Origin: Streptomyces sp. NBC_00539
GTDB taxonomy: Bacteria; Actinomycetota; Actinomycetes; Streptomycetales; Streptomycetaceae
NCBI RefSeq assembly: GCF_036346105.1
Contig: NZ_CP107811.1
Span: 5,537,501 to 5,601,500, forward strand
DNA: 64,000 bases
Direction: 5' to 3'
Part shown: positions 1 to 64,000 of the stretch, piece after piece
Numbering within the stretch: position 1 is the first letter of the stretch
Layout: each line of letters begins with the position of its first letter
Notes under the pieces: generated by a model
Database searches by the model: none
What the model was told of the DNA's origin: nothing
What the model saw: only the letters and a program-made list of their open reading frames with translations
Program-made: the position numbers and the translations under genes

Positions 1-1231
1 CCTCGGTCAGCGGGCTGCCGGGCAGCTTCGCCAGCTTGTCCATGACCACGCGGCCGATGTGGCGGTACGTGGTCCACTTGCCGCCGGCCACCGACAGCAT
101 GCCGCCGGCGCCCTCGGAGACGACCGTCTCGCGCTTGGCCTTCTCCACGCCGCCGGGGCCGCCGGGCAGCACCCGCAGGCCCGCGAAGGCGTACGTCATC
201 AGCGAGCGGTCCAGGTCGGCGTCCTTCACCGAGAAGGCGGCCTCGTCCAGGATCTGCTGGATGTCGGCCTCGGTGGCGCGCACGTCCGCGGGGTCGCCCT
301 CGTAGACCTCGTCGGTCGTGCCGAGCAGGAGCTGGTCCTCCCACGGCAGGGCGAAGGTGATGCGGTACTTGTCGATCGGGGTGGCCATGGCGGCCTTCCA
401 CGGCGACTTGCGCTTCATCACGATGTGCGCGCCCTTGGACAGGCGGATCGACGGCATCGCGTGCTTGTCTTCCATGCGCCGCAGGTGGTCCACCCACGGG
501 CCGGTGGCGTTGAGCACGACGCGCGCGTCGACCCCGAACTCGGTGCCGTCCAGGCGGTCCTTGAGCTCGGCGCCGCTGACCCGGCCGCGCGTCATGCGCA
601 GGCCGGTGACCTCGGCGTGGTTCAGGACGACCGCGCCCGACTCGACGGCCGCGCGGACCGTCATCACGGCGACGCGGGAGTCGTTCATCTGGTGGTCGTA
701 GTAGACCGCGACGGCCTTGAGGTTGTCGGTCTTGAGACCGGGGTTGTCGGCGACGGCGCGGGCCGGGGATATGACCTTGCCGATGCCGTCACCGAAGGCC
801 GACAGGGCCGAGTACGCGAACACGCCCGCGCCCAGCTTCGCGGCGCCGACCGGGCCGCCCTTGTAGACCGGCAGGTAGAAGGTGAGGGGGTTGACCAGGT
901 GCGGGGCCACGTCCTTGGCCAGCACCCGGCGCTCGTGGTGGTTCTCCGCGACCAGCTTGACCGCGCCGGTCTGCAGGTAGCGCAGGCCCCCGTGGACCAG
1001 CTTGGAGGAGGCCGAGGAGGTGGCGCCGGCGAAGTCGCCGGCGTCCACCATGGCAACCCGCAGACCCGACTGCGCGGCGTGCCAGGCCACGGACGTGCCC
1101 AGGATTCCACCGCCGATGACCAGCAGGTCGTACGTGGCCTTCGCCAGCTGCTCACGGGTCTCGGCGCGGCTCGCGTTGGAGCCGGCGGTCGGGTGCGAAC
1201 CCAGTGCGGGAACGCTCTGCAGGGTGCTCAT
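1..1231 (-). CDS. glpD: Glycerol-3-phosphate dehydrogenase GlpD (GylB), 3' end cut by window
   Basis: FAD-dependent glycerol-3-phosphate dehydrogenase that oxidises glycerol-3-phosphate to dihydroxyacetone phosphate at the membrane. About 410 N-terminal residues are visible, and the rest of a usual protein of roughly 540-570 residues runs off the left edge. The dinucleotide-binding motif GGGILG lies near residue 40, followed by the family signature SSKLVHGGLRYL. The start is ATG at 1229-1231, with AGGAGC-like bases upstream. It lies 39 bases downstream of glpK on the same strand and is the third gene of a glpF-glpK-glpD operon. That order equals gylCAB of Streptomyces coelicolor. Identification is firm. 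Confidence 0.96.
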   Translation of the reverse strand, partial: MSTLQSVPALGSHPTAGSNASRAETREQLAKATYDLLVIGGGILGTSVAWHAAQSGLRVAMVDAGDFAGATSSASSKLVHGGLRYLQTGAVKLVAENHHERRVLAKDVAPHLVNPLTFYLPVYKGGPVGAAKLGAGVFAYSALSAFGDGIGKVISPARAVADNPGLKTDNLKAVAVYYDHQMNDSRVAVMTVRAAVESGAVVLNHAEVTGLRMTRGRVSGAELKDRLDGTEFGVDARVVLNATGPWVDHLRRMEDKHAMPSIRLSKGAHIVMKRKSPWKAAMATPIDKYRITFALPWEDQLLLGTTDEVYEGDPADVRATEADIQQILDEAAFSVKDADLDRSLMTYAFAGLRVLPGGPGGVEKAKRETVVSEGAGGMLSVAGGKWTTYRHIGRVVMDKLAKLPGSPLTE

Positions 1232-1270
1232 ATCTCTTAGCTCCTCGTCGATTGACTCAGCTGAGGGGGG

Positions 1271-2797
1271 TCAGCTGGCGTCTTCGTCGTCGATCCAGCC
1301 CATGGACCGCTCGACGGCCTTGAGCCAGTTCTTGTACTCGCGGTCCCGCTGTTCGGCGGGCATCCGCGGGGTCCACTCCGCCGCGCGGCGCCAGTTGGCG
1401 CGCAGGGCGTCGGTGTCGGGCCAGAAGCCGACGGCCAGGCCGGCGGCGTAGGCGGCGCCGAGGCAGGTGGTCTCGGCGACCATCGGGCGCACCACGGGGG
1501 CGTCCAGGAAGTCCGAGAGCGTCTGCATCAGCAGGTTGTTGGAGGTCATGCCGCCGTCGACCTTGAGGGCGGCGAGCTCGACGCCCGAGTCCTTGGTCAT
1601 GGCGTCGGTGATCTCGCGGGTCTGCCAGGCGGTGGCCTCCAGCACGGCACGGGCGATGTGAGCCTTGGTGACGTACCGGGTCAGGCCGGCGATCACACCG
1701 CGGGCGTCGGAGCGCCAGTACGGGGCGAACAGGCCGGAGAAGGCGGGCACGAAGTAGGCGCCGCCGTTGTCCTCGACGGAGGAGGCCAGCGTCTCGATCT
1801 CGGCGGCCGACTTGATCAGGCCCATCTGGTCGCGCATCCACTGGACGAGCGAGCCGGTGACGGCGATGGAGCCTTCGAGGGCGTAGACCGGCTTCTCCTC
1901 GCCGATCTGGTAGCCGACCGTGGTGAGCAGGCCGCTGTAGGAGTTGATGATCTTGTCGCCGGTGTTCATCAGCATGAACGTGCCGGTGCCGTACGTGGAC
2001 TTCGCCTCGCCCTCGGAGAAGCAGGTCTGGCCGAAGAGGGCGGCCTGCTGGTCACCGAGCGCCGAGGCGACCGGGACACCGGCGAGCACGCCTTCCTTGA
2101 CGTGGCCGTAGACCTCGGCGGAGGAGCGGATCTCGGGGAGGACGTTGAGGGGGACCTCCATGGACTCGGCGATGCGCTCGTCCCACTCCAGCGTGTGGAG
2201 GTTCATCAGCATGGTGCGCGAGGCGTTCGTGACGTCGGTGACGTGCACGCCGCCCTGGGCGCCGCCGGTCAGGTTCCAGATGACCCAGGAGTCCATGGTG
2301 CCGAAGAGGATGTCGCCGGCCTCGGCGCGCTCGCGCAGGCCCTCGACGTTGTCGAGCAGCCAGCGGACCTTGGGACCGGCGAAGTACGAGGCGAGCGGCA
2401 GGCCCGTCTCGCGGCGGAAGCGGTCCTGGCCGACGTTGCGGCCGAGCTCCTTGCACAGGACGTCCGTGCGGGTGTCCTGCCAGACCAGCGCGTTGTGCAC
2501 CGGCTCGCCGGTGTTCTTGTCCCACAGGAGCGTGGTCTCGCGCTGGTTGGTGATGCCGACGGCCTTGACGTCGGCCGCGGTGATCTCGGCCTTGGCGATG
2601 GCCCCGGCGACGACCTCCTGGACGTTGGTCCAGATCTCGGCGGCGTCGTGCTCGACCCAGCCCGGCTTCGGGAAGATCTGCTCGTGCTCCTTCTGGTCGA
2701 CGGCGACGATGCGGCCGTCGCGGTCGAAGACGATGCAGCGGGAGGAGGTGGTGCCCTGGTCGATCGCGGCGATGAAGGGGCCGGTGCTACTGGTCAT
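1271..2797 (-). CDS. glpK: Glycerol kinase GlpK (GylA)
   Basis: Phosphorylates glycerol to sn-glycerol-3-phosphate using ATP in the cytoplasm. The 508 residues fit the FGGY kinase family. The N-terminal phosphate-binding stretch DQGTTSSR sits at residues 13-20, and family signatures such as [12 protein letters not shown] and the second-domain GGMTSNN segment are visible. It sits between glpF (74 bases upstream) and glpD (39 bases downstream) on the same strand, so glycerol uptake, phosphorylation and oxidation are probably co-transcribed under GylR control. The start is ATG at 2795-2797, with a CAGGAGCAGCC Shine-Dalgarno (SD) sequence just upstream. Length and motifs are complete, with nothing broken. 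Confidence 0.97.
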
Positions 2798-2871
2798 GGT
2801 GGCTGCTCCTGGCGGCTCTGGTGGGCGGAATCAGGGGGCGGTGCGGATCTTGCGATACGTGCCGATGCTGA

Positions 2872-3654
2872 TCAGACGAACGCGATGTTGTACAGACCAC
2901 CGGCGAGGGCGGCACCGACGAGCGGGCCGACGACCGGGATCCAGGAGTATCCCCAGTCCGAGCCGCCCTTGTGGGGCAGCGGCAGCAGGGCGTGGACGAT
3001 GCGGGGGCCGAGGTCGCGCACCGGGTTGATGGCGTAGCCGGTCGGGCCGCCGAGGGAGAGGCCGATGCCGACGACCACGAAGGAGGTGATCAGGACGCCG
3101 ATGACGCCGAGGCCCTTGCCGTCGTCCTGGAGGCCCTGGGTCAAGATCGCCAGGACCAGGACGGCGGTGCCGATGATCTCGGTGGCCAGGTTCTGGACGA
3201 CGTTGCGGATCTCGGGGCCGGTGGAGAAGATCCCGAGCACCGGGCCGGCCACGTCGTGCGGGTGCGGGTCCTCCGGGCCGAGCTTGGCGTCACGGATGTG
3301 CTCCGGGTCCGCCAGGTGCGCCCGGAACTGCCCGTAGTACGTGGCCCACATCAGGACCGCGCCGATCATGGCGCCGAGCAGCTGGCCCGCGAGGTAGACC
3401 GGCACGTCGCCCCACTCGCCGGTCTTGACGGCTATGCCGACGGTCACCGCGGGGTTGAGGTGCGCGCCGGACAGGGGTGCGGACACGTACGCGGCGATCA
3501 GGACGGCGAAACCCCAGCCGAAGGTGATCGCGAGCCATCCCGCGTTGCGGGCCTTGGAGCTCTTGAGCGTGACGGCGGCGCAGACGCCACCGCCGAGCAG
3601 GGTGAGCAGGGCGGTACCGATGGTCTCGCCGATGAAGATGTCGGAGCTGGACAC
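2872..3654 (-). CDS. glpF: Glycerol uptake facilitator GlpF (GylC), aquaglyceroporin
   Basis: MIP-family channel for glycerol diffusion through the cytoplasmic membrane, 260 residues with six predicted membrane segments. The first half-helix motif is a standard NPA at residues 67-69 (HLNPAV). The second is NPV at 210-212 ([10 protein letters not shown]) instead of the usual NPA. I chose the GTG at 3652-3654 because AAAGGAG lies 6 bases upstream. A longer frame runs up to 3837, but it lacks an SD and adds residues unlike the family. It is the first gene of the glycerol operon. A long leader with a hairpin and a candidate GylR operator lies upstream. Confidence 0.95.
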
Positions 3655-3685
3655 CCGCGACTCCTTTGTCTTACGTCCAGGGGTG

Positions 3686-3716
3686 GGTGGACACCGGGTC
3701 CCTCCGGTGGTCCACC
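3686..3716 (-). repeat. Inverted repeat in the glpF 5' leader
   Basis: Arms of 12 and 13 bases (3686-3697 and 3704-3716) pair with one bulged base and a 6-base loop. The hairpin lies between the presumed glpF promoter and its SD site. It could be an RNA hairpin or a second regulator site. Its function is not shown by the sequence. Confidence 0.55.
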
Positions 3717-3755
3717 GCACTCGGTGAGTGCTGCACCGGTCCTTGGCCTCGCCAT

Positions 3756-3804
3756 ACCCTAACGCGTATTGCCGGTAGGTGTTCGACAATGCCGACCGAT
3801 GAAC
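3756..3804 (-). promoter_or_regulatory. glpF promoter region with candidate GylR operator
   Basis: Reading the minus strand, TAGGGT (3756-3761) is a plausible -10 box. Immediately upstream is a motif that reads GTTCGACAATGC on the plus strand at 3781-3792. It belongs to an imperfect palindrome, GTTC...GAAC, covering 3781-3804. The same 12 bases recur at 4760-4771 just upstream of gylR. Regulation of both promoters by GylR is the natural reading, since GylR represses gyl transcription in S. coelicolor. Confidence 0.6.
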
Positions 3805-3900
3805 GGCAGTTTTCCGCCCGGGTGAAGATTGCGTCAAGGGTCCGGCAGGTCACGGATCAGGATCGTTACCGGTCGGTGCGATCGACCAAATCCGGCCAAT

Positions 3901-3956
3901 TGGGGGCTGGAAAACGACAGAAGCCCCCAGATGACGGCCGAAGCGGTCCTGGGGGC
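3901..3956 (-). terminator. gylR terminator with alternative hairpins
   Basis: Downstream of gylR there are three related segments: CTGGGGGC (3949-3956), GCCCCCAG (3923-3930) and TGGGGGCT (3901-3908). The middle one can pair with either neighbour, so two hairpins are mutually exclusive. This could be a terminator with adjustable read-through into the glpF operon, which is transcribed in the same direction. Confidence 0.6.
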
Positions 3957-3969
3957 ACTCAAAGCAAGG

Positions 3970-4737
3970 TCAGAAGCGGCCCGCGCCGAGGTCGCGCGAA
4001 ACCGAGCGGGCGCAGTCCCGTACCGAGGCCACCAGGCTCGCCCGGGGTTCCCCGGACTCCCCGCAGACCCGCTCCACGGCGCCCGCCACCGCCACGGCAC
4101 CGACCGGCATCTTGCGCCGGTCGTGGATGGGGGCGGCCACCGAGGCGACGCCCTCCCAGGTCTCCTCGACGTCGCAGGCCCACCCGCGCGCCCGGGTCAG
4201 GTCCAGGACCTCCTCGAAACCGGCCGCGTCCGTGACCGTGCGCGGCGTGAACGCCTCGCGCTCCACCTCGACCGCCTCCGTGTGCGCCACCGGGTCGTAC
4301 GCGGACAGCACCTTGCCCAGGGCCGTGGAGTGCAGCGGCTGCATCGCGCCCACTTCCAGCACCTGGCGGCTGTCGTCCGGGCGGAACACGTGGTGCATGA
4401 TCAGCACCCCGCTCTTGTGGAGCACCCCCACGTACACGCTCTCGCCGCTCGCCCGTGCCAGGTCGTCCGTCCACACCAGCGCCCGGGCCCGCAGCTCGTG
4501 CACGTCCAGGTAGCTGTTGCCCAGGCGCAGCAGCTCCGCGCCGAGCTGGTAGCGGCCCGAGGCCGGATCCTGCTCGACGAAACCCTCGGCCTGGAGCGTG
4601 CGCAGGATGCCGTGCGCGGTCCCCTTGGCCAGCCCCAGCGCACCGGCCACGTCCGACAGGCCCAGCCGGCGTTCGCCGCCCGCCAGGAGCCGCAGCATCG
4701 CAGCGGCTCGTTCGAGCGACTGGATGTTCCGTGCCAT
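3970..4737 (-). CDS. gylR: IclR-family regulator of the glycerol operon, GylR
   Basis: DNA-binding regulator of glycerol catabolism. It has 255 residues with an N-terminal winged helix (about residues 10-66, including LSDVAGALGLAKGTAHGILR) and a C-terminal IclR effector domain that probably senses glycerol-3-phosphate. The start is ATG at 4735-4737 with AGGAGG eight bases upstream. Longer in-frame starts extend into the promoter and lack an SD. It lies directly upstream of glpFKD on the same strand, as in S. coelicolor, where GylR mediates substrate induction and glucose repression. A copy of the operator-like motif 23 bases before its start suggests autoregulation. Confidence 0.93.
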   Translation of the reverse strand: MARNIQSLERAAAMLRLLAGGERRLGLSDVAGALGLAKGTAHGILRTLQAEGFVEQDPASGRYQLGAELLRLGNSYLDVHELRARALVWTDDLARASGESVYVGVLHKSGVLIMHHVFRPDDSRQVLEVGAMQPLHSTALGKVLSAYDPVAHTEAVEVEREAFTPRTVTDAAGFEEVLDLTRARGWACDVEETWEGVASVAAPIHDRRKMPVGAVAVAGAVERVCGESGEPRASLVASVRDCARSVSRDLGAGRF

Positions 4738-4759
4738 CGTGCAGCCTCCTGCTGACGTA

Positions 4760-4780
4760 GTTCGACAATGCTGAACACTA
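4760..4780 (-). promoter_or_regulatory. gylR promoter with second copy of the GylR motif
   Basis: GTTCGACAATGC at 4760-4771 is identical to the motif in front of glpF, and 15 of 17 positions match when extended. The minus-strand -10 candidate TAGTGT (4775-4780) sits next to it, so bound regulator would cover the start of transcription. This is an inference from shared sequence and position. Confidence 0.6.
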
Positions 4781-4938
4781 TCGGCCGATGTCGACCTTGT
4801 GCATGCCCGGGGAACGCTTGATGACACCCGCATGCCGGACAGCCCACTGGAGCCGCACTGGAGTCGGGCCAAAGAATGCAGTCCGCCACGTGGGACACAC
4901 CCACCGGGTCCCGGTGCGCACGGTTACCCTGACCGCGT

Positions 4939-4962
4939 GCGCCCTTGACACAGCGAGGGCGC
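4939..4962 (+). repeat. Hairpin in the metH leader
   Basis: GCGCCCT (4939-4945) and AGGGCGC (4956-4962) form a 7-bp stem with a 10-base loop. It lies 37 bases before the metH start and just after a TACCCT -10-like box (4925-4930). I could not match it to a known cobalamin, SAM or SAH riboswitch consensus. Confidence 0.45.
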
Positions 4963-4998
4963 AAAGCCGACAGCCGTCGCATCCCAGGGAGCTTGACC

Positions 4999-7900
4999 AT
5001 GGCCTCGTTGCCGAACCCGCCCGCAGACACCCAGACACGGGCCGATGCCCTCCGAGAGGCGCTCGCGACCCGCGTGGTCGTCGCCGACGGAGCCATGGGG
5101 ACCATGCTCCAGGCGCAGGACCCGTCGATGGAGGACTTCCAGCAGCTGGAAGGCTGCAACGAGGTCCTGAACGTGACGCGCCCCGACATCGTGCGCTCCG
5201 TCCACGAGGCGTACTTCTCCGTCGGCGTGGACTGCGTGGAGACCAACACGTTCGGCGCGAACTTCGCGGCGCTGGCCGAGTACGACATCCCCGGCCGCAA
5301 CTTCGAGCTGTCGGAATCCGGCGCCCGCATCGCCCGCGAGGTGGCCGACGAGTACACGGCCGCGACCGGGCAGCAGCGCTGGGTGCTGGGCTCCATGGGG
5401 CCGGGCACCAAGCTGCCCACGCTGGGCCACATCGACTACGCGACGATCCGCGACGCCTACCAGGTCAACGCCGAGGGCCTGCTCACCGGAGGCGCGGACG
5501 CCCTGCTGGTGGAGACCACGCAGGACCTCCTGCAGACCAAGTCCTCCGTCATCGGCGCGCGGCGCGCGATGGAGGCGCTCGGCGTGTCCGTGCCGTTGAT
5601 CTGCTCCGTCACCGTAGAGACGACCGGCACGATGCTGCTCGGTTCGGAGATCGGTGCGGCGCTGACGGCGCTGGAGCCGCTCGGCATCGACATGATCGGC
5701 CTGAACTGCGCGACGGGCCCCGCCGAGATGAGCGAGCACCTGCGCTACCTGGCCCGCAACGCCCGGATCCCGCTGTCCTGCATGCCCAACGCAGGCCTGC
5801 CGGTGCTGGGCAAGAACGGCGCGCACTACCCCCTGTCGGCCCCCGAGCTCGCCGACGCGCAGGAGACCTTCGTCCGCGAGTACGGCCTGTCCCTGGTCGG
5901 CGGCTGCTGCGGCACCACCCCCGAGCACCTGCGCCAGGTCGTGGAGCGGGTCCGCGGTCTGGCCCCGGCCGAGCGGCGGCCCCAGCCCGAGCCGGGCGCG
6001 TCGTCGCTGTACCAGACCGTGCCGTTCCGCCAGGACACCTCGTACATGGCGATCGGCGAGCGGACCAACGCCAACGGGTCGAAGAAGTTCCGCGAGGCGA
6101 TGCTGGAGGCCCGCTGGGACGACTGCGTGGAGATGGCCCGCGACCAGATCCGCGAGGGCGCGCACATGCTCGACCTGTGCGTCGACTACGTGGGCCGCGA
6201 CGGCGTCGCCGACATGCAGGAGCTGGCCGGCCGCTTCGCGACGGCTTCGACGCTGCCGATCGTGCTGGACTCCACCGAGGTTCCCGTGATCCAGGCGGGT
6301 CTGGAGAAGCTGGGCGGCCGCGCGGTCATCAACTCGGTGAACTACGAGGACGGCGACGGCCCCGAGTCCCGTTTCGCGAAGGTGACCGCCCTGGCGCGCG
6401 AGCACGGCGCGGCGCTGATCGCGCTGACCATCGACGAGGAGGGCCAGGCCCGCACCGTCGAGCACAAGGTGGCGATCGCCGAGCGGCTGATCGAGGACCT
6501 GACCGGCAACTGGGGCATCCACGAGTCGGACATCCTCATCGACACCCTCACCTTCACCATCTGTACGGGTCAGGAGGAGTCCCGCAAGGACGGCATCGCC
6601 ACCATCGAGGCGATCCGCGAACTCAAGCGGCGCCACCCCGACGTGCAGACCACGCTGGGGCTGTCCAACATCTCCTTCGGCCTGAACCCGGCCGCCCGCG
6701 TCCTGCTGAACTCCGTCTTCCTCGACGAGTGCGTCAAGGCGGGCCTGGATTCGGCGATCGTCCACGCCTCGAAGATCCTGCCGATCGCCCGCTTCGACGA
6801 CGAGCAGGTCCGCACGGCCCTGGACCTCATCTACGACCGGCGCGCCGAGGACTACGACCCGCTGCAGAAGCTGATGGCGCTGTTCGAGGGCGTCAACACC
6901 AAGTCGATGAAGGACGGCCGCGCCGAGGAGCTCCTCGCGCTGCCCCTGGACGAGCGGCTCCAGCGCCGCATCATCGACGGGGAGAAGAACGGCCTGGAGG
7001 ACGACCTCGCCGAGGCCCTGCAGACCCGTCCCGCCCTGGACATCGTCAACGACACCCTGCTGGAGGGCATGAAGGTCGTCGGCGAGCTGTTCGGCTCCGG
7101 CCAGATGCAGCTGCCGTTCGTCCTGCAGTCGGCCGAGGTGATGAAGACGGCCGTCGCCTACCTCGAACCGCACATGGAGAAGACCGACGACGACGGCAAG
7201 GGCACCATCGTGCTCGCCACCGTCCGCGGCGACGTCCACGACATCGGCAAGAACCTCGTCGACATCATCTTGACCAACAACGGCTACAACGTCGTCAACA
7301 TCGGCATCAAGCAGCCCGTCTCCGCGATCCTGGAAGCCGCGCAGGAACACAAGGCCGACGTGATCGGCATGTCCGGCCTGCTCGTCAAGTCCACCGTGAT
7401 CATGAAGGAGAACCTGGAGGAGCTCAACCAGCGCAAGCTGGCGGCCGACTACCCGGTCATCCTCGGCGGCGCGGCCCTGACCCGCGCCTACGTGGAACAG
7501 GACCTCCACGAGATCTACGAGGGCGAAGTCCGCTACGCCCGCGACGCCTTCGAGGGCCTGCGCCTCATGGACGCCCTCATCGCCGTCAAGCGCGGCGTCC
7601 CGGGCGCCGAACTGCCCCCGCTCAAGCAGCGCCGCGTCCCCAAGCGGGACACCCCGTCGATCCAGGTGGAGGAGCCCGAGGAGCCGGGCGGCCGCTCGGA
7701 CGTGGCCGTCGACAACCCGGTCCCCACCCCGCCGTTCTGGGGCACCCGCGTCGTCAAGGGCATCCCGCTCAAGGACTACGCCTCCTGGCTGGACGAGGGC
7801 GCGCTGTTCAAGGGCCAGTGGGGCCTCAAGCAGGCCCGCGCCGGCGGAGCGACGTACGAGGAGCTCGTCGAGTCCGAGGGCCGGCCGCGGCTGCGCGGCC

Positions 7901-8511
7901 TCCTGGAGAAGCTGCACACCGAGAACCTGCTCGAAGCGGCCGTCGTCTACGGCTACTTCCCCTGCGTGTCCAAGGGCGACGACCTGATCATCCTGGACGA
8001 GCAGGGCAACGAGCGGACCCGCTTCACCTTCCCGCGCCAGCGCCGCGGGCGGCGCCTGTGCCTGGCCGACTTCTTCCGCCCGGAGGAGTCGGGGGAGACG
8101 GACGTCGTGGGCCTCCAGGTGGTCACCGTGGGCTCGAAGATCGGCGAGGCCACCGCCAAACTGTTCGAGTCCGACTCCTACCGCGAATACCTGGAACTGC
8201 ACGGCCTGTCCGTCCAGCTCGCCGAGGCCCTCGCCGAGTACTGGCACGCCCGCGTCCGGGCCGAACTCGGGTTCGGCGGCGAGGACCCCGCCCAGGTCGA
8301 GGACATGTTCGACCTCAAGTACCGCGGCGCCCGCTTCTCGCTGGGCTACGGCGCCTGCCCCGACCTGGAGGACCGGGCCAAGATCGCCGACATGCTCCAG
8401 CCGGAGCGCATCGGGGTCCACCTCTCGGAGGAGTTCCAGCTCCACCCGGAGCAGTCCACGGACGCCATCGTCATCCACCACCCCGAAGCGAAGTATTTCA
8501 ACGCACGCTGA
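4999..8511 (+). CDS. metH: Cobalamin-dependent methionine synthase MetH
   Basis: Transfers a methyl group from 5-methyltetrahydrofolate to homocysteine through enzyme-bound methylcobalamin. It has 1170 residues in the full modular order. The homocysteine/zinc domain comes first, with DGAMGTMLQ near the N-terminus and GGCCGTTPEHL closing the zinc site. It is followed by the pterin-binding domain (SYMAIGERTNANGSKKF), the B12-binding domain with the axial histidine at 747 in DVHDIGKN, and a C-terminal SAM activation domain. The start is ATG at 4999 with AGGGAG upstream. A slightly longer frame from 4945 has no SD. The gene appears monocistronic. No B12 riboswitch is recognisable upstream. Confidence 0.97.
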   Translation: MASLPNPPADTQTRADALREALATRVVVADGAMGTMLQAQDPSMEDFQQLEGCNEVLNVTRPDIVRSVHEAYFSVGVDCVETNTFGANFAALAEYDIPGRNFELSESGARIAREVADEYTAATGQQRWVLGSMGPGTKLPTLGHIDYATIRDAYQVNAEGLLTGGADALLVETTQDLLQTKSSVIGARRAMEALGVSVPLICSVTVETTGTMLLGSEIGAALTALEPLGIDMIGLNCATGPAEMSEHLRYLARNARIPLSCMPNAGLPVLGKNGAHYPLSAPELADAQETFVREYGLSLVGGCCGTTPEHLRQVVERVRGLAPAERRPQPEPGASSLYQTVPFRQDTSYMAIGERTNANGSKKFREAMLEARWDDCVEMARDQIREGAHMLDLCVDYVGRDGVADMQELAGRFATASTLPIVLDSTEVPVIQAGLEKLGGRAVINSVNYEDGDGPESRFAKVTALAREHGAALIALTIDEEGQARTVEHKVAIAERLIEDLTGNWGIHESDILIDTLTFTICTGQEESRKDGIATIEAIRELKRRHPDVQTTLGLSNISFGLNPAARVLLNSVFLDECVKAGLDSAIVHASKILPIARFDDEQVRTALDLIYDRRAEDYDPLQKLMALFEGVNTKSMKDGRAEELLALPLDERLQRRIIDGEKNGLEDDLAEALQTRPALDIVNDTLLEGMKVVGELFGSGQMQLPFVLQSAEVMKTAVAYLEPHMEKTDDDGKGTIVLATVRGDVHDIGKNLVDIILTNNGYNVVNIGIKQPVSAILEAAQEHKADVIGMSGLLVKSTVIMKENLEELNQRKLAADYPVILGGAALTRAYVEQDLHEIYEGEVRYARDAFEGLRLMDALIAVKRGVPGAELPPLKQRRVPKRDTPSIQVEEPEEPGGRSDVAVDNPVPTPPFWGTRVVKGIPLKDYASWLDEGALFKGQWGLKQARAGGATYEELVESEGRPRLRGLLEKLHTENLLEAAVVYGYFPCVSKGDDLIILDEQGNERTRFTFPRQRRGRRLCLADFFRPEESGETDVVGLQVVTVGSKIGEATAKLFESDSYREYLELHGLSVQLAEALAEYWHARVRAELGFGGEDPAQVEDMFDLKYRGARFSLGYGACPDLEDRAKIADMLQPERIGVHLSEEFQLHPEQSTDAIVIHHPEAKYFNAR

Positions 8512-8543
8512 CGCAGACCGGCGTACACTGGTCGGTCCCATAC

Positions 8544-8597
8544 AGGCCGGTCACCTGTTCTCCCGGGCATGCCCCCGGGGAGCGAGGTGACCGGCCT
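8544..8597 (+). terminator. Long hairpin between metH and the HAD gene
   Basis: Perfect 13-bp arms (8544-8556 and 8585-8597) enclose a second GC-rich stem (CTCCCGGG with CCCGGGGAG). It most likely terminates metH transcription. A TACACT box at 8524-8529 lies before it, so it could instead be a structured leader of the HAD gene that starts 27 bases later. Confidence 0.55.
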
Positions 8598-8623
8598 TCT
8601 CGTCCCTTGTGAGAGGTGTGCGC

Positions 8624-9325
8624 ATGACCAGCACCGTTCCAGCCGCCGTCACCCGTACGACCGACGGTTCGGCCCTGCAGGCGGTACTGCTGGACATGGA
8701 CGGCACCCTCGTCGACACCGAGGGGTTCTGGTGGGAGATCGAGGAGGAGATCTTCCGCGAGCTGGGCCACCGGCTGGAGGAGACCTGGCGCGACATCGTC
8801 GTCGGCGGCCCCATGAGCCGCAGCGCCGCCTTCCTGATCGAGTCCACCGGAGCCGCCATCGGCCTCGCCGAGCTCAGCGTGCTCCTCAACGAACGCTTCG
8901 AGGCGCGCATCGCCGACCAGGTCCCCCTGATGCCCGGCGCCGAGCGGCTGCTGGCCGAGCTCGCCCGGCACAACGTACCCACCGCGCTCGTCTCCGCCTC
9001 CCACCGCCGCGTCATCGACCAGGTCCTGCTCACCCTCGGCCGCGACCGCTTCACCATGACGGTCGCCGGGGACGAGGTGCCCCGGACCAAGCCGCACCCC
9101 GACCCCTACCTCCTCGCCGCCCAGGCCCTCGGCGCCCACCCCTCGCGCTGCGCCGTGATCGAGGACACCGCCACCGGGGTCGCCGCCGCCGAGGCCGCCG
9201 GCTGCCGGGTCGTCGCCGTGCCCTCGGTGGGCCTGATCCCCGCCGCCCCCGGCCGCACCATCGTGCGCTCCCTGGAAGAAGTGGACCTGGCGTTCCTGCG
9301 CTCGCTCATCACTCCGATGAACTGA
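8624..9325 (+). CDS. HAD-superfamily phosphatase (beta-phosphoglucomutase/phosphoglycolate-phosphatase type)
   Basis: Predicted soluble phosphohydrolase of 233 residues. HAD motif I is LLDMDGTLVDTEG with nucleophile Asp24 and acid/base Asp26. Motif II is the VSASHRR segment, motif III lies around the Lys of RTKPHPDPY, and motif IV is VIEDTATGVAAAEAAG. A helical cap lies between motifs I and II, as in subfamily IA. The substrate cannot be read from the sequence. The start is ATG at 8624 with GAGAGGTG just upstream. An in-frame GTG at 8609 would bury that SD. It lies 112 bases downstream of metH, separated by a long hairpin, so co-transcription is uncertain. Confidence 0.85.
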   Translation: MTSTVPAAVTRTTDGSALQAVLLDMDGTLVDTEGFWWEIEEEIFRELGHRLEETWRDIVVGGPMSRSAAFLIESTGAAIGLAELSVLLNERFEARIADQVPLMPGAERLLAELARHNVPTALVSASHRRVIDQVLLTLGRDRFTMTVAGDEVPRTKPHPDPYLLAAQALGAHPSRCAVIEDTATGVAAAEAAGCRVVAVPSVGLIPAAPGRTIVRSLEEVDLAFLRSLITPMN

Positions 9326-9806
9326 GCGCGCACGCTGCGTACCGAACAGAACCGGGTGCTACCGGGGGAGCGGCGAGAGGATCTTCCGCCCGGCGCAGCG
9401 GAGGCCGAAATTCCATCCCCACGCAGGCAGTTGCCGCGGGGTGAGCTTGGTCACCCGGCGGAACCGCCGCGGGCCCTTCGGCGCGCCCTGAACCGTTCCC
9501 TTGTGTCCGGATTGATCAGCTCCTGACCCCCTCTGCGCCCACTCTGGGATGAACGGTCAGTCCGCGCCCATAACCGTCCGGTTACGCCCCAACTCCTGCC
9601 AGTTCCAGCCATCCCGTCCCAGGCCACTAATGTCGACGCCGGGCACTGCGCCGCACCTCAGCAGTACCGGAGACACACCCCTGTGCCGGTACCGCGTGGA
9701 CCGATCGTCACACACCGGCCCGATCGTTCCGCCCTGAACGGGCGACCGTCGCGAAGTGCCCTCAACGCCGCTTTGAGCAAGTGCCGGGTGAGGGAGTACT
9801 TCCAGC
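9326..9806. promoter_or_regulatory. 481-base intergenic region before the lipoprotein pair
   Basis: I see no convincing gene here. It contains a perfect palindrome TAACCG-TC-CGGTTA (9571-9584), a candidate -10 TAATGT near 9629-9634, and an inverted repeat of GTACCGG/CCGGTAC at 9664-9670 and 9686-9692 with inner CACA/TGTG pairing. These probably belong to the promoter and leader of the binding-protein gene that starts at 9807. Confidence 0.4.
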
Positions 9807-11411
9807 ATGAACCGCAAGACCATGGTGCTGACGGCCGCGATAGGCCTGCTCACCCCCGCGCTGTCCGCCTGCGGCAGCGCGAGCGGAGGAGGAGCGGGAA
9901 CCGGGGCCATCGTCGTCGGCACCACCGACCGGTTCGAAGCCGCCGACTACGCCCCCGCCCCCTTCGACCCCGCCTACGCCTACGACGCCGGCGCCTGGAA
10001 CGTCCTGCGCCAGACCGTCCAGACGCTGATGCACACCCCCCGCGGCGGCGGCCAGCCCGTCCCCGAAGCAGCCTCCGACTGCCGCTTCACCGACACCGGC
10101 AACGAGAGCTACCGCTGCACCCTGCGCCCCGGACTCACCTTCGCGAACGGTGACCCGCTGACGGCCAAGGACGTCAAGTTCTCCATCGACCGCGTCCTCG
10201 CGATCAAGGCGGAGAACGGCCCCTCCTCGCTGCTCTCCACCATCGACACCGTCGAGGCCAAGAGCGCCGACACCGTCGTCTTCCACCTCAAGACCGCCGA
10301 CGCGACGTTCCCCTACAAGCTGTCCACCCCGGCCGCCGGCATCGTCAGCGCCAAGGACTACGACGCGAAGAAGCTCCGCGCCGGCTTCGCCGTCGACGGC
10401 TCCGGCCCCTACACGATGAAGGCCGAAACCAAGGGCAACCAGCTCGTGCGCGCCGTCTTCACCAAGAACCCGCACTACAAGGGCGACATCAAGCTCCAGA
10501 ACGACAAGGTCGAACTGCGCTCCTTCGCCGACTCCGAGGGCATGGGCAAGGCCCTGCGCGACGGCTCCATCCACGTCGTCTCCCGCACCCTGTCGCCCGC
10601 CCAGATCGCCGAGCTGTCCGCGAAGCCCCCCAAGGCCGTCAAGCTGGTCCCGCTGCCCGGCCTCGAGATCCGCTACCTCGGCTTCAACACCGACGCCCCC
10701 GTCGTCAAGGACAAGGCCGTCCGCCAGGCCCTCGCCGCGGCCGTCGACCGCGACGCCCTGATCTCCAAGGTCTACGGCAAGGCCGCACAGCCCCTGTACT
10801 CACTGGTCCCCACCAGCGTCACCGGGCACGTGAACTCCTTCTTCAACAAGTACGGCGAGGCCAACACCGCCAAGGCCGCCGACCTGCTCAAGAACGCCGG
10901 GATCAAGACCCCCGTCAAGCTCACCCTCAACTACACCACCGACCACTACGGTGACGGCACCGCCGCCGAGTTCGAGGAACTCAAGACCCAGCTGAACTCC
11001 ACCCAGCTCTTCGACATCACCGTCCAGGGCAACGACTGGGCCGACTACCGCCCCGCCCAGAAGAAGGGCGACTACGCCGCCTACGGGCTCGGCTGGTTCC
11101 CCGACTACCCGGACGCCGACAACTTCCTCGCCCCGTTCCTGGAGCAGGACAACTTCCTGGGCACGCCGTACGCCAACGCCGCCGTACGCACCCGGCTCAT
11201 CCCCGAATCCCGGCGCGCGGCCGACCGCACGGTCGCCGCACCCGCGATCAAGGAGATGCAGGACATCGTCGCCGACGACGTCCCCGTCCTGCCCCTGTGG
11301 CAGGGCAAGCAGTACGTCGCCGCACGCGACGAGATCACCGGGGTGGAATGGTCGGTCAACGCCATCTCCGACCTCCAGCTGTGGGAACTCGGCCGGGGCG
11401 TCAGCGGCTGA
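9807..11411 (+). CDS. Oligopeptide-type ABC transporter substrate-binding lipoprotein
   Basis: Extracytoplasmic solute-binding protein of family 5 (peptide/opine/nickel), 534 residues. A lipoprotein signal peptide ends in the lipobox ALSAC with Cys22. The remainder shows the family layout, including LTAKDVKFSIDRVL near residue 120, DKAVRQALAAAVDRDALI in the middle, and LPLWQGKQYVAA near the end. Its ligand is unknown. The start is ATG at 9807 with GAGGGAG upstream. It is followed 74 bases later by a close paralogue, but no permease or ATPase gene accompanies the pair. It must feed a transporter encoded elsewhere, act as a sensor, or scavenge ligand. Confidence 0.88.
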   Translation: MNRKTMVLTAAIGLLTPALSACGSASGGGAGTGAIVVGTTDRFEAADYAPAPFDPAYAYDAGAWNVLRQTVQTLMHTPRGGGQPVPEAASDCRFTDTGNESYRCTLRPGLTFANGDPLTAKDVKFSIDRVLAIKAENGPSSLLSTIDTVEAKSADTVVFHLKTADATFPYKLSTPAAGIVSAKDYDAKKLRAGFAVDGSGPYTMKAETKGNQLVRAVFTKNPHYKGDIKLQNDKVELRSFADSEGMGKALRDGSIHVVSRTLSPAQIAELSAKPPKAVKLVPLPGLEIRYLGFNTDAPVVKDKAVRQALAAAVDRDALISKVYGKAAQPLYSLVPTSVTGHVNSFFNKYGEANTAKAADLLKNAGIKTPVKLTLNYTTDHYGDGTAAEFEELKTQLNSTQLFDITVQGNDWADYRPAQKKGDYAAYGLGWFPDYPDADNFLAPFLEQDNFLGTPYANAAVRTRLIPESRRAADRTVAAPAIKEMQDIVADDVPVLPLWQGKQYVAARDEITGVEWSVNAISDLQLWELGRGVSG

Positions 11412-11485
11412 GCAAGGCACCAACCGGCAGCGGGTGTCGCAGGCCGGGGCAACGAAACAGTACGACTGTGAAGGACGTTCGCGTG

Positions 11486-13063
11486 ATGAGACGTAACCAG
11501 TGGTTGGCAGCCCCGCTCGGCGCCGCAACCGCCGCCGCGCTGCTCAGCGGTTGCGGTTCGCAGGATGGCTCGGCCGCGGGCAGCGGCAAGGGCGTTGTCA
11601 TGGGGATATCCGACAAGGTGAAGTCCACCGACCCCGCGTCGGGCTACGACCCGGGCTCCTGGCTGCTCTTCAACAACGTCTTCCAGTCCCTGCTGACCTT
11701 CCCCAAGGGCGGCAACACCCCCGAACCCGACGCCGCCCAGAGCTGCGGCTTCGAAGGCGCCGACAGCAAGGTCTACAAGTGCGTCCTGCGCGCCGGGCTC
11801 AAGTTCAGCAACGGCGACAGCCTCACCTCCAAGGACGTCAAGTACTCCTTCGAGCGCACCCTGAAGATCAATGACGCCAACGGCCCGGCCGTCATGCTCG
11901 CCTCCATCGCCGGCATCGACACCCCCGACGAGAAGACCGTCGTCTTCCGCCTCAAGACCTCCGACGCGACCTTCCCCAGCAAGATCGCGGCCGGTGCCGG
12001 CGCCATCGTCGACCACACCCAGTACCCGGCCGACAAGCTCCGCACCGACGGCAAGGCCATCGGCTCCGGCGTCTACAAGCTCGACTCCATCAGCGACAAG
12101 AACGCCAACTTCTCGGTCAACGACTCCTACAGCGGCAAGGCCAAGCCGAAGAACACCGGCGTGACCATGAAGTTCTTCAACGACGACCAGGCCGCGCTCA
12201 AGAAGGTCCTCGAAAGCGGCGACGTCGACTTCGCCTTCCGCGGCCTCGCCGCCAAGGACATCGCCGGCCTCGCCAACAAGGCCGGCGACCAGAAGGTCGA
12301 GGTCGTCCAGGGCACCGGCGCGGAAGTCCAGCACCTCGTCTTCAACATGAACGACCCGGTCGCCGGAAAGCTCCCCATCCGCAAGGCCATCGCCTACCTC
12401 GTCGACCGCGAAGCGATCATCAAGGAGGTCTACGACGGCACCGCCACCTCCCTGTACTCGATCGTCCCCGCCGGCATCGCCTCCCACAACACCGCCTTCT
12501 TCGAGCGCTACGGCGGCACCCCCCAGCTGGAGAAGGCCAAGAACGTCCTGCGCGCGGCCAACGTCAAGGACAAGGTGAAGATCACCCTGTACTCGACGCC
12601 CATCCGCTACGGGCCGGCCACCGACCAGGAACTCCAGCTCATCGCCAAGCAGCTCAACGACAGCGGCCTCTTCGACGTCGACGTGAAGTCCGTCGCGTTC
12701 GAGCAGTACGAGAAGGACATCGAAGCCGGCAAGTACGGCGTCTACGTCAAGGGCTGGGTGCCCGACTACCCGGACGCCGACAACTTCACCCAGCCGTTCT
12801 TCGGCCCGGACAACGTCCTGCACAACAACTACGACAACAAGGAGATCAGCGGGACCATCATCCCCTCGACCTCCGCGAAGTCCGACCGCACCGCCGCCAC
12901 CACCGACTTCACCCGGCTCCAGGACATCGTCGCCGACGAGATCCCGATCCTCCCGCTCTGGCAGGGCAAGCAGTACGCCGTCACCCGCCAGAACGTGACC
13001 GGCCTGCAGTGGTCGCTCGACGCCTCGACCGTCTTCCGCTTCTGGGAGATCAGCAAGGGCTGA
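11486..13063 (+). CDS. Second oligopeptide-type substrate-binding lipoprotein (tandem paralogue)
   Basis: Family 5 solute-binding lipoprotein of 525 residues with lipobox LLSGC (Cys23). It shares several blocks with the preceding gene, including a DYPDADNF segment and the LPLWQGKQY segment near the C-terminus, so the two arose by tandem duplication and then diverged. I took ATG at 11486, which has GAAGGA ten bases upstream. An in-frame GTG at 11468 is possible but lacks an SD. A strong terminator follows at 13071, so the pair forms a unit without transporter genes. The ligand is not inferable. Confidence 0.87.
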   Translation: MRRNQWLAAPLGAATAAALLSGCGSQDGSAAGSGKGVVMGISDKVKSTDPASGYDPGSWLLFNNVFQSLLTFPKGGNTPEPDAAQSCGFEGADSKVYKCVLRAGLKFSNGDSLTSKDVKYSFERTLKINDANGPAVMLASIAGIDTPDEKTVVFRLKTSDATFPSKIAAGAGAIVDHTQYPADKLRTDGKAIGSGVYKLDSISDKNANFSVNDSYSGKAKPKNTGVTMKFFNDDQAALKKVLESGDVDFAFRGLAAKDIAGLANKAGDQKVEVVQGTGAEVQHLVFNMNDPVAGKLPIRKAIAYLVDREAIIKEVYDGTATSLYSIVPAGIASHNTAFFERYGGTPQLEKAKNVLRAANVKDKVKITLYSTPIRYGPATDQELQLIAKQLNDSGLFDVDVKSVAFEQYEKDIEAGKYGVYVKGWVPDYPDADNFTQPFFGPDNVLHNNYDNKEISGTIIPSTSAKSDRTAATTDFTRLQDIVADEIPILPLWQGKQYAVTRQNVTGLQWSLDASTVFRFWEISKG

Positions 13064-13070
13064 CACACAC

Positions 13071-13111
13071 CGACGGGCCGGCAGCCGCACCACGCGGCTG
13101 CCGGCCCGTCG
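13071..13111. terminator. Strong bidirectional terminator
   Basis: An 18-bp perfect stem (13071-13088 with 13094-13111) with a 5-base loop lies between two convergent genes: the binding protein ending at 13063 and the response regulator ending at 13151. There is no T-tract, as is usual in Streptomyces. Confidence 0.88.
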
Positions 13112-13150
13112 GCACGACCATCGAGCGCCCGGACCACCGCGCCGGGAGAA

Positions 13151-13822
13151 CTACTGCGCGCCCGGGCGGACCAGACCGCTCTCGTACGCGTACACGGCGG
13201 CCTGCACGCGGTCGCGCAGACCCAGCTTCGTCAGCACGTGCCCCACATGCGTCTTCACGGTGGTCTCGCTCACGAACAGGTCCGCCGCGATCTCCGCGTT
13301 CGACAGACCCCGCGCCACCAGCTTCAACACCTCCACCTCGCGCTCGGTCAGCGTGCCCAAGGTGTCCGGGACGCTCTCGGCGCCCGACGGCAGGTGCTCC
13401 GCGTACTTGTCCAGCAGCCGCCGCGTGATGCTCGGGGCCAGCATCGCCTCGCCGCCCGCCACCACCCGGATCGCCTGCACCAGCTCGTTCGCGGGAGCGT
13501 CCTTGAGCAGGAACCCGCTCGCCCCCGCCCGCAGCGCTTCCACCACGTACTCGTCCAGATCGAACGTGGTCAGCACCAAGACCTTCGCCGGCCCGTCCCG
13601 ACCCGGCCCCGTGATCTGCCGCGTCGCCTCCACCCCGTCCATCCGAGGCATGCGGATGTCCATCAGCACCACATCGGGCTGCAGCGCACGCACCTGGTCC
13701 AGCGCCTGGAGACCGTCCCCGGCCTCACCGACCACCGCCAGGTCCGGCTCCGCCTCCAAGATCATCCGGAATCCGGTGCGCAGGAGCGGCTGGTCATCCA
13801 CCAGCAGGACGCGGATCGCCAC
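13151..13822 (-). CDS. NarL/LuxR-family response regulator, orphan
   Basis: Two-component response regulator of 223 residues. The receiver domain has the acidic pair DD at 9-10, the phosphoacceptor Asp55 in VLMDIRMPRMDG, and the conserved Lys in GFLLKDAP. The C-terminal LuxR helix-turn-helix is LTEREVEVLKLVARGLSNAEIAADLFVSETTVKTH. The start is GTG at 13820-13822 with GAGG upstream. No histidine kinase gene lies next to it, whereas most members of this family are paired. The target is unknown. The upstream neighbour on the same strand is a nuclease gene 64 bases away. Confidence 0.9.
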   Translation of the reverse strand: MAIRVLLVDDQPLLRTGFRMILEAEPDLAVVGEAGDGLQALDQVRALQPDVVLMDIRMPRMDGVEATRQITGPGRDGPAKVLVLTTFDLDEYVVEALRAGASGFLLKDAPANELVQAIRVVAGGEAMLAPSITRRLLDKYAEHLPSGAESVPDTLGTLTEREVEVLKLVARGLSNAEIAADLFVSETTVKTHVGHVLTKLGLRDRVQAAVYAYESGLVRPGAQ

Positions 13823-13886
13823 AGGGGTACCTCATCTTCGAACATCGGCTTCGACGGCCGGCACCCATACTGCGCCGGCCCGGTCA

Positions 13887-14807
13887 TCAGGATCCCCCCG
13901 AGCCCGCCCCGTCCGCCTCCGCCCTCGGGATGATCACGAGCGGATAGGCCGGGGGAGTCCCGCCGAACTCCGGACACACCGCCCGGTGATCACACCACCC
14001 GCACAGCTTCGTCGGCCGGGGCCGCCACTCGCCCGTCTCCGTCGCCTCCACGATCGCGTCCCACAACGCCAGCAGCTTGCGCTCCACCCGCTCCAGGTCC
14101 GCCACCACCGGGTCGTACGTCAGCACGTCCCCACTGCCCAGGTACACCAGCTGCAGCCGCCGCGGCACCACCCCCTTCAACCGCCACACCACCAGCGCGT
14201 AGAACTTCATCTGGAACAGCGCGTCCTCCGCGTACTGCGGCCGCGGCGCCTTGCCCGTCTTGTAGTCCACGATCCGGACCTCGCCCGTCGGCGCGACATC
14301 CACCCGGTCGATGATCCCGCGCAGCCGCAACCCCGACTCCAGCTCCGTCTCCACGAAGAACTCCCGCTCCACCGGCTCCAGCCGCGTCGGGTCCTCCAGG
14401 GTGAACCACCGCTCCACCAGCGCCTCGGCCTCCGTCAGCCAGCGCGCCAGATCCTCCCCCTCATCACCCCCCGGGAACAGCTCGGACAGCTCCGGCTTCG
14501 CCTCCAGCAACCGGTCCCACTGCCCGGGGATCAACGCTTTCGCCCGCGGCGCCGTCCGCTCCTGCGCAGGATGGTCGAACAGCCGCTCCAGCACCGCGTG
14601 CACCAACGTCCCCCGCGTCGCCGCCGCACTCGGCTTCTCCGGCAGCTTGTCGATCACCCGGAACCGGTACAGCAGCGGACACCGCATGAAATCACTCGCC
14701 CGCGAAGGCGACAGCGAAGCGGGCCGCACCGCGCCACCCGCCCCCTCGGGCGCGGCAACGGCATCGGCAGCAGCCACACCAGGAACAGGACCGGGGCTCG
14801 TCGTCAT
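13887..14807 (-). CDS. RecB-family PD-(D/E)XK nuclease with probable Fe-S cluster
   Basis: Predicted DNA exonuclease of 306 residues in the RecB/Cas4/AddB-C group. An N-terminal Cys occurs in FMRCPLLYRF. The active-site segments are GTLVHAVLERLF (His), the Asp of RGIIDRVDV, and VDYKTGK (Asp...Lys). Near the end is a Cys cluster, CGWCDHRAVC. The one-plus-three Cys pattern is typical of a 4Fe-4S cluster in AddB and Cas4 enzymes. No CRISPR or AddA gene is nearby, so a general repair role is likely. The start is ATG at 14805-14807. TAGGGT lies 7 bases before it on the minus strand and no SD is present, so the mRNA may be leaderless. Confidence 0.85.
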   Translation of the reverse strand: MTTSPGPVPGVAAADAVAAPEGAGGAVRPASLSPSRASDFMRCPLLYRFRVIDKLPEKPSAAATRGTLVHAVLERLFDHPAQERTAPRAKALIPGQWDRLLEAKPELSELFPGGDEGEDLARWLTEAEALVERWFTLEDPTRLEPVEREFFVETELESGLRLRGIIDRVDVAPTGEVRIVDYKTGKAPRPQYAEDALFQMKFYALVVWRLKGVVPRRLQLVYLGSGDVLTYDPVVADLERVERKLLALWDAIVEATETGEWRPRPTKLCGWCDHRAVCPEFGGTPPAYPLVIIPRAEADGAGSGGS

Positions 14808-14814
14808 GCGTAAA

Positions 14815-14820
14815 ACCCTA
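14815..14820 (-). promoter_or_regulatory. Candidate leaderless -10 box of the RecB-like gene
   Basis: TAGGGT on the minus strand, 7 bases from the ATG, with no SD sequence between them. Transcription would start at or next to the A of the start codon. Confidence 0.5.
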
Positions 14821-14982
14821 CGACCCGCCACCGACAGCACGCGCATACCATCGACTCCGGGCCCCCTCGCACTGCATGATCAGAGCATCACACCGCGCTA
14901 CCGCCCCACCACACACCCGCACAACGCCCCACACACCACCGGCGGAACCGCCCCACCGGACAGCACCGAACGAAGGACAGCC

Positions 14983-16182
14983 GTGCCAGACACCGACGAA
15001 ACCGGAGAGCGCGCACCCAAGCGCTCCGACCCGGGCGGCGGACTCCTCATGGGCCGCCCCTTCGGCGTACCCGTCTACGTCTCGCCCAGCTGGTTCCTCG
15101 TCGCCGCCCTCATCACCTGGGTCTTCGGCAACCAGCTCGACCGCATCCTGCCCGGACTCGGACCGGCCCGCTACCTCGTCTCCCTCTTCTTCGCCGTCGC
15201 CTTCTACGCCTCCGTACTCGTCCACGAACTCGCACACACCGTCGCCGCCCTGCGCTTCCGCCTCCCCGTGCGCCGCATCCGCCTCCAGTTCTTCGGCGGA
15301 GTCTCGGAAATCGAGAAGGAAGCCGAAACCCCCACCCGCGAATTCGTCCTCGCCTCCGTCGGCCCGCTCCTCTCCCTCCTCCTCGCCGGCGCCTTCTACC
15401 TCGGCATGGAAGCCGTCGACGCCCCCACCGTCCCCGGCGTCCTCCTCGCCGGCCTCATGATCTCCAACCTCCTCGTCGCCGCCTTCAACCTCCTCCCCGG
15501 CCTCCCCCTCGACGGCGGCCGCATGCTCCGCGCCCTCATCTGGGGCATCACCGGAAAACCCATGGCCGGCACCGTCGCCGCCGCCTGGGTCGGCCGCGGC
15601 CTCGCCGTCACCGTCCTCATCGGCCTCCCCCTGGTCACCCAGACCGGACTCCTCGGCAACCGCAGCCAGGAGATCGGCGGCATGGACACCGTCATGGACG
15701 CCCTCCTCGCCGCGATCCTCGCCGCCATCATCTGGACCGGCGCCGGCAACAGCCTGCGCATGGCCCGCCTGCGCCAGCACCTGCCCGAACTCCAGGCCCG
15801 CGCCCTCACCCGCCGCGCCATCCCCGTCGAGAACGCCACCCCCCTCTCCGAAGCGCTCCGCCGCGCCAACGAAGCCGGAGCCCGCGCCCTCGTCGTCGTC
15901 GACGGCCACGGAGACCCCACCGCCATCGTCCGCGAAACGGCCATCGCCTCCGTCCCCGAACACCGCCGCCCCTGGATCGCCGTCAGCACCCTCTCCCAGG
16001 ACCTCACCGACGGCATGAAGGTTTCCGCGGAGCTCGCCGGAGAAGAACTCCTCGACCACCTCCGCGCCACCCCCGCCACCGAATACCTCGTCATCGAACC
16101 CGGCGGCCGGATCTACGGCGTCCTGTCCACCACGGACGTCGAAAAGGCCTTCGTGAAGGCCATGGCGCGGCCCCAGTCCTGA
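14983..16182 (+). CDS. Site-2 protease family membrane metalloprotease with CBS domains
   Basis: Intramembrane zinc protease (M50 family) of 399 residues. The zinc motif HELAH is at residues 81-85 within a membrane helix, and the second zinc-ligand motif is FNLLPGLPLDGGRML. About six hydrophobic segments precede a cytoplasmic C-terminal part from roughly residue 265 that resembles a pair of CBS domains, which often bind adenine nucleotides. The substrate is unknown, and anti-sigma factors are common targets of the family. The start is GTG at 14983 with GAAGGA six bases upstream. It ends 18 bases before the tRNA methyltransferase gene. An internal promoter seems to drive that gene. Confidence 0.88.
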   Translation: MPDTDETGERAPKRSDPGGGLLMGRPFGVPVYVSPSWFLVAALITWVFGNQLDRILPGLGPARYLVSLFFAVAFYASVLVHELAHTVAALRFRLPVRRIRLQFFGGVSEIEKEAETPTREFVLASVGPLLSLLLAGAFYLGMEAVDAPTVPGVLLAGLMISNLLVAAFNLLPGLPLDGGRMLRALIWGITGKPMAGTVAAAWVGRGLAVTVLIGLPLVTQTGLLGNRSQEIGGMDTVMDALLAAILAAIIWTGAGNSLRMARLRQHLPELQARALTRRAIPVENATPLSEALRRANEAGARALVVVDGHGDPTAIVRETAIASVPEHRRPWIAVSTLSQDLTDGMKVSAELAGEELLDHLRATPATEYLVIEPGGRIYGVLSTTDVEKAFVKAMARPQS

Positions 16183-16188
16183 ACCCAA

Positions 16189-16194
16189 TACACT
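16189..16194 (+). promoter_or_regulatory. Candidate leaderless -10 box of trmI
   Basis: TACACT lies exactly 6 bases before the ATG at 16201, and no SD is present. The arrangement predicts transcription starting at the initiation codon. Confidence 0.55.
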
Positions 16195-16200
16195 GGTCAC

Positions 16201-17109
16201 ATGTCCGAACCGACCGGTGCCGCCCGCCGACGCGGGCCCTTCGAGGTCGGGGACCAGGTTCAGCTCACCGACCCCAAGGGCCGCCACTACACCTTCACGC
16301 TCGAAGCCGGGAAGAATTTCCACACCCACAAGGGTTCCTTCCCCCACGACGAGCTGATCGGTGCTCCCGAAGGCAGTGTTGTCCGTACCACGGGGAACGT
16401 CGCGTACCTCGCGCTGCGCCCCCTGCTCCCCGACTATGTCCTGTCCATGCCCCGCGGTGCCGCCGTGGTCTACCCCAAGGACGCCGGCCAGATCCTGGCC
16501 TTCGCCGACATCTTCCCCGGCGCACGCGTCGTGGAAGCCGGCGTGGGCTCCGGCTCCCTCAGCAGCTTCCTGCTGCGCGCCATCGGCGACCAGGGCATGC
16601 TCCACAGCTACGAGCGCCGCGCGGACTTCGCCGAGATCGCCACCGCCAACGTCGAGCGCTACTTCGGCGGCCCCCACCCCGCGTGGCAGCTGACCGTCGG
16701 CGACCTCCAGGACAACCTGTCCGACACCGACGTCGACCGCGTGATCCTCGACATGCTCGCCCCCTGGGAGTGCCTGGAGGCCGTCTCCAAGGCCCTCGTC
16801 CCCGGCGGCATCCTCTGCTGCTACGTGGCCACCACCACCCAGCTCTCGCGCACCGTCGAATCCATCCGCGAGTTCGGCTGCTACGCCGAGCCGCAGCCGT
16901 GGGAGTCGATGATCCGCAACTGGCACGTCGAAGGCCTCGCCGTCCGCCCGGACCACCGGATGATCGGCCACACCGGCTTCCTCGTCACCGCCCGCCGCCT
17001 CGCGGACGGCGTCGAACCCCCGATGCGCCGCCGCCGCCCCTCCAAGGGCGCCTACGGCGAGGACTACGAGGGACCCGGCAGCCAGAGCCGCGGCGGGGAC
17101 CGCGACTGA
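16201..17109 (+). CDS. trmI: tRNA (adenine-N1)-methyltransferase, m1A58 type (TrmI)
   Basis: SAM-dependent enzyme that methylates N1 of A58 in the tRNA T-loop. It has 302 residues, with an N-terminal beta-barrel-like domain (about 1-80) and a Rossmann methyltransferase domain. SAM motif I is EAGVGSGSL at 112-120, and ILDMLAPWE is the motif IV region. Actinobacterial enzymes of this family methylate positions 57/58. No SD precedes the ATG, and a TANNNT box 6 bases upstream suggests a leaderless message. A large terminator hairpin follows. Conserved order with the upstream site-2 protease is common in Streptomyces. Confidence 0.93.
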   Translation: MSEPTGAARRRGPFEVGDQVQLTDPKGRHYTFTLEAGKNFHTHKGSFPHDELIGAPEGSVVRTTGNVAYLALRPLLPDYVLSMPRGAAVVYPKDAGQILAFADIFPGARVVEAGVGSGSLSSFLLRAIGDQGMLHSYERRADFAEIATANVERYFGGPHPAWQLTVGDLQDNLSDTDVDRVILDMLAPWECLEAVSKALVPGGILCCYVATTTQLSRTVESIREFGCYAEPQPWESMIRNWHVEGLAVRPDHRMIGHTGFLVTARRLADGVEPPMRRRRPSKGAYGEDYEGPGSQSRGGDRD

Positions 17110-17152
17110 CCCACCGGCCCGCGCCCGCCCCGGGCGCGGCCCCCAACACGAA

Positions 17153-17202
17153 GGCGCTGCGGCGCAGTTCCCCGACCCGATCGGGAACTGCGCCACAGCG
17201 CC
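17153..17202 (+). terminator. trmI terminator
   Basis: Twenty-base arms (17153-17172 and 17183-17202) pair with a single mismatch around a 10-base loop and are followed by CTTTCGTT. This is one of the strongest hairpins in the window. Confidence 0.85.
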
Positions 17203-17328
17203 CTTTCGTTGACGGGGGACGGCAGGACGGCTCTTCCCGGAAGGTGGCCGGACCCGCCCGTTCCACCCCGGTGTGAGGTGTGGCACGATGCTGGCACCGC
17301 GTCACCCTTCGCACAGGAGAGACCCCGC

Positions 17329-17934
17329 GTGCTGCACAGCCCCACCGAGCCGGCCCTCGCACTGGACACCCTGGCCCACGGTGGCGCCAAGGCCCTCCAC
17401 TGGGTCGCCACGGCCACCGCCATGGCCGCCGTCGTCGCCGCAGCGGGTCTCCTCCAGCCGGACCCCGCGACCGGCACCCCGGTCACCGCCACCGCCGCGG
17501 CGGCCGCCGCCGGCCCCCCGGCAGCCGCCCCCGACGCACACGCCGTCACCTACCCGCTGGACTGCAGGGGCACCGCCCAAGCCGTCACGGCCACCGCCCA
17601 GGGCGACCTCGACGGCGACGGCCGCCCCGAAACCGTGGCGGCCGTCCGCTGCGACGCCGGCTCCGGCACCCCGCCGCACGCCATCTACGTCCTCACCCAG
17701 GACAGGGCCCCCGGGGCCGCGCCGCGCGTGGTGGCCACCCTCCTGGAGGCCGGACGCCGCCAGACGGCCACCGACCTGACCATCAGTGACCGCACGGTGA
17801 CGGCCAGTCTCGTCGGCTACTCCTCACCGGCGGTCCCGCGCTACAGCCCCGACACCAGACAGCTCGCCAAGTGGCGCTGGACGGGCGGAAAATTCCGCCA
17901 GGAGCTTACCGATTCACGCCCCGGAAGCGTTTAG
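17329..17934 (+). CDS. Secreted or membrane-anchored protein with a calcium-loop-like repeat, unknown function
   Basis: I do not recognise a named family. The protein has 201 residues. An N-terminal hydrophobic segment (about residues 26-45) could be a signal anchor, followed by an Ala/Pro-rich linker and a compact domain. The domain contains GDLDGDGRPETVAAVRC, which resembles an FG-GAP/VCBS calcium-binding loop, and two cysteines that could form a disulphide. I chose GTG at 17329 because AGGAGAG lies upstream. Earlier in-frame starts fall inside the trmI terminator. Its end is 3 bases from the stop of the convergent ferredoxin gene. Confidence 0.7.
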   Translation: MLHSPTEPALALDTLAHGGAKALHWVATATAMAAVVAAAGLLQPDPATGTPVTATAAAAAAGPPAAAPDAHAVTYPLDCRGTAQAVTATAQGDLDGDGRPETVAAVRCDAGSGTPPHAIYVLTQDRAPGAAPRVVATLLEAGRRQTATDLTISDRTVTASLVGYSSPAVPRYSPDTRQLAKWRWTGGKFRQELTDSRPGSV

Positions 17935-17937
17935 CCG

Positions 17938-18267
17938 TCACTCCGCGTCAGGGCCGTACACCTCGACCCTGTCCGACACACGGCGGACGTGAATACAGTC
18001 ACCCGGGCATTCCTTCGCCGAATCGACCACGTCCTGGAGCAGCGTCAGCGGAACCGGAGTGGTCGCCCCCGGGTCCTGCAGAAGCTCGTCCTGCGCGCTC
18101 TTCACATACGCCAGACCATCGATGTCCAGCTCGAACACCTCCGGGGCGTACTGCACGCAGATGCCGTCGCCGGTGCACAGGTCCTGGTCGATCCACACCT
18201 CCAGCGACGCCTCGGCCTCGTCGGCGCCGGCCGTCCGGTCGGAGGTTGCCTCCTGCTGCACGGTCAT
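17938..18267 (-). CDS. Ferredoxin upstream of the proteasome ATPase
   Basis: Small acidic electron carrier of 109 residues. Cluster ligands are Cys31 and Cys37 in CTGDGIC and Cys87 in ECPGDC. Asp34 replaces the second cysteine, which points to a 3Fe-4S or Asp-ligated cluster, and an extra Cys91 is present. The start is ATG at 18265-18267 with GGCAGGAGAT directly before it. It is divergent from arc, and this neighbourhood looks conserved next to the Pup-proteasome cluster. Its redox partner is unknown, and a link to proteolysis is guilt by association only. Confidence 0.88.
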   Translation of the reverse strand: MTVQQEATSDRTAGADEAEASLEVWIDQDLCTGDGICVQYAPEVFELDIDGLAYVKSAQDELLQDPGATTPVPLTLLQDVVDSAKECPGDCIHVRRVSDRVEVYGPDAE

Positions 18268-18438
18268 ATCTCCTGCCGTTCCCTGCACTGAGTGATCCAC
18301 CCCGGTCACAACTCGCGACAAGTCGCGCGGGCCCTGACGGGTGTTGAACACTTCGACCTTACAACCGGCTGCTTTCCCGTGCTGCTGGGTGGGTATTTCA
18401 CTGGCGAGAGGGAGTACGCAAGGGTGAAGATCGGACAC

Positions 18439-18466
18439 ACCCCTACCGTCTTTGTGATCTAGGGGT
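18439..18466. promoter_or_regulatory. Inverted repeat in the ferredoxin-arc intergenic region
   Basis: ACCCCTA (18439-18445) and TAGGGGT (18460-18466) are perfect 7-bp arms with a 14-base spacer between the divergent ferredoxin and arc genes. A TAGGGT -10 candidate for arc follows near 18488. Possible operator, unproven. The rest of this 264-base region shows nothing else clear. Confidence 0.45.
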
Positions 18467-18531
18467 TTCAATCACCACCAGCCCAGGTAGGGTCAGGAAG
18501 CGTCCAGCTCCCCTTGGAGGAGGTGAGGACC

Positions 18532-20298
18532 GTGGCAGCCCACGACGACGACATCAACCGCGGCATCCGGCCCGGGCGAGGGTCCGAGGACCCCGCTGGC
18601 CAGGTTGCCTATCTCGAGCAGGAAATCGCCGTCCTGCGACGCAAGCTCGCCGACTCACCGCGTCACACGAGGATTCTCGAAGAGCGGATCATCGAGCTCC
18701 AGACGAATCTGGCCGGCGTGTCCGCACAGAACGAACGACTGGCGAACACCCTCCGTGAGGCCCGCGACCAGATCGTGGCCCTCAAGGAAGAAGTCGACCG
18801 CCTCGCCCAGCCGCCGGCCGGCTTCGGTGTCTTCCTGCAAGCCAACGAGGATGGCACCGTCGACATCTTCACCGGCGGCCGCAAGCTCCGCGTGAACGTG
18901 AGCCCCAGCGTCGACCCGGAAGACCTCCGGCGCGGCCAGGAGGTCATGCTCAACGAAGCGCTCAACGTGGTCGAAGCCATGGAATTCGAGCGCGCCGGGG
19001 ACATCGTCACCCTCAAGGAAATCCTTGAGGACGGCGAGCGCGCCCTGGTCATCGGGCACACCGACGAGGAAAGGGTGGTGAGGCTCGCCGAGCCGCTCCT
19101 GGACATCACCATCCGCCCCGGCGACGCCCTGCTCCTCGAACCCCGCTCCGGCTACGTCTACGAAGTGGTCCCCAAGAGCGAGGTCGAAGACCTCGTCCTC
19201 GAAGAGGTCCCGGACATCGACTACGACAAGATCGGCGGCCTGGGCGACCAGATCGAACTGATCCGCGACGCCGTCGAGCTCCCCTACCTCTACCCGGACC
19301 TCTTCAAGGAACACGAACTGCGCCCGCCGAAGGGCATCCTGCTCTACGGCCCCCCCGGCTGCGGCAAGACGCTCATCGCCAAAGCCGTCGCCAACTCCCT
19401 TGCCAAGAAGGTCGCCGAGGTCACCGGCCAGCCCGCCGGGAAGTCCTACTTCCTGAACATCAAGGGCCCCGAACTCCTCAACAAGTACGTCGGCGAGACC
19501 GAGCGGCACATCCGCCTCGTCTTCCAGCGTGCACGCGAGAAGGCGAGCGAAGGCACCCCCGTCATCGTCTTCTTCGACGAGATGGAATCCCTCTTCCGCA
19601 CCCGCGGATCCGGCGTCAGCTCGGACGTGGAGAACACCATCGTCCCCCAGCTCCTCGCCGAGATCGACGGCGTGGAAGGCCTGGAGAACGTCATCGTCAT
19701 CGGCGCCTCCAACCGCGAGGACATGATCGACCCGGCCATCCTGCGCCCCGGCCGCCTCGACGTGAAGATCAAGATCGAGCGCCCCGACGCAGAAGCCGCC
19801 AAGGACATCTTCGCCAAGTACCTCAAGGCCTCCTTGCCCCTGCACGCGGACGACCTGTCCGAACACCAGGGCTCCACGGCCGGCACCGTCCACAGCATGA
19901 TCCAGACCGTCGTCGAGCAGATGTACGCGGAAACCGAGGAAAACCGCTTCCTCGAGGTCACGTACGCCAACGGCGACAAGGAAGTCCTCTACTTCAAGGA
20001 CTTCAACTCCGGAGCCATGATCCAGAACATCGTGGACCGCGCCAAGAAAATGGCGATCAAGGCCTTCCTCGAACACAACCAGAAGGGCCTGAGGGTCGCC
20101 CACCTCCTCCAGGCCTGCGTGGACGAGTTCAAGGAGAACGAAGACCTGCCCAACACCACCAACCCGGACGACTGGGCCCGCATCTCCGGAAAGAAGGGCG
20201 AGCGGATCGTATTCATCCGCACCCTCGTCACCGGAAAGCAAGGCGCGGACACCGGACGCTCCATCGACACGGTGGCCAACACCGGTCAGTACCTCTGA
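18532..20298 (+). CDS. arc: Proteasome-associated AAA ATPase ARC/Mpa
   Basis: Hexameric ATPase that recognises pupylated proteins, unfolds them and threads them into the 20S proteasome. It has 588 residues: an N-terminal coiled coil that binds Pup (about 20-95), tandem OB folds, and an AAA module with Walker A GPPGCGKT at 273-280 and Walker B VIVFFDE from 344. The C-terminal GQYL tail has the penultimate Tyr used for docking to the proteasome alpha ring. I chose GTG at 18532, preceded by GGAGGAGG. The TTG at 18514 overlaps the SD. It is first in the cluster arc-dop-pup-(HNH)-prcB-prcA. Confidence 0.97.
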
Positions 20299-20308
20299 CA
20301 AAGCGGGG

Positions 20309-20343
20309 CGGCTGCGGGTCCCCCACCGGGGCACCCGCAGCCG
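20309..20343 (+). terminator. arc terminator
   Basis: CGGCTGCGGGT (20309-20319) pairs with ACCCGCAGCCG (20333-20343), and an inner CCCC/GGGG extends the stem. A tandem 12-base duplication, CCGACTGCTTTA/T, follows at 20341-20364 and gives a mildly T-rich tail. Confidence 0.8.
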
Positions 20344-20548
20344 ACTGCTTTACCGACTGCTTTTCCAGCCGGTGGCAGGACAAATTCAATGACCGAAATG
20401 ATCTCCCCACCAGCGCGGAGTGGTTCTAGGCTCTTCCGTACCGCAGGTCAAGCAGTGCGGGGACGGACGCCGCACACGACGCATCGGAGCACCAGCGGTA
20501 CTTGAGCGCCGCTCCCGGCCGGGAGCGCCGCCGGGCAAGGAGGGCCGC

Positions 20549-22060
20549 ATGACCGTACGGCGAGTAATGGGGATCGAGACGGAGTACGGGATCTCCGTCC
20601 CGGGCCACCCGAACGCCAATGCCATGCTCACCTCGTCCCAGATCGTCAACGCCTACGCGGCGGCGATGCACCGGGCACGCCGTGCCCGCTGGGACTTCGA
20701 GGAGGAGAACCCGCTGCGGGACGCCCGCGGCTTCGACCTCGCCCGCGAGGCCGCCGACAACAGCCAGCTCACCGACGAGGACATCGGCCTCGCCAACGTC
20801 ATCCTCACCAACGGCGCCCGGCTCTACGTCGACCACGCCCACCCCGAATACAGCTCCCCCGAGGTCACCAACCCCCTCGACGCCGTCCTCTGGGACAAAG
20901 CCGGCGAACGGATCATGGCCGAAGCCGCCGAACGCGCCGCCCAGCTCCCCGGCGCCCAGCCCATCCACCTCTACAAGAACAACACCGACAACAAGGGCGC
21001 CTCCTACGGCACGCACGAGAACTACCTGATGAAGCGGGAAACGCCCTTCACCGACATCGTGCGCCACCTCACCCCCTTCTTCGTCTCCCGCCAGGTCGTC
21101 ACCGGCGCCGGACGCGTCGGCATCGGCCAGGACGGCCGCGACCACGGCTTCCAGATCAGCCAGCGCGCCGACTACTTCGAGGTCGAGGTCGGCCTGGAGA
21201 CCACCCTCAAGCGCCCGATCATCAACACGCGCGACGAACCGCACTCCGACGCCGAGAAGTACCGCCGGCTCCACGTGATCATCGGAGACGCCAACCTCTC
21301 GGAAATCTCCACCTACCTCAAACTCGGCACGACCGCACTGGTCCTCTCCATGATCGAAGACCAGTTCATCAACGTCGACCTCGCCGTCGACCAGCCCGTG
21401 CGCACCCTCCACCAGGTCTCCCACGACCCCGACCTCCACCACCTGATCACGCTGCGCAGCGGCCGGACACTCACCGCGGTGCAGCTCCAGATGGAGTACT
21501 TCGAGCTGGCGCGCAAGTACGTCGACGAGCGGTTCGGCACGGACGCCGACGAGCAGACCAAGGATGTCCTCACTCGGTGGGAGGACGTCCTGGGCCGGCT
21601 GGAGACCGACCCCATGAGCCTGTCCGGCGAGCTGGACTGGATCGCGAAGCGGGAACTGCTGGAGGGCTACCGCAGGCGCGACGGACTCGACTGGGACGCG
21701 GCCCGGCTGCACCTGGTGGACCTCCAGTACGCGGACGTACGCCCGGAGAAGGGCCTGTACAACCGCCTGGCGGCCCGCGGCAAGATGAAGCGGCTGCTGG
21801 AGGAACCGGCCGTCGAGCGCGCCGAGGGCAAGCCCCCGGAGGACACCCGGGCCTACTTCCGGGGCCGGTGCCTGGAGCAGTACGCGGACGACGTGGCGGC
21901 GGCCTCGTGGGACTCGGTGATCTTCGACCTCCCGGGCCACGACTCCCTCCAGCGCGTGCCCACGCTGGAGCCCCTGCGGGGGACGCGGGCGCACGTGAAG
22001 GAGCTCCTGGACCGCTGCCGCACGGCGGAGGACCTGGTACGGGTGCTGTCCGGCCGCTGA
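20549..22060 (+). CDS. dop: Depupylase/Pup deamidase Dop
   Basis: Removes Pup from substrates and, in species whose Pup ends in Gln, deamidates it to Glu. It has 503 residues of the carboxylate-amine ligase fold shared with PafA. The N-terminal [10 protein letters not shown] holds the metal/ATP-binding Glu, and the segment [18 protein letters not shown] holds the catalytic Asp. Between them is a longer loop than in PafA (about residues 37-80), the Dop-specific loop. The start is ATG at 20549 with AAGGAGG upstream. It is separated from arc by a terminator, so it probably has its own promoter (TAGGCT near 20447). Pup here ends in Glu, so depupylation would be its main job. Confidence 0.96.
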
Positions 22061-22089
22061 GCGGGGCCCGACGCCATCGGCGGCCCGGA

Positions 22090-22109
22090 CGGGGCCTGAA
22101 AGGGCCCCG
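22090..22109 (+). terminator. dop terminator
   Basis: CGGGGCC (22090-22096) and GGCCCCG (22103-22109) form a short GC-rich hairpin 30 bases after the dop stop, and imperfect outer pairing extends it. Confidence 0.6.
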
Positions 22110-22161
22110 GTCTGGGAATCATGGGAACACCCGGACGTTGTGAAAGTGCGGGGACGAATGT

Positions 22162-22227
22162 CGGACCCTCCTTGTAGGGTCCGGCATAAGGTCTGATCTT
22201 GGGAGTGGTCCCGGTCCGGGACCACTC
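22162..22227 (+). promoter_or_regulatory. Two perfect palindromes in the pup 5' region
   Basis: The first is CGGACCCT-N6-AGGGTCCG (22162-22183). The second is a 25-base palindrome with 12-bp perfect arms around one central base (22203-22227). Both precede the pup SD (GGGGTGAGG) and start at 22264. They may be an operator pair or RNA hairpins controlling pup and the downstream proteasome genes. Confidence 0.55.
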
Positions 22228-22263
22228 GACGTGAGCGTGCGAACCGAGCGGGGTGAGGTAGAC

Positions 22264-22476
22264 ATGGCGACCAAGGACACCGGCGGCGGACAGCAGAAGG
22301 CGACGCGCTCGACCGAGGAGGTCGAGGAGGCTGCGGTCGAGGAATCGACCGACCTCAAGGAACGCCAGGAAAAGCTCTCCGACGACGTCGACTCGGTACT
22401 TGACGAAATCGATGATGTGCTCGAGGAAAATGCCGAGGACTTCGTGCGCTCCTTCGTCCAGAAGGGCGGCGAGTGA
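22264..22476 (+). CDS. pup: Prokaryotic ubiquitin-like protein Pup
   Basis: Small, largely disordered protein tag of 70 residues that PafA links through its C-terminal glutamate to lysines of target proteins. The N-terminal MATKDTGGGQQKATRS is typical, and the C-terminal half (about 30-66) is the helix-forming part that binds ARC. The last residues are KGGE: the final codon at 22471-22473 is GAG, not the CAG/CAA of many actinobacterial Pups, so the protein is ready for ligation without deamidation. I chose ATG at 22264 with GGGGTGAGG upstream. The longer GTG start at 22231 is unlikely. Confidence 0.97.
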   Translation: MATKDTGGGQQKATRSTEEVEEAAVEESTDLKERQEKLSDDVDSVLDEIDDVLEENAEDFVRSFVQKGGE

Positions 22477-22518
22477 TTTAGCCTTCGAATCGAAGATTAG
22501 ATCCTCGGGGGAGGGCAA

Positions 22519-22968
22519 GTGTCGGGGGCGGAAAAGCGATGTCCGCGGTGTGGCTTGCTCAAGCCGCTTGAGGCCTTCGCTTCCCACCGGGCCATGCGGG
22601 ACGGCCTGCAGTGTTACTGCAGGCCGTGCGCGGCCGAGTACCTGTCGACCCGCTGCAAAGCATGCCGGGCCATCGAAGGCCGGGCGGGTCACCTCAAGCG
22701 TTCCTACGGCGTCACCGAGGAGGAGCGCGACCTGATGATCGCAGCGCAGGGGGGCCTCTGCGGGATCTGCCAAGAGGCTCCTCCGGAGCACGTTGATCAC
22801 GATCATCAGACGGGTAAGGTCCGAGGCGTACTGTGCTTCAGCTGTAACGCCGCACTGGGGCAGTTCAAGGATCGGCCGGACGTCATACGGCGTGCAGCCG
22901 CTTACGTGGAAGGAAACCTGTGGAACCCAACACTCGTAGCACAGGGCGTCTACCGGCAGCCTTCCTGA
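22519..22968 (+). CDS. HNH endonuclease of the recombination endonuclease VII type
   Basis: Predicted zinc-containing HNH nuclease of 149 residues. An N-terminal zinc ribbon-like segment ([13 protein letters not shown] ... CYCRPC) precedes the nuclease motif CGICQ...[24 protein letters not shown], which carries the His-Asp-His metal site and the Asn. The start is GTG at 22519 with GGGGGAGGG upstream. It lies between pup and prcB, and its last 49 bases overlap the start of prcB. This arrangement implies translational coupling within the operon. Similar genes sit here in other Streptomyces as far as I recall, so it is not an obvious recent insertion. Its role in a proteasome operon is unexplained. 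Confidence 0.85.
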
Positions 22969-23759
22969 CGCCGGGGTCCTCGTCCTTCATGGACTTCCTC
23001 GGGGCGCACTCGCCCGAGATGCTGCCGGGCAACCGGAAGCTGCCCGACGGCGTCATCGAGGCGCCGCACGGGACGACCATCGTGGCCGTCACCTTCCCCG
23101 GCGGGGTCGTGCTCGCCGGTGACCGGCGCGCCACCATGGGGAACATGATCGCTCAGCGGGACATCGAGAAGGTGTTCCCGGCCGACGAGTACTCCGCCGT
23201 CGGCATCGCCGGTACGGCGGGTCTCGCCGTGGAGATGGTGAAGCTGTTCCAGCTGGAGCTGGAGCACTTCGAGAAGGTGGAGGGGACGACCTTGTCCCTG
23301 GAGGGCAAGGCGAACCGGCTCTCGACCATGATCCGGAGCAATCTGGGGATGGCGATGCAGGGGCTGGCCGTCGTGCCGCTGTTCGCCGGGTACGACGAGG
23401 CCAAGGAGAAGGGCCGGATCTTCTCCTACGACGTGACCGGCGGCCGCTCCGAGGAGCACGGCTTCGCCGCCACCGGTTCCGGTTCGATCTTCGCCAAGGG
23501 TTCGATGAAGAAGCTGTTCCGGCCCGACCTGACGGAGGAGCAGGCCACCACTTTGGTCGTGCAGGCGTTGTACGACGCCGCCGACGACGACTCGGCGACG
23601 GGTGGGCCGGACCTCTACCGGCACATCTATCCGATCGTCACCGTCATCACCGATGAGGGTTTCCGCAGGCTGACCGACGACGAGTCGCAGGAAATCGCCC
23701 GTACGGTCACCAACCGTCGGCTCGAGCAGCCGGACGGCCCGCGCGCCGCCCTGCTCTGA
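22920..23759 (+). CDS. prcB: Proteasome beta subunit PrcB
   Basis: Catalytic subunit of the 20S proteasome, 279 residues as a precursor. Autocleavage before Thr52 ([11 protein letters not shown]) would remove a 51-residue propeptide and expose the N-terminal threonine nucleophile. The conserved [14 protein letters not shown] follows. GTG at 22920 has GGAAGG seven bases upstream and lies inside the HNH gene. A later ATG at 22989 lacks an SD and would shorten the propeptide to about 28 residues. It is followed by prcA 45 bases downstream. Confidence 0.97.
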
Positions 23760-23804
23760 CCATCCGTCGCCCCGTAGGACCCAGAAGAAAGGGACGGACA
23801 GCCG

Positions 23805-24569
23805 GTGTCGACTCCGTTCTATGTGTCACCCCAGCAGGCCATGGCCGACCGGGCGGAATACGCCCGGAAGGGCATCGCCCGTGGTCGCAGCCTCGTCGTG
23901 CTGCAGTATGCCGACGGCATCGTGTTCGTCGGGGAGAACCCGTCCCGTGCGCTGCACAAGTTCAGCGAGATCTATGACCGGATCGGCTTCGCGGCCGCCG
24001 GCAAGTACAACGAGTACGAGAACCTGCGGATCGGTGGTGTGCGGTACGCGGATCTGCGCGGGTACACCTATGACCGTGATGATGTGACGGCCCGTGGGCT
24101 GGCGAACGTGTACGCGCAGACGCTGGGCACGATCTTCTCCAGTGCGGGTGAGAAGCCGTACGAGGTGGAGTTGGTCGTGGCGGAGGTCGGTGCGACGGCC
24201 GCGGGTGACCAGATCTACCGGTTGCCGCATGACGGGTCGATCGTGGACGAGCACGGTTCTGTCGCGGTGGGCGGCAACGCCGAGCAGATCAGTACGTTCC
24301 TGGACCAGCGGCACCAGGACGGGATGACGCTGTCCGAGGCGTTGAAGCTGGCGGTGCAGGCGCTGTCCAGTCAGGCGAACGGTGCGGACAAGTCGATTCC
24401 GGCGGAGCGGCTGGAGGTTGCGGTGCTGGACCGGACGCGGCCGCAGCAGCGGAAGTTCAAGCGGATCCGGGGCCGGCAGCTGGCGCGGCTGCTGGAGGCG
24501 GACGTGCCGGCGGCGGCGCAGGCCGATGCGGTGTCGAACGACGAGGGTCCGGAGGACGAGGCGCAGTAG
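23805..24569 (+). CDS. prcA: Proteasome alpha subunit PrcA
   Basis: Forms the outer gating rings of the 20S proteasome and docks ARC. It has 254 residues, starting from GTG at 23805 with AGAAAGGGA upstream. The N-terminal gate segment [27 protein letters not shown] and the proteasome fold core ([33 protein letters not shown]) are typical. The C-terminal tail is acidic ([10 protein letters not shown]), as in actinobacterial PrcA. It is the last gene of the pup-prcBA transcription unit. A bidirectional terminator separates it from the convergent LacI gene. Confidence 0.97.
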
Positions 24570-24581
24570 TGCGTGCGGGGG

Positions 24582-24615
24582 AGCCCCGGTCCGCCCGTGA
24601 GGGTGGGTCGGGGCT
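24582..24615. terminator. Terminator between prcA and the LacI-type gene
   Basis: AGCCCCG (24582-24588) pairs with CGGGGCT (24609-24615), with an inner 6-bp stem and a GTGA loop. It serves both convergent genes. Confidence 0.8.
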
Positions 24616-24624
24616 TCGTCGTGT

Positions 24625-25623
24625 TCAGGGGGTGGGGGCGGGGCCGGAGGAGTCGCGGACGACGAGTTCGACGGGGATGTCGGGGGCGGTCCAGTGGTGG
24701 CCTTCGAGGACGGTGAGGAGGGCGGTCATGCCTTGTCGGCCGACGTGTTCGGCGGGCAGGCGGACGGTGGTGAGTTCGGGTTCGACGGCGGTGGCGAGGG
24801 CGAGGTCGTCGAAGCCGGTGACGGAGAGGTCCTGGGGGATGCGCAGGCCGAGGCGGCGGGCGGCTTTGCAGGCGCCGGCGGCGAGGATGTCGTCGTCGCA
24901 GATGACGGCGGTGGGCCGGGGGCCGGGGGTGGTGAGGGCGGTTTCGAGGGCGGTGCGGGCGCCGGTGACGGTGAGCGGGGCGCGTACGGTGCGCAGTTCG
25001 GCGGGGGCGGGGAGGAGGTCGGTGAGGGCGCGGGCGCGGGTGTGGAAGGTCCAGGAGTCGACGGCGGAGGCGAGGTGGAGGAAGCGGCGGTGGCCGTGGG
25101 TGAGGAGGTGTTCGACGGTTTGGCGCATGCCGTCGGCCATGGCGAGGTTGACGTGGGCGGCGGCGGTGTCGGAGGTGGGGTCGCTGTCGAGCATGACGAG
25201 GGGGAGGCCGTTGCCGCCGATGGCGTCGAGGGCGTCGGCGGCCATGGAGGAGGCGATGACTCCGTCGAGGGCCGCGCGGGCGGACGCGAACGGGTTGCGG
25301 GCGGGGCCGGTGCCGTCGGGGGAGGGGTAGAGGACGACGCCGAAGCCGTGTTCGGCGGCGACTTGGGCGGCGCCGGTGTAGACGCGGGCGAAGAATTCGT
25401 TGGTGAGGGCGGGGACGACGAGGAGGGCGGTGCGGGTGCTGCCGAGGCGGAGGTTGCGGGCGGCGAGGTTGGGGCGGTAGCCGAGGTGGGCGGCGGTTTC
25501 GCGGACGTGGGTGGCGGTGCGTTCGGAGACGCGGCCGCGCCATTTGTCGCCGAGGACGAGGGAGACGGTGGCCTGGGACACCCCGGCGGCGTTGGCGACG
25601 TCCCGGCTGGTGGGTCTCGTCAC
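24625..25623 (-). CDS. LacI-family transcriptional regulator
   Basis: Repressor of 332 residues. The N-terminal LacI helix-turn-helix is TSRDVANAAGVSQATVSLVLGDKWRGRVSERT, with the hinge helix near LGYRPNLAARNLR. A periplasmic-binding-protein-like sensor domain follows (about 62-328, with CDDDILAAGACKAARRLGLRIPQDLSVTGFDD). The start is GTG at 25621-25623 with CAGGAG upstream. It is divergent from an MFS exporter gene, and a LacI-type operator sits between them at 25725-25738. The effector is unknown. The pair interrupts the Pup-proteasome cluster between prcA and pafA. Confidence 0.92.
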   Translation of the reverse strand: MTRPTSRDVANAAGVSQATVSLVLGDKWRGRVSERTATHVRETAAHLGYRPNLAARNLRLGSTRTALLVVPALTNEFFARVYTGAAQVAAEHGFGVVLYPSPDGTGPARNPFASARAALDGVIASSMAADALDAIGGNGLPLVMLDSDPTSDTAAAHVNLAMADGMRQTVEHLLTHGHRRFLHLASAVDSWTFHTRARALTDLLPAPAELRTVRAPLTVTGARTALETALTTPGPRPTAVICDDDILAAGACKAARRLGLRIPQDLSVTGFDDLALATAVEPELTTVRLPAEHVGRQGMTALLTVLEGHHWTAPDIPVELVVRDSSGPAPTP

Positions 25624-25707
25624 GCGGGGCTCCTGTTTGGCGAGGTCACGGGGGTGGGGGTGTGGGGGAGGGGGGCGGTCGTGTGGACTGGCGGGTTGTG
25701 GCCATGG

Positions 25708-25738
25708 TACGTATGGCGGGTCACGTTATACGTATTAC
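25708..25738. promoter_or_regulatory. Candidate LacI-type operator between regulator and MFS gene
   Basis: GTTATACGTATTAC (25725-25738) is a 14-base palindrome with one mismatched pair and a central CG, the hallmark of LacI-family operators. A second TACGTA core lies 21 bases away at 25708-25713, about two helical turns. Both are in the divergent promoter region. Confidence 0.6.
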
Positions 25739-25769
25739 TCCGGCTTGGTCCGGGCAGGAAGGGGCGGAC

Positions 25770-27056
25770 ATGGCCGCGGGTTACGCGGAGCTGCTCAGGA
25801 CCCGGCATGCCGCGAGGCTGTTGGTGGGGACGCTCATAGGGCGGTTGCCGAACGCGACGGCGCCGATCGCGATCGTGTTGCTGACCCGGGCGGAGGGTGG
25901 CAGTTACAGCCTCGCGGGGGCGCTGGCGGCCGTGTACGGGGTGGCGAACGCGGTGGGGCAGCCGTTGCTGGGGCGGGCGGTGGATCTGTACGGGCAGCCG
26001 CGGGTGCAGTTGCCGGCGGCGCTGGTGTCGGCGCTGGGGATGGCGTGGCTGGCGCTCGCGGGGACGGGGTCGGTGGTCGCGGCGTACGCGGCGGTGGTGG
26101 TGGCGGGGCTGTTCACGCCGCCGCTGGAGGGCGGTCTGCGGGCGCTGTGGCCGTCGGTGCTGGGCGGCAAGGAGGAGCGGGTCCACGCGGCTTATGCGAT
26201 GGACGCGGTGGCCCAGGAGGTCATGTTCACGGTCGGTCCGCTGCTGGTGACGCTGTTCGTGTCGCTGTGGGATCCGGCGGCCGCCCTGTTGCTGCTGAAC
26301 GCGATCGGGGTGCTGGGCGCCCTGTCGGTGGTGGTGTCGCGGCCTTCGCGGGAGTGGCGTTCGGCGCCGCGTGAGGCGCACTGGCTGGGGGCCTTGCGCT
26401 CGCGGGGGCTGCTGGCGTTGCTGGGGGCGTTCTTCTTCGTGGGGACGGCGCTCGGCTCGATCACGGTGGCGGGTGTGGCGTACGCCGACGGTCATGGCGG
26501 TCAGGCGGTGTACGGCTGGCTGATGGCTGCTCTGGGGCTGGGTGCGCTGGTGGGCGGGGTGCTCTACGGGGCCCGGCAGTGGCCGGGGGCGCCGGAGCGG
26601 CGGCTGCGGCTGCTGGTGGCGCTGCTGGCGGCGTGTTACCTGCCGCTGATGCTGGTGCCGGGGGTGGTGGCGATGACGGCGCTGACGGCGCTGGCGGGGG
26701 TGTTCCTGGCGCCGGCGATCGCCTGTGCGTTCATCGTGGTGGACCGGCACGCTCCGGCGGGGACGGTGACGGAGGCGTTCTCGTGGCTGGTGACGTTCTT
26801 CGGGGTGGGTGCGGCGATCGGGACGGCGGCGGCGGGTCCGGCCGTGGAACTGGGTGGAACGGCGGCCGGTTTCGGTGTGGCGGGCGTGGCGGGAGGTGCC
26901 GCGTTCCTGGTGCTGATGGCCACTCAGCGGGTGCTGGCTCGCGACGGGCGCGGCCGGGCGGTGGCGGGGCCGGCCGCGGAGGGTGCGGTCGAGGTGCCGG
27001 GGCAGGCCGGGAGGGCCCGCGCGGACGGCGTGTCGGAGCCCTTCCCGGGAAACTGA
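25770..27056 (+). CDS. Major facilitator superfamily transporter
   Basis: Integral membrane transporter of 428 residues with about 12 hydrophobic segments. The N-terminal half contains the pattern RLLVGTLIGRLPNATAPIAIVLL, and a long hydrophilic loop occurs in the middle near residue 195 (SRPSREWRSAPREAHW). It looks like a drug- or sugar-efflux type MFS protein, but the substrate cannot be named. The start is ATG at 25770 with AGGAAGGGG upstream. It is probably controlled by the divergent LacI-type repressor. Its end is 58 bases before pafA. Confidence 0.85.
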   Translation: MAAGYAELLRTRHAARLLVGTLIGRLPNATAPIAIVLLTRAEGGSYSLAGALAAVYGVANAVGQPLLGRAVDLYGQPRVQLPAALVSALGMAWLALAGTGSVVAAYAAVVVAGLFTPPLEGGLRALWPSVLGGKEERVHAAYAMDAVAQEVMFTVGPLLVTLFVSLWDPAAALLLLNAIGVLGALSVVVSRPSREWRSAPREAHWLGALRSRGLLALLGAFFFVGTALGSITVAGVAYADGHGGQAVYGWLMAALGLGALVGGVLYGARQWPGAPERRLRLLVALLAACYLPLMLVPGVVAMTALTALAGVFLAPAIACAFIVVDRHAPAGTVTEAFSWLVTFFGVGAAIGTAAAGPAVELGGTAAGFGVAGVAGGAAFLVLMATQRVLARDGRGRAVAGPAAEGAVEVPGQAGRARADGVSEPFPGN

Positions 27057-27102
27057 TCGGAACCCCGGTCTCGAACCCGGTTTCAGAAGAGGGCAGAAGG
27101 CG

Positions 27103-27108
27103 TAATGT
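27103..27108 (+). promoter_or_regulatory. Candidate leaderless -10 box of pafA
   Basis: TAATGT lies exactly 6 bases before the ATG at 27115. The nearest purine-rich stretch, AGAAGG, is 15 bases from the start, too far for a normal SD. Confidence 0.5.
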
Positions 27109-27114
27109 TCAGTC

Positions 27115-28476
27115 ATGGACCGCCGCATTTTCGGGCTGGAGAACGAGTACGGCGTCACGTGCACGTTCAGGGGACAGCGCCGACTGTCACCTGACGAAGT
27201 GGCGCGCTACCTCTTCCGCCGTGTTGTGTCATGGGGCCGCAGCAGCAATGTCTTCCTGCGGAACGGCGCCCGCCTCTACCTCGACGTGGGTTCGCATCCG
27301 GAATATGCAACTCCCGAATGCGACAACCTGACCGAGCTGGTCACCCACGACAAGGCCGGCGAGCGCATTCTCGAAGGCCTGCTCGTCGATGCCGAACGCC
27401 GCCTGCACGAGGAGGGGATCGCGGGCGACGTCTACCTCTTCAAGAACAACACCGACTCGGCGGGCAATTCGTACGGCTGCCACGAGAACTACCTCGTGGC
27501 GCGGCACGGTGAATTCTCCCGTCTGGCGGACATCCTCATTCCGTTCCTCGTCACGCGCCAGCTGATCTGTGGTGCGGGCAAGGTGCTGCAGACGCCCCGG
27601 GGCGCGGTGTACTGCGTGAGCCAGCGCGCCGAGCACATCTGGGAGGGTGTCAGCTCGGCCACCACCCGGTCCCGGCCGATCATCAACACGCGGGACGAGC
27701 CGCACGCGGACGCCGAGCGCTACCGCCGGCTGCACGTGATCGTCGGGGACTCGAACATGTCCGAGACGACCATGCTGCTCAAGGTGGGTGCCACGGACCT
27801 GGTGCTGCGGATGATCGAGGCGGGGACCGTGATGCGGGACCTGACCTTGGAGAACCCGATCCGGGCGATCCGCGAGGTCAGCCATGACATCACCGGTCAG
27901 CGCAAGGTGCGGCTGGCCAGCGGGCGCGAGGCCTCGGCGCTGGAGATCCAGCGGGAGTACTACGACAAGGCGCTGGACTTCGCGGAGCGGCGGGGTATCC
28001 GTACGGGTGTCGTGGAGCAGGTGCTGGAGCTGTGGGGCCGTACCCTCGACGCGATCGAGGCGGAGGACCTGGACCGGATCGGGACCGAGATCGACTGGGT
28101 CATGAAGTACCAGCTCATCGAGCGGTACCGGGGCAAGCACAACATGACGATGTCGAACCCGCGGGTCGCCCAGATAGACCTCGCGTACCACGACATCCAC
28201 CGCCGGCGCGGGCTGTACTACCTGCTGGAGCGCAAGGGGCAGGCGGCCCGGATCTGCAACGACCTCAAGATCTTCGAGGGCAAGTCGGTGCCCCCGCAGA
28301 CGACGCGGGCGCGGCTGCGCGGCGATTTCATCCGCCGGGCGCAGGAGCAGCGGCGGGACTTCACCGTCGACTGGGTGCACCTCAAGCTGAACGACCAGGC
28401 GCAGCGGACGGTGTTGTGCAAGGACCCGTTCCGGTCGGTGGACGACCGGGTGGAGAAGCTGATCGCCGGTATGTAG
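27115..28476 (+). CDS. pafA: Pup-protein ligase PafA
   Basis: Forms the isopeptide bond between the C-terminal Glu of Pup and substrate lysines, using ATP. It has 453 residues. Glu9 in GLENEYGV is the metal/ATP ligand, and Asp57 in [22 protein letters not shown] is the expected catalytic base. It is related to Dop (about 28 kb of shared fold signatures such as [31 protein letters not shown]-like segments) but lacks the Dop loop. No SD precedes the ATG. The gene starts a second transcription unit of the cluster, after the LacI/MFS interruption. A terminator follows at 28524. Confidence 0.97.
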
Positions 28477-28523
28477 GTGCCGGTGGGTGGCGTCAAAGTG
28501 TGACATCTCACTGATCTTGGCCG

Positions 28524-28552
28524 GGGCCCCGTTCGTATCTCGTACGGGGCCC
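28524..28552 (+). terminator. pafA terminator
   Basis: GGGCCCCGT (28524-28532) pairs with ACGGGGCCC (28544-28552) around an 11-base loop. A TAGAGT -10 candidate for the next gene follows at 28564-28569. Confidence 0.8.
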
Positions 28553-28608
28553 TGTCCACGCCTTAGAGTGGCGGGCGACCGCGTTGCCGTCTGAGATCTG
28601 AGGAACAC

Positions 28609-29550
28609 GTGCGCCGACTTGCCGGCCTGCTGGTCGTACCCCTTCTGCTGCTGACGACGGCAGCCTGCGGTGACGACAGCGGCTCCGACTCCGCCCAGAT
28701 GCAGAACGGGGCGCCCGCGATCACGAAGGGCGCCAAGTTCGGGGAGAAGCCGACCCTGTCGAAGGGGAAGGGTGACCCGCCGAAGGAATTGAAGGTGGTG
28801 GTCGTGAGCGAGGGCAAGGGCCCGGTGCTCAAGGCCAAGGACATCGCCCAGGTCAATTACTACGGGCAGGTGTGGGACGGCAAGGAGCCCTTTGACGAGA
28901 GCTTCAGCAAGGGCAAGACGTTCGACGTGACCCTCGGCGCGGGCCAGGTCATCAAGGGCTGGGACCAGGGTCTGCAGGGGCAGAAGGTCGGCAGCCGGGT
29001 CGAGCTGGTGATCCCGCCGGACCTCGGTTACGGCGCGCAGGGTTCGGGCGAGAAGATCAAGCCGAACGCGACGCTCGTGTTCGTGGTGGACATCGTCAAG
29101 GGGACGACCGTCCCGGTTTCGGCGACGGGCAAGGAAGTCCCGCAGGACAACAAGGACCTGCCGAAGATCGGTACGAACACGGACGGCAAGGAAGTGTCCG
29201 TGACCATCCCGAAGGACACCGCGGCGCCCGGGAAGCTGGTCTCGAACTACGTCCTGGAGGGTGACGGCCCGGTCGTGAAGGACACCGACACGGTCGTGGT
29301 GAAGTTCAACGGGAAGACGTGGAAGGACGACAAGACCTTCGAGAGCACGTACGCCACCGACTCGGTGGTGCCGTGGCCGATGTCCGACCTGTCGGTCAAG
29401 GGTCTCAAGGACGGCATCCTGGGCAAGAAGGCCGGCAGCCGGATCCTGCTGGTGATCCCGCCGGACCAGGCGTTCGGCGACAAGGAGCAGGGGACGATCC
29501 CGGCGAATTCGACTCTGGTGTTCAGTCTGGACATCCTGTCGGTGATGTAA
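28609..29550 (+). CDS. Lipoprotein with two FKBP-type peptidyl-prolyl isomerase domains
   Basis: Extracytoplasmic folding factor of 313 residues. A signal peptide ends at the lipobox TAAC with Cys20. Two FKBP domains follow, at about 80-165 (VIKGWDQGLQGQKVGSRVEL) and about 225-310 (KGLKDGILGKKAGSRILL). The second is more divergent and may have weak isomerase activity. The start is GTG at 28609 with GAGGAACAC before it. It is followed by a single-domain cytoplasmic FKBP gene. The pair stands between pafA and pafBC in the proteasome neighbourhood, but a functional link is not established. Confidence 0.92.
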   Translation: MRRLAGLLVVPLLLLTTAACGDDSGSDSAQMQNGAPAITKGAKFGEKPTLSKGKGDPPKELKVVVVSEGKGPVLKAKDIAQVNYYGQVWDGKEPFDESFSKGKTFDVTLGAGQVIKGWDQGLQGQKVGSRVELVIPPDLGYGAQGSGEKIKPNATLVFVVDIVKGTTVPVSATGKEVPQDNKDLPKIGTNTDGKEVSVTIPKDTAAPGKLVSNYVLEGDGPVVKDTDTVVVKFNGKTWKDDKTFESTYATDSVVPWPMSDLSVKGLKDGILGKKAGSRILLVIPPDQAFGDKEQGTIPANSTLVFSLDILSVM

Positions 29551-29617
29551 GACTGGTTCCGGTTTCCCCGGCTCCGGCCGGGGGCGCCTCCTGTTGGTTC
29601 GTATGAGGAGCAGTTCC

Positions 29618-29998
29618 GTGAGCGACAAGCTCGAAAAGCCCGAGATCGACTTCCCCGAGGGCCCCGCCCCGACCGAGCTCGTGGTCGAGGACATCTGGGT
29701 GGGCGACGGCGCCGAGGCCAAGGTCGGTGCGTTCGTCAAGGTCCACTACGTGGGTGTGGCGTTCTCGACCGGCGAGGAGTTCGACGCCTCCTGGAACCGC
29801 GGCAGCGCGCTGGAGTTCCAGCTGGGTGTCGGCCAGGTCATCAAGGGCTGGGACCAGGGTGTCCAGGGCATGAAGGTCGGCGGCCGCCGCAAGATCACGA
29901 TCCCGGCGGACCTCGCGTACGGTGACCGTGGCGCGGGCGGCGGCGTGATCGCCCCGGGCGAGACGCTGATCTTCGTGTGCGACCTGATGGCCGCCTGA
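29618..29998 (+). CDS. FKBP-type peptidyl-prolyl cis-trans isomerase, cytoplasmic
   Basis: Single FKBP domain of 126 residues without a signal peptide. Conserved active-site segments are VHYVGVAFSTGEEFDASW, QVIKGWDQGVQGMKVGGRRKITIP and LAYGDRG, and the aromatic pocket residues are present. I took GTG at 29618 (protein begins VSDKLEKPEIDF) with GAGGAG upstream. A longer start at 29594 overlaps the SD. It is co-directional with the lipoprotein FKBP gene 67 bases upstream. A terminator follows at 30021. Confidence 0.94.
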   Translation: MSDKLEKPEIDFPEGPAPTELVVEDIWVGDGAEAKVGAFVKVHYVGVAFSTGEEFDASWNRGSALEFQLGVGQVIKGWDQGVQGMKVGGRRKITIPADLAYGDRGAGGGVIAPGETLIFVCDLMAA

Positions 29999-30020
29999 GC
30001 GACGCGCCGTCACACCGTCG

Positions 30021-30046
30021 GGGCCCCTGCCGTGAGGCGGGGGCCC
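30021..30046 (+). terminator. Terminator after the FKBP gene
   Basis: Eleven-bp stem (30021-30031 with 30036-30046, one G-T pair) with a GTGA loop, followed by TCGCTTTT. It separates the FKBP genes from pafBC. Confidence 0.85.
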
Positions 30047-30138
30047 TCGCTTTTGCCGGGGACCTCCGGGGCGGTACGGTCAACGGTCACGGGTGTGTAC
30101 GCCGGCGGGTGTACGTCGGGAAGGGCGGAAGGGCGTCG

Positions 30139-31095
30139 ATGGCGATTGCCAAGGCCGAGCGGCTGATGAACCTGGCGCTGTGCCTGCTGGGGACCCGCAG
30201 GCCGCTGAGCAAGCGTGAGCTGCGGGGTTCCATCGAGGCGTACCTGGAGGCGGGGAACGACGAGTCCTTCAACCGCATGTTCGAGCGGGACAAGGACGAT
30301 CTGCGGGAACTCGGCCTGGTGATCGAGACGGTGGAGAACCTGGAGGGCGAGACCGGCTACCTGGCCCGCCGGGACAGCAACCGGCTTCCGCCGGTCTCCC
30401 TGGACGCCGAGGAGGCCGCGGCCCTCGGGCTCGCGGCCAAGGTGTGGCAGCAGGCCCGGCTGGCGGGCGCCGCGAGCGGGGCGCTGCAGAAGCTGCGGGC
30501 GGGCGGGATGCCGGAGGCCGGTGATCCGTACGAGGGCCAGCACAGCGCGATCGAGCCGCGCATCCCGGTCCACGAGGCGGCCTTCGAGCCGCTGATGCTG
30601 GCCTGCCGGGACCGGCGGCCGGTGGTGTTCGACTACCGCAAGTCGACCGCCGCGCACCCCGCGACGCGGCAGGTCGAGCCGTGGGCGCTGGAATGCTGGC
30701 GGGGCCACTGGTACCTGGCGGGCTTCGACCGCGACCGCGGGGCGGAGCGGGTGTTCCGGCTGTCGCGGATCACCGGCAAGGTCCGCTCGCGGGCCGGGAA
30801 GTACACGGCGCCGGTGCCGGACGTGGTGACGGTGCGGGAGACCGTGGCGCGCTGGGCCGGGGAGAGCGCGGAGCGCACGGCGCGGATCCGGCTGCGCGCC
30901 GGGGCCGGGTACCCGCTGCGCGCCAAGGCCACCTCCGTCAAGGAGGGCGCCGACGGCTGGGACGAGCTGGAGATCCCGTACGGGCACGGCCTGGACGCCT
31001 GGCTGGTGGAGTTCGGCCCGGACGTGGTGGTGGTGGAGCCCGCGGACCTGCGGGCGGACGTGGTGGACCGGCTGCGCGCGGTCGCGCTCGGCTGA
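30139..31095 (+). CDS. pafB: WYL-domain transcriptional regulator PafB
   Basis: One half of the PafBC regulator, which in mycobacteria activates the LexA-independent DNA-damage response. It has 318 residues: an N-terminal winged helix (MAIAKAERLMNLALCLLGTRRPLSKRELR) and a WYL domain around the LECWRGHWYLAGFDRDR segment (about residues 180-200), plus a C-terminal extension. The start is ATG at 30139. The upstream AAGGGCGGAAGGGC is purine-rich and can serve as SD. It is followed by pafC after 85 bases. Assignment rests on the tandem WYL pair next to pafA. Confidence 0.9.
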   Translation: MAIAKAERLMNLALCLLGTRRPLSKRELRGSIEAYLEAGNDESFNRMFERDKDDLRELGLVIETVENLEGETGYLARRDSNRLPPVSLDAEEAAALGLAAKVWQQARLAGAASGALQKLRAGGMPEAGDPYEGQHSAIEPRIPVHEAAFEPLMLACRDRRPVVFDYRKSTAAHPATRQVEPWALECWRGHWYLAGFDRDRGAERVFRLSRITGKVRSRAGKYTAPVPDVVTVRETVARWAGESAERTARIRLRAGAGYPLRAKATSVKEGADGWDELEIPYGHGLDAWLVEFGPDVVVVEPADLRADVVDRLRAVALG

Positions 31096-31180
31096 CCGGG
31101 CCGCGGCGGGAGCGGCGCCGGGGAATTTCCGTACCGCTCGGATGTCATGAACGCACGCCCTGAGGGGGAGACGTACCAGC

Positions 31181-32149
31181 ATGGCTGCGAACGCCATTGA
31201 CCAGACCCGCCGGATGCTGTCCCTGGTGACGTATCTGCGCGAACGCCCCGGGGCGCACGTCGCCGACGTCGCGCGCGCCTTCGGGATCACCGAGGACGAG
31301 CTGATCTCGGACCTCGACGTGCTGCCCATGTGCGGGACCAGCTTCCGGGGCGGGGACCTGCTCGACATCGACACCGACGGGGAGCGCATCTGGTGGCGCA
31401 ACCCCGACGCGTCGGGGGAGTCGACGGCGGAGCCGCTGCGGCTGGCCGCCGACGAGGCGACCGCGCTGCTGGTCGCCGCCCGCGCGGTGGCGACCCTGCC
31501 CGGGCTGCGCGCGAGCGACCGGGACGCGCTGCTGCGGGCCACCGCGAAGCTGGAAGCGGCCGCGGGCGAGGCGGCGGGGGCCAGCTCCCGGCTGTCGGTG
31601 ACGTTCGAGTCCGAGGGCGGGGTCTTCGCGGACGTGGACCGGGCCATCGCGGAGCGCCGCCGACTGTGGCTGCGCTACTACTCGCCCGCCCGGGACGAGC
31701 TGACCGAGCGCAAGGTCGACCCGATCAGGCTGTTCGCGGTGGGCCACACGTACATGGAGGGGTGGTGCCACCTGTCCGAGGCCCGGCGCACCTTCCGCCT
31801 GGACCGGGTCGCGGAGATCCGGCTGCTGGACGAGCGGGCCGAGCCGCCCGCGATCGAGCCGCGCGACCTGTCCGAGGGGCTGGTCCAGCCGGCCGCGGAG
31901 GACCCGGAAGTCGTGGTCGAGGTCGGGCCCGGCGGGCGCTGGGTCGCCGAGTACTACCCGCACGACAGTGCCGAGGAGCTGGCCGGGGGCGGCCTGCGGA
32001 TCACCCTGCGCAGCCCCGATCCGGCCTCGCTGCGCCGCCTCGCGCTGCGGCTGGGCCGGGAGGGGCGGATCGTGTCGCCCCCGGAGCTGGCGGAGAGCGC
32101 GTGCAGCGCCGCACGAGCGGCACTCGCGGGATACGGGGAACAGGGCTAG
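31181..32149 (+). CDS. pafC: WYL-domain transcriptional regulator PafC
   Basis: Partner of PafB, 322 residues. The N-terminal helix-turn-helix (RMLSLVTYLRERPGAHVADVARAFGITEDEL) is followed by a WYL domain containing RRRLWLRYYSPARDELTERKVDP and VGHTYMEGWCHLSEARRTFRLDR. The Trp-Tyr pair typical of the name is altered here (GWCHL). WYL domains are thought to sense single-stranded nucleic acid. The start is ATG at 31181 with GAGGGGGAG 11 bases upstream. A 77-residue zinc-ribbon gene follows 8 bases later, probably in the same operon. Confidence 0.9.
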   Translation: MAANAIDQTRRMLSLVTYLRERPGAHVADVARAFGITEDELISDLDVLPMCGTSFRGGDLLDIDTDGERIWWRNPDASGESTAEPLRLAADEATALLVAARAVATLPGLRASDRDALLRATAKLEAAAGEAAGASSRLSVTFESEGGVFADVDRAIAERRRLWLRYYSPARDELTERKVDPIRLFAVGHTYMEGWCHLSEARRTFRLDRVAEIRLLDERAEPPAIEPRDLSEGLVQPAAEDPEVVVEVGPGGRWVAEYYPHDSAEELAGGGLRITLRSPDPASLRRLALRLGREGRIVSPPELAESACSAARAALAGYGEQG

Positions 32150-32157
32150 GGGGAGCG

Positions 32158-32391
32158 ATGCCGTCATCACCGGGGGGCGGTCCGGTCACCTTCAAGGCGG
32201 GGTGCCCGCAGTGCCGGGGGCGTTTCGAGCTCGCGGCGGGCGCGCTGCGCCTGGCGATCGGCGGCAGCCGCCGCAGCACGTTCTACTCGTTCACCTGCCC
32301 CCAGTGCGGGGCGCAGGTGCGCAAGCCCGCCGGGGAACGGATCGTGGAGCTGCTGACGGGCGGCGGGGTGAGCACCCTGCGCAGCGTGTGA
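32158..32391 (+). CDS. Small zinc-ribbon-like protein, unknown function
   Basis: A 77-residue basic protein with two CPQC knuckles (about residues 16-19 and 48-51) separated by 28 residues, a likely four-cysteine zinc site. The second half ends in a short Gly-rich region. The start is ATG at 32158 with AGGGGGAGCG directly before it, 8 bases after the pafC stop, so it is probably translated from the pafBC message. I do not recognise a named family. Confidence 0.75.
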   Translation: MPSSPGGGPVTFKAGCPQCRGRFELAAGALRLAIGGSRRSTFYSFTCPQCGAQVRKPAGERIVELLTGGGVSTLRSV

Positions 32392-32405
32392 GGCGGTGCC
32401 GGCGC

Positions 32406-32411
32406 TAGGCT
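32406..32411 (+). promoter_or_regulatory. Candidate leaderless -10 box
   Basis: TAGGCT lies exactly 6 bases before the ATG at 32418. The CCTCCC between them is not an SD. Confidence 0.5.
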
Positions 32412-32417
32412 CCTCCC

Positions 32418-32618
32418 ATGCTGTGGCCGATGCTCGCAATTGCCCTGGGTTTCCTCGGTCTCGTCGTGCTGGCGGTGCCGGCCGTGCGGGTCTTCCTGGA
32501 GGTGCGGCGGCTGTCGGCCCAGGTGGCCGAGGCCAGCCGCCGGGTCACCGAGGCCGCGGGCGACCTGGAACGGGCCGCCTCGGACCTGGCCAGGGCCGGC
32601 CGGGCGGCGAGCCGGTAG
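32418..32618 (+). CDS. Small single-span membrane protein, unknown function
   Basis: A 66-residue protein with one hydrophobic N-terminal helix (MLWPMLAIALGFLGLVVLAVPAVRVFL) followed by a charged amphipathic helix of the coiled-coil type (LSAQVAEASRRVTEAAGDLERAASDLARAG). The shape resembles TatA/TatB-like or apolipoprotein-like small proteins, and it lies 208 bases before tatA on the same strand. It is not an obvious TatB, because no conserved Gly-Pro hinge is present. The start is supported by a TANNNT box 6 bases upstream. Confidence 0.65.
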   Translation: MLWPMLAIALGFLGLVVLAVPAVRVFLEVRRLSAQVAEASRRVTEAAGDLERAASDLARAGRAASR

Positions 32619-32725
32619 GCGTACCCTCGTAGCAACCTGGCGTACGGGGCCGTACCATCCCCGCACCGACCCGGGTCCGCCCACCCCCCTCGGGGCCGGG
32701 ACGACCCCGGGGCATTGCCGGGCGT

Positions 32726-32741
32726 TAACCCCTGGGGGTTA
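32726..32741 (+). promoter_or_regulatory. Palindrome at the tatA promoter
   Basis: TAACCCC-TG-GGGGTTA is a perfect 16-base palindrome about 85 bases before tatA. It runs into a TACGAT -10-like sequence, so it could be an operator. No other copy was noticed in the window. Confidence 0.4.
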
Positions 32742-32826
32742 CGATCCATGCAGGAGCGGTGGCGGGATCCTCGTCCCGGCCCGCCCGCCACCCAACCAGC
32801 CGTTTCGGTGAGAAGGAAGTCAGCCC

Positions 32827-33120
32827 ATGATCGGCAATCTGAAGCCTCTTGAGATCCTCCTGATCATCGCCGTGATCTTCCTGCTGTTCGGCGCCAAGAA
32901 GCTCCCCGACATGGCGCGCTCCCTCGGCAAGTCGGCCCGCATCCTCAAGAGCGAGGCCAAGGCGATGAAGCAGGACGGCCAGGCCGAGGAAGCCGCCGCC
33001 GCCCCCGTCGCGGACCAGGCCCCGCAGCAGCCGGCCGCTCCGCGCACCATCCAGGCCTCTCCCGGTGACGTCACCAGCGCCCGTCCGGTCGGCGAGCCGA
33101 ACCGCACCACCCAGGGCTGA
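32827..33120 (+). CDS. tatA: Sec-independent translocase subunit TatA
   Basis: Pore-forming component of the twin-arginine export system, 97 residues. One N-terminal membrane helix ([15 protein letters not shown]) is followed by the hinge and amphipathic helix [25 protein letters not shown] and a Pro/Ala-rich tail. The FG-x-x-K-L-P signature is present. The start is ATG at 32827 with GAAGGAAG upstream. It is followed by tatC after 56 bases. No tatB-like gene is in the window. In Streptomyces tatB lies elsewhere. Confidence 0.96.
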
Positions 33121-33176
33121 CGGCCCGCGGCCGCACCGGTCACGCCAGTCATCTGCAACGAGACAAGGGACGTGGG

Positions 33177-34133
33177 TTGCTCAAGTCTGCCCGCAAGCAG
33201 GGTCAAGCGCACAAGGACGCCGAAGGGCGGATGCCCCTTGTCGAGCACCTGCGTGAGCTGAGAAACCGCCTGATGAAGTCGGTCCTGGCGATCCTCGTGA
33301 TCACCGTGGTGGCGGCCTTCTTCTACAAGGACCTCATCGACTTCATGCTCAAGCCGATGCTGGACTCCGTGGGCTGTACCAACGGGGTGGTCTCGCAGCG
33401 CAACGGCCGTCCCTGCGCCGACATGACCGTGAACGGTCTCATCGCACCGTTCTCGATCGCCCTCAAGGTCTCGCTCACCGCCGGTGTGGTGCTGTCCGCA
33501 CCGGTGTGGCTCTACCAGCTGTGGGCGTTCGTCGCCCCGGGTCTGCACAGCCACGAGAAGAAGTACGCCGTCGGCTTCGTCGCGGCCGGAGCGCCGCTGT
33601 TCGCCGCCGGCGCCGTCCTCGCGTACAAGATCCTTCCGCAGACCGCGATGATCCTGCTGGAGTTCACCCCCGACAACGCGCGCAACCTGCTGCCGGTCGA
33701 CGACTACCTCGACCTCGTCACGCGCATGGTCGTGGTGTTCGGCCTGGCCTTCGAGCTGCCGCTGCTGCTGATCCTGCTCAACTTCACCGGTATGCTGACC
33801 GCGAAGCGGCTGGCGAGCTGGTGGCGGATCATGGTGCTCGGCATCACGATCTTCGCGGCGTTCGCGACGCCCACCGGTGACCCGCTCACCATGATGTCGC
33901 TGGCCGCCCCGATCATCGCCCTGTACTTCGTCGCGCTGGGCCTCTGCCTGATCAACGACCGCAGGCGCAAGCGCCGCAACCCCGACGCGGGCCTGGACGA
34001 CGACGAGGCCTCCGTACTGGACCTGACGCCCGCGCCCATCGGAGCGGTGGAGGCGGCCCCGGCCCCCTCGGCCCTGCCCGGGCAGGCCGACGGCGGGCGT
34101 GAACGGATCAACGGGTACGACGACGCGACCTGA
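33177..34133 (+). CDS. tatC: Sec-independent translocase subunit TatC
   Basis: Receptor for twin-arginine signal peptides, a six-helix membrane protein of 318 residues. The conserved cytoplasmic N-terminus MPLVEHLRELRNRL starts at about residue 19, and the family motifs FVAPGLHSHEKKYA and FGLAFELPLLLILL are visible. A C-terminal hydrophilic extension (about 255-318, with DDDEASVLD) is actinobacterial. The start is TTG at 33177 with AAGGGA seven bases upstream. No in-frame ATG or GTG nearby has an SD. It pairs with tatA. Confidence 0.95.
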   Translation: MLKSARKQGQAHKDAEGRMPLVEHLRELRNRLMKSVLAILVITVVAAFFYKDLIDFMLKPMLDSVGCTNGVVSQRNGRPCADMTVNGLIAPFSIALKVSLTAGVVLSAPVWLYQLWAFVAPGLHSHEKKYAVGFVAAGAPLFAAGAVLAYKILPQTAMILLEFTPDNARNLLPVDDYLDLVTRMVVVFGLAFELPLLLILLNFTGMLTAKRLASWWRIMVLGITIFAAFATPTGDPLTMMSLAAPIIALYFVALGLCLINDRRRKRRNPDAGLDDDEASVLDLTPAPIGAVEAAPAPSALPGQADGGRERINGYDDAT

Positions 34134-34151
34134 CGGTTCCCGGGCCGCCCG

Positions 34152-34187
34152 GCCCGGTCATCGGGCCGGTCGTCGGGCCGGTCATCG
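34152..34187 (+). repeat. Three tandem copies of a 12-base unit
   Basis: GGCCGGTCATCG-type units repeat three times without spacing just after tatC, with two variable positions. They can fold into a GC-rich structure and may help terminate tatC. This is likely a slippage product. Confidence 0.6.
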
Positions 34188-34243
34188 GGCTCCCGTTAAA
34201 GATCCGACTGTTGTCACAGGCGGCGGGTAGGCTCGAAGACAAG

Positions 34244-37096
34244 ATGACCGAAGAACTCTCACCCGCGCAGCGGTACGCCGCCGCCCGGATCCGCGCCGCC
34301 GAAGAGGCCACCGCCCTGGCTCCCTTCCGCAAGATGTACGAATTCGGCCTGGATCCGTACCAGGTCGAGGCCTGCCGGGCCCTGGAGTCGGGCAAGGGCG
34401 TCCTCGTCGCCGCCCCCACCGGGTCGGGCAAGACCATCGTCGGCGAATTCGCCGTGCACCTCGCGCTGCGGCAGGGCCGCAAGTGCTTCTACACCACGCC
34501 GATCAAGGCGCTGTCCAACCAGAAGTACGCCGACCTCGTCAAGCGCTACGGCGCCGACAAGGTCGGCCTGCTGACCGGCGACAACAGCGTCAACTCCGAG
34601 GCGCCGGTGGTCGTGATGACCACCGAGGTGCTCCGCAACATGCTCTACGCGGGCTCCCAGTCGCTGCTCGGCCTCGGCTACGTGGTCATGGACGAGGTGC
34701 ACTACCTCTCCGACCGGTTCCGCGGAGCCGTCTGGGAGGAAGTGATCATCCACCTCCCGGAGTCGGTGACCCTGGTCTCGCTCTCCGCCACCGTGTCCAA
34801 CGCCGAGGAGTTCGGCGACTGGCTCGACACCGTGCGCGGCGATACCGAGGTGATCGTCTCCGAGGAGCGGCCCGTGCCGCTGTGGCAGCACGTCATGGCC
34901 GGCCGCAAGGTCTACGACCTCTTCGAAGAGGAGTCCGACCACGGCGGCCGCGGCTCCGCGCGCCGCGAGGTCAACCCCGACCTGCTGCGCATGGCGCGGG
35001 AGGAGAACAGCCGCACGTACAACCCGAAGGAGCGGCGGCGCGGCAAGATGGTCCGCGAAGCGGACCGCGAGCGCGAGCGGCGCTCCCGCGGCCGGATCTG
35101 GACCCCGAGCCGGCCCGAGGTCATCGCCCGCCTCGACAACGAGGACCTGCTCCCCGCCATCAACTTCATCTTCAGCAGGGCCGGCTGCGAGGCCGCCGTC
35201 CAGCAGTGCCTGTACGCAGGGCTGCGGCTCAACGACGACGGCGCCCGCCTGCGGGTCCGGGAGATCGTCGAGGAACGGACCTCCTCCATCCCCACCGAGG
35301 ACCTGCACGTCCTCGGGTACTACGAATGGCTCGAAGGGCTGGAGCGGGGCATCGCCGCGCACCACGCCGGCATGCTGCCGACCTTCAAGGAGGTCGTGGA
35401 GGAACTCTTCGTCCGCGGCCTGGTCAAGGCCGTCTTCGCCACCGAGACCCTCGCGCTCGGCATCAACATGCCCGCGCGCACGGTGATCCTGGAGAAGCTG
35501 GTCAAGTGGAACGGCGAGCAGCACGCCGACATCACCCCCGGCGAGTACACGCAGCTCACCGGCCGGGCCGGGCGGCGCGGCATCGACGTCGAGGGCCACG
35601 CGGTGGTGCTGTGGCAGCGCGGCATGGACCCGGTGGCGCTCGCCGGGCTCGCCGGCACCCGTACGTATCCGCTGCGCTCCAGCTTCAAGCCCTCGTACAA
35701 CATGGCCGTGAACCTGGTGCAGCAGTTCGGGCGGCACCGCTCGCGCGAGCTGCTGGAGACCTCGTTCGCCCAGTTCCAGGCGGACCGCTCGGTCGTCGGC
35801 ATCTCCCGGCAGGTGCAGCGCAACGAAGAGGGTCTGGACGGCTACCGGGAGGGCATGACCTGCCACCTCGGGAACTTCGAGGAGTACGCGCGGCTGCGCC
35901 GCGACCTCAAGGACCGCGAGACGGAGCTCGCCAAGCAGGGCGCGGCGCAGCGGCGGGTGCAGGCGGCCGGCTCGCTGGAGAAGCTCAAGCCGGGCGATGT
36001 CATCCACGTGCCGACCGGCAAGTTCGCCGGGCTCGCGCTCGTCCTGGACCCGGGCATGCCGGCCGGGCGGTCCAACGGCCACCGCGGGTACGAGTACACC
36101 GAGGGGCCGCGGCCGCTGGTGCTCACCGTGGAGCGGCAGGTCAAGCGGCTCGCCGCGATCGACTTCCCGGTCCCGGTGGAAGCCATCGACCGGATGCGGA
36201 TCCCCAAGACCTTCAACCCGCGCTCCCCGCAGTCCCGTCGGGACCTGGCTTCGGCCCTGCGGGCCAAGGCCGGGCACATAGTCCCCGAACGGCGGGGACG
36301 CGGGCGGGCCGCGGCGGCCGACGACCGCGAGATCGCCCGGCTGCGCGCCGAACTGCGGGCGCACCCCTGCCACGGCTGTGACGAGCGCGAGGACCACGCC
36401 CGCTGGGCGGAGCGCTACCACCGGCTCAAGCGTGACACCGTGCAGCTGGAACGGCGCATCGAGGGGCGCACGAACACCATCGCCCGCACCTTCGACCGGA
36501 TCCACGCGCTGCTGACCGAGCTGGACTACCTGCGCGAGGACGAGGTCACCGTGCACGGCAAGCGGCTCGCCCGGCTGTACGGGGAGCTGGACCTGCTGGC
36601 GTCCGAATGCCTGCGCGAGGGCGTGTGGGAGGGGCTGAACCCGGCCGAACTGGCCGCCTGCGTCTCGGCGCTGGTGTTCGAGGCCCGCCAGTCCGACGAC
36701 GCGGTGGCGCCCAAGGTGCCGGGCGGCGCGGCGAAGGCGGCGCTCGGCGAGATGGTCCGGATCTGGGGCCGGCTCGACGCGCTGGAGGAGGAACACCGCA
36801 TCAACCAGGCGGAGGGCGTGGGCCAGCGCGAGCCGGACCTCGGCTTCGCGTGGGCCGCCTACCAGTGGGCGTCCGACAAGAGCCTGGACGAGGTGCTGCG
36901 CGAAGCGGAGATGCCCGCGGGTGACTTCGTACGCTGGTGCAAGCAGGTCATCGACGTGCTCGGGCAGATCGCGGCGGCGGCGCCCCCGTCCTCCGCCCCG
37001 CCGTCCTCGCAGAGCGGCAGCACGGTGGCGCGAAATGCCCGCAAGGCCGTGGACGCCCTGCTTCGGGGTGTCGTGGCCTACAGCTCCGTCGGCTAA
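34244..37096 (+). CDS. helY: Ski2/Mtr4-like DExH helicase HelY
   Basis: ATP-dependent RNA/DNA helicase of 950 residues. Walker A APTGSGKT lies near residue 54, the DEVH box at about 150, motif III SLSATVSN, and helicase domain 2 with GRAGRRGID near residue 446. The C-terminal third carries a DSHCT-type domain. A CHGCDERED segment (about 706-714) could be a small metal site. The start is ATG at 34244. A TAGGCT -10 box at 34228-34233 puts the message start only a few bases before the codon. The role is probably RNA processing or repair, and the substrate is not known. Confidence 0.93.
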   Translation: MTEELSPAQRYAAARIRAAEEATALAPFRKMYEFGLDPYQVEACRALESGKGVLVAAPTGSGKTIVGEFAVHLALRQGRKCFYTTPIKALSNQKYADLVKRYGADKVGLLTGDNSVNSEAPVVVMTTEVLRNMLYAGSQSLLGLGYVVMDEVHYLSDRFRGAVWEEVIIHLPESVTLVSLSATVSNAEEFGDWLDTVRGDTEVIVSEERPVPLWQHVMAGRKVYDLFEEESDHGGRGSARREVNPDLLRMAREENSRTYNPKERRRGKMVREADRERERRSRGRIWTPSRPEVIARLDNEDLLPAINFIFSRAGCEAAVQQCLYAGLRLNDDGARLRVREIVEERTSSIPTEDLHVLGYYEWLEGLERGIAAHHAGMLPTFKEVVEELFVRGLVKAVFATETLALGINMPARTVILEKLVKWNGEQHADITPGEYTQLTGRAGRRGIDVEGHAVVLWQRGMDPVALAGLAGTRTYPLRSSFKPSYNMAVNLVQQFGRHRSRELLETSFAQFQADRSVVGISRQVQRNEEGLDGYREGMTCHLGNFEEYARLRRDLKDRETELAKQGAAQRRVQAAGSLEKLKPGDVIHVPTGKFAGLALVLDPGMPAGRSNGHRGYEYTEGPRPLVLTVERQVKRLAAIDFPVPVEAIDRMRIPKTFNPRSPQSRRDLASALRAKAGHIVPERRGRGRAAAADDREIARLRAELRAHPCHGCDEREDHARWAERYHRLKRDTVQLERRIEGRTNTIARTFDRIHALLTELDYLREDEVTVHGKRLARLYGELDLLASECLREGVWEGLNPAELAACVSALVFEARQSDDAVAPKVPGGAAKAALGEMVRIWGRLDALEEEHRINQAEGVGQREPDLGFAWAAYQWASDKSLDEVLREAEMPAGDFVRWCKQVIDVLGQIAAAAPPSSAPPSSQSGSTVARNARKAVDALLRGVVAYSSVG

Positions 37097-37154
37097 GCGG
37101 ATTTGGGTCTTCCTCCGAGAGGCGGGAGGGCCGGATCTCATCTCTTGCCATGAT

Positions 37155-37185
37155 CGATCGAACGTGTCCTGTGCGACGATCGAAA
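37155..37185 (+). promoter_or_regulatory. Direct repeat at the TetR-gene start, candidate operator
   Basis: CGATCGAAC (37155-37163) and CGATCGAAA (37177-37185) are 22 bases apart, two helical turns, ending 1 base before the ATG. Each contains the palindrome CGATCG. Autoregulation is plausible. Confidence 0.5.
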
Positions 37186-37186
37186 C

Positions 37187-37852
37187 ATGAGTGGGGGAAC
37201 GGACGAAGGGCCGAGACGGGTCGGTCGGCCACGCGCCGATCAGCACAGACGGCACAGCGGCCGACCGCCGCGCGAGGAACTCCTGTGCGCGGCGGCCGAG
37301 CTGTTCACGGTACGGGGCTACGCGGCGACCACCACGCGGACCGTCGCCGAACGGGCCGGAATGCGCCAGGCGACGATGTACCACTACTTCGCGGGCAAGG
37401 AGGAACTCCTCGCCGAGCTGCTGGAGTCCACGGTCGCGCCCTCACTGGCGCTGGCCCGCCGGCTGCTGGCCGATACCGCACTGCCCGCCGCGCGGCGGCT
37501 GTGGGAGCTGTGCCGCTCCGATGTGCTGCTGCTGTGCGGAGGCCCGTACAACCTGGGCGCGCTCTACCTGTTGCCGGAGGTGGGCGGAACACGCTTCACC
37601 CGGTTCCACCGGATGCGCGCGGAACTGCGCGACGCGTACCGGGAGTTGTTGCGGGCCACCTCCGTCGGGGCCGAACTGGCCGGTGACCGGGACGGGTTGG
37701 CCCTGCGCAACGACCTCGTGTTCGGCCTCATCGAGGGGGTCATGCTCGTCCACCGCTCCGACCCGGCGCGGCCGGTCGCGGCCTTCGCGGAAGCGGCCGC
37801 GGACGCGGCGTTGCGGGTCGCGGGGGTCAGGGAGAAGCCGTCGGGCCCCTGA
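37187..37852 (+). CDS. TetR-family transcriptional regulator
   Basis: Regulator of 221 residues. The N-terminus is basic (RRVGRPRADQHRRHSGRPPREELL), and the helix-turn-helix spans about 30-77 (FTVRGYAATTTRTVAERAGMRQATMYHYFAGKEELLAELLE). The ligand domain contains a Cys-Gly-Gly in LLLCGGPYNLGALYLLPEVGG. No transporter or enzyme gene is adjacent in the same direction, so the regulon is unclear. The ATG at 37187 has no good SD: the preceding bases form the candidate operator. It is convergent with the pseudouridine synthase gene 12 bases downstream. Confidence 0.88.
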   Translation: MSGGTDEGPRRVGRPRADQHRRHSGRPPREELLCAAAELFTVRGYAATTTRTVAERAGMRQATMYHYFAGKEELLAELLESTVAPSLALARRLLADTALPAARRLWELCRSDVLLLCGGPYNLGALYLLPEVGGTRFTRFHRMRAELRDAYRELLRATSVGAELAGDRDGLALRNDLVFGLIEGVMLVHRSDPARPVAAFAEAAADAALRVAGVREKPSGP

Positions 37853-37864
37853 GGCCGTTCGGGT

Positions 37865-38827
37865 TCAGGAGCCGCCTTCCCAGCCGGGCAGGTCGTCCCA
37901 GGCCTGCAGGGTCAGCCCGCTCTCCAGGCTGTGGGCGGCGCCGGTCAGGGGGTCGGTGAACGCGAGGCGCCGGGCCAGCAACTGGAGCGGACGCCGGTAG
38001 TCCGCCGGATCCGCGGCCGCGGTGACCACCGGATAGACCGGGTCGCCGAGGATGGGCAGGCCAAGGGCGTTCATGTGCACCCGCAGCTGGTGGGTGCGAC
38101 CGGTGTGCGGCGTCAGCCGGTAGCGGCCCAGCCCCCCGCGGGCGGCGAGGAGTTCGACGACGCTCTCCGCATTGGGTTCGGCGCCCGGGACCTCCACCGC
38201 CGCCATCTGACCGCGGACCTTCTCGATGCGGCTGCGCACCGTACGCGGGAGGCGGACCTGCGGATCGTGGTGTGCGACGGCCTCGTACTCCTTGAACACC
38301 TTCCGCTGCTCGAACAGCGACTGGTAGGCGCCCCGGTCCTCGGGGCGGACGCTGAACATCACCAGTCCGGCGGTCAGCCGGTCGAGGCGGTGCGCCGGGC
38401 TGAGGGCGGGCAGGTCCAGCTCGGTGCGCAGCCGCGCCAAGGCGGTCTGGAAGACGTGGCTGCCGCGCGGGGTCGTCGCCAGGAAGTGCGGCTTGTCCAC
38501 GACCAGCAGGTGCTCGTCGCGGTGGACGACGCGGATCGGGAACGGCACGACCGGCTCGGGCGGCATGTCCCGGTGGAACCACAGGAAGGCGCCCGGCTCG
38601 TACGGGTCCCGGGGGCGCAGGACGCGGCCGCCGGGCCCCAGCACCCGGCCCGATTCCAGCAGCCGCGCCATGGACTCGGCGCCGCGGGTGCCGGCGTAGC
38701 GGGCGGTGAGGTAGGCGCCGAGGTCCGGCCACAGGCCCTCCGGGTCGGGAGGCAGCCGCAGGCGGACCGGGTCGATGCCGGCCCGCTGGGGCAGGGGTGC
38801 GGGAGGGATGTGGGATCTGCGTCTCAT
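37865..38827 (-). CDS. RluA-family RNA pseudouridine synthase
   Basis: Isomerises uridine in rRNA or tRNA. It has 320 residues, with catalytic Asp149 in the family motif HRLDRLTAGL, the LLVVDKPHFLATTP motif before it and the RTHQLRVHMNALGLPILGDPVYP motif after it. The N-terminal ~80 residues resemble a reduced S4-like region. The exact target position cannot be told from sequence. The ATG is at 38825-38827. TACGCT lies 8 bases away on the minus strand and there is no SD, so this may be another near-leaderless message. The repeat array begins about 125 bases upstream. Confidence 0.92.
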   Translation of the reverse strand: MRRRSHIPPAPLPQRAGIDPVRLRLPPDPEGLWPDLGAYLTARYAGTRGAESMARLLESGRVLGPGGRVLRPRDPYEPGAFLWFHRDMPPEPVVPFPIRVVHRDEHLLVVDKPHFLATTPRGSHVFQTALARLRTELDLPALSPAHRLDRLTAGLVMFSVRPEDRGAYQSLFEQRKVFKEYEAVAHHDPQVRLPRTVRSRIEKVRGQMAAVEVPGAEPNAESVVELLAARGGLGRYRLTPHTGRTHQLRVHMNALGLPILGDPVYPVVTAAADPADYRRPLQLLARRLAFTDPLTGAAHSLESGLTLQAWDDLPGWEGGS

Positions 38828-38952
38828 CGGGGTCCAGCGTAGGCCCTGTCCGGGCGGCTACCGGCGGGCGAAGGTGCGCCGGTGGACGGGGTCCGGGTGA
38901 TCGCTGCGCGGGGCGCCGTCGGTGACGGTGGCGCCGCGCCCCCTCCGTCGGC

Positions 38953-39245
38953 GGGGCTGGGTGGGTGCGGCGCCGTCGCGCGGAGCGGGCCCGGCTGCGC
39001 CGGGCTTTGCGGGGCTCCGCCCCGCGACCCCGCGCCTCAAACGCCGGCGGGGCTGGAGGTGGCGGCCCGGCGCCTCAGGTGTCGGCGGGGCTGGATGTGA
39101 CGCCGGCGGGGCCGGATGTGACGCCGCGGGGCTGGAAGTGGCGGCCCCGCGCCTCAGGTGTCGGCGGGGCTGGATGGGGTGGTCCGGCGCCTCAAGTTTC
39201 GGCGGGGCTGGAGGTGACGCCGGGGGCTGGGTGGGGTGGCCCGGC
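38953..39245. repeat. Tandem array of a Streptomyces intergenic repeat
   Basis: The 434-base gap between the pseudouridine synthase and the siderophore-interacting-protein gene contains four full copies of a 23-base unit, CCTCAnnnnnCGGCGGGGCTGGA (39035-39057, 39073-39095, 39152-39174, 39190-39212). Two full-copy intervals are exactly 38 bases and the third is 79. Partial copies lie at 38949, 39100, 39123 and 39219. The unit resembles a repeat scattered widely in Streptomyces intergenic DNA. Open frames crossing it are not genes. It is not a CRISPR: the spacers are repeat-like and there are no cas genes. Confidence 0.8.
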
Positions 39246-39261
39246 GCCGCGATCCTGGGGG

Positions 39262-40101
39262 TCAGGCGGCTGCGGCGGGTTCTTGTTCGGCTTCTACCTT
39301 GGCGTTCCAGTCGCGCTTGATCGCCCGCCAGGCCTCGTCCGTCTGGCCCAGGCGCCAGTAGCCGGAGATCGAGAGGCGTTCGCGGGGGATGCCGCGGGTC
39401 ACGCGGAGGTGGTGGCGGAGGTCCTTGACGAAGCCCGCCTCGCCGTGGACGAAGGCGTGCACGTCGCGGGAGGGGAACTCCAGCGCCGAGACCGCCTCCA
39501 CCAGGGCCTCGCCGATCGGGCGGTCGCCGCGGTGGAGCCAGACCGGGACGACACCGTCCGGGGTGGCGATCTTCTGCTGGTCGGCGGGTCCGTCGATCTC
39601 CACGAACGCGTGCACCACCGCGCCGGCCGGCATCCGCTCCATCGCCGCGCCGATCGCCGGCAGCGCGCTCTCGTCACCCGCCAGCAGGTGCCAGCCCGCC
39701 GTCGGCATCGGGGCGTACGCGCCGCCGGGGCCGAGGAAACGTACCTCCTCGCCCGGCTGGACGGAGGCCGCCCAGGGGCCGGCGAGGCCCTCGTCGCCGT
39801 GTACGACGAAGTCGAGGGTCAGCTCCCCGTGTACCGGGTCCCAGTTGCGGACGGTGTACGCGCGCTGGCGCGGCCACTCCTCGCGCGGGTGCTCGGCGCG
39901 GATCCGCTCCAGGTCCCAGGGCGTGGCGTAGGTGACGCCCTCGGGGGCGAAGAGGAGCTTCACGTAGTGGTCGGTGAACTCGCCCGCGCCGAATCCGGTC
40001 AGCCCGTCACCGCCCAGCACCACCCGCACCATGTGCGGCGTCAGCCGCTCCGTGTGTACGACGACGGCGGTGCCGACTGTGCGGGCGCGTCCTTCTGCCA
40101 C
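39262..40101 (-). CDS. Siderophore-interacting protein (ferric-siderophore reductase, ViuB/SIP type)
   Basis: FAD-dependent reductase that releases iron from ferric siderophores in the cytoplasm, 279 residues. The FAD-binding motif RAYTVRN (about residues 80-86) and GDEGLAGPWA mark the FAD domain, and the C-terminal NAD(P)H-like domain ends in WRLGQTDEAWRAIKRDW. The start is GTG at 40099-40101 with GGGGAG upstream. A perfect palindromic iron box lies 24 bases upstream, so it should be repressed by the DtxR-type regulator when iron is sufficient. No siderophore biosynthesis or uptake genes are adjacent. Confidence 0.92.
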   Translation of the reverse strand: MAEGRARTVGTAVVVHTERLTPHMVRVVLGGDGLTGFGAGEFTDHYVKLLFAPEGVTYATPWDLERIRAEHPREEWPRQRAYTVRNWDPVHGELTLDFVVHGDEGLAGPWAASVQPGEEVRFLGPGGAYAPMPTAGWHLLAGDESALPAIGAAMERMPAGAVVHAFVEIDGPADQQKIATPDGVVPVWLHRGDRPIGEALVEAVSALEFPSRDVHAFVHGEAGFVKDLRHHLRVTRGIPRERLSISGYWRLGQTDEAWRAIKRDWNAKVEAEQEPAAAA

Positions 40102-40124
40102 GGCGTCTCCCCTGACTCCCCAGA

Positions 40125-40144
40125 AACTTAGGTTCCCCTAAGTT
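40125..40144 (-). promoter_or_regulatory. Iron box (DmdR/IdeR-type operator)
   Basis: AACTTAGG-TTCC-CCTAAGTT is a perfect 8-bp palindrome matching the TTAGGTTAGSCTAACCTAA-type iron box in its outer bases. It overlaps a TAACTT -10 candidate reading towards the siderophore-interacting-protein gene. Confidence 0.8.
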
Positions 40145-40150
40145 AGCATC

Positions 40151-41074
40151 TCATCGCCGGAGTGCGCTGCCCAGACGTGCCACCGCTCCGCCCAGACCCC
40201 ATCGGCGGGCCAGCGCCTCGACCATTTCAGGATGCGCCGGCGCCGTCGGGAGCGCCGGGTCGAAGGCGGGCAGCGGGACGTCCGGGGCGACCTTGACCAC
40301 CTTCGGGGCCACCGCCAGGTAGGGCCGGGACTCGTCCAGCCGCTTGCGCTGCGTCGGGGTCAGCTTCGACCTCGGGTCGTCGATCGCCGCGATGATCCCC
40401 GGCAGGCCGCCGAACGCGTCCAGCAGCTTGGCCGCCGTCTTCTCGCCGATCCCGGGGACACCCGGCAGGCCGTCGCTCGGGTCCCCGCGCAGCAGCGCCA
40501 GGTCCGCGTAGCCGGGCCCGTCCACCCCGTACTTCTCCCGCAGCCACGCCTCGTCCGTGAGCTGGAGCGAGCCCACGCCCTTGAGCGGGTACAGCACGCG
40601 GCGCTGCTTCTCGTCGTCGATGAGCTGGTACAGGTCCCGGTCGCCCGTGACGATGTCCACCGGGCCCGTGGCGCGGGCCGTGAGGGTGCCGATCACGTCG
40701 TCCGCCTCGTACCCGGCGACGCCCACCCGCGCGATCCCGAACGCGTCCAGCGCCGCTTCGATGATCGGCACCTGCGGGGTCAGCGTGTCGGGCGTCTCCT
40801 CCACGTCGGGGCCGTCCGGCGTCTCCTGCGCGACCCGGTGCGCCTTGTAGGAGGGGATCAGCTCCACTCGCCACTGCGGCCGCCAGTCGGCGTCCATACA
40901 GGCCACCAGGTCGTCGGGGCGGTGGTCCTGGACCAGCCGCCCGATGAAGTCGAGCAGGCCGCGCACGGCGTTGACGGGTGTGCCGTCCGGGGCCTTCACG
41001 GAGTCCGGCACGCCGAAGTACGCGCGGAAGTAGAGGGAGGCGGTGTCCAGGAGCATCAGGCGTCGTGTCGTCAC
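40151..41074 (-). CDS. 5'-3' exonuclease (FEN/PolA N-terminal type)
   Basis: Stand-alone flap-type nuclease of about 307 residues. The acidic metal-site residues appear in LLDTASLYFRAYFG, CMDADWRPQWR, GYEADDVIGTL and VTGDRDLYQLIDD, and the helix-three-turn-helix is LPGVPGIGEKTAAKLLDAFGG. It processes 5' flaps or RNA primers in replication and repair. Start choice is uncertain: GTG at 41074 precedes the conserved LMLLDTASLYF by seven residues, ATG at 41056 is the minimal start, and neither has an SD. It is divergent from the XRE-cupin gene. Confidence 0.88.
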   Translation of the reverse strand: MTTRRLMLLDTASLYFRAYFGVPDSVKAPDGTPVNAVRGLLDFIGRLVQDHRPDDLVACMDADWRPQWRVELIPSYKAHRVAQETPDGPDVEETPDTLTPQVPIIEAALDAFGIARVGVAGYEADDVIGTLTARATGPVDIVTGDRDLYQLIDDEKQRRVLYPLKGVGSLQLTDEAWLREKYGVDGPGYADLALLRGDPSDGLPGVPGIGEKTAAKLLDAFGGLPGIIAAIDDPRSKLTPTQRKRLDESRPYLAVAPKVVKVAPDVPLPAFDPALPTAPAHPEMVEALARRWGLGGAVARLGSALRR

Positions 41075-41256
41075 GCTGACGATGATGCCGCAGCCGCCCC
41101 GGCGGCCCGCCGTCGGCGGCCGGTCCTGCCGTGAACGCGATTTGGGGGGCGGTTGCTGCGTAAGGTGCTTACAGCACACCGATGTGCGACGAGTGGACCA
41201 CGGGCCGGCCGGCCCCGGCCCGCGTCGGAAACCCCCTAGGGGAGGGCAGCCCCGAC

Positions 41257-41892
41257 ATGAACGACAAGGACGGCAGGGACGGCAAGATCGGCACCGACGG
41301 CAGGGACGAGAAGGAGAAGGACGCCAAGGAGCAACCGCTTCGGGTGGGCGTCGCCGTACGCAAACGGCGCCGCGCCCTGCACCTGACCCTTGCCGTCGTA
41401 TCGGCCCGCAGCGGCCTGTCCGTCCCCTTCCTGAGCCAGATAGAGAACGAGCGGGCCCGGCCCAGCATGCGTTCCCTGGAGCGGGTCGCGGACGCCCTCG
41501 AGACCACCGCCGTCGAACTGCTGGCCGCCTCCGACACCGCGCGCACGGTGGACCTGGTACGGGCCGGGGACGACTCCGGGCTGGCGCCCGCCCCGGGCGT
41601 GCGTCCCCTCGTACGGGGGCACCACCAACTGCACGCCCTGGAGTTCAGCGGGGACCAGGACGCCGGCCGCGAGTACCAGCACCGCAACGACGAGCTGATG
41701 TACGTCGTCGCGGGCGCCTGCCAGGTGGAGGCCGAAGGGCGGGCGTACCGGCTGGAGAGCGGCGACGCGCTGTTCCTGTCCGGCGGTGTGCGCCACCGCT
41801 GGCGGGCCGTGAGCGAGGACACCCGGCTCCTGGTCGTGGCGGTGGGCGAGCACATCCACGCCACGTCCGAGCCGCCCTCGCCGGAGCACTGA
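41257..41892 (+). CDS. XRE-family regulator with C-terminal cupin domain
   Basis: Transcriptional regulator of 211 residues. A highly charged Lys/Asp/Glu-rich leader (about 1-25) precedes the XRE helix-turn-helix (about 30-90, with SARSGLSVPFLSQIENERARPSMRSLERVADALE) and a small cupin sensor domain (about 125-195, with EYQHRNDELMYVVAGACQVEAEG). Proteins of this layout often control small-molecule catabolism, but the effector here is unknown. The start is ATG at 41257 with AGGGGAGGG upstream. The next gene begins 5 bases after its stop, so the two are co-translated. Confidence 0.88.
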   Translation: MNDKDGRDGKIGTDGRDEKEKDAKEQPLRVGVAVRKRRRALHLTLAVVSARSGLSVPFLSQIENERARPSMRSLERVADALETTAVELLAASDTARTVDLVRAGDDSGLAPAPGVRPLVRGHHQLHALEFSGDQDAGREYQHRNDELMYVVAGACQVEAEGRAYRLESGDALFLSGGVRHRWRAVSEDTRLLVVAVGEHIHATSEPPSPEH

Positions 41893-41897
41893 GCACA

Positions 41898-42620
41898 GTG
41901 CGGCGCGTCGTGTCGCTGGTGCCGTCGTTGACGGAGGCGGTGGCGGTGAGCGCGCCGGGCCGGCTCGTCGGGGTCACCGACTGGTGCACGCACCCCGGGG
42001 ACCTCGCGGACGCGGTACGGATCGGCGGGACGAAGAACCCCGACGTGCCCGCGATCATCGGGCTGCGTCCGGACCTGGTCATAGCCAACGAGGAGGAGAA
42101 CCGGCCCGCGGACCTCGCCGCGCTGGAGGCCGCCGGGGTGCGGGTGCTGGTCACCGAGGTCCGTACGCTGCCGCAGGCCTTCACCGAACTGGAACGCGTG
42201 CTGGTCGGGGCGCTGGGGCTGGCGCGGCCGGGCTGGCTGGACGACGCCCAGGCGGCGTGGGCCCGGGTGGTGCCGCTGCCCGCGGTGCGCGCGGTCGTAC
42301 CGGTGTGGCGGCGGCCGTGGATGGTCCTGGGCCGGGACACCTTCGCCGGGGACGTCCTGGCCCGCCTCGGCGTGATCAACGTCTACGCCGGCCATGCCGG
42401 GCGCTATCCGCGGATCGGGCCGGACGAGCCTGCCGCCGCGGGCTGTGACCTGGTGGTCCTGCCGGACGAGCCGTACCGGTTCACGGCCGGGGACGGCCCC
42501 GAGGCCTTCCCGGGCCTGCCGGCCGCGCTCGTGAGCGGCCGGCATCTGACCTGGTACGGGCCCTCGCTGGTGCGGGCTCCGGCGGTGCTGTCGCAGGCCC
42601 TGGGGGCGGCGACGGCCTAG
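41898..42620 (+). CDS. Cytoplasmic helical-backbone metal-receptor-like (BtuF/TroA fold) protein
   Basis: A 240-residue protein with the fold signature of class III substrate-binding proteins for cobalamin or siderophores: RRVVSLVPSLTEAVA at the start, the IGGTKNPDVPAIIGLRPDLVIANEEENR segment, and VYAGHAGRYPRIGPDE. Unlike true ABC receptors it has no signal peptide or lipobox, so it should stay in the cytoplasm. The start is GTG at 41898, 5 bases after the XRE-cupin gene. Function unknown; it may bind a metal complex and inform or serve the paired regulator. Its TAG stop overlaps the stop of the convergent transporter gene. Confidence 0.78.
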   Translation: MRRVVSLVPSLTEAVAVSAPGRLVGVTDWCTHPGDLADAVRIGGTKNPDVPAIIGLRPDLVIANEEENRPADLAALEAAGVRVLVTEVRTLPQAFTELERVLVGALGLARPGWLDDAQAAWARVVPLPAVRAVVPVWRRPWMVLGRDTFAGDVLARLGVINVYAGHAGRYPRIGPDEPAAAGCDLVVLPDEPYRFTAGDGPEAFPGLPAALVSGRHLTWYGPSLVRAPAVLSQALGAATA

Positions 42621-43735
42621 CGGGGCAGCAGCCGGCCGGTGAACAGGCCGCGCAGGGTGTGGGCGGTGGCGGCGAGCCAGGTCGTCAGCAGCGTCAGGAA
42701 CAGGGCGGTGGCCAGCCAGGAGAAGGCGGTCAGGCCGGTGTGGCGGGCCAGGCCGGTGGCACCGGTCACGCAGGTGCCGACGGGGAAGGTCAGCGCCCAC
42801 CAGGTCATCGCGAACCCCATGCCCGCCCGGGCCGCCCGGACCAGCATCGCGGCGGCGAGGGCCAGCCAGAGCAGGGCGAAGCCCGTCACGGGCACCCCGT
42901 AGACCACGGCGAAGGCGCCGAACGCGTGGGCGTAGGGCGCACCGATCGACAGCGGGGCCATGTCGGAGAGCTGGTTCACGGCGGTGGTCGACTGGCCGAG
43001 GGGACCCAGGACCAGGAACAGGGTCGGGGTCAGCGCAAGGGGCAGCGGCCCGCTGAAGACCAGGCGCCCGAAGACCAGGGGCAGCATCACCAGCGTGGCC
43101 AGCAGGCTCACGCCGAACAGGGCGTAGCAGCCCAGCAGCATCGCCTCGCGGGCCTGGCCGGCGGGCAGGTGGGGGATGAGCAGGGGGCCCACGGCGGCGG
43201 AGACCATGGGGGAGACCAGGGGCAGCAGCCACACGGGGGTGGCCTGGCCCGGCTCGATCCGGTGCCGCACCACCATCAGGTAGGGGACCAGTACGGCCAT
43301 CAGCAGGCCGATCACGGTCCCGGCGGTGTACAGCACGGTGTCGGCGGCGACGGCCGCCGGGGTGCCGATGAGGTCCTTGCCGACGAGCAGGGTGCCGGCG
43401 CCGACGGCCAGCAGGGCCATCGCCAGGCAGCCGTAGAAGGGTGCCACGGCGGGGTCGAGGAGGTGGGTCCGCGCCTGGTCGCGGTGGTGGAGCCAGTGCC
43501 CGGCGCGTGCGGTGAGCAAGGCGGCGAGGGCCACGGCGGACAGCGCCCATACGAGCTGGCAGGCCACGCGCTGTCCGGGGAGCTGGTGGGGGAGGGTGGC
43601 GCCCGCGTTGGCGACGATCGCCGTGCCCATGACGCAGGCGTACCAGTTGGGACCGAGGTGGCGGAGCGCGGCGGCCTTGTGGGCGGGGTGCGCGGGTGCG
43701 GGGGTGGTGCGGGGTAGCACGCGGGTGGTGGCCAT
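42617..43735 (-). CDS. TDT-family (TehA/SLAC1-like) transporter
   Basis: Integral membrane protein of 372 residues with about ten hydrophobic helices, beginning LRHLGPNWYACVMGTAIVANAGATLP, which matches the tellurite-resistance/dicarboxylate transporter family. Members export small anions such as sulfite or carry dicarboxylates; the substrate here is not clear. The ATG is at 43733-43735. It is divergent from a LysR-type gene, a common pairing for this family, and a palindrome lies between them. Its stop (CTA on the plus strand) overlaps the stop of the convergent gene in the tetramer CTAG. A much longer in-frame extension upstream to 45535 is not coding. Confidence 0.88.
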   Translation of the reverse strand: MATTRVLPRTTPAPAHPAHKAAALRHLGPNWYACVMGTAIVANAGATLPHQLPGQRVACQLVWALSAVALAALLTARAGHWLHHRDQARTHLLDPAVAPFYGCLAMALLAVGAGTLLVGKDLIGTPAAVAADTVLYTAGTVIGLLMAVLVPYLMVVRHRIEPGQATPVWLLPLVSPMVSAAVGPLLIPHLPAGQAREAMLLGCYALFGVSLLATLVMLPLVFGRLVFSGPLPLALTPTLFLVLGPLGQSTTAVNQLSDMAPLSIGAPYAHAFGAFAVVYGVPVTGFALLWLALAAAMLVRAARAGMGFAMTWWALTFPVGTCVTGATGLARHTGLTAFSWLATALFLTLLTTWLAATAHTLRGLFTGRLLPR

Positions 43736-43791
43736 GGGCCCAGCCTCGGGTCCGGGGGCGGGCCGGGCCAGGGGGTGGTTTCGTATGACGG

Positions 43792-43808
43792 CATAAACTG
43801 CATTTATG
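43792..43808. promoter_or_regulatory. LysR-type operator palindrome overlapping the regulator start codon
   Basis: CATAAA-CTGCA-TTTATG (43792-43808) is a perfect 6-bp palindrome containing a T-N11-A motif. It covers the ATG of the LysR gene (43806). TAAACT at 43794-43799 is 6 bases before that ATG, so the gene may be leaderless and the operator would cover its transcription start. Confidence 0.6.
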
Positions 43809-44729
43809 GGTAACGAGGAAGTGGTGCCGCTGGCGCACCGGGTGCCGGACCTGGGCGCGCTCGAGCTGCTGCTCGCGGTCGCGCGGGTCGGCAGCCTGAG
43901 CGGGGCGGCCCGGGGGCTGGGCATCACCCAGCCGGCGGCGAGCAGCCGGATCCGGGCGATGGAGACCCGGCTCGGGGTGGCGCTGGTGGACCGTTCGCCG
44001 CGCGGCTCGACGCTGACGGCGCAGGGGGCGCTCGTCACGGACTGGGCGCGGCGGGTGGTGGAGGCGGCCGAGGCCTTCGACGTGGGCGCGCAGGCGCTGC
44101 GGGGGCAGCGGGATTCGCGGCTGCGGGTCGCGGCCAGCATGACGATCGCGGAGTACCTGCTGCCCGGGTGGCTGATCGCACTGCGGGGGCAGCGGCCGGG
44201 GACGGCGGTGTCGCTGCACGCGGGGAACTCGGCGATCGTGGCCGAGCTGGTCCTCGCGCACGAGGCGGACCTGGGGTTCGTGGAGGGGCTGTCCGTGCCC
44301 GAGGGTCTGGACTCGGTGGTCATCGCGCAGGACCGGCTCGTGGTGGCGGTGGCGCCGGGGCACGCGTGGGCGCGGCGCTCGCGCGGGGTGGAGGCCGCGG
44401 AGCTGGCGGCGACCCCGCTGATCCTGCGGGAGCGGGGGTCGGGGACCCGGCAGGTCCTGGACGCGGCGCTGGCCGCGTCAGGGGGGCTGGCGCAGCCCTT
44501 GCTGGAGCTGGCGTCCACCACCGCGGTGAAGTCGGCGGCGCTGAGCGGGGCGGGGCCGTGCGTGCTGTCGGAGCTGGCGGTGGGGGACGAGCTGGCGTCG
44601 CGGCGGCTGGTGGAGGTACCGGTGGCCGGGGCCGGGCTGGCGCGGGCCCTGCGGGCAGTGTGGCCGACGGGCGCCCGCCCGGCCGGCCCGGCCCGCGACC
44701 TGCTGTCCCTGACCCGCCGCCCGGCCTGA
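43806..44729 (+). CDS. LysR-family transcriptional regulator
   Basis: Regulator of 307 residues. The N-terminal helix-turn-helix is LELLLAVARVGSLSGAARGLGITQPAASSRIRAMETRLGVALVDRSPRGSTLT, and the effector-binding domain (about 100-300) includes a PLILRERGSGTRQVLD segment seen in CysB/CbbR-like members. It is divergent from the TDT transporter, which it probably controls, and both lie next to the palindrome at 43792-43808. No SD precedes the ATG. The 133-base GC-rich gap after it, before the convergent amidotransferase gene, holds only imperfect hairpins. Confidence 0.9.
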   Translation: MGNEEVVPLAHRVPDLGALELLLAVARVGSLSGAARGLGITQPAASSRIRAMETRLGVALVDRSPRGSTLTAQGALVTDWARRVVEAAEAFDVGAQALRGQRDSRLRVAASMTIAEYLLPGWLIALRGQRPGTAVSLHAGNSAIVAELVLAHEADLGFVEGLSVPEGLDSVVIAQDRLVVAVAPGHAWARRSRGVEAAELAATPLILRERGSGTRQVLDAALAASGGLAQPLLELASTTAVKSAALSGAGPCVLSELAVGDELASRRLVEVPVAGAGLARALRAVWPTGARPAGPARDLLSLTRRPA

Positions 44730-44862
44730 CCGGGCCCCGCCCGGCGGAGCCTCGTGCGGGGGCCGCCCGGAACCCGCGGGGGCGCCCGGTGGCGCCCGTG
44801 CGGGGCTCGCACCGGGCCCGCCGGGGCGCCCGGGCGGCGGTCCGGGGTGGGCCGGGCCCGGG

Positions 44863-45594
44863 TTACACCGTCGCCGGGGTCAGCGCCGGGGCGGGGGTGG
44901 TGAGGTTGAACTCCGCCGCCGCGTCGATCAGGGCCGCCATCACGCGGGTGTCCTTGTCGCGCTCCGGGTGCCACTGGACGCCCACCACCCAGCGGTCCGG
45001 ATCCGGGAGTTCGATGGCCTCGACCGTGCCGTCCAGCGCGTGCGCCGACACGACCAGCCCCTCGCCGAGGCGGTCCACCGCCTGGTGGTGGTAGGTCGGG
45101 ACCTCCGCCTCCTCGGGGACCAGCGCCGCGTAGCGGGTGCCGGGGACCGGTCGGACCGGGTGCCAGGAGGTGACGCCCGGGGTGTGCACGTGGCCGTCGA
45201 TGTGCTGGATCAGCGTGCCGCCCAGGGCCACGTTCAGCGCCTGCATGCCCCGGCAGATGCCGAGCAGCGGGGCGCCGGACGTCAGCGCGGCCCCGATCAG
45301 CGCGAGCTCCCACGTGTCGCGGACCGTCGCGGGGGCGCCCGTACGCGGATCGCGGGCCGCGCCGTAGCGCACCGGGTCCACGTCCGGGCCGCCCGCGATG
45401 ACCAGGCCGTCCACCCGGCCCAGTACCTCCCCCGCCCGGGACGGGTCGTCCGGGGGCAGCAGTACGGCCGTACCGCCCGCGGCCTGGACGAGTTCGTAGT
45501 ACCCGGAGGGGACGAGGGACGTGGCGAGGTCCCACACGCCGTAGCGGGTGGACTCCTCCACATAGGTGGTGATGCCGATGAGCGGCCTGGGCAC
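44863..45594 (-). CDS. Class-I glutamine amidotransferase-like gamma-glutamyl hydrolase (peptidase C26, PuuD-like)
   Basis: Hydrolase of 243 residues that would remove gamma-glutamyl groups. Nucleophile Cys114 is in the elbow LGICRGMQALN. His209 and Glu211 in VQWHPE complete the triad. The GGPDVDPVRYG motif is typical of the PuuD branch. It lies 44 bases downstream of an APC permease and near a GlnA4-type ligase, so the likely substrate is a gamma-glutamyl amine or its oxidised product, the last step of gamma-glutamylated amine breakdown. The start is GTG at 45592-45594 with GGAGGT upstream. Confidence 0.9.
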   Translation of the reverse strand: MPRPLIGITTYVEESTRYGVWDLATSLVPSGYYELVQAAGGTAVLLPPDDPSRAGEVLGRVDGLVIAGGPDVDPVRYGAARDPRTGAPATVRDTWELALIGAALTSGAPLLGICRGMQALNVALGGTLIQHIDGHVHTPGVTSWHPVRPVPGTRYAALVPEEAEVPTYHHQAVDRLGEGLVVSAHALDGTVEAIELPDPDRWVVGVQWHPERDKDTRVMAALIDAAAEFNLTTPAPALTPATV

Positions 45595-45638
45595 GGTTCT
45601 ACCTCCAGGAGGGCGGGATCCGAGTCAGCGTCAGGATT

Positions 45639-47108
45639 TCAGTCGCGGGTCAATTCCGCCTCGGCTTCGGCCAGCGCAGCGAACTCCTCCTCGGGTGCGG
45701 AGGCGACGAGACGGTGGCGGCTGTAGAAGGCGAAGTAGGCGAGGGCGACGGCGTAGACGGCCAGCGCGATGAACGCCGCGTCCTTGTCCACCAGGAAGGT
45801 GGCGACCAGCGCCGACAGGGCCAGCACGAACGCCACCGAGGAGGTGACGGCCCCGCCCGGCGTGCGGTACGGGCGCTCCAGGTCCGGCTCGCGGCGGCGC
45901 AGCACGATGTGGGACAGGGCCATCAGGGCGTAGGAGATGGTCGCGCCGAACACCGCGATGTTCAGCATGCGCGGGCCGTTCCCGGTGGCGGCGGCCAGGG
46001 CGAAACCGATCGCACCGGGGATCAGCAGGCCCAGGTAGGGGGCCTTGCGCTTCGAGGTGAGGGACAGGAATCGCGGCAGGTAGCCGGCCCGCGACAGCGC
46101 GAAGAGCTGACGGGAGCCCGCGTAGATGAGCGAGAAGAAGGAGGCCACGAGCCCGGCCAGACCGGCGTAGTTGACGAAGGTCTTGAGCCAGGACAGCCCC
46201 GGGTCGCCCTCCAGTGCGACGACCAGCGGGTTGCCCGCGTCCTTGATGGCGTCCGCGCCGCGCGCGCCGGTGGAGGCCAGGAACGTCATCAGGGCCAGCA
46301 GGACGAGGATGCCCATCGAGATCGACAGTGCGCGGGGCATCGAGCGCACCGGGTCCTTGGCCTCCTCGGCCGCCAGCGGAACGCCTTCCACCCCGAGGAA
46401 GAACCACATCCCGAAGGGGAACGCGGCCCAGATGCCGAGGAAGCCGAGCGGCAGCCACGAACTCGCGCCCGCGGCGCTGGTGTCGACGGCGATGTCGTCG
46501 AGGCGGGACGGGTCGAACTCGGTGAAGGCGCCCAGCGCGAAGACGACCAGGGCGAGCACGGCGACGGCGGTGACGACGAGCGAGAAGCGCAGGGCCTCGC
46601 CCACCCCCCACAGGTGGATGCCGATGAACACGGCGAAGCAGGCGAGGTAGACGGGCCAGCCGGAGGTCAGGCCGAGGAGGTGGAGCGACTCGACGTAGTC
46701 GCCGATGAAGATGGAGATCGCGGCGGGCGCCAGGATGTACTCGATGAGGATGGCCGTGCCGGTGAGGAAGCCGCCCCAGGTGCCCAGCGCCCGGCGGGCG
46801 AAGCCGTAACCGCCGCCCGCCGTGGGCAAGATGGCCGACAGCTCCGCGAGCGAGAACACCAGGCAGGCGTACATCGCGCCCATCAGGGCCGTCGCGATGG
46901 CGAGACCGCCGAACCCGCCCTGGGCGAGACCGACGTTCCAGCCGGAGAAGTCGCCCGAGACGACGTAGGCGACGCCGAGGCCGGTGAGCAGCAGCCAGCC
47001 GGCGCTGCCGCGGCGCAGCGTGCGGCGCTCCAGGTACGTGTCCGGGGCCTGCGGGGCCTTGGTGGTTGCGGGCGCGGCGGTCAGCCGGGCCTCGATGTCG
47101 TCGGCCAT
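45639..47108 (-). CDS. APC-family permease, ethanolamine permease-like
   Basis: Amino acid/amine importer of 489 residues with about 12 membrane helices. The segments GFGGLAIATALMGAMYACLVFSLAEL, LPTAGGGYGFARRALG and the conserved EGVPLAAEEAKDP resemble the ethanolamine permease (Eat/EutP) branch. Together with the divergent GlnA4-type gene cluster it probably imports ethanolamine. The start is ATG at 47106-47108 with AGGAG upstream; the in-frame extension to 47129 lacks an SD. A near-identical operator repeat lies 53 bases upstream. Confidence 0.88.
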   Translation of the reverse strand: MADDIEARLTAAPATTKAPQAPDTYLERRTLRRGSAGWLLLTGLGVAYVVSGDFSGWNVGLAQGGFGGLAIATALMGAMYACLVFSLAELSAILPTAGGGYGFARRALGTWGGFLTGTAILIEYILAPAAISIFIGDYVESLHLLGLTSGWPVYLACFAVFIGIHLWGVGEALRFSLVVTAVAVLALVVFALGAFTEFDPSRLDDIAVDTSAAGASSWLPLGFLGIWAAFPFGMWFFLGVEGVPLAAEEAKDPVRSMPRALSISMGILVLLALMTFLASTGARGADAIKDAGNPLVVALEGDPGLSWLKTFVNYAGLAGLVASFFSLIYAGSRQLFALSRAGYLPRFLSLTSKRKAPYLGLLIPGAIGFALAAATGNGPRMLNIAVFGATISYALMALSHIVLRRREPDLERPYRTPGGAVTSSVAFVLALSALVATFLVDKDAAFIALAVYAVALAYFAFYSRHRLVASAPEEEFAALAEAEAELTRD

Positions 47109-47160
47109 GTGCGCTCCTGCCTGGGGCAAGGTGGTGCAACGGGTGAGGGGGATGCGGCAT

Positions 47161-47186
47161 GCAAAGGTTGTGAGGCGTACCTTTGC
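47161..47186. promoter_or_regulatory. Candidate GntR/FadR operator upstream of the permease
   Basis: GCAAAGGT-N10-ACCTTTGC is a perfect 8-bp inverted repeat. A near copy with the same spacing lies at 48036-48061 in front of the GntR and GlnA4 genes. The two share GCAAWGGT-N10-ACCTTWGS. Confidence 0.7.
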
Positions 47187-47267
47187 GTCATGCGGGTGGA
47201 GCGCGCAAGACCCTGGCGTTAAACGGGGGTTACGAAACGCTCTCGGCCGGGGTCCGCCCCTGACGGC

Positions 47268-48014
47268 TCACGCCAGGAAGCCCCGCAGCAGCGCGGCCGT
47301 GCCGCAGCAGTGCTCGCGCATCGTCTCGCGGGCCGATTCGGCGTCCCGCTCCAGCACCGCCTCGACGAGCGCGGTGTGCTGCTGCTGCGAGTGTTCGAGG
47401 TTGCGCACCAGCAGCGGGATGCAGTCCAGCAGGTCGTTGACGGTGGCCCGGACGGCTGCGTACTGGGCCGTCAGAGTGGGGGAACCGGCCAGTTCGCACA
47501 GGGTGAGGTGGAACAGGGTGTCCTGGCGGCGGTACTCCTGGAGCGGGGCGTCGTGGGTGGCCGCGAGGGCGCCGAGCAGCCGCTCCGTGCCCTCCTCGGT
47601 GAGCCCGTGCGAGGCGCACAGGCCGGCCGCGCCCACTTCGAGTACCTCGCGGAACCGCAGCGCGTCCTCGATGTCCACCCCCGCCACCCGGCGCCGCAGC
47701 TCCTGCTCGGCGCCGCCGGCCGGCGTGTCCGGGCGCGCCCGTACGAACGTCCCGCCGTAGCGGCCGCGCCGCGCCTCCACCAGGCCCTGGTCCTGGAGTA
47801 CTTTCAGTACCTCGCGCAGCGTGACCCGGCTGATGCCCATCCGCTCGGCCAACTCCCGCTCGGGCGGCAGTCGTTCCCCGCCCGGCACCAGACCCAGCCG
47901 GACCACCTGGAGGATCTGCTCCAGCGCCTCCTCGAAACCGTTGCCCGCCCGCACCTGCCGCAGCACGGGATTCAGCCGCGCGATCGCGTCGCCCTCACTC
48001 GCCGTATCGGTCAT
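47268..48014 (-). CDS. GntR-family (FadR subgroup) regulator, EpuRII-like
   Basis: Regulator of 248 residues. The winged helix of the GntR family covers about 22-95 (LQVVRLGLVPGGERLPPERELAERMGISRVTLREVLKVLQDQGLVEARRGRYGGTFV), and a helical FCD effector domain follows, with the metal-binding pattern HLTLCELAG...H. It is divergent from the GlnA4-type gene. In S. coelicolor the corresponding gene next to glnA4 (named epuRII, as I recall) represses ethanolamine utilisation. The start is ATG at 48012-48014, with GGGGTGGAG upstream. Confidence 0.87.
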   Translation of the reverse strand: MTDTASEGDAIARLNPVLRQVRAGNGFEEALEQILQVVRLGLVPGGERLPPERELAERMGISRVTLREVLKVLQDQGLVEARRGRYGGTFVRARPDTPAGGAEQELRRRVAGVDIEDALRFREVLEVGAAGLCASHGLTEEGTERLLGALAATHDAPLQEYRRQDTLFHLTLCELAGSPTLTAQYAAVRATVNDLLDCIPLLVRNLEHSQQQHTALVEAVLERDAESARETMREHCCGTAALLRGFLA

Positions 48015-48035
48015 CTGGGCTCCACCCCTTCCCAA

Positions 48036-48061
48036 GCAATGGTTCTGTTCAATACCTTAGG
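48036..48061. promoter_or_regulatory. Candidate GntR/FadR operator in the divergent regulator-ligase promoter
   Basis: GCAATGGT-N10-ACCTTAGG matches the perfect inverted repeat at 47161-47186 in 13 of 16 arm positions with identical spacing. It lies 22 bases from the regulator start and 31 bases from the GlnA4-type gene start. Confidence 0.7.
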
Positions 48062-48091
48062 CCCACTCGGCTCACCGAAGGAGAGATTCCA

Positions 48092-49465
48092 GTGGTAGAC
48101 CGCAAGCCGCCGCTCGCGCCCGAGGAGCTCCGCTCCCTGGTCGCCAGTGGCGAGATCGACACAGTCGTCCTGGCCTTCCCCGACATGCAAGGGCGGCTCC
48201 AGGGCAAGCGGTTCGCCGCACGGTTCTTCCTCGACGAGGTCCTCGACCTCGGCACCGAGGGCTGCAACTACCTCCTCGCCGTCGACACCGAGATGAACAC
48301 CGTCGACGGGTACGAGATGTCCTCCTGGGACCGCGGCTACGGCGACTTCGCCATGCACGCCGACCTCGCCACCCTGCGCCGCCTCCCGTGGAACCCCGGC
48401 AGCGCCTTCGTCCTCGCCGACCTCGCCTGGAACGACGGCTCGCCCGTCGTCGCCGCCCCCCGCCAGATCCTGCGCCGCCAGCTGGAACGCCTCGCCGGAC
48501 ACGGCTACACCGCGATGGTCGGCACCGAGCTGGAGTTCATGGTGTTCAAGGACACCTACGAACAGGCGTGGAACTCCGGCTACCGCGGCCTGACCCCCGC
48601 CAACCAGTACAACATCGACTACTCGGTCCTCGGCACCGGCCGCATCGAGCCCCTGCTGCGCCGCATCCGCAACGAGATGCAGGCCGCCGGCCTGGTCGTC
48701 GAGTCCGCCAAGGGCGAGTGCAACCTCGGGCAGCACGAGATCGTCTTCCGCTATGACGAGGCGCTCACCACCTGCGACCAGCACTCCGTCTACAAGACGG
48801 GCGCCAAGGAGATCGCCGCCCAAGAGGGCGTCTCGCTCACCTTCATGGCCAAGTACGACGAGCGCGAGGGCAACTCCTGCCACATCCACCTCTCGCTCAC
48901 CGACGCCGACGGACACAACGCGATGGCCGGGGGCGCGGACGGCGACGCACACGGCATGTCCCCCGTGATGCGCCACTTCCTGGCCGGCCAGCTCGCCGCG
49001 CTGCGCGACTTCTCCCTTCTCTACGCCCCGAACATCAACTCGTACAAGCGTTTCCGGCCCGGATCCTTCGCCCCCACCGCCGTGGCCTGGGGCGCGGACA
49101 ACCGGACCTGCGCCCTGCGCGTCGTCGGCCACGGGCCCTCCATGCGCTTCGAGAACCGCCTCCCCGGCGGTGACGTGAACCCCTACCTCGCCGTCGCCGC
49201 ACTGGTCGCGGCCGGGCTCTACGGCATCGAGAACCGCCTCGAACTGCCCGAGGCCTGCACCGGCAACGCCTACACCGCCGACTACGCGCACGTCCCCACC
49301 ACCCTGCGCGAAGCCGCGGAACTCTGGGAGAACAGCGAGATCGCCAAGGCCGCCTTCGGCCCCGAGGTCGTCGCCCACTACCGCAACATGGCCCGCGTGG
49401 AACTCGACGCGTACGACTCGGCGGTCACCGACTGGGAACTGCGCCGCTCCTTCGAACGCCTGTAA
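48092..49465 (+). CDS. glnA4: Glutamine synthetase-like gamma-glutamylethanolamide synthetase (GlnA4 type)
   Basis: Glutamine synthetase-fold ligase of 457 residues that joins glutamate to a small amine with ATP. The catalytic-domain signatures TELEFMVFKDTYEQAW (metal Glu), ESAKGECNLGQHEI, NSCHIHLSL and SYKRFRPGSFAPT are present. The context (permease, aldehyde dehydrogenase, SDR, amidohydrolase, GntR regulator) matches the S. coelicolor GlnA4 ethanolamine pathway rather than ammonia assimilation. The start is GTG at 48092 with GAAGGAGAG upstream. It heads a three-gene operon. Confidence 0.87.
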   Translation: MVDRKPPLAPEELRSLVASGEIDTVVLAFPDMQGRLQGKRFAARFFLDEVLDLGTEGCNYLLAVDTEMNTVDGYEMSSWDRGYGDFAMHADLATLRRLPWNPGSAFVLADLAWNDGSPVVAAPRQILRRQLERLAGHGYTAMVGTELEFMVFKDTYEQAWNSGYRGLTPANQYNIDYSVLGTGRIEPLLRRIRNEMQAAGLVVESAKGECNLGQHEIVFRYDEALTTCDQHSVYKTGAKEIAAQEGVSLTFMAKYDEREGNSCHIHLSLTDADGHNAMAGGADGDAHGMSPVMRHFLAGQLAALRDFSLLYAPNINSYKRFRPGSFAPTAVAWGADNRTCALRVVGHGPSMRFENRLPGGDVNPYLAVAALVAAGLYGIENRLELPEACTGNAYTADYAHVPTTLREAAELWENSEIAKAAFGPEVVAHYRNMARVELDAYDSAVTDWELRRSFERL

Positions 49466-49496
49466 CTCCCCCTACGGAAAACATGTGAGGAACCAC

Positions 49497-50876
49497 GTGT
49501 CCGATGTGCTGGCCCCTTCCGCTCTGCGCGTGCTGAATCCGGCCACCGAGGAACTCGTCGCCACCGTCCCGGCCGCCACACGGGACGACGTCGACGCCGC
49601 CGTCGCCAGGGCCGCCGCCGCACAGCGCGGCTGGGCGGCCGCGGCCCCCGCCGACCGGGCCAGGCTGCTGCGCCGCTTCGCCGCGGTGGTGGACGCGCAC
49701 ACCGAGGAACTCGCCCTGCTGGAGGTCCGCGAAGCCGGCCACACCATCGGCAACGCCCGGTGGGAAGCGGGCAACGTGCGCGACCTCCTCGAATTCGCCG
49801 CCGGGGGAGTCGAACGGCTCTCCGGCCGCCAGATCCCCGTCGCCGGCGGAATCGACGTCACCTTCCTCGAACCCCTCGGCGTCATCGGCGTGATCGCCCC
49901 CTGGAACTTCCCCATGCCGATCGCCGGCTGGGCCCTGGCACCCGCCCTCGCCGCGGGCAACGCCGTCATCCTCAAGCCCGCCGAGACCACCCCCCTCACC
50001 GCACTGCGCCTGGCCGCACTCGCCCTCGAAGCCGGGATCCCCGAGCACCTCTTCCAGGTGCTGCCCGGCCCGGGCACCGTCACCGGTGACGCGCTGGTGG
50101 AACACCCCGGAGTCGCGAAGATCGTCTTCACCGGCTCCACCGCGGTCGGCAAGCAGATCATGGCCAAATGCGCCGAGCGGGTGAAGCGGCTCACCCTCGA
50201 ACTCGGAGGCAAGAGCCCCAACATCGTCTTCGCCGACGCCGACATCGAGGCCGCGGCGGCCGCCGCCCCCATGGCCTTCCTGGACAACACCGGCCAGGAC
50301 TGCTGCGCCCGCACCCGCATCCTCGTCCAGCGCTCCGCCTACGACCGGTTCCTGGAACTCGTCGCCCCCGCCGTCGAAGCCGTTCGCGTCGGAGACCCCG
50401 CCGACGAGAAGACCCAGATGGGCCCGCTGATCTCACGGACCCAGCTCGAACGCGTCAGCGGGTACGTCACCGACGACCTCACCACCATCCGCGGCACCGC
50501 CCCCGAGGGACCCGGCTTCTGGTACCCGCCGACCCTCGTCACCGGCGTCGCCGCCACCGCGCCCGTCGCCGTCGAGGAAGTCTTCGGCCCGGTGGCCGTC
50601 GTCCTGCCCTTCGAGGACGAAGAGGACGCCGTACGGCTGGCCAACGCCACCGACTACGGCCTCTCGGGCTCCCTCTGGACCCGCGACATCGGCCGCGCCC
50701 TGCGCGTCTCGCGGGCCGTCGCGGCCGGAAACCTGTCCGTCAACTCCCACAGCAGCGTCCGCTACTGGACCCCCTTCGGCGGCTACAAGCAGTCCGGCCT
50801 CGGCCGGGAGCTCGGACCCGACGCCCTCACCGCATTCACCGAGACCAAGAACGTCTTCATCAGCACGGAGGCCTGA
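49497..50876 (+). CDS. NAD(P)-dependent aldehyde dehydrogenase
   Basis: Oxidises an aldehyde to a carboxylate, 459 residues. Catalytic Cys269 lies in GQDCCARTR and general-base Glu235 in LELGGKSPN. The nucleotide-binding segments PWNFPMPIAGWALAPALAAGNAVILKPAE and FTGSTAVGKQI are intact. In the proposed pathway it would oxidise the gamma-glutamylated aldehyde derived from ethanolamine. I took GTG at 49497 with GAGGAA upstream; an in-frame GTG at 49485 overlaps that SD. It lies 31 bases after the ligase gene and 6 bases before the SDR gene. Confidence 0.9.
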   Translation: MSDVLAPSALRVLNPATEELVATVPAATRDDVDAAVARAAAAQRGWAAAAPADRARLLRRFAAVVDAHTEELALLEVREAGHTIGNARWEAGNVRDLLEFAAGGVERLSGRQIPVAGGIDVTFLEPLGVIGVIAPWNFPMPIAGWALAPALAAGNAVILKPAETTPLTALRLAALALEAGIPEHLFQVLPGPGTVTGDALVEHPGVAKIVFTGSTAVGKQIMAKCAERVKRLTLELGGKSPNIVFADADIEAAAAAAPMAFLDNTGQDCCARTRILVQRSAYDRFLELVAPAVEAVRVGDPADEKTQMGPLISRTQLERVSGYVTDDLTTIRGTAPEGPGFWYPPTLVTGVAATAPVAVEEVFGPVAVVLPFEDEEDAVRLANATDYGLSGSLWTRDIGRALRVSRAVAAGNLSVNSHSSVRYWTPFGGYKQSGLGRELGPDALTAFTETKNVFISTEA

Positions 50877-50882
50877 AAACCC

Positions 50883-51677
50883 ATGTCCAGTCGAGTCAAC
50901 GAAGAGATCGTCTGCCGCCGCCTGGTCGGCCGTACCGCCGTCATCACCGGCGCCGGCAGCGGCATCGGCCTCGCCACCGCCCGGCGCCTGGCCTCCGAGG
51001 GCGCCCACGTCGTCTGCGGCGACATCGACGAGACCGCCGGCAAGGCCGCGGCCGAGGAAGTCGGCGGCACCTTCGTCAAGGTCGACGTCACCAGCCCCGA
51101 GGACGTCGAAGCGCTCTTCAAGACCGCCTTCGACACCTACGGCTCCGTCGACATCGCCTTCAACAACGCCGGCATCTCCCCGCCGGACGACGACTCCATC
51201 CTCACCACCGGCCTGGAGGCGTGGAAGCGCGTCCAGGACGTCAACCTCACCTCCGTGTACCTCTGCTGCAAGGCCGCCCTGCCCTACATGCAGCGCCAGG
51301 GCCGGGGCTCCATCATCAACACCGCCTCCTTCGTGGCCGTCATGGGCGCCGCCACCTCCCAGATCTCCTACACCGCGTCCAAGGGCGGCGTACTCGCCAT
51401 GTCCCGCGAACTCGGCGTGCAGTTCGCCCGTGAGGGCATCCGCGTCAATGCCCTGTGCCCGGGGCCCGTCAACACCCCGCTGCTCCAGGAACTGTTCGCC
51501 AAGGACCCCGAGCGGGCCGCCCGGCGCCTGGTGCACATCCCGCTCGGCCGGTTCGCCGAGCCCACCGAGATCGCCGCCGCCGTCGCCTTCCTCGCCAGCG
51601 ACGACTCCTCCTTCATCAACGCCACCGACTTCCTCGTGGACGGCGGTATCTCGGGCGCGTACGTCACGCCCCTGTAG
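50883..51677 (+). CDS. Short-chain dehydrogenase/reductase
   Basis: Rossmann-fold oxidoreductase of 264 residues. The cofactor motif TGAGSGIG is near residue 22, NNAG is at about 97, and the catalytic Tyr163-x3-Lys167 lies in SYTASKGG. Asp in GDIDE after the second strand suggests NAD(H) preference. It would be the alcohol-oxidising step of the ethanolamine block, converting the gamma-glutamyl alcohol to the aldehyde; this is inferred from context. The start is ATG at 50883, 6 bases after the aldehyde dehydrogenase gene. A hairpin terminator follows. Confidence 0.9.
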   Translation: MSSRVNEEIVCRRLVGRTAVITGAGSGIGLATARRLASEGAHVVCGDIDETAGKAAAEEVGGTFVKVDVTSPEDVEALFKTAFDTYGSVDIAFNNAGISPPDDDSILTTGLEAWKRVQDVNLTSVYLCCKAALPYMQRQGRGSIINTASFVAVMGAATSQISYTASKGGVLAMSRELGVQFAREGIRVNALCPGPVNTPLLQELFAKDPERAARRLVHIPLGRFAEPTEIAAAVAFLASDDSSFINATDFLVDGGISGAYVTPL

Positions 51678-51696
51678 CAGCGCCGGTGCCGCCTGC

Positions 51697-51728
51697 GGCG
51701 GCCGGGCGCCGAGGGCGGCCCGGCCGCC
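51697..51728 (+). terminator. Terminator of the GlnA4-type operon
   Basis: GGCGGCCGGGC (51697-51707) pairs with GCCCGGCCGCC (51718-51728) around a 10-base loop, 19 bases after the SDR stop. Confidence 0.75.
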
Positions 51729-51775
51729 GTGCTCCACCGCCCCGACGATCCCCGCAGAACAGGAGGTCCAGGCCC

Positions 51776-53071
51776 GTGACCCGACCCCTCCGCGCCGGGC
51801 GGCTCCAGGCCGTGGCGGCCGCCGTCACCCTGTGCGCCGGCGCCCTCGCGGCCACGGCGCCCGCCGCCCGGGCCGTGCCCGCCACCCACTGCACCACCCC
51901 GCAGCTCGCGGCCGGGTGGTACGGGGACAACCGGGCACGGCTCCAGCAGCTGATCGACCAGTACGGCACGTGCGCCCCGCACCGCCCCGCCCGCACCAGG
52001 CCCGTCGCCGTCTTCGACTGGGACAACACCGTCGTCAAGAACGACGTCGGCGACGCCACGATGTACTGGCTGCTGCGCCACGGCAAGATACGCCGCCCCG
52101 CCTCCGGCGACTGGTCCGCCACGAGCCGCTACCTCACCCCGGACGCCGTCGGGGCCCTCGCGGCGGCCTGCGACCCCCTCGGCCGCCCCGGCGCCCCGCT
52201 GCCCACCGGCACCCCCGCGGGCACGGCCTGCGCGGACGAGGTCATGGCCGTCTACGGCACCGCCACGACCAGGGCCGGCGCCCCCGCCTTCGCCGGCTGG
52301 GACCACCGCACGGTCGAACCCGCCTATGCCTGGCTGGCGCAGCTGACGCAGGGCTGGCGCCCCGCAGACGTCCGTGCGTTCGCGGCCGCCGCACGGGCCG
52401 AGAACCTCGCCGCACCGGTCGGCGCCACCCAGCGGGTCGGCAGCGCCACCGCCACCGGCTGGGTCCGCTACTACGACCAGCAGCGGGACCTGATCGACGG
52501 CCTGCGGAAGGCCGGCTTCGACGTGTGGATCACCTCGGCCTCGCCCCAGCCCGTCGTGGAGGTCTGGGCCAAGGGCGTGGGAGTCCGCGCGGACCACGTC
52601 ATCGGCATACGCAACACCACCACCTCCGGCGGCAGGTTCACCTCCCGCCTGCGGGGCTGCGGGTCGGTGGAGGACGGCGCGGACACGATGATCACCTACA
52701 TCGACGGCAAGCGCTGCTGGATCAACCAGGAAGTCTTCGGGGTGCGGGGAGCCGCCGCCGAGAAGGTCCAGCCCGCCGCCCGGCGCCAGGTCTTCGCCGC
52801 GGGCGACTCCGACACCGACGTGTCGTTCCTGCGCGACGCGACCGCGCTGCGGCTCGTGCTGAACCGGAACAAGAACGAACTGATGTGCCGCGCCTACGAC
52901 AACAGCGACGGCAAGTGGATCGTGAACCCGGTGTTCATCGAACCGAAGAAGCAGAAGGACACCCCGTACCCGTGCGCGACGACGGGCTACGTCGGCCACG
53001 ACGGCACCCCGGGCCCCGTCCGCCGGGCCGACGCGAGCGTCGTCCCGGACCAGACGGACTCGGTGTACTGA
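51776..53071 (+). CDS. Secreted HAD-family phosphatase
   Basis: Predicted exported phosphatase of 431 residues. A signal peptide (about 1-35, ending ATAPAARAVPA) precedes the HAD motif FDWDNTVV with Asp81 and Asp83. Later motifs include WITSASPQPVVEVWA (motif II) and FAAGDSDTDVSFLRDA (motif IV). Several cysteines could form disulphides outside the cell. Similar Streptomyces proteins are annotated as acid phosphatase or phosphoserine phosphatase-like; the substrate is unknown. The start is GTG at 51776 with AGGAGG nine bases upstream. It is convergent with the FBP-domain gene 9 bases downstream. Confidence 0.82.
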   Translation: MTRPLRAGRLQAVAAAVTLCAGALAATAPAARAVPATHCTTPQLAAGWYGDNRARLQQLIDQYGTCAPHRPARTRPVAVFDWDNTVVKNDVGDATMYWLLRHGKIRRPASGDWSATSRYLTPDAVGALAAACDPLGRPGAPLPTGTPAGTACADEVMAVYGTATTRAGAPAFAGWDHRTVEPAYAWLAQLTQGWRPADVRAFAAAARAENLAAPVGATQRVGSATATGWVRYYDQQRDLIDGLRKAGFDVWITSASPQPVVEVWAKGVGVRADHVIGIRNTTTSGGRFTSRLRGCGSVEDGADTMITYIDGKRCWINQEVFGVRGAAAEKVQPAARRQVFAAGDSDTDVSFLRDATALRLVLNRNKNELMCRAYDNSDGKWIVNPVFIEPKKQKDTPYPCATTGYVGHDGTPGPVRRADASVVPDQTDSVY

Positions 53072-53080
53072 CCGGCGGCG

Positions 53081-53584
53081 TCAGCCGGTGACCTTGGCGG
53101 CGAAGGCGTCCAGGTTGGCCTCGGCGCGCGCGACGCGCTCCTGCACGGACAGCGTCTCCTCGTAGCCGCGGGTACGCAGCTTCGGCTGCCGCTTGCCCCG
53201 CATGTAGAGGGAGCACGCCAGGTCGGCGCAGAGGTACGTACCCACGCTGTTGCCCTCCCGGCCGCGGGCCCCGGCCAGGGGCGCGACGAGGAGGGCGACA
53301 CCGGAGGAGGCGTGCCCGGTCAGGCATATCTGGCAGATGCTGGACTTGAAGGCGCCCGCCCGGTTCGCGCCCGGGACCCGCAGGGTGATGCCGACGGGAG
53401 AACCGTCCGTACCGGGACGCACGATGTGGGCGCGCAGCGGCGCGCCCGGATCCACCCACCCGAGGAAGTCCAGGTCTTCCCAGGGGAGTTCGGCGAAGTC
53501 CAGGGGCAGCCTCAGCCGGGCCGCCTCGCCCTTGCTGCAGTTCACGAAGGACGAGCGGATCTGTTGTTCGGTGAGCGGGTCCAT
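53081..53584 (-). CDS. FBP-domain (treble-clef zinc finger) protein
   Basis: A 167-residue protein resembling the FusB/FBP C-terminal zinc-finger family, whose best known members bind elongation factor G. Conserved cysteines are in SSICQICLTGH and YLCADLACSLYMRGKRQ, giving a four-cysteine metal site, and the N-terminus MDPLTEQQIRSSFVNCSKGEA is typical. Whether it acts on EF-G here is not known. The start is ATG at 53584. There is no SD, but TAACGT lies 7 bases upstream on the minus strand, so it may be leaderless. GTG at 53593 is an alternative. Confidence 0.8.
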   Translation of the reverse strand: MDPLTEQQIRSSFVNCSKGEAARLRLPLDFAELPWEDLDFLGWVDPGAPLRAHIVRPGTDGSPVGITLRVPGANRAGAFKSSICQICLTGHASSGVALLVAPLAGARGREGNSVGTYLCADLACSLYMRGKRQPKLRTRGYEETLSVQERVARAEANLDAFAAKVTG

Positions 53585-53613
53585 GGAGGGCACGTTACGT
53601 GCCGGTACGGACC

Positions 53614-53729
53614 GCGGTCATCCGGAATTCGCCGGGCTGCCGTCGCAGGCCCCGGCCCGCGGTCACCGGCACCTGCCGCGGTCACGGGCCCCGGCCGCGG
53701 GAGGCGGTCACGGGGCCGGCCGCGGTCAC
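53614..53729. repeat. Cluster of GCGGTCAC repeats
   Basis: Five copies of GCGGTCA(C) lie at 53614, 53659, 53678, 53704 and 53722 in the gap between two minus-strand genes. The last copy overlaps the stop codon of the upstream gene. It is low-complexity GC-rich DNA, possibly a degenerate terminator array for the PLP-enzyme gene. Confidence 0.55.
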
Positions 53730-54919
53730 AGGAAGGTGCGGCCCTCGCCCCGGTAGGTCGGGACGGTGGCCGTCACCCGGTCGCCCTCGACCAGGTGCAG
53801 CGCGTCGAAGCGTTCGCACAGCTCGCCGGCCTTCGCGTGACGGAACCAGACCCGGTCCCCGATCAGCAGGTCGTCGGCCGGGCCGCCCAGCAGCGGCGTC
53901 TGCACCTCCCCGGCACCCTCCTGCGGGTCGTAGCGCAGCCCCCGCGGCAGGTAGGGCTCCGGCAGCCGGTCCGCTCCGGCCGCGCCGGAGGCCGGGTAGC
54001 CGCCGCCGAGCACCGTCACCACCCCGACGCCGGGCCTGCGCACCACCGGCTGGGCGAAGAGGGCCGCCGGACGGCCCCGGAACGAGGTGTAGTTGTCGAA
54101 CAGGCGCGGTACGTACAGCCCCGACCCGGCGGCGATCTCGGTGACTGCTTCCTCCGCGGCGGTGTGCTGCACGCTGCCGGTGCCACCGCCGTTGACGAAC
54201 TCCAGGTCCGGGACCACGGCCCGCACCGCCCTCACCGCCCCGGCCCGGCGGGCGGCGAGCTCCTTGCGCGCCGCGGCCTGCATCAGCCGGATCACCCGGG
54301 AGCGCACGGGGCGCCCCGCGAGGAGGTCACCGACCCCGGCGACGTGGCCCTCGTAGCCCATCAGCCCCACCACCCGGAACCCCGGACGGGCACCGACCGC
54401 GCGGGCGAGCGCGGCGAGCTGGTCCGGCTCGCGCAGCGGCGAACGGCGGGCTCCGACGCGGATCCTGCCGCCGAGCAGGTGCAGCGCGGTGTCCAGCTCC
54501 AGGCAGACGCGGATCTCCTGGGCGCCGCCGTCGCGCGCGCGGTCGATCAGCTCCAGCTGCGCCAGGTCGTCGACCATCACGGTGACGGCGGCGGCGAGCT
54601 TCGGGTCGCCGGCGAGTTCGGCGAAACCGGCGCGGTCGGCACTGGGGTAGGCGAGGAGCACGTCCTCGAACCCGGAGCGGGCCAGCCAGATGCTCTCCGC
54701 GAGCGTGTACGACATGATCCCGGCGAACCCGGGCCGGGCCAGCACCCGTTCCAGGAGCGCCCGGCACCGCACGGACTTGCTGGCCACGCGGACCGGTTTG
54801 CCGCCGGCCCGGCGGACCACGTCGTCGGCGTTGGCGTCGAACGCCTCCAGGTCGACGATCGCCAGCGGTGCGTCGAGATGGGCGGTGGCCGCGTCGTACC
54901 GGGCACGATCGGAAGTCAT
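53726..54919 (-). CDS. PLP-dependent alanine racemase-fold enzyme (amino acid deaminase/aldolase type)
   Basis: Fold-type III PLP enzyme of 397 residues. The probable PLP lysine is Lys48 in VRVASKSVRC, at the end of the first strand of the TIM barrel. The C-terminal D-serine dehydratase-like domain includes GDRVWFRHAKAGELCERF, with His and Cys as possible zinc ligands. This suggests D-threonine aldolase/D-serine dehydratase-like chemistry rather than alanine racemisation. The start is ATG at 54917-54919; the SD is weak. A palindromic stretch (CCACGTGG and TACCCGTGGGTA at 54932-54954) lies directly upstream. The in-frame extension to 55240 is antisense to another gene and rejected. Confidence 0.84.
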   Translation of the reverse strand: MTSDRARYDAATAHLDAPLAIVDLEAFDANADDVVRRAGGKPVRVASKSVRCRALLERVLARPGFAGIMSYTLAESIWLARSGFEDVLLAYPSADRAGFAELAGDPKLAAAVTVMVDDLAQLELIDRARDGGAQEIRVCLELDTALHLLGGRIRVGARRSPLREPDQLAALARAVGARPGFRVVGLMGYEGHVAGVGDLLAGRPVRSRVIRLMQAAARKELAARRAGAVRAVRAVVPDLEFVNGGGTGSVQHTAAEEAVTEIAAGSGLYVPRLFDNYTSFRGRPAALFAQPVVRRPGVGVVTVLGGGYPASGAAGADRLPEPYLPRGLRYDPQEGAGEVQTPLLGGPADDLLIGDRVWFRHAKAGELCERFDALHLVEGDRVTATVPTYRGEGRTFL

Positions 54920-55073
54920 GGCGGCAGCCTGCCACGTGGGTGTACCCGTGGGTAGGGGTCCGCGGCGGTCCGTCGGGCCGTCCCGCGCCCGGGGGGACGC
55001 CCCCGTCGGGCCCGCGCGACCTCGTAGAGTGGGGACAAGGCCGCAGCGGACGAACGGGGGGCACAGCCGCCGG

Positions 55074-55865
55074 ATGACGACGTCCACACCGCTGCCCGCG
55101 GACCTCACCGGAGCCGAAACGGCGCCGGCCACCGGCCCCCGCAGCCCCGCCCGGGTCACCGCCGCCGTGCTCTGCGCGCTGCTGGGCACCGGCCTCACCG
55201 CCGGGGCCGCCGCCTCCGCCTGGAACGACCACCGCGCCACCCGGCGCCCCGCAACCGCCGAAGCCGCCTACCGCGCGGCGGCGTCGCTGTGGCGCAACGC
55301 CCCGGCCGACCGGCTCCTGCCGCCCGTGCTGGAGGGCCCCGGCGACGGTCCCGGCGGCGCCGACCGTACCTGGACCCGGGTCGCCCTCGCCCCCGACGCC
55401 GACTGCGGCCCCGCCGCCCTGGGCGCCGACTGGCGCACCGCCCTGGCCGCCACCGGCTGCGCCCGCGTCCTGCGCGCCACCTACACCGACTCCACCCGCA
55501 GCTCCCTGGTCAGCGTCGGCCTCGTCTTCACCACCGCCGGCCCCGCCACCATGGACGGGCTGCGGGGGCGCCTCCCGGCCCCCTCCGCCTACGGCTTCAC
55601 CGACCCCCAGCGGGCCACCTGGACCGCGAGCGTCGTCCCCGTGGCCCCGGCCGTGGTCTACGCCGTCTCCGCCTTCGCCGACGGCCGGGTCCAGGACGCG
55701 CCCCAGCCCGCCGAGGAGGCGGCCCGCCCCGGGGCCACCGGGGCGCCGGCCCAGGCCGGACTCGGCCACGAGGCCAAGGCCGTCGCCGGGCGGATCGAAC
55801 GCGCCGTCGAGGACCTCGCCGCCCCGCCCGGGCGGCACCGCACGGACCCGGAACCCGCCGGATGA
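55074..55865 (+). CDS. Membrane-anchored protein of unknown function upstream of the mycosin
   Basis: A 263-residue protein with a short cytoplasmic N-terminus, one hydrophobic segment (about 30-47, VTAAVLCALLGTGLTAGAAASAW) and a long extracytoplasmic part with two cysteines (DADCGPAALGADWR and ATGCARVLRATY) that could form a disulphide. No catalytic motif is evident. Its stop overlaps the start of the mycosin gene (ATGA), so the two are translationally coupled, which suggests a partner or membrane cofactor of the protease. The -10 candidate is TAGAGT at 55025-55030. Confidence 0.75.
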   Translation: MTTSTPLPADLTGAETAPATGPRSPARVTAAVLCALLGTGLTAGAAASAWNDHRATRRPATAEAAYRAAASLWRNAPADRLLPPVLEGPGDGPGGADRTWTRVALAPDADCGPAALGADWRTALAATGCARVLRATYTDSTRSSLVSVGLVFTTAGPATMDGLRGRLPAPSAYGFTDPQRATWTASVVPVAPAVVYAVSAFADGRVQDAPQPAEEAARPGATGAPAQAGLGHEAKAVAGRIERAVEDLAAPPGRHRTDPEPAG

Positions 55866-57040
55866 GCCGGCCCCGTACGGCCGCGGCCCTGGCCCTGGCC
55901 GCCCTCCTCACCGCCGCCACCGCCCACCCCGCGGCCGCCGACACCATCCGCGACCGCCAGTGGGGACTGCTCACCCTGCGCGCCGAAGAGGCCTGGGGCA
56001 CCACCCAGGGCGAGGGGGTCACGGTCGCCGTCCTCGACACCGGTGTCGACGGCACCCACCCCGACCTCGCCGGCCAGGTCCTCGACGGTGCCGACCTCGT
56101 CGCCATGGGGGCGGGGCGCGGCGACCGCGCCTGGGCCCGCCACGGCACCGCGATGGCCGCCATCATCGCCGGGCGCGGCCACGGCCCCGACCGTGCCGAA
56201 GGCGTGCTCGGCGTCGCGCCGCGCGCCAGGATCCTCCCGGTCCGGGTCATCCTGGAGGAGAGCGATCCCGGCCGCGCCAAGGCCCGCGACAGCAAGTCGG
56301 GGGCCCTCGCCGAAGGCATCCGCTGGGCCGCCGACCACGGCGCGGACGTCATCAACCTCTCGCTGGGCGACGACAGCGAATCCGCCCACCACGAAGCCGC
56401 CGAGGACGAGGCCGTCCAGTACGCCCTGGGCAGGGGCGTGGTCGTCGTCGCCTCCGCGGGCAACGGCGGCGAGCACGGCGACCCCGCCTCCTTCCCGGCC
56501 GCCTACCCCGGGGTGATCGCCGTGGCCGCCGTCGACCGCAGGGGCAGGAAGGCCGGCTTCTCGACGCGCCACTGGTACGCCACCGTCAGCGCCCCCGGCG
56601 TCGACGTGGTCATCGCCGACCCCGACCGCAGCTACTACGAGGGCTGGGGCACCAGCGCCGCCGCCGCCTTCGTCTCGGGCACGGTGGCCCTGGTCAAGGC
56701 CGCCCACCCGGGCCTCTCCCCGGCGCAGATCAAGAAGCTGCTGCGGGACACCGCCTCGGACGCCCCGGCCGGCGGCCGCGACGACTCCCGCGGGTACGGA
56801 ACGGTGGACGCCGCCGCCGCGCTGCAGGGCGCGGCCGGGCTCCGCCCGGAAGCCGCCCTGCCCGCCCCGGTCTCGGCCGGGCGCCCCTACTTCGGTCCCG
56901 GCCCGGAGCCGGCCGCCCGCTCCGAGCGCCGGCCGCGCCTGGGCGCCCCGGCGGCGGCCGCCGCGGGAGTGGCGCTGCTCGCGGTGGCCGCCGTACTGGC
57001 CCGGCGCCCGCGCGGCCCGCGGCGGGATAGGGTCGGGTAA
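55862..57040 (+). CDS. Type VII secretion-associated subtilisin-like protease, mycosin (MycP-like)
   Basis: Secreted and membrane-anchored serine protease of 392 residues. The signal peptide is about residues 1-26 (ending HPAAAD). The catalytic triad is Asp59 (LDTGVDGTHPD), His94 (RHGTAMAA) and Ser265 (WGTSAAAAFVSG). A Pro-rich linker and a C-terminal helix (about 355-385, LGAPAAAAAGVALLAVAAVLA) anchor it in the membrane. These features match MycP proteases of type VII (ESX) systems, but no ecc or esx genes are in this window. The next gene starts 2 bases after its stop. Confidence 0.88.
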   Translation: MSRPRTAAALALAALLTAATAHPAAADTIRDRQWGLLTLRAEEAWGTTQGEGVTVAVLDTGVDGTHPDLAGQVLDGADLVAMGAGRGDRAWARHGTAMAAIIAGRGHGPDRAEGVLGVAPRARILPVRVILEESDPGRAKARDSKSGALAEGIRWAADHGADVINLSLGDDSESAHHEAAEDEAVQYALGRGVVVVASAGNGGEHGDPASFPAAYPGVIAVAAVDRRGRKAGFSTRHWYATVSAPGVDVVIADPDRSYYEGWGTSAAAAFVSGTVALVKAAHPGLSPAQIKKLLRDTASDAPAGGRDDSRGYGTVDAAAALQGAAGLRPEAALPAPVSAGRPYFGPGPEPAARSERRPRLGAPAAAAAGVALLAVAAVLARRPRGPRRDRVG

Positions 57041-57042
57041 CT

Positions 57043-57783
57043 GTGGCGAACAAGAACATTCCCGACCCCGGTTTCTCCGACGACGACGGCTCCGCCGATC
57101 CCGCGCTGAGCGCGGCCCTGGCCGCCTGGGCGCAGGACCGCTCGCGCGAACCGCAGGTGCTGGCGGCCCTCAAGGGCGCCCGCCTGCTGGTGCCCGTCGT
57201 CGCCGTGCTCGGGGAGGCCGAGACCGACCCCGAGACGGGTCTGCGGCGCGAGAAGACCAGCGACATGGCCGTCCCCACCCTGACCGCGGGAAACCGCCGG
57301 GCCCTGCCGGCCTTCACCTCCACGGCCTCCCTGGCGCTGTGGGACCCGGCGGCCCGCCCGGTGGCGGTCCCGCTGCACCAGGCCCTGGCGGCCGCCGCGC
57401 ACGAGAAGGCCGACACGGTCGTGCTCGACCTGGCCGGTCCGGTTCCGTACCAGCTCACCGGCCCGGCCCTGCTGGCCCTCGCGGAGGGCCGTACGGACCC
57501 GGACCCGCTGGCCGACCCGGCCGTGCGCGAGGCCGTACGGGCGGCGGTGGCGGGGGAGCCCGACGTGCTGCGCGCCCACCTCGGCCCGGGGAGCGCCGGC
57601 TCCGACGGCACCCTCGCGATCGTGCCGGCCTCCGACGCAGGGGGCCCGGCGGCCGCCCGCCGGGTCGCCGAGGCGCTCGCGGCCGACGAGACGCTGCGCG
57701 GCCGGCTGGTGCGCGGGCTGGACCTTGCCCTGCTGCCGGCGGCCGCCGCGCCGCCGCCGGGGGAGCCGCTCTTCACCCGCTGA
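57043..57783 (+). CDS. SseB-family protein
   Basis: A 246-residue soluble protein with the SseB N-terminal domain (about 20-125, including LAAWAQDRSREPQVLAALKGARLLVPVVAVLGE and ALPAFTSTASLALWDP) and a more variable C-terminal half. The family name comes from a type III secretion enhancer, but actinobacterial members are of unknown role and are often near type VII genes. The start is GTG at 57043, 2 bases after the mycosin stop, so the three genes 55074-57783 form one operon. A terminator follows at 57833. Confidence 0.85.
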   Translation: MANKNIPDPGFSDDDGSADPALSAALAAWAQDRSREPQVLAALKGARLLVPVVAVLGEAETDPETGLRREKTSDMAVPTLTAGNRRALPAFTSTASLALWDPAARPVAVPLHQALAAAAHEKADTVVLDLAGPVPYQLTGPALLALAEGRTDPDPLADPAVREAVRAAVAGEPDVLRAHLGPGSAGSDGTLAIVPASDAGGPAAARRVAEALAADETLRGRLVRGLDLALLPAAAAPPPGEPLFTR

Positions 57784-57832
57784 CGCCGGCGGCCCGCAGG
57801 GCCGCGTCGATCCAGGCCGCGTACGTACGCAC

Positions 57833-57871
57833 AAGGGCCGGGACGGCCGCCGAGCGGCTGTCCCGGCCCTT
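57833..57871. terminator. Bidirectional terminator
   Basis: Eighteen-bp stem (57833-57850 with 57854-57871, one G-T pair), 3-base loop, T-ended in both directions (AAGGGCC/GGCCCTT). It lies between the convergent SseB and DUF1844 genes. Confidence 0.85.
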
Positions 57872-57898
57872 CGCGGTCCGTTCGGTGAGGGGCGCGCC

Positions 57899-58285
57899 CT
57901 ACGCGTACACCGGACCCGTGAACTTCTCGCCCGGTCCCTGGCCCGGCTCGTCCGGCACGATCGAGGCCTCGCGGAAGGCAAGCTGGAGCGACTTGAGGCC
58001 GTCGCGCAGCGGGGCCGCGTGGAAGGAGCTGATCTCGGTGGCGCTCGCGGTGACCAGGCCGGCGAGGGCGGTGATCAGCTTGCGGGCCTCGTCGAGGTCC
58101 TTGTGCTCGGAGTCGGGCTTGTCCAGGCCCAGGTTGACCGCCGCGGCGCTCAGCAGGTGCACGGCCACCGTGGTGATCACCTCGACGGCGGGCACGTCCG
58201 CGATGTCGCGGGTCATGGCGTCGTAGTCGGGAGCGTCCGGCGTGGAGCCGTCCTCGGTGGCGGGGGTGGGGGTCGCGTCAGTCAT
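57899..58285 (-). CDS. DUF1844-family protein
   Basis: A 128-residue helical protein of a conserved family of unknown function, typically located next to infC. The core is [30 protein letters not shown]...[16 protein letters not shown]. It has no signal peptide, and the mildly hydrophobic helix near residue 40 is not a clear membrane span. The start is ATG at 58283-58285. TATCGT (58293-58298, minus strand) lies 7 bases away and the GGAG within the spacer is too close to act as SD, so a leaderless message is possible. It is divergent from infC. Confidence 0.88.
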
Positions 58286-58359
58286 GCTCCACACGATAAG
58301 CCGGGTCGCGCCGGCCGCGGACCGCCCGGCTCCGGGTGAGCGGCCCTGGCGCGGAATGC

Positions 58360-58664
58360 TATATTGGGCTACGACCGGCCGGAGACCTGTGTCCCCGGCC
58401 CACAAGTGGAGGCTCCGATTCTCCCACCTGACCGCCTTTCGGGGCGGCGGGTCACCGGTCTGGTGGCATCCATCGTTCCGTACGGACGATGGAAAGCCGC
58501 CCGAGTCTGCGCCCCGCGGTTCGCACGCGACGGTGCTCCGGTTGTTTTGGAGCCCCTGCCTGTGTCCCGGCGGGGCTTTTTTGGTTCCCGCCGTGGCCGG
58601 TCTGACGACACCAACGTCAACGGCTGTCTGCCAGGCAGTCGTGTGGTGCTACCGAGGAGGATCC
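58360..58664 (+). ncRNA. infC leader RNA with terminator/antiterminator structures
   Basis: A TATATT -10 box (58360-58365) should start transcription near 58372, giving a leader of about 290 bases. Visible hairpins are GGCCGG/CCGGCC (58377-58400), GTGG/CCAC (58406-58427), CCGCC/GGCGG (58432-58447) and a near-perfect palindrome (58470-58492). Then comes GCTCC/GGAGC (58535-58553), whose 3' arm overlaps the 5' arm of an intrinsic terminator (58551-58582). CCTGTGTCCC occurs in the loop of the first hairpin (58386-58395) and of the terminator (58559-58568). This layout is typical of an attenuator. The regulating ligand or protein is unknown. Confidence 0.7.
58551..58582 (+). terminator. Intrinsic terminator (attenuator) in the infC leader
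   Basis: AGCCCC and GGGGCT close the stem, inner GCC/GGC extends it, and six T residues follow at 58577-58582. T-tailed terminators are rare in this window, and this one lies 82 bases before infC rather than after a gene. Confidence 0.78.

Positions 58665-64000: not shown

Follow-up and report, generated by a model that had tools for sequence, protein, structure and literature searches.

A conserved RNA element upstream of infC in actinomycetes, known in Streptomyces as a small RNA entry, is probably a transcription attenuator

In Bacillus, the infC-rpmI-rplT operon is preceded by the L20 leader (Rfam RF00558), in which transcription is attenuated through a terminator that competes with an alternative fold, as outlined in passages of PMC6097659 and PMC10931766; the former describes this leader as narrowly Firmicutes. 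A further L20 leader candidate was proposed for Deltaproteobacteria (PMC7247131), thus for another phylum than that of the leader studied here, with which it shares the idea of an L20 leader on a new scaffold. According to that paper, L20 is recognised by a signature made up of an AA dimer and two G-C pairs in succession. For Actinobacteria it lists leaders of L17 and L31, and the term "infC" does not occur in its main text. The infC 5' UTR of Mycobacterium tuberculosis was reported to be 326 nt long, with a UTR/CDS abundance of 2.6 in exponential and 4.9 in stationary phase (PMC3207917). It is thus a long UTR that outnumbers its own coding sequence, as an attenuator would give; the paper stresses homology with the infA UTR, and the species is absent from the loci named here. 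In Streptomyces, two Term-seq studies report 150 (PMC8269248) and 79 (PMC8914203) premature transcripts.

The window analysed here, a stretch of 64,000 nucleotides from Streptomyces sp. NBC_00539, contains the genes infC, rpmI and rplT in this order (IF3, L35 and L20 by Pfam), preceded by a leader with a divergent DUF1844 gene upstream and followed by a SpoU methylase gene (Table 1). An earlier note on this DNA, made from the letters alone, had described the leader as attenuator-like and as belonging to no recognised leader class. The latter statement has to be corrected, as positions 58370-58583 match Rfam RF02830 (Scr1601) over the full length of the model (positions 1-209) with 147 bits against a gathering cut-off of 100. 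The match ends in the U-tract, and both the ends and the terminator stem are those of the family. RF02830 is filed as a Streptomyces sRNA; in our reading it is the leader of an operon, contains an antiterminator and exemplifies an element spread over the class. The model finds 119 of 121 Streptomyces genomes (113 above cut-off); across the class, 80 of 394 genomes match at E<=1 and only 37 of 394 above cut-off, and 20 non-Streptomyces leaders compared with RF02830 gave two weak matches only. The covariance model of the Bacillus leader RF00558 matched nothing in the genome of the window up to E 10, and membership in this Firmicutes family was rejected; the junction of the window leader has its own core. 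There are two size classes of Streptomyces leader, of about 210 and about 170 nt; in the short class (L076, L078, L085, L086 and most of L089-L106) the hairpin that separates the 5' domain from the terminator in the window (58462-58501) is missing.

Table 1. Features of the infC leader and its operon, in positions of the window
Feature	Position	Strand	Partner, role or basis
-10 box TATATT of the putative leader promoter	58360-58365	+	sequence and TAnnnT statistics
Transcription start, expected	near 58371-58373	+	from the putative -10 box
P1, 5' strand GACC	58373-58376	+	partner 58457-58460
P1, 3' strand GGTC	58457-58460	+	partner of 58373-58376; class-wide alignment
Pa hairpin	58377-58400 (58377-58382 with 58395-58400)	+	Streptomyces alignment, fold; class-wide alignment
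Core strand CACAAGTGGAGGCTCC	58401-58416	+	OFF: AAGY junction and Pb 5' strand; ON: antiterminator strand (proposed)
Pb hairpin	58408-58424 (GGAG 58408-58411 with CTCC 58421-58424)	+	class-wide alignment
Pc hairpin	58426-58452 (ACCTG 58426-58430 with CGGGT 58448-58452)	+	class-wide alignment
Streptomyces terminator stem H_a, 5' arm GCCCCGC	58511-58517	+	Rfam structure; formable in 80/80 leaders
Inner hairpin H_c	58529-58560 (GACGGTGCTCC 58529-58539 with 58549-58560)	+	Rfam structure, Streptomyces alignment
Contested strand GGAGCCCCTGCCTGTG	58549-58564	+	partner is the core strand (antiterminator) or terminator-internal
Terminator 3' arm GCGGGGC	58570-58576	+	Rfam structure, terminator scan, alignment
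U-tract, intrinsic terminator	58577-58582	+	sequence, Rfam, terminator scan
Shine-Dalgarno GAGGAGG of infC	58654-58660	+	sequence; relatives examined have a purine-rich site at the same place
infC (IF3), start codon ATC 58665-58667	58665-59375	+	Pfam IF3_N, IF3_C
rpmI (L35)	59478-59672	+	Pfam PF01632
rplT (L20), candidate ligand	59776-60162	+	Pfam PF00453

An alignment of 66 Streptomyces leaders (A1) revealed a nearly invariant core, and the 5' half of the leader is one case of a conserved element in which four helices surround the core AAGYGGAG..CUCCCACC. The same arrangement, AAGYGGAG-loop-CUCCCACC, is also found upstream of infC in other families. Class-wide, the helices are P1 (GACC/GGUC), Pa, Pb (GGAG/CUCC) and Pc (ACCYG/CRGGU). 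The underlying class-wide alignment of the 5' domain comprises 46 hand-picked leaders, entry requiring a parsed P1. Here, 90.6% of the cells are paired compared to 85.7% with letters shuffled among the sequences (0 of 500 shuffles as high), pairing drops to 27-55% with the partners slid, and both sides have changed in 10 of 19 pairs against a shuffle mean of 6.8. Most changes fall in Pa, where all six pairs show changes on both sides and 72% of the cells pair, and in Pc, which is 97% paired and in which one pair reads CG in 25, UG in 11 and UA in 10 leaders. Pb is 100% paired in the 46 leaders and nearly invariant; since Pb and three pairs of Pc hardly vary, little covariation comes from them. 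For P1, a C-G to U-A change is seen in 6 of the 46 leaders. It reads GACC/GGTC in 79 of 79 parsed Streptomyces leaders, while among 100 parsed leaders from outside the genus GACC/GGTC occurs 64 times and GATC/GATC 13 times. That P1 pairs fully is in part an effect of the parser for P1 and Pc, which demanded complementarity and favoured GACC (179 distinct leaders parsed, 21 loci failed). With P1 read in this way, the 5' domain has a conserved structure with covariation, as is typical of ribosomal-protein leaders. P1 gains independent support from a TAnnnT box that precedes it by 4-22 nt (median 8 nt) in 78 of the 79 Streptomyces leaders and in 80 of the 100 from outside the genus, compared to 1.6 and 2.2, respectively, in the controls, which suggests that the element starts approximately at the transcription start.

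Of 296 genomes from the class, 189 contain the exact pattern AAGYGGAGN{2,14}CTCCCACC, once per genome with few exceptions, and these cover 81 of 114 genera. Its reversed control was found in 41 of the 296 genomes (manual count), and an infC match was present in 288 of the 296 genomes of the same draw. In the window's genome the full pattern has one match, which is the infC leader, and the reversed control also has one. Many genomes of families f18, f25, f34 and f36 and of part of f26 lack the exact core, either by divergence or by loss. A phylum-wide search with model R1 matched 25 of 346 genomes, all of them within the window's genus or class; this search with its stricter filters missed three genomes carrying the exact core (G122, G209, G230), so that absence elsewhere is weak evidence. 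We also considered that further core copies might form a regulon. This was rejected, as the loose pattern CAAGTGGAGGC gave 3 matches in the window's genome against 18 for its reversed control, and both matches outside the infC leader lack the CTCCCAC partner.

A second sample was obtained by scanning public genomes with the core pattern, yielding at least 119 stretches; the 80 loci among the matches listed all have actinobacterial names. In 78 of these 80 listed loci infC lies downstream of the core on the same strand, and the remaining two have only 223 and 140 nt of sequence after the core. Where a named locus extends 1.8 kb or more downstream, the order infC-rpmI-rplT is present in 59 of 60 cases, and none of 17 named non-Streptomyces loci has an Rfam gathering hit at the leader, both again among the matches listed. 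The sample overlaps with the first one: around the core, three of the 80 listed loci (L254, L265, L301) have the very sequence of a leader already included there. One 8-kb stretch with a core locus (L289, Microlunatus endophyticus) additionally contains an FMN riboswitch at 2292-2426 according to Rfam.

The location upstream of infC bears on the reading of Scr1601 as a stand-alone trans-acting sRNA, for which read-through into infC would be incidental. Such a role agrees with the Rfam label and with the expression of Scr1601 in S. coelicolor, the confirmation of which is repeated in PMC8388888; yet the same paper places the S. ambofaciens homologue in a UTR and not among its sRNAs, and PMC3765725 states, without names in the relevant passage, that 12 earlier-reported Streptomyces sRNAs resemble expressed 5' UTRs. 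As a trans-acting role would furthermore leave the antiterminator complementarity described below unexplained, we regard it as distinctly improbable. Rfam and the Streptomyces papers only suggest a short transcript from the leader.

Between the putative promoter and infC, the window carries a hairpin followed by a U-tract, i.e. the make-up of an intrinsic terminator. A terminator scan of 57900-60500 returned five sites, three of them overlapping at the leader end, compared to a shuffle mean of 1.6, and the leader folds better than its shuffles, with z -3.7 at full length and again z -3.7 when the 3' part is taken alone. The features listed in the earlier note are all found in the sequence where it had placed them. 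These include a T-tailed hairpin (58551-58582), which is borne out by the sequence and by the terminator scan, and a local hairpin (58535-58539 with 58549-58553) that shares 58551-58553 with the terminator 5' arm and had been taken for its competitor. To compare the possible stems we used 83 distinct Streptomyces leaders, of which 80 fit the search pattern for the fold, terminator and repeat tests. All 80 leaders can adopt the stem H_a (58511-58517/58570-58576 in the window), which adjoins the U-tract, and folds with it lie a median of 1.0 kcal/mol above the minimum; for the short stem of the earlier note the corresponding figures are 75 of 80 and 8.3 kcal/mol (range 0.8-20.9). In the window itself the short-stem fold, at -109.1, misses the minimum of -109.5 by just 0.4 kcal/mol. 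A screen of the full-length Streptomyces folds for the short stem in place of H_a found it in 0 of 80. The short terminator is thus possible in the window and disfavoured across the genus.

In its extended form, the local hairpin corresponds to H_c within the terminator arm. A switch with H_c as the antiterminator, opposed to the short terminator, would be in accordance with their shared bases, with A1 rows in which H_c has changed on both sides (e.g. L051, L085) and with the energy of the short-stem fold in the window. However, H_c fits inside the Rfam terminator stem, the short stem is costly and unformable in 5 of 80 leaders, and outside Streptomyces it is the distal core to which the arm of the terminator is complementary, so that this version of the switch appears improbable. 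An exact repeat, CCTGTGTCCC, is indeed present at 58386 and 58559, as had been noted. As a site for a common factor it was rejected, since only 2 of 80 distinct Streptomyces leaders have any 10-base word of the first hairpin region again in the loop of the terminator, i.e. the repeat is not conserved.

For leaders from outside Streptomyces a first, looser terminator caller gave visible mis-calls; a stricter caller was used alongside, and both results are given. By the stricter caller, a terminator-like hairpin with a T-rich run precedes infC in 97 of 120 distinct leaders, no terminator being called in the other 23; in the second sample, 64 of 67 non-Streptomyces leaders among the matches listed have a terminator. 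The other families with a called terminator have a plain hairpin, which in Streptomyces is elaborated by H_a and H_c. Attenuation might also work through ribosome stalling or a leader peptide. Leader peptides are in use elsewhere in Actinobacteria, as PMC8079986 describes, and some ATG occurs in 68 of 80 Streptomyces leaders. A Shine-Dalgarno-like site with a short ORF is found in only 25 of the 97 other leaders, though, and is thus not conserved, and in none of the 97 does a start codon follow GGAG of the core at a distance of 4-9 nt, which makes a leader peptide highly improbable.

Evidence for a switch comes from the complementarity of the core strand to the 5' arm and loop of the terminator. 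In Streptomyces, the best downstream partner of the core is the GGAGCC strand in 79 of 82 leaders. In an unbiased scan with the loose caller, 54 of 103 leaders had the core as the best upstream partner of their terminator arm, where shuffled arms predict 7.2; with the stricter caller this was the case in only 32 of 73 representatives (6.1 expected). For the 73 representatives, the pairing of the core amounts to -19.13 with its own arm, -16.51 with swapped and -11.82 with shuffled arms. Across 28 families (97 leaders), own arms give -18.63 and swapped arms -15.78 kcal/mol (permutation p<2e-5, kinship between families being ignored); the own arm is stronger in 20 of the 28 families and no better than the mean swapped arm in the other 8. 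Swapping only the variable flanks of the core likewise weakens pairing (Wilcoxon p=0.007; own favoured in 18 of 28 families). In the second sample, the 39 representatives among the matches listed gave -18.63 (own), -16.22 (swapped) and -12.07 (shuffled), own being better in 26 of 39; for the 28 listed representatives unlike the first sample, the values were -17.80, -15.42 and -11.91 (p<2e-5), with the own arm better in 18 of 28. Hence, the comparison across actinobacteria that the earlier note had proposed as a check reveals a class-wide complementarity that tracks its partner, although not in every family.

Within Streptomyces, a base immediately 5' of the core and the terminator loop change together: the combinations CACA/UGUG, CGCA/UGCG, CACA/UGCG and CGCA/UGUG were counted 49, 6, 0 and 5 times (Fisher 9e-6; 8 of 68 rows with other letters dropped). 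This association rests on about three changes of the core trait and about five of the loop trait on the tree, and a tree-corrected test has 2-3 pairs and is therefore powerless.

Folding of the nascent RNA is in line with the comparison. When the window RNA is folded up to 58563, the unconstrained fold is the antiterminator, 58401-58416 with 58549-58564, at -99.6 kcal/mol. Up to 58583, the terminator (-109.5 kcal/mol) is favoured over the antiterminator (-106.8 kcal/mol) by 2.7 kcal/mol. Nascent minimum-energy folds contain at least six core:arm pairs in 78 of 80 Streptomyces leaders (16.2 expected) and in 70 of 97 other leaders (16.3 expected). At full length, the called terminator is formed in 75 of the 97 other leaders, and 51 of the 97 adopt both states in turn; the Streptomyces folds are divided into 34 with H_a, 41 with the antiterminator and 5 with neither, and fix no default state. 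These energies and the split at full length suggest that little energy separates the two states, which is a requirement for switching. The small difference in the window would also suit a constitutive partial terminator without ligand, set by the speed of co-transcriptional folding, by pausing or by Rho. The conserved single-stranded AAGY and the junction suggest a recognition site instead, and we consider a ligand-free terminator improbable as well.

Taken together, the element, its conservation across the class, the mutual exclusion of the two structures and the complementarity that tracks its partner are computed here, whereas termination in cells, the direction of the response and the ligand are inferred. 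We propose that the infC leader is an attenuator in which the core strand acts as antiterminator against the terminator, with L20 as the most likely ligand, and assign this reading a probability of roughly 0.74. The attenuator-like character seen in the earlier note is therefore supported by comparison and folds, as is the contest for the terminator 5' arm; the competitor supported by the comparison is, however, the distal core strand 58401-58416 and not the local hairpin. During synthesis of the leader, the core strand would pair with the emerging strand 58549-58564, and this antiterminator would block the terminator such that RNA polymerase continues into infC. Binding of the ligand would stabilise the junction of P1, Pa, Pb and Pc in the 5' domain and lock the core strand in Pb. 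The terminator could then form, and transcription would end at 58577-58582, leaving a short RNA that would be the Scr1601 of Rfam.

With regard to the ligand, L20 is the natural candidate because it is encoded in the operon that the leader precedes and attenuates the same operon in Bacillus; its binding would result in a Bacillus-like feedback. The core contains an invariant AA beside nearly invariant GG:CC pairs, into which the L20 signature may be read, if weakly; TAAGTGG also occurs in the 23S rRNA of the window's genome and is too short to count.

The main alternative ligand is IF3, since almost every infC gene examined begins with ATC or, less often, ATT. The infC frame in the ORF list begins upstream of this codon, the list being limited to ATG, GTG and TTG starts. 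The ATC start is kept in relatives (ATT in some genera), and in at least 13 loci an in-frame stop no more than 12 codons upstream leaves it as the sole candidate. Among the matches listed, 56 of 78 named loci have ATC and 17 of 78 have ATT. At one locus (L108), the first infC codons (ATC...GAGCCCCG repeated) are briefly duplicated at the gene start. In E. coli the infC start codon is AUU. Free IF3 could act both on the same attenuator and on the AUC start codon of infC, the first gene of the operon. We know of no case, though, in which IF3 acts through a structured leader terminator, which speaks against this option. E. coli infC is regulated by IF3 according to PMC10931766, whereas in Bacillus it is L20 that senses the same operon, as passages of PMC6097659 and PMC10931766 state. 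IF3 as the ligand in place of L20 thus seems unlikely. The wider claim of an actinomycete switch class, ancestral to the class, in which an invariant strand alternates between a four-helix sensor and an antiterminator and free IF3 is the ligand, is slightly more doubtful still. If it holds, IF3 would set infC transcription through the leader and infC translation through the AUC start, with L35 and L20 carried along.

The Streptomyces transcript already has its sRNA entry. The proposed attenuator of the infC operon has an RNA architecture of its own and is spread over the class; no description of an actinobacterial infC attenuator was found in the open-access articles searched, and such a search is no proof of novelty. 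The conserved ATC or ATT start of infC is a codon that gene callers can miss. If the attenuator with L20 as ligand holds true, Rfam has the leader RNA for Streptomyces only and labels it a small RNA, and this entry would become a testable feedback switch with a covariance model and an exact pairing to mutate. It would add another case of differing scaffolds in front of the same operon, in Bacillus and in Actinomycetes, and in many actinomycetes a leader RNA would govern a conserved operon that serves both the assembly of ribosomes and the initiation of translation.
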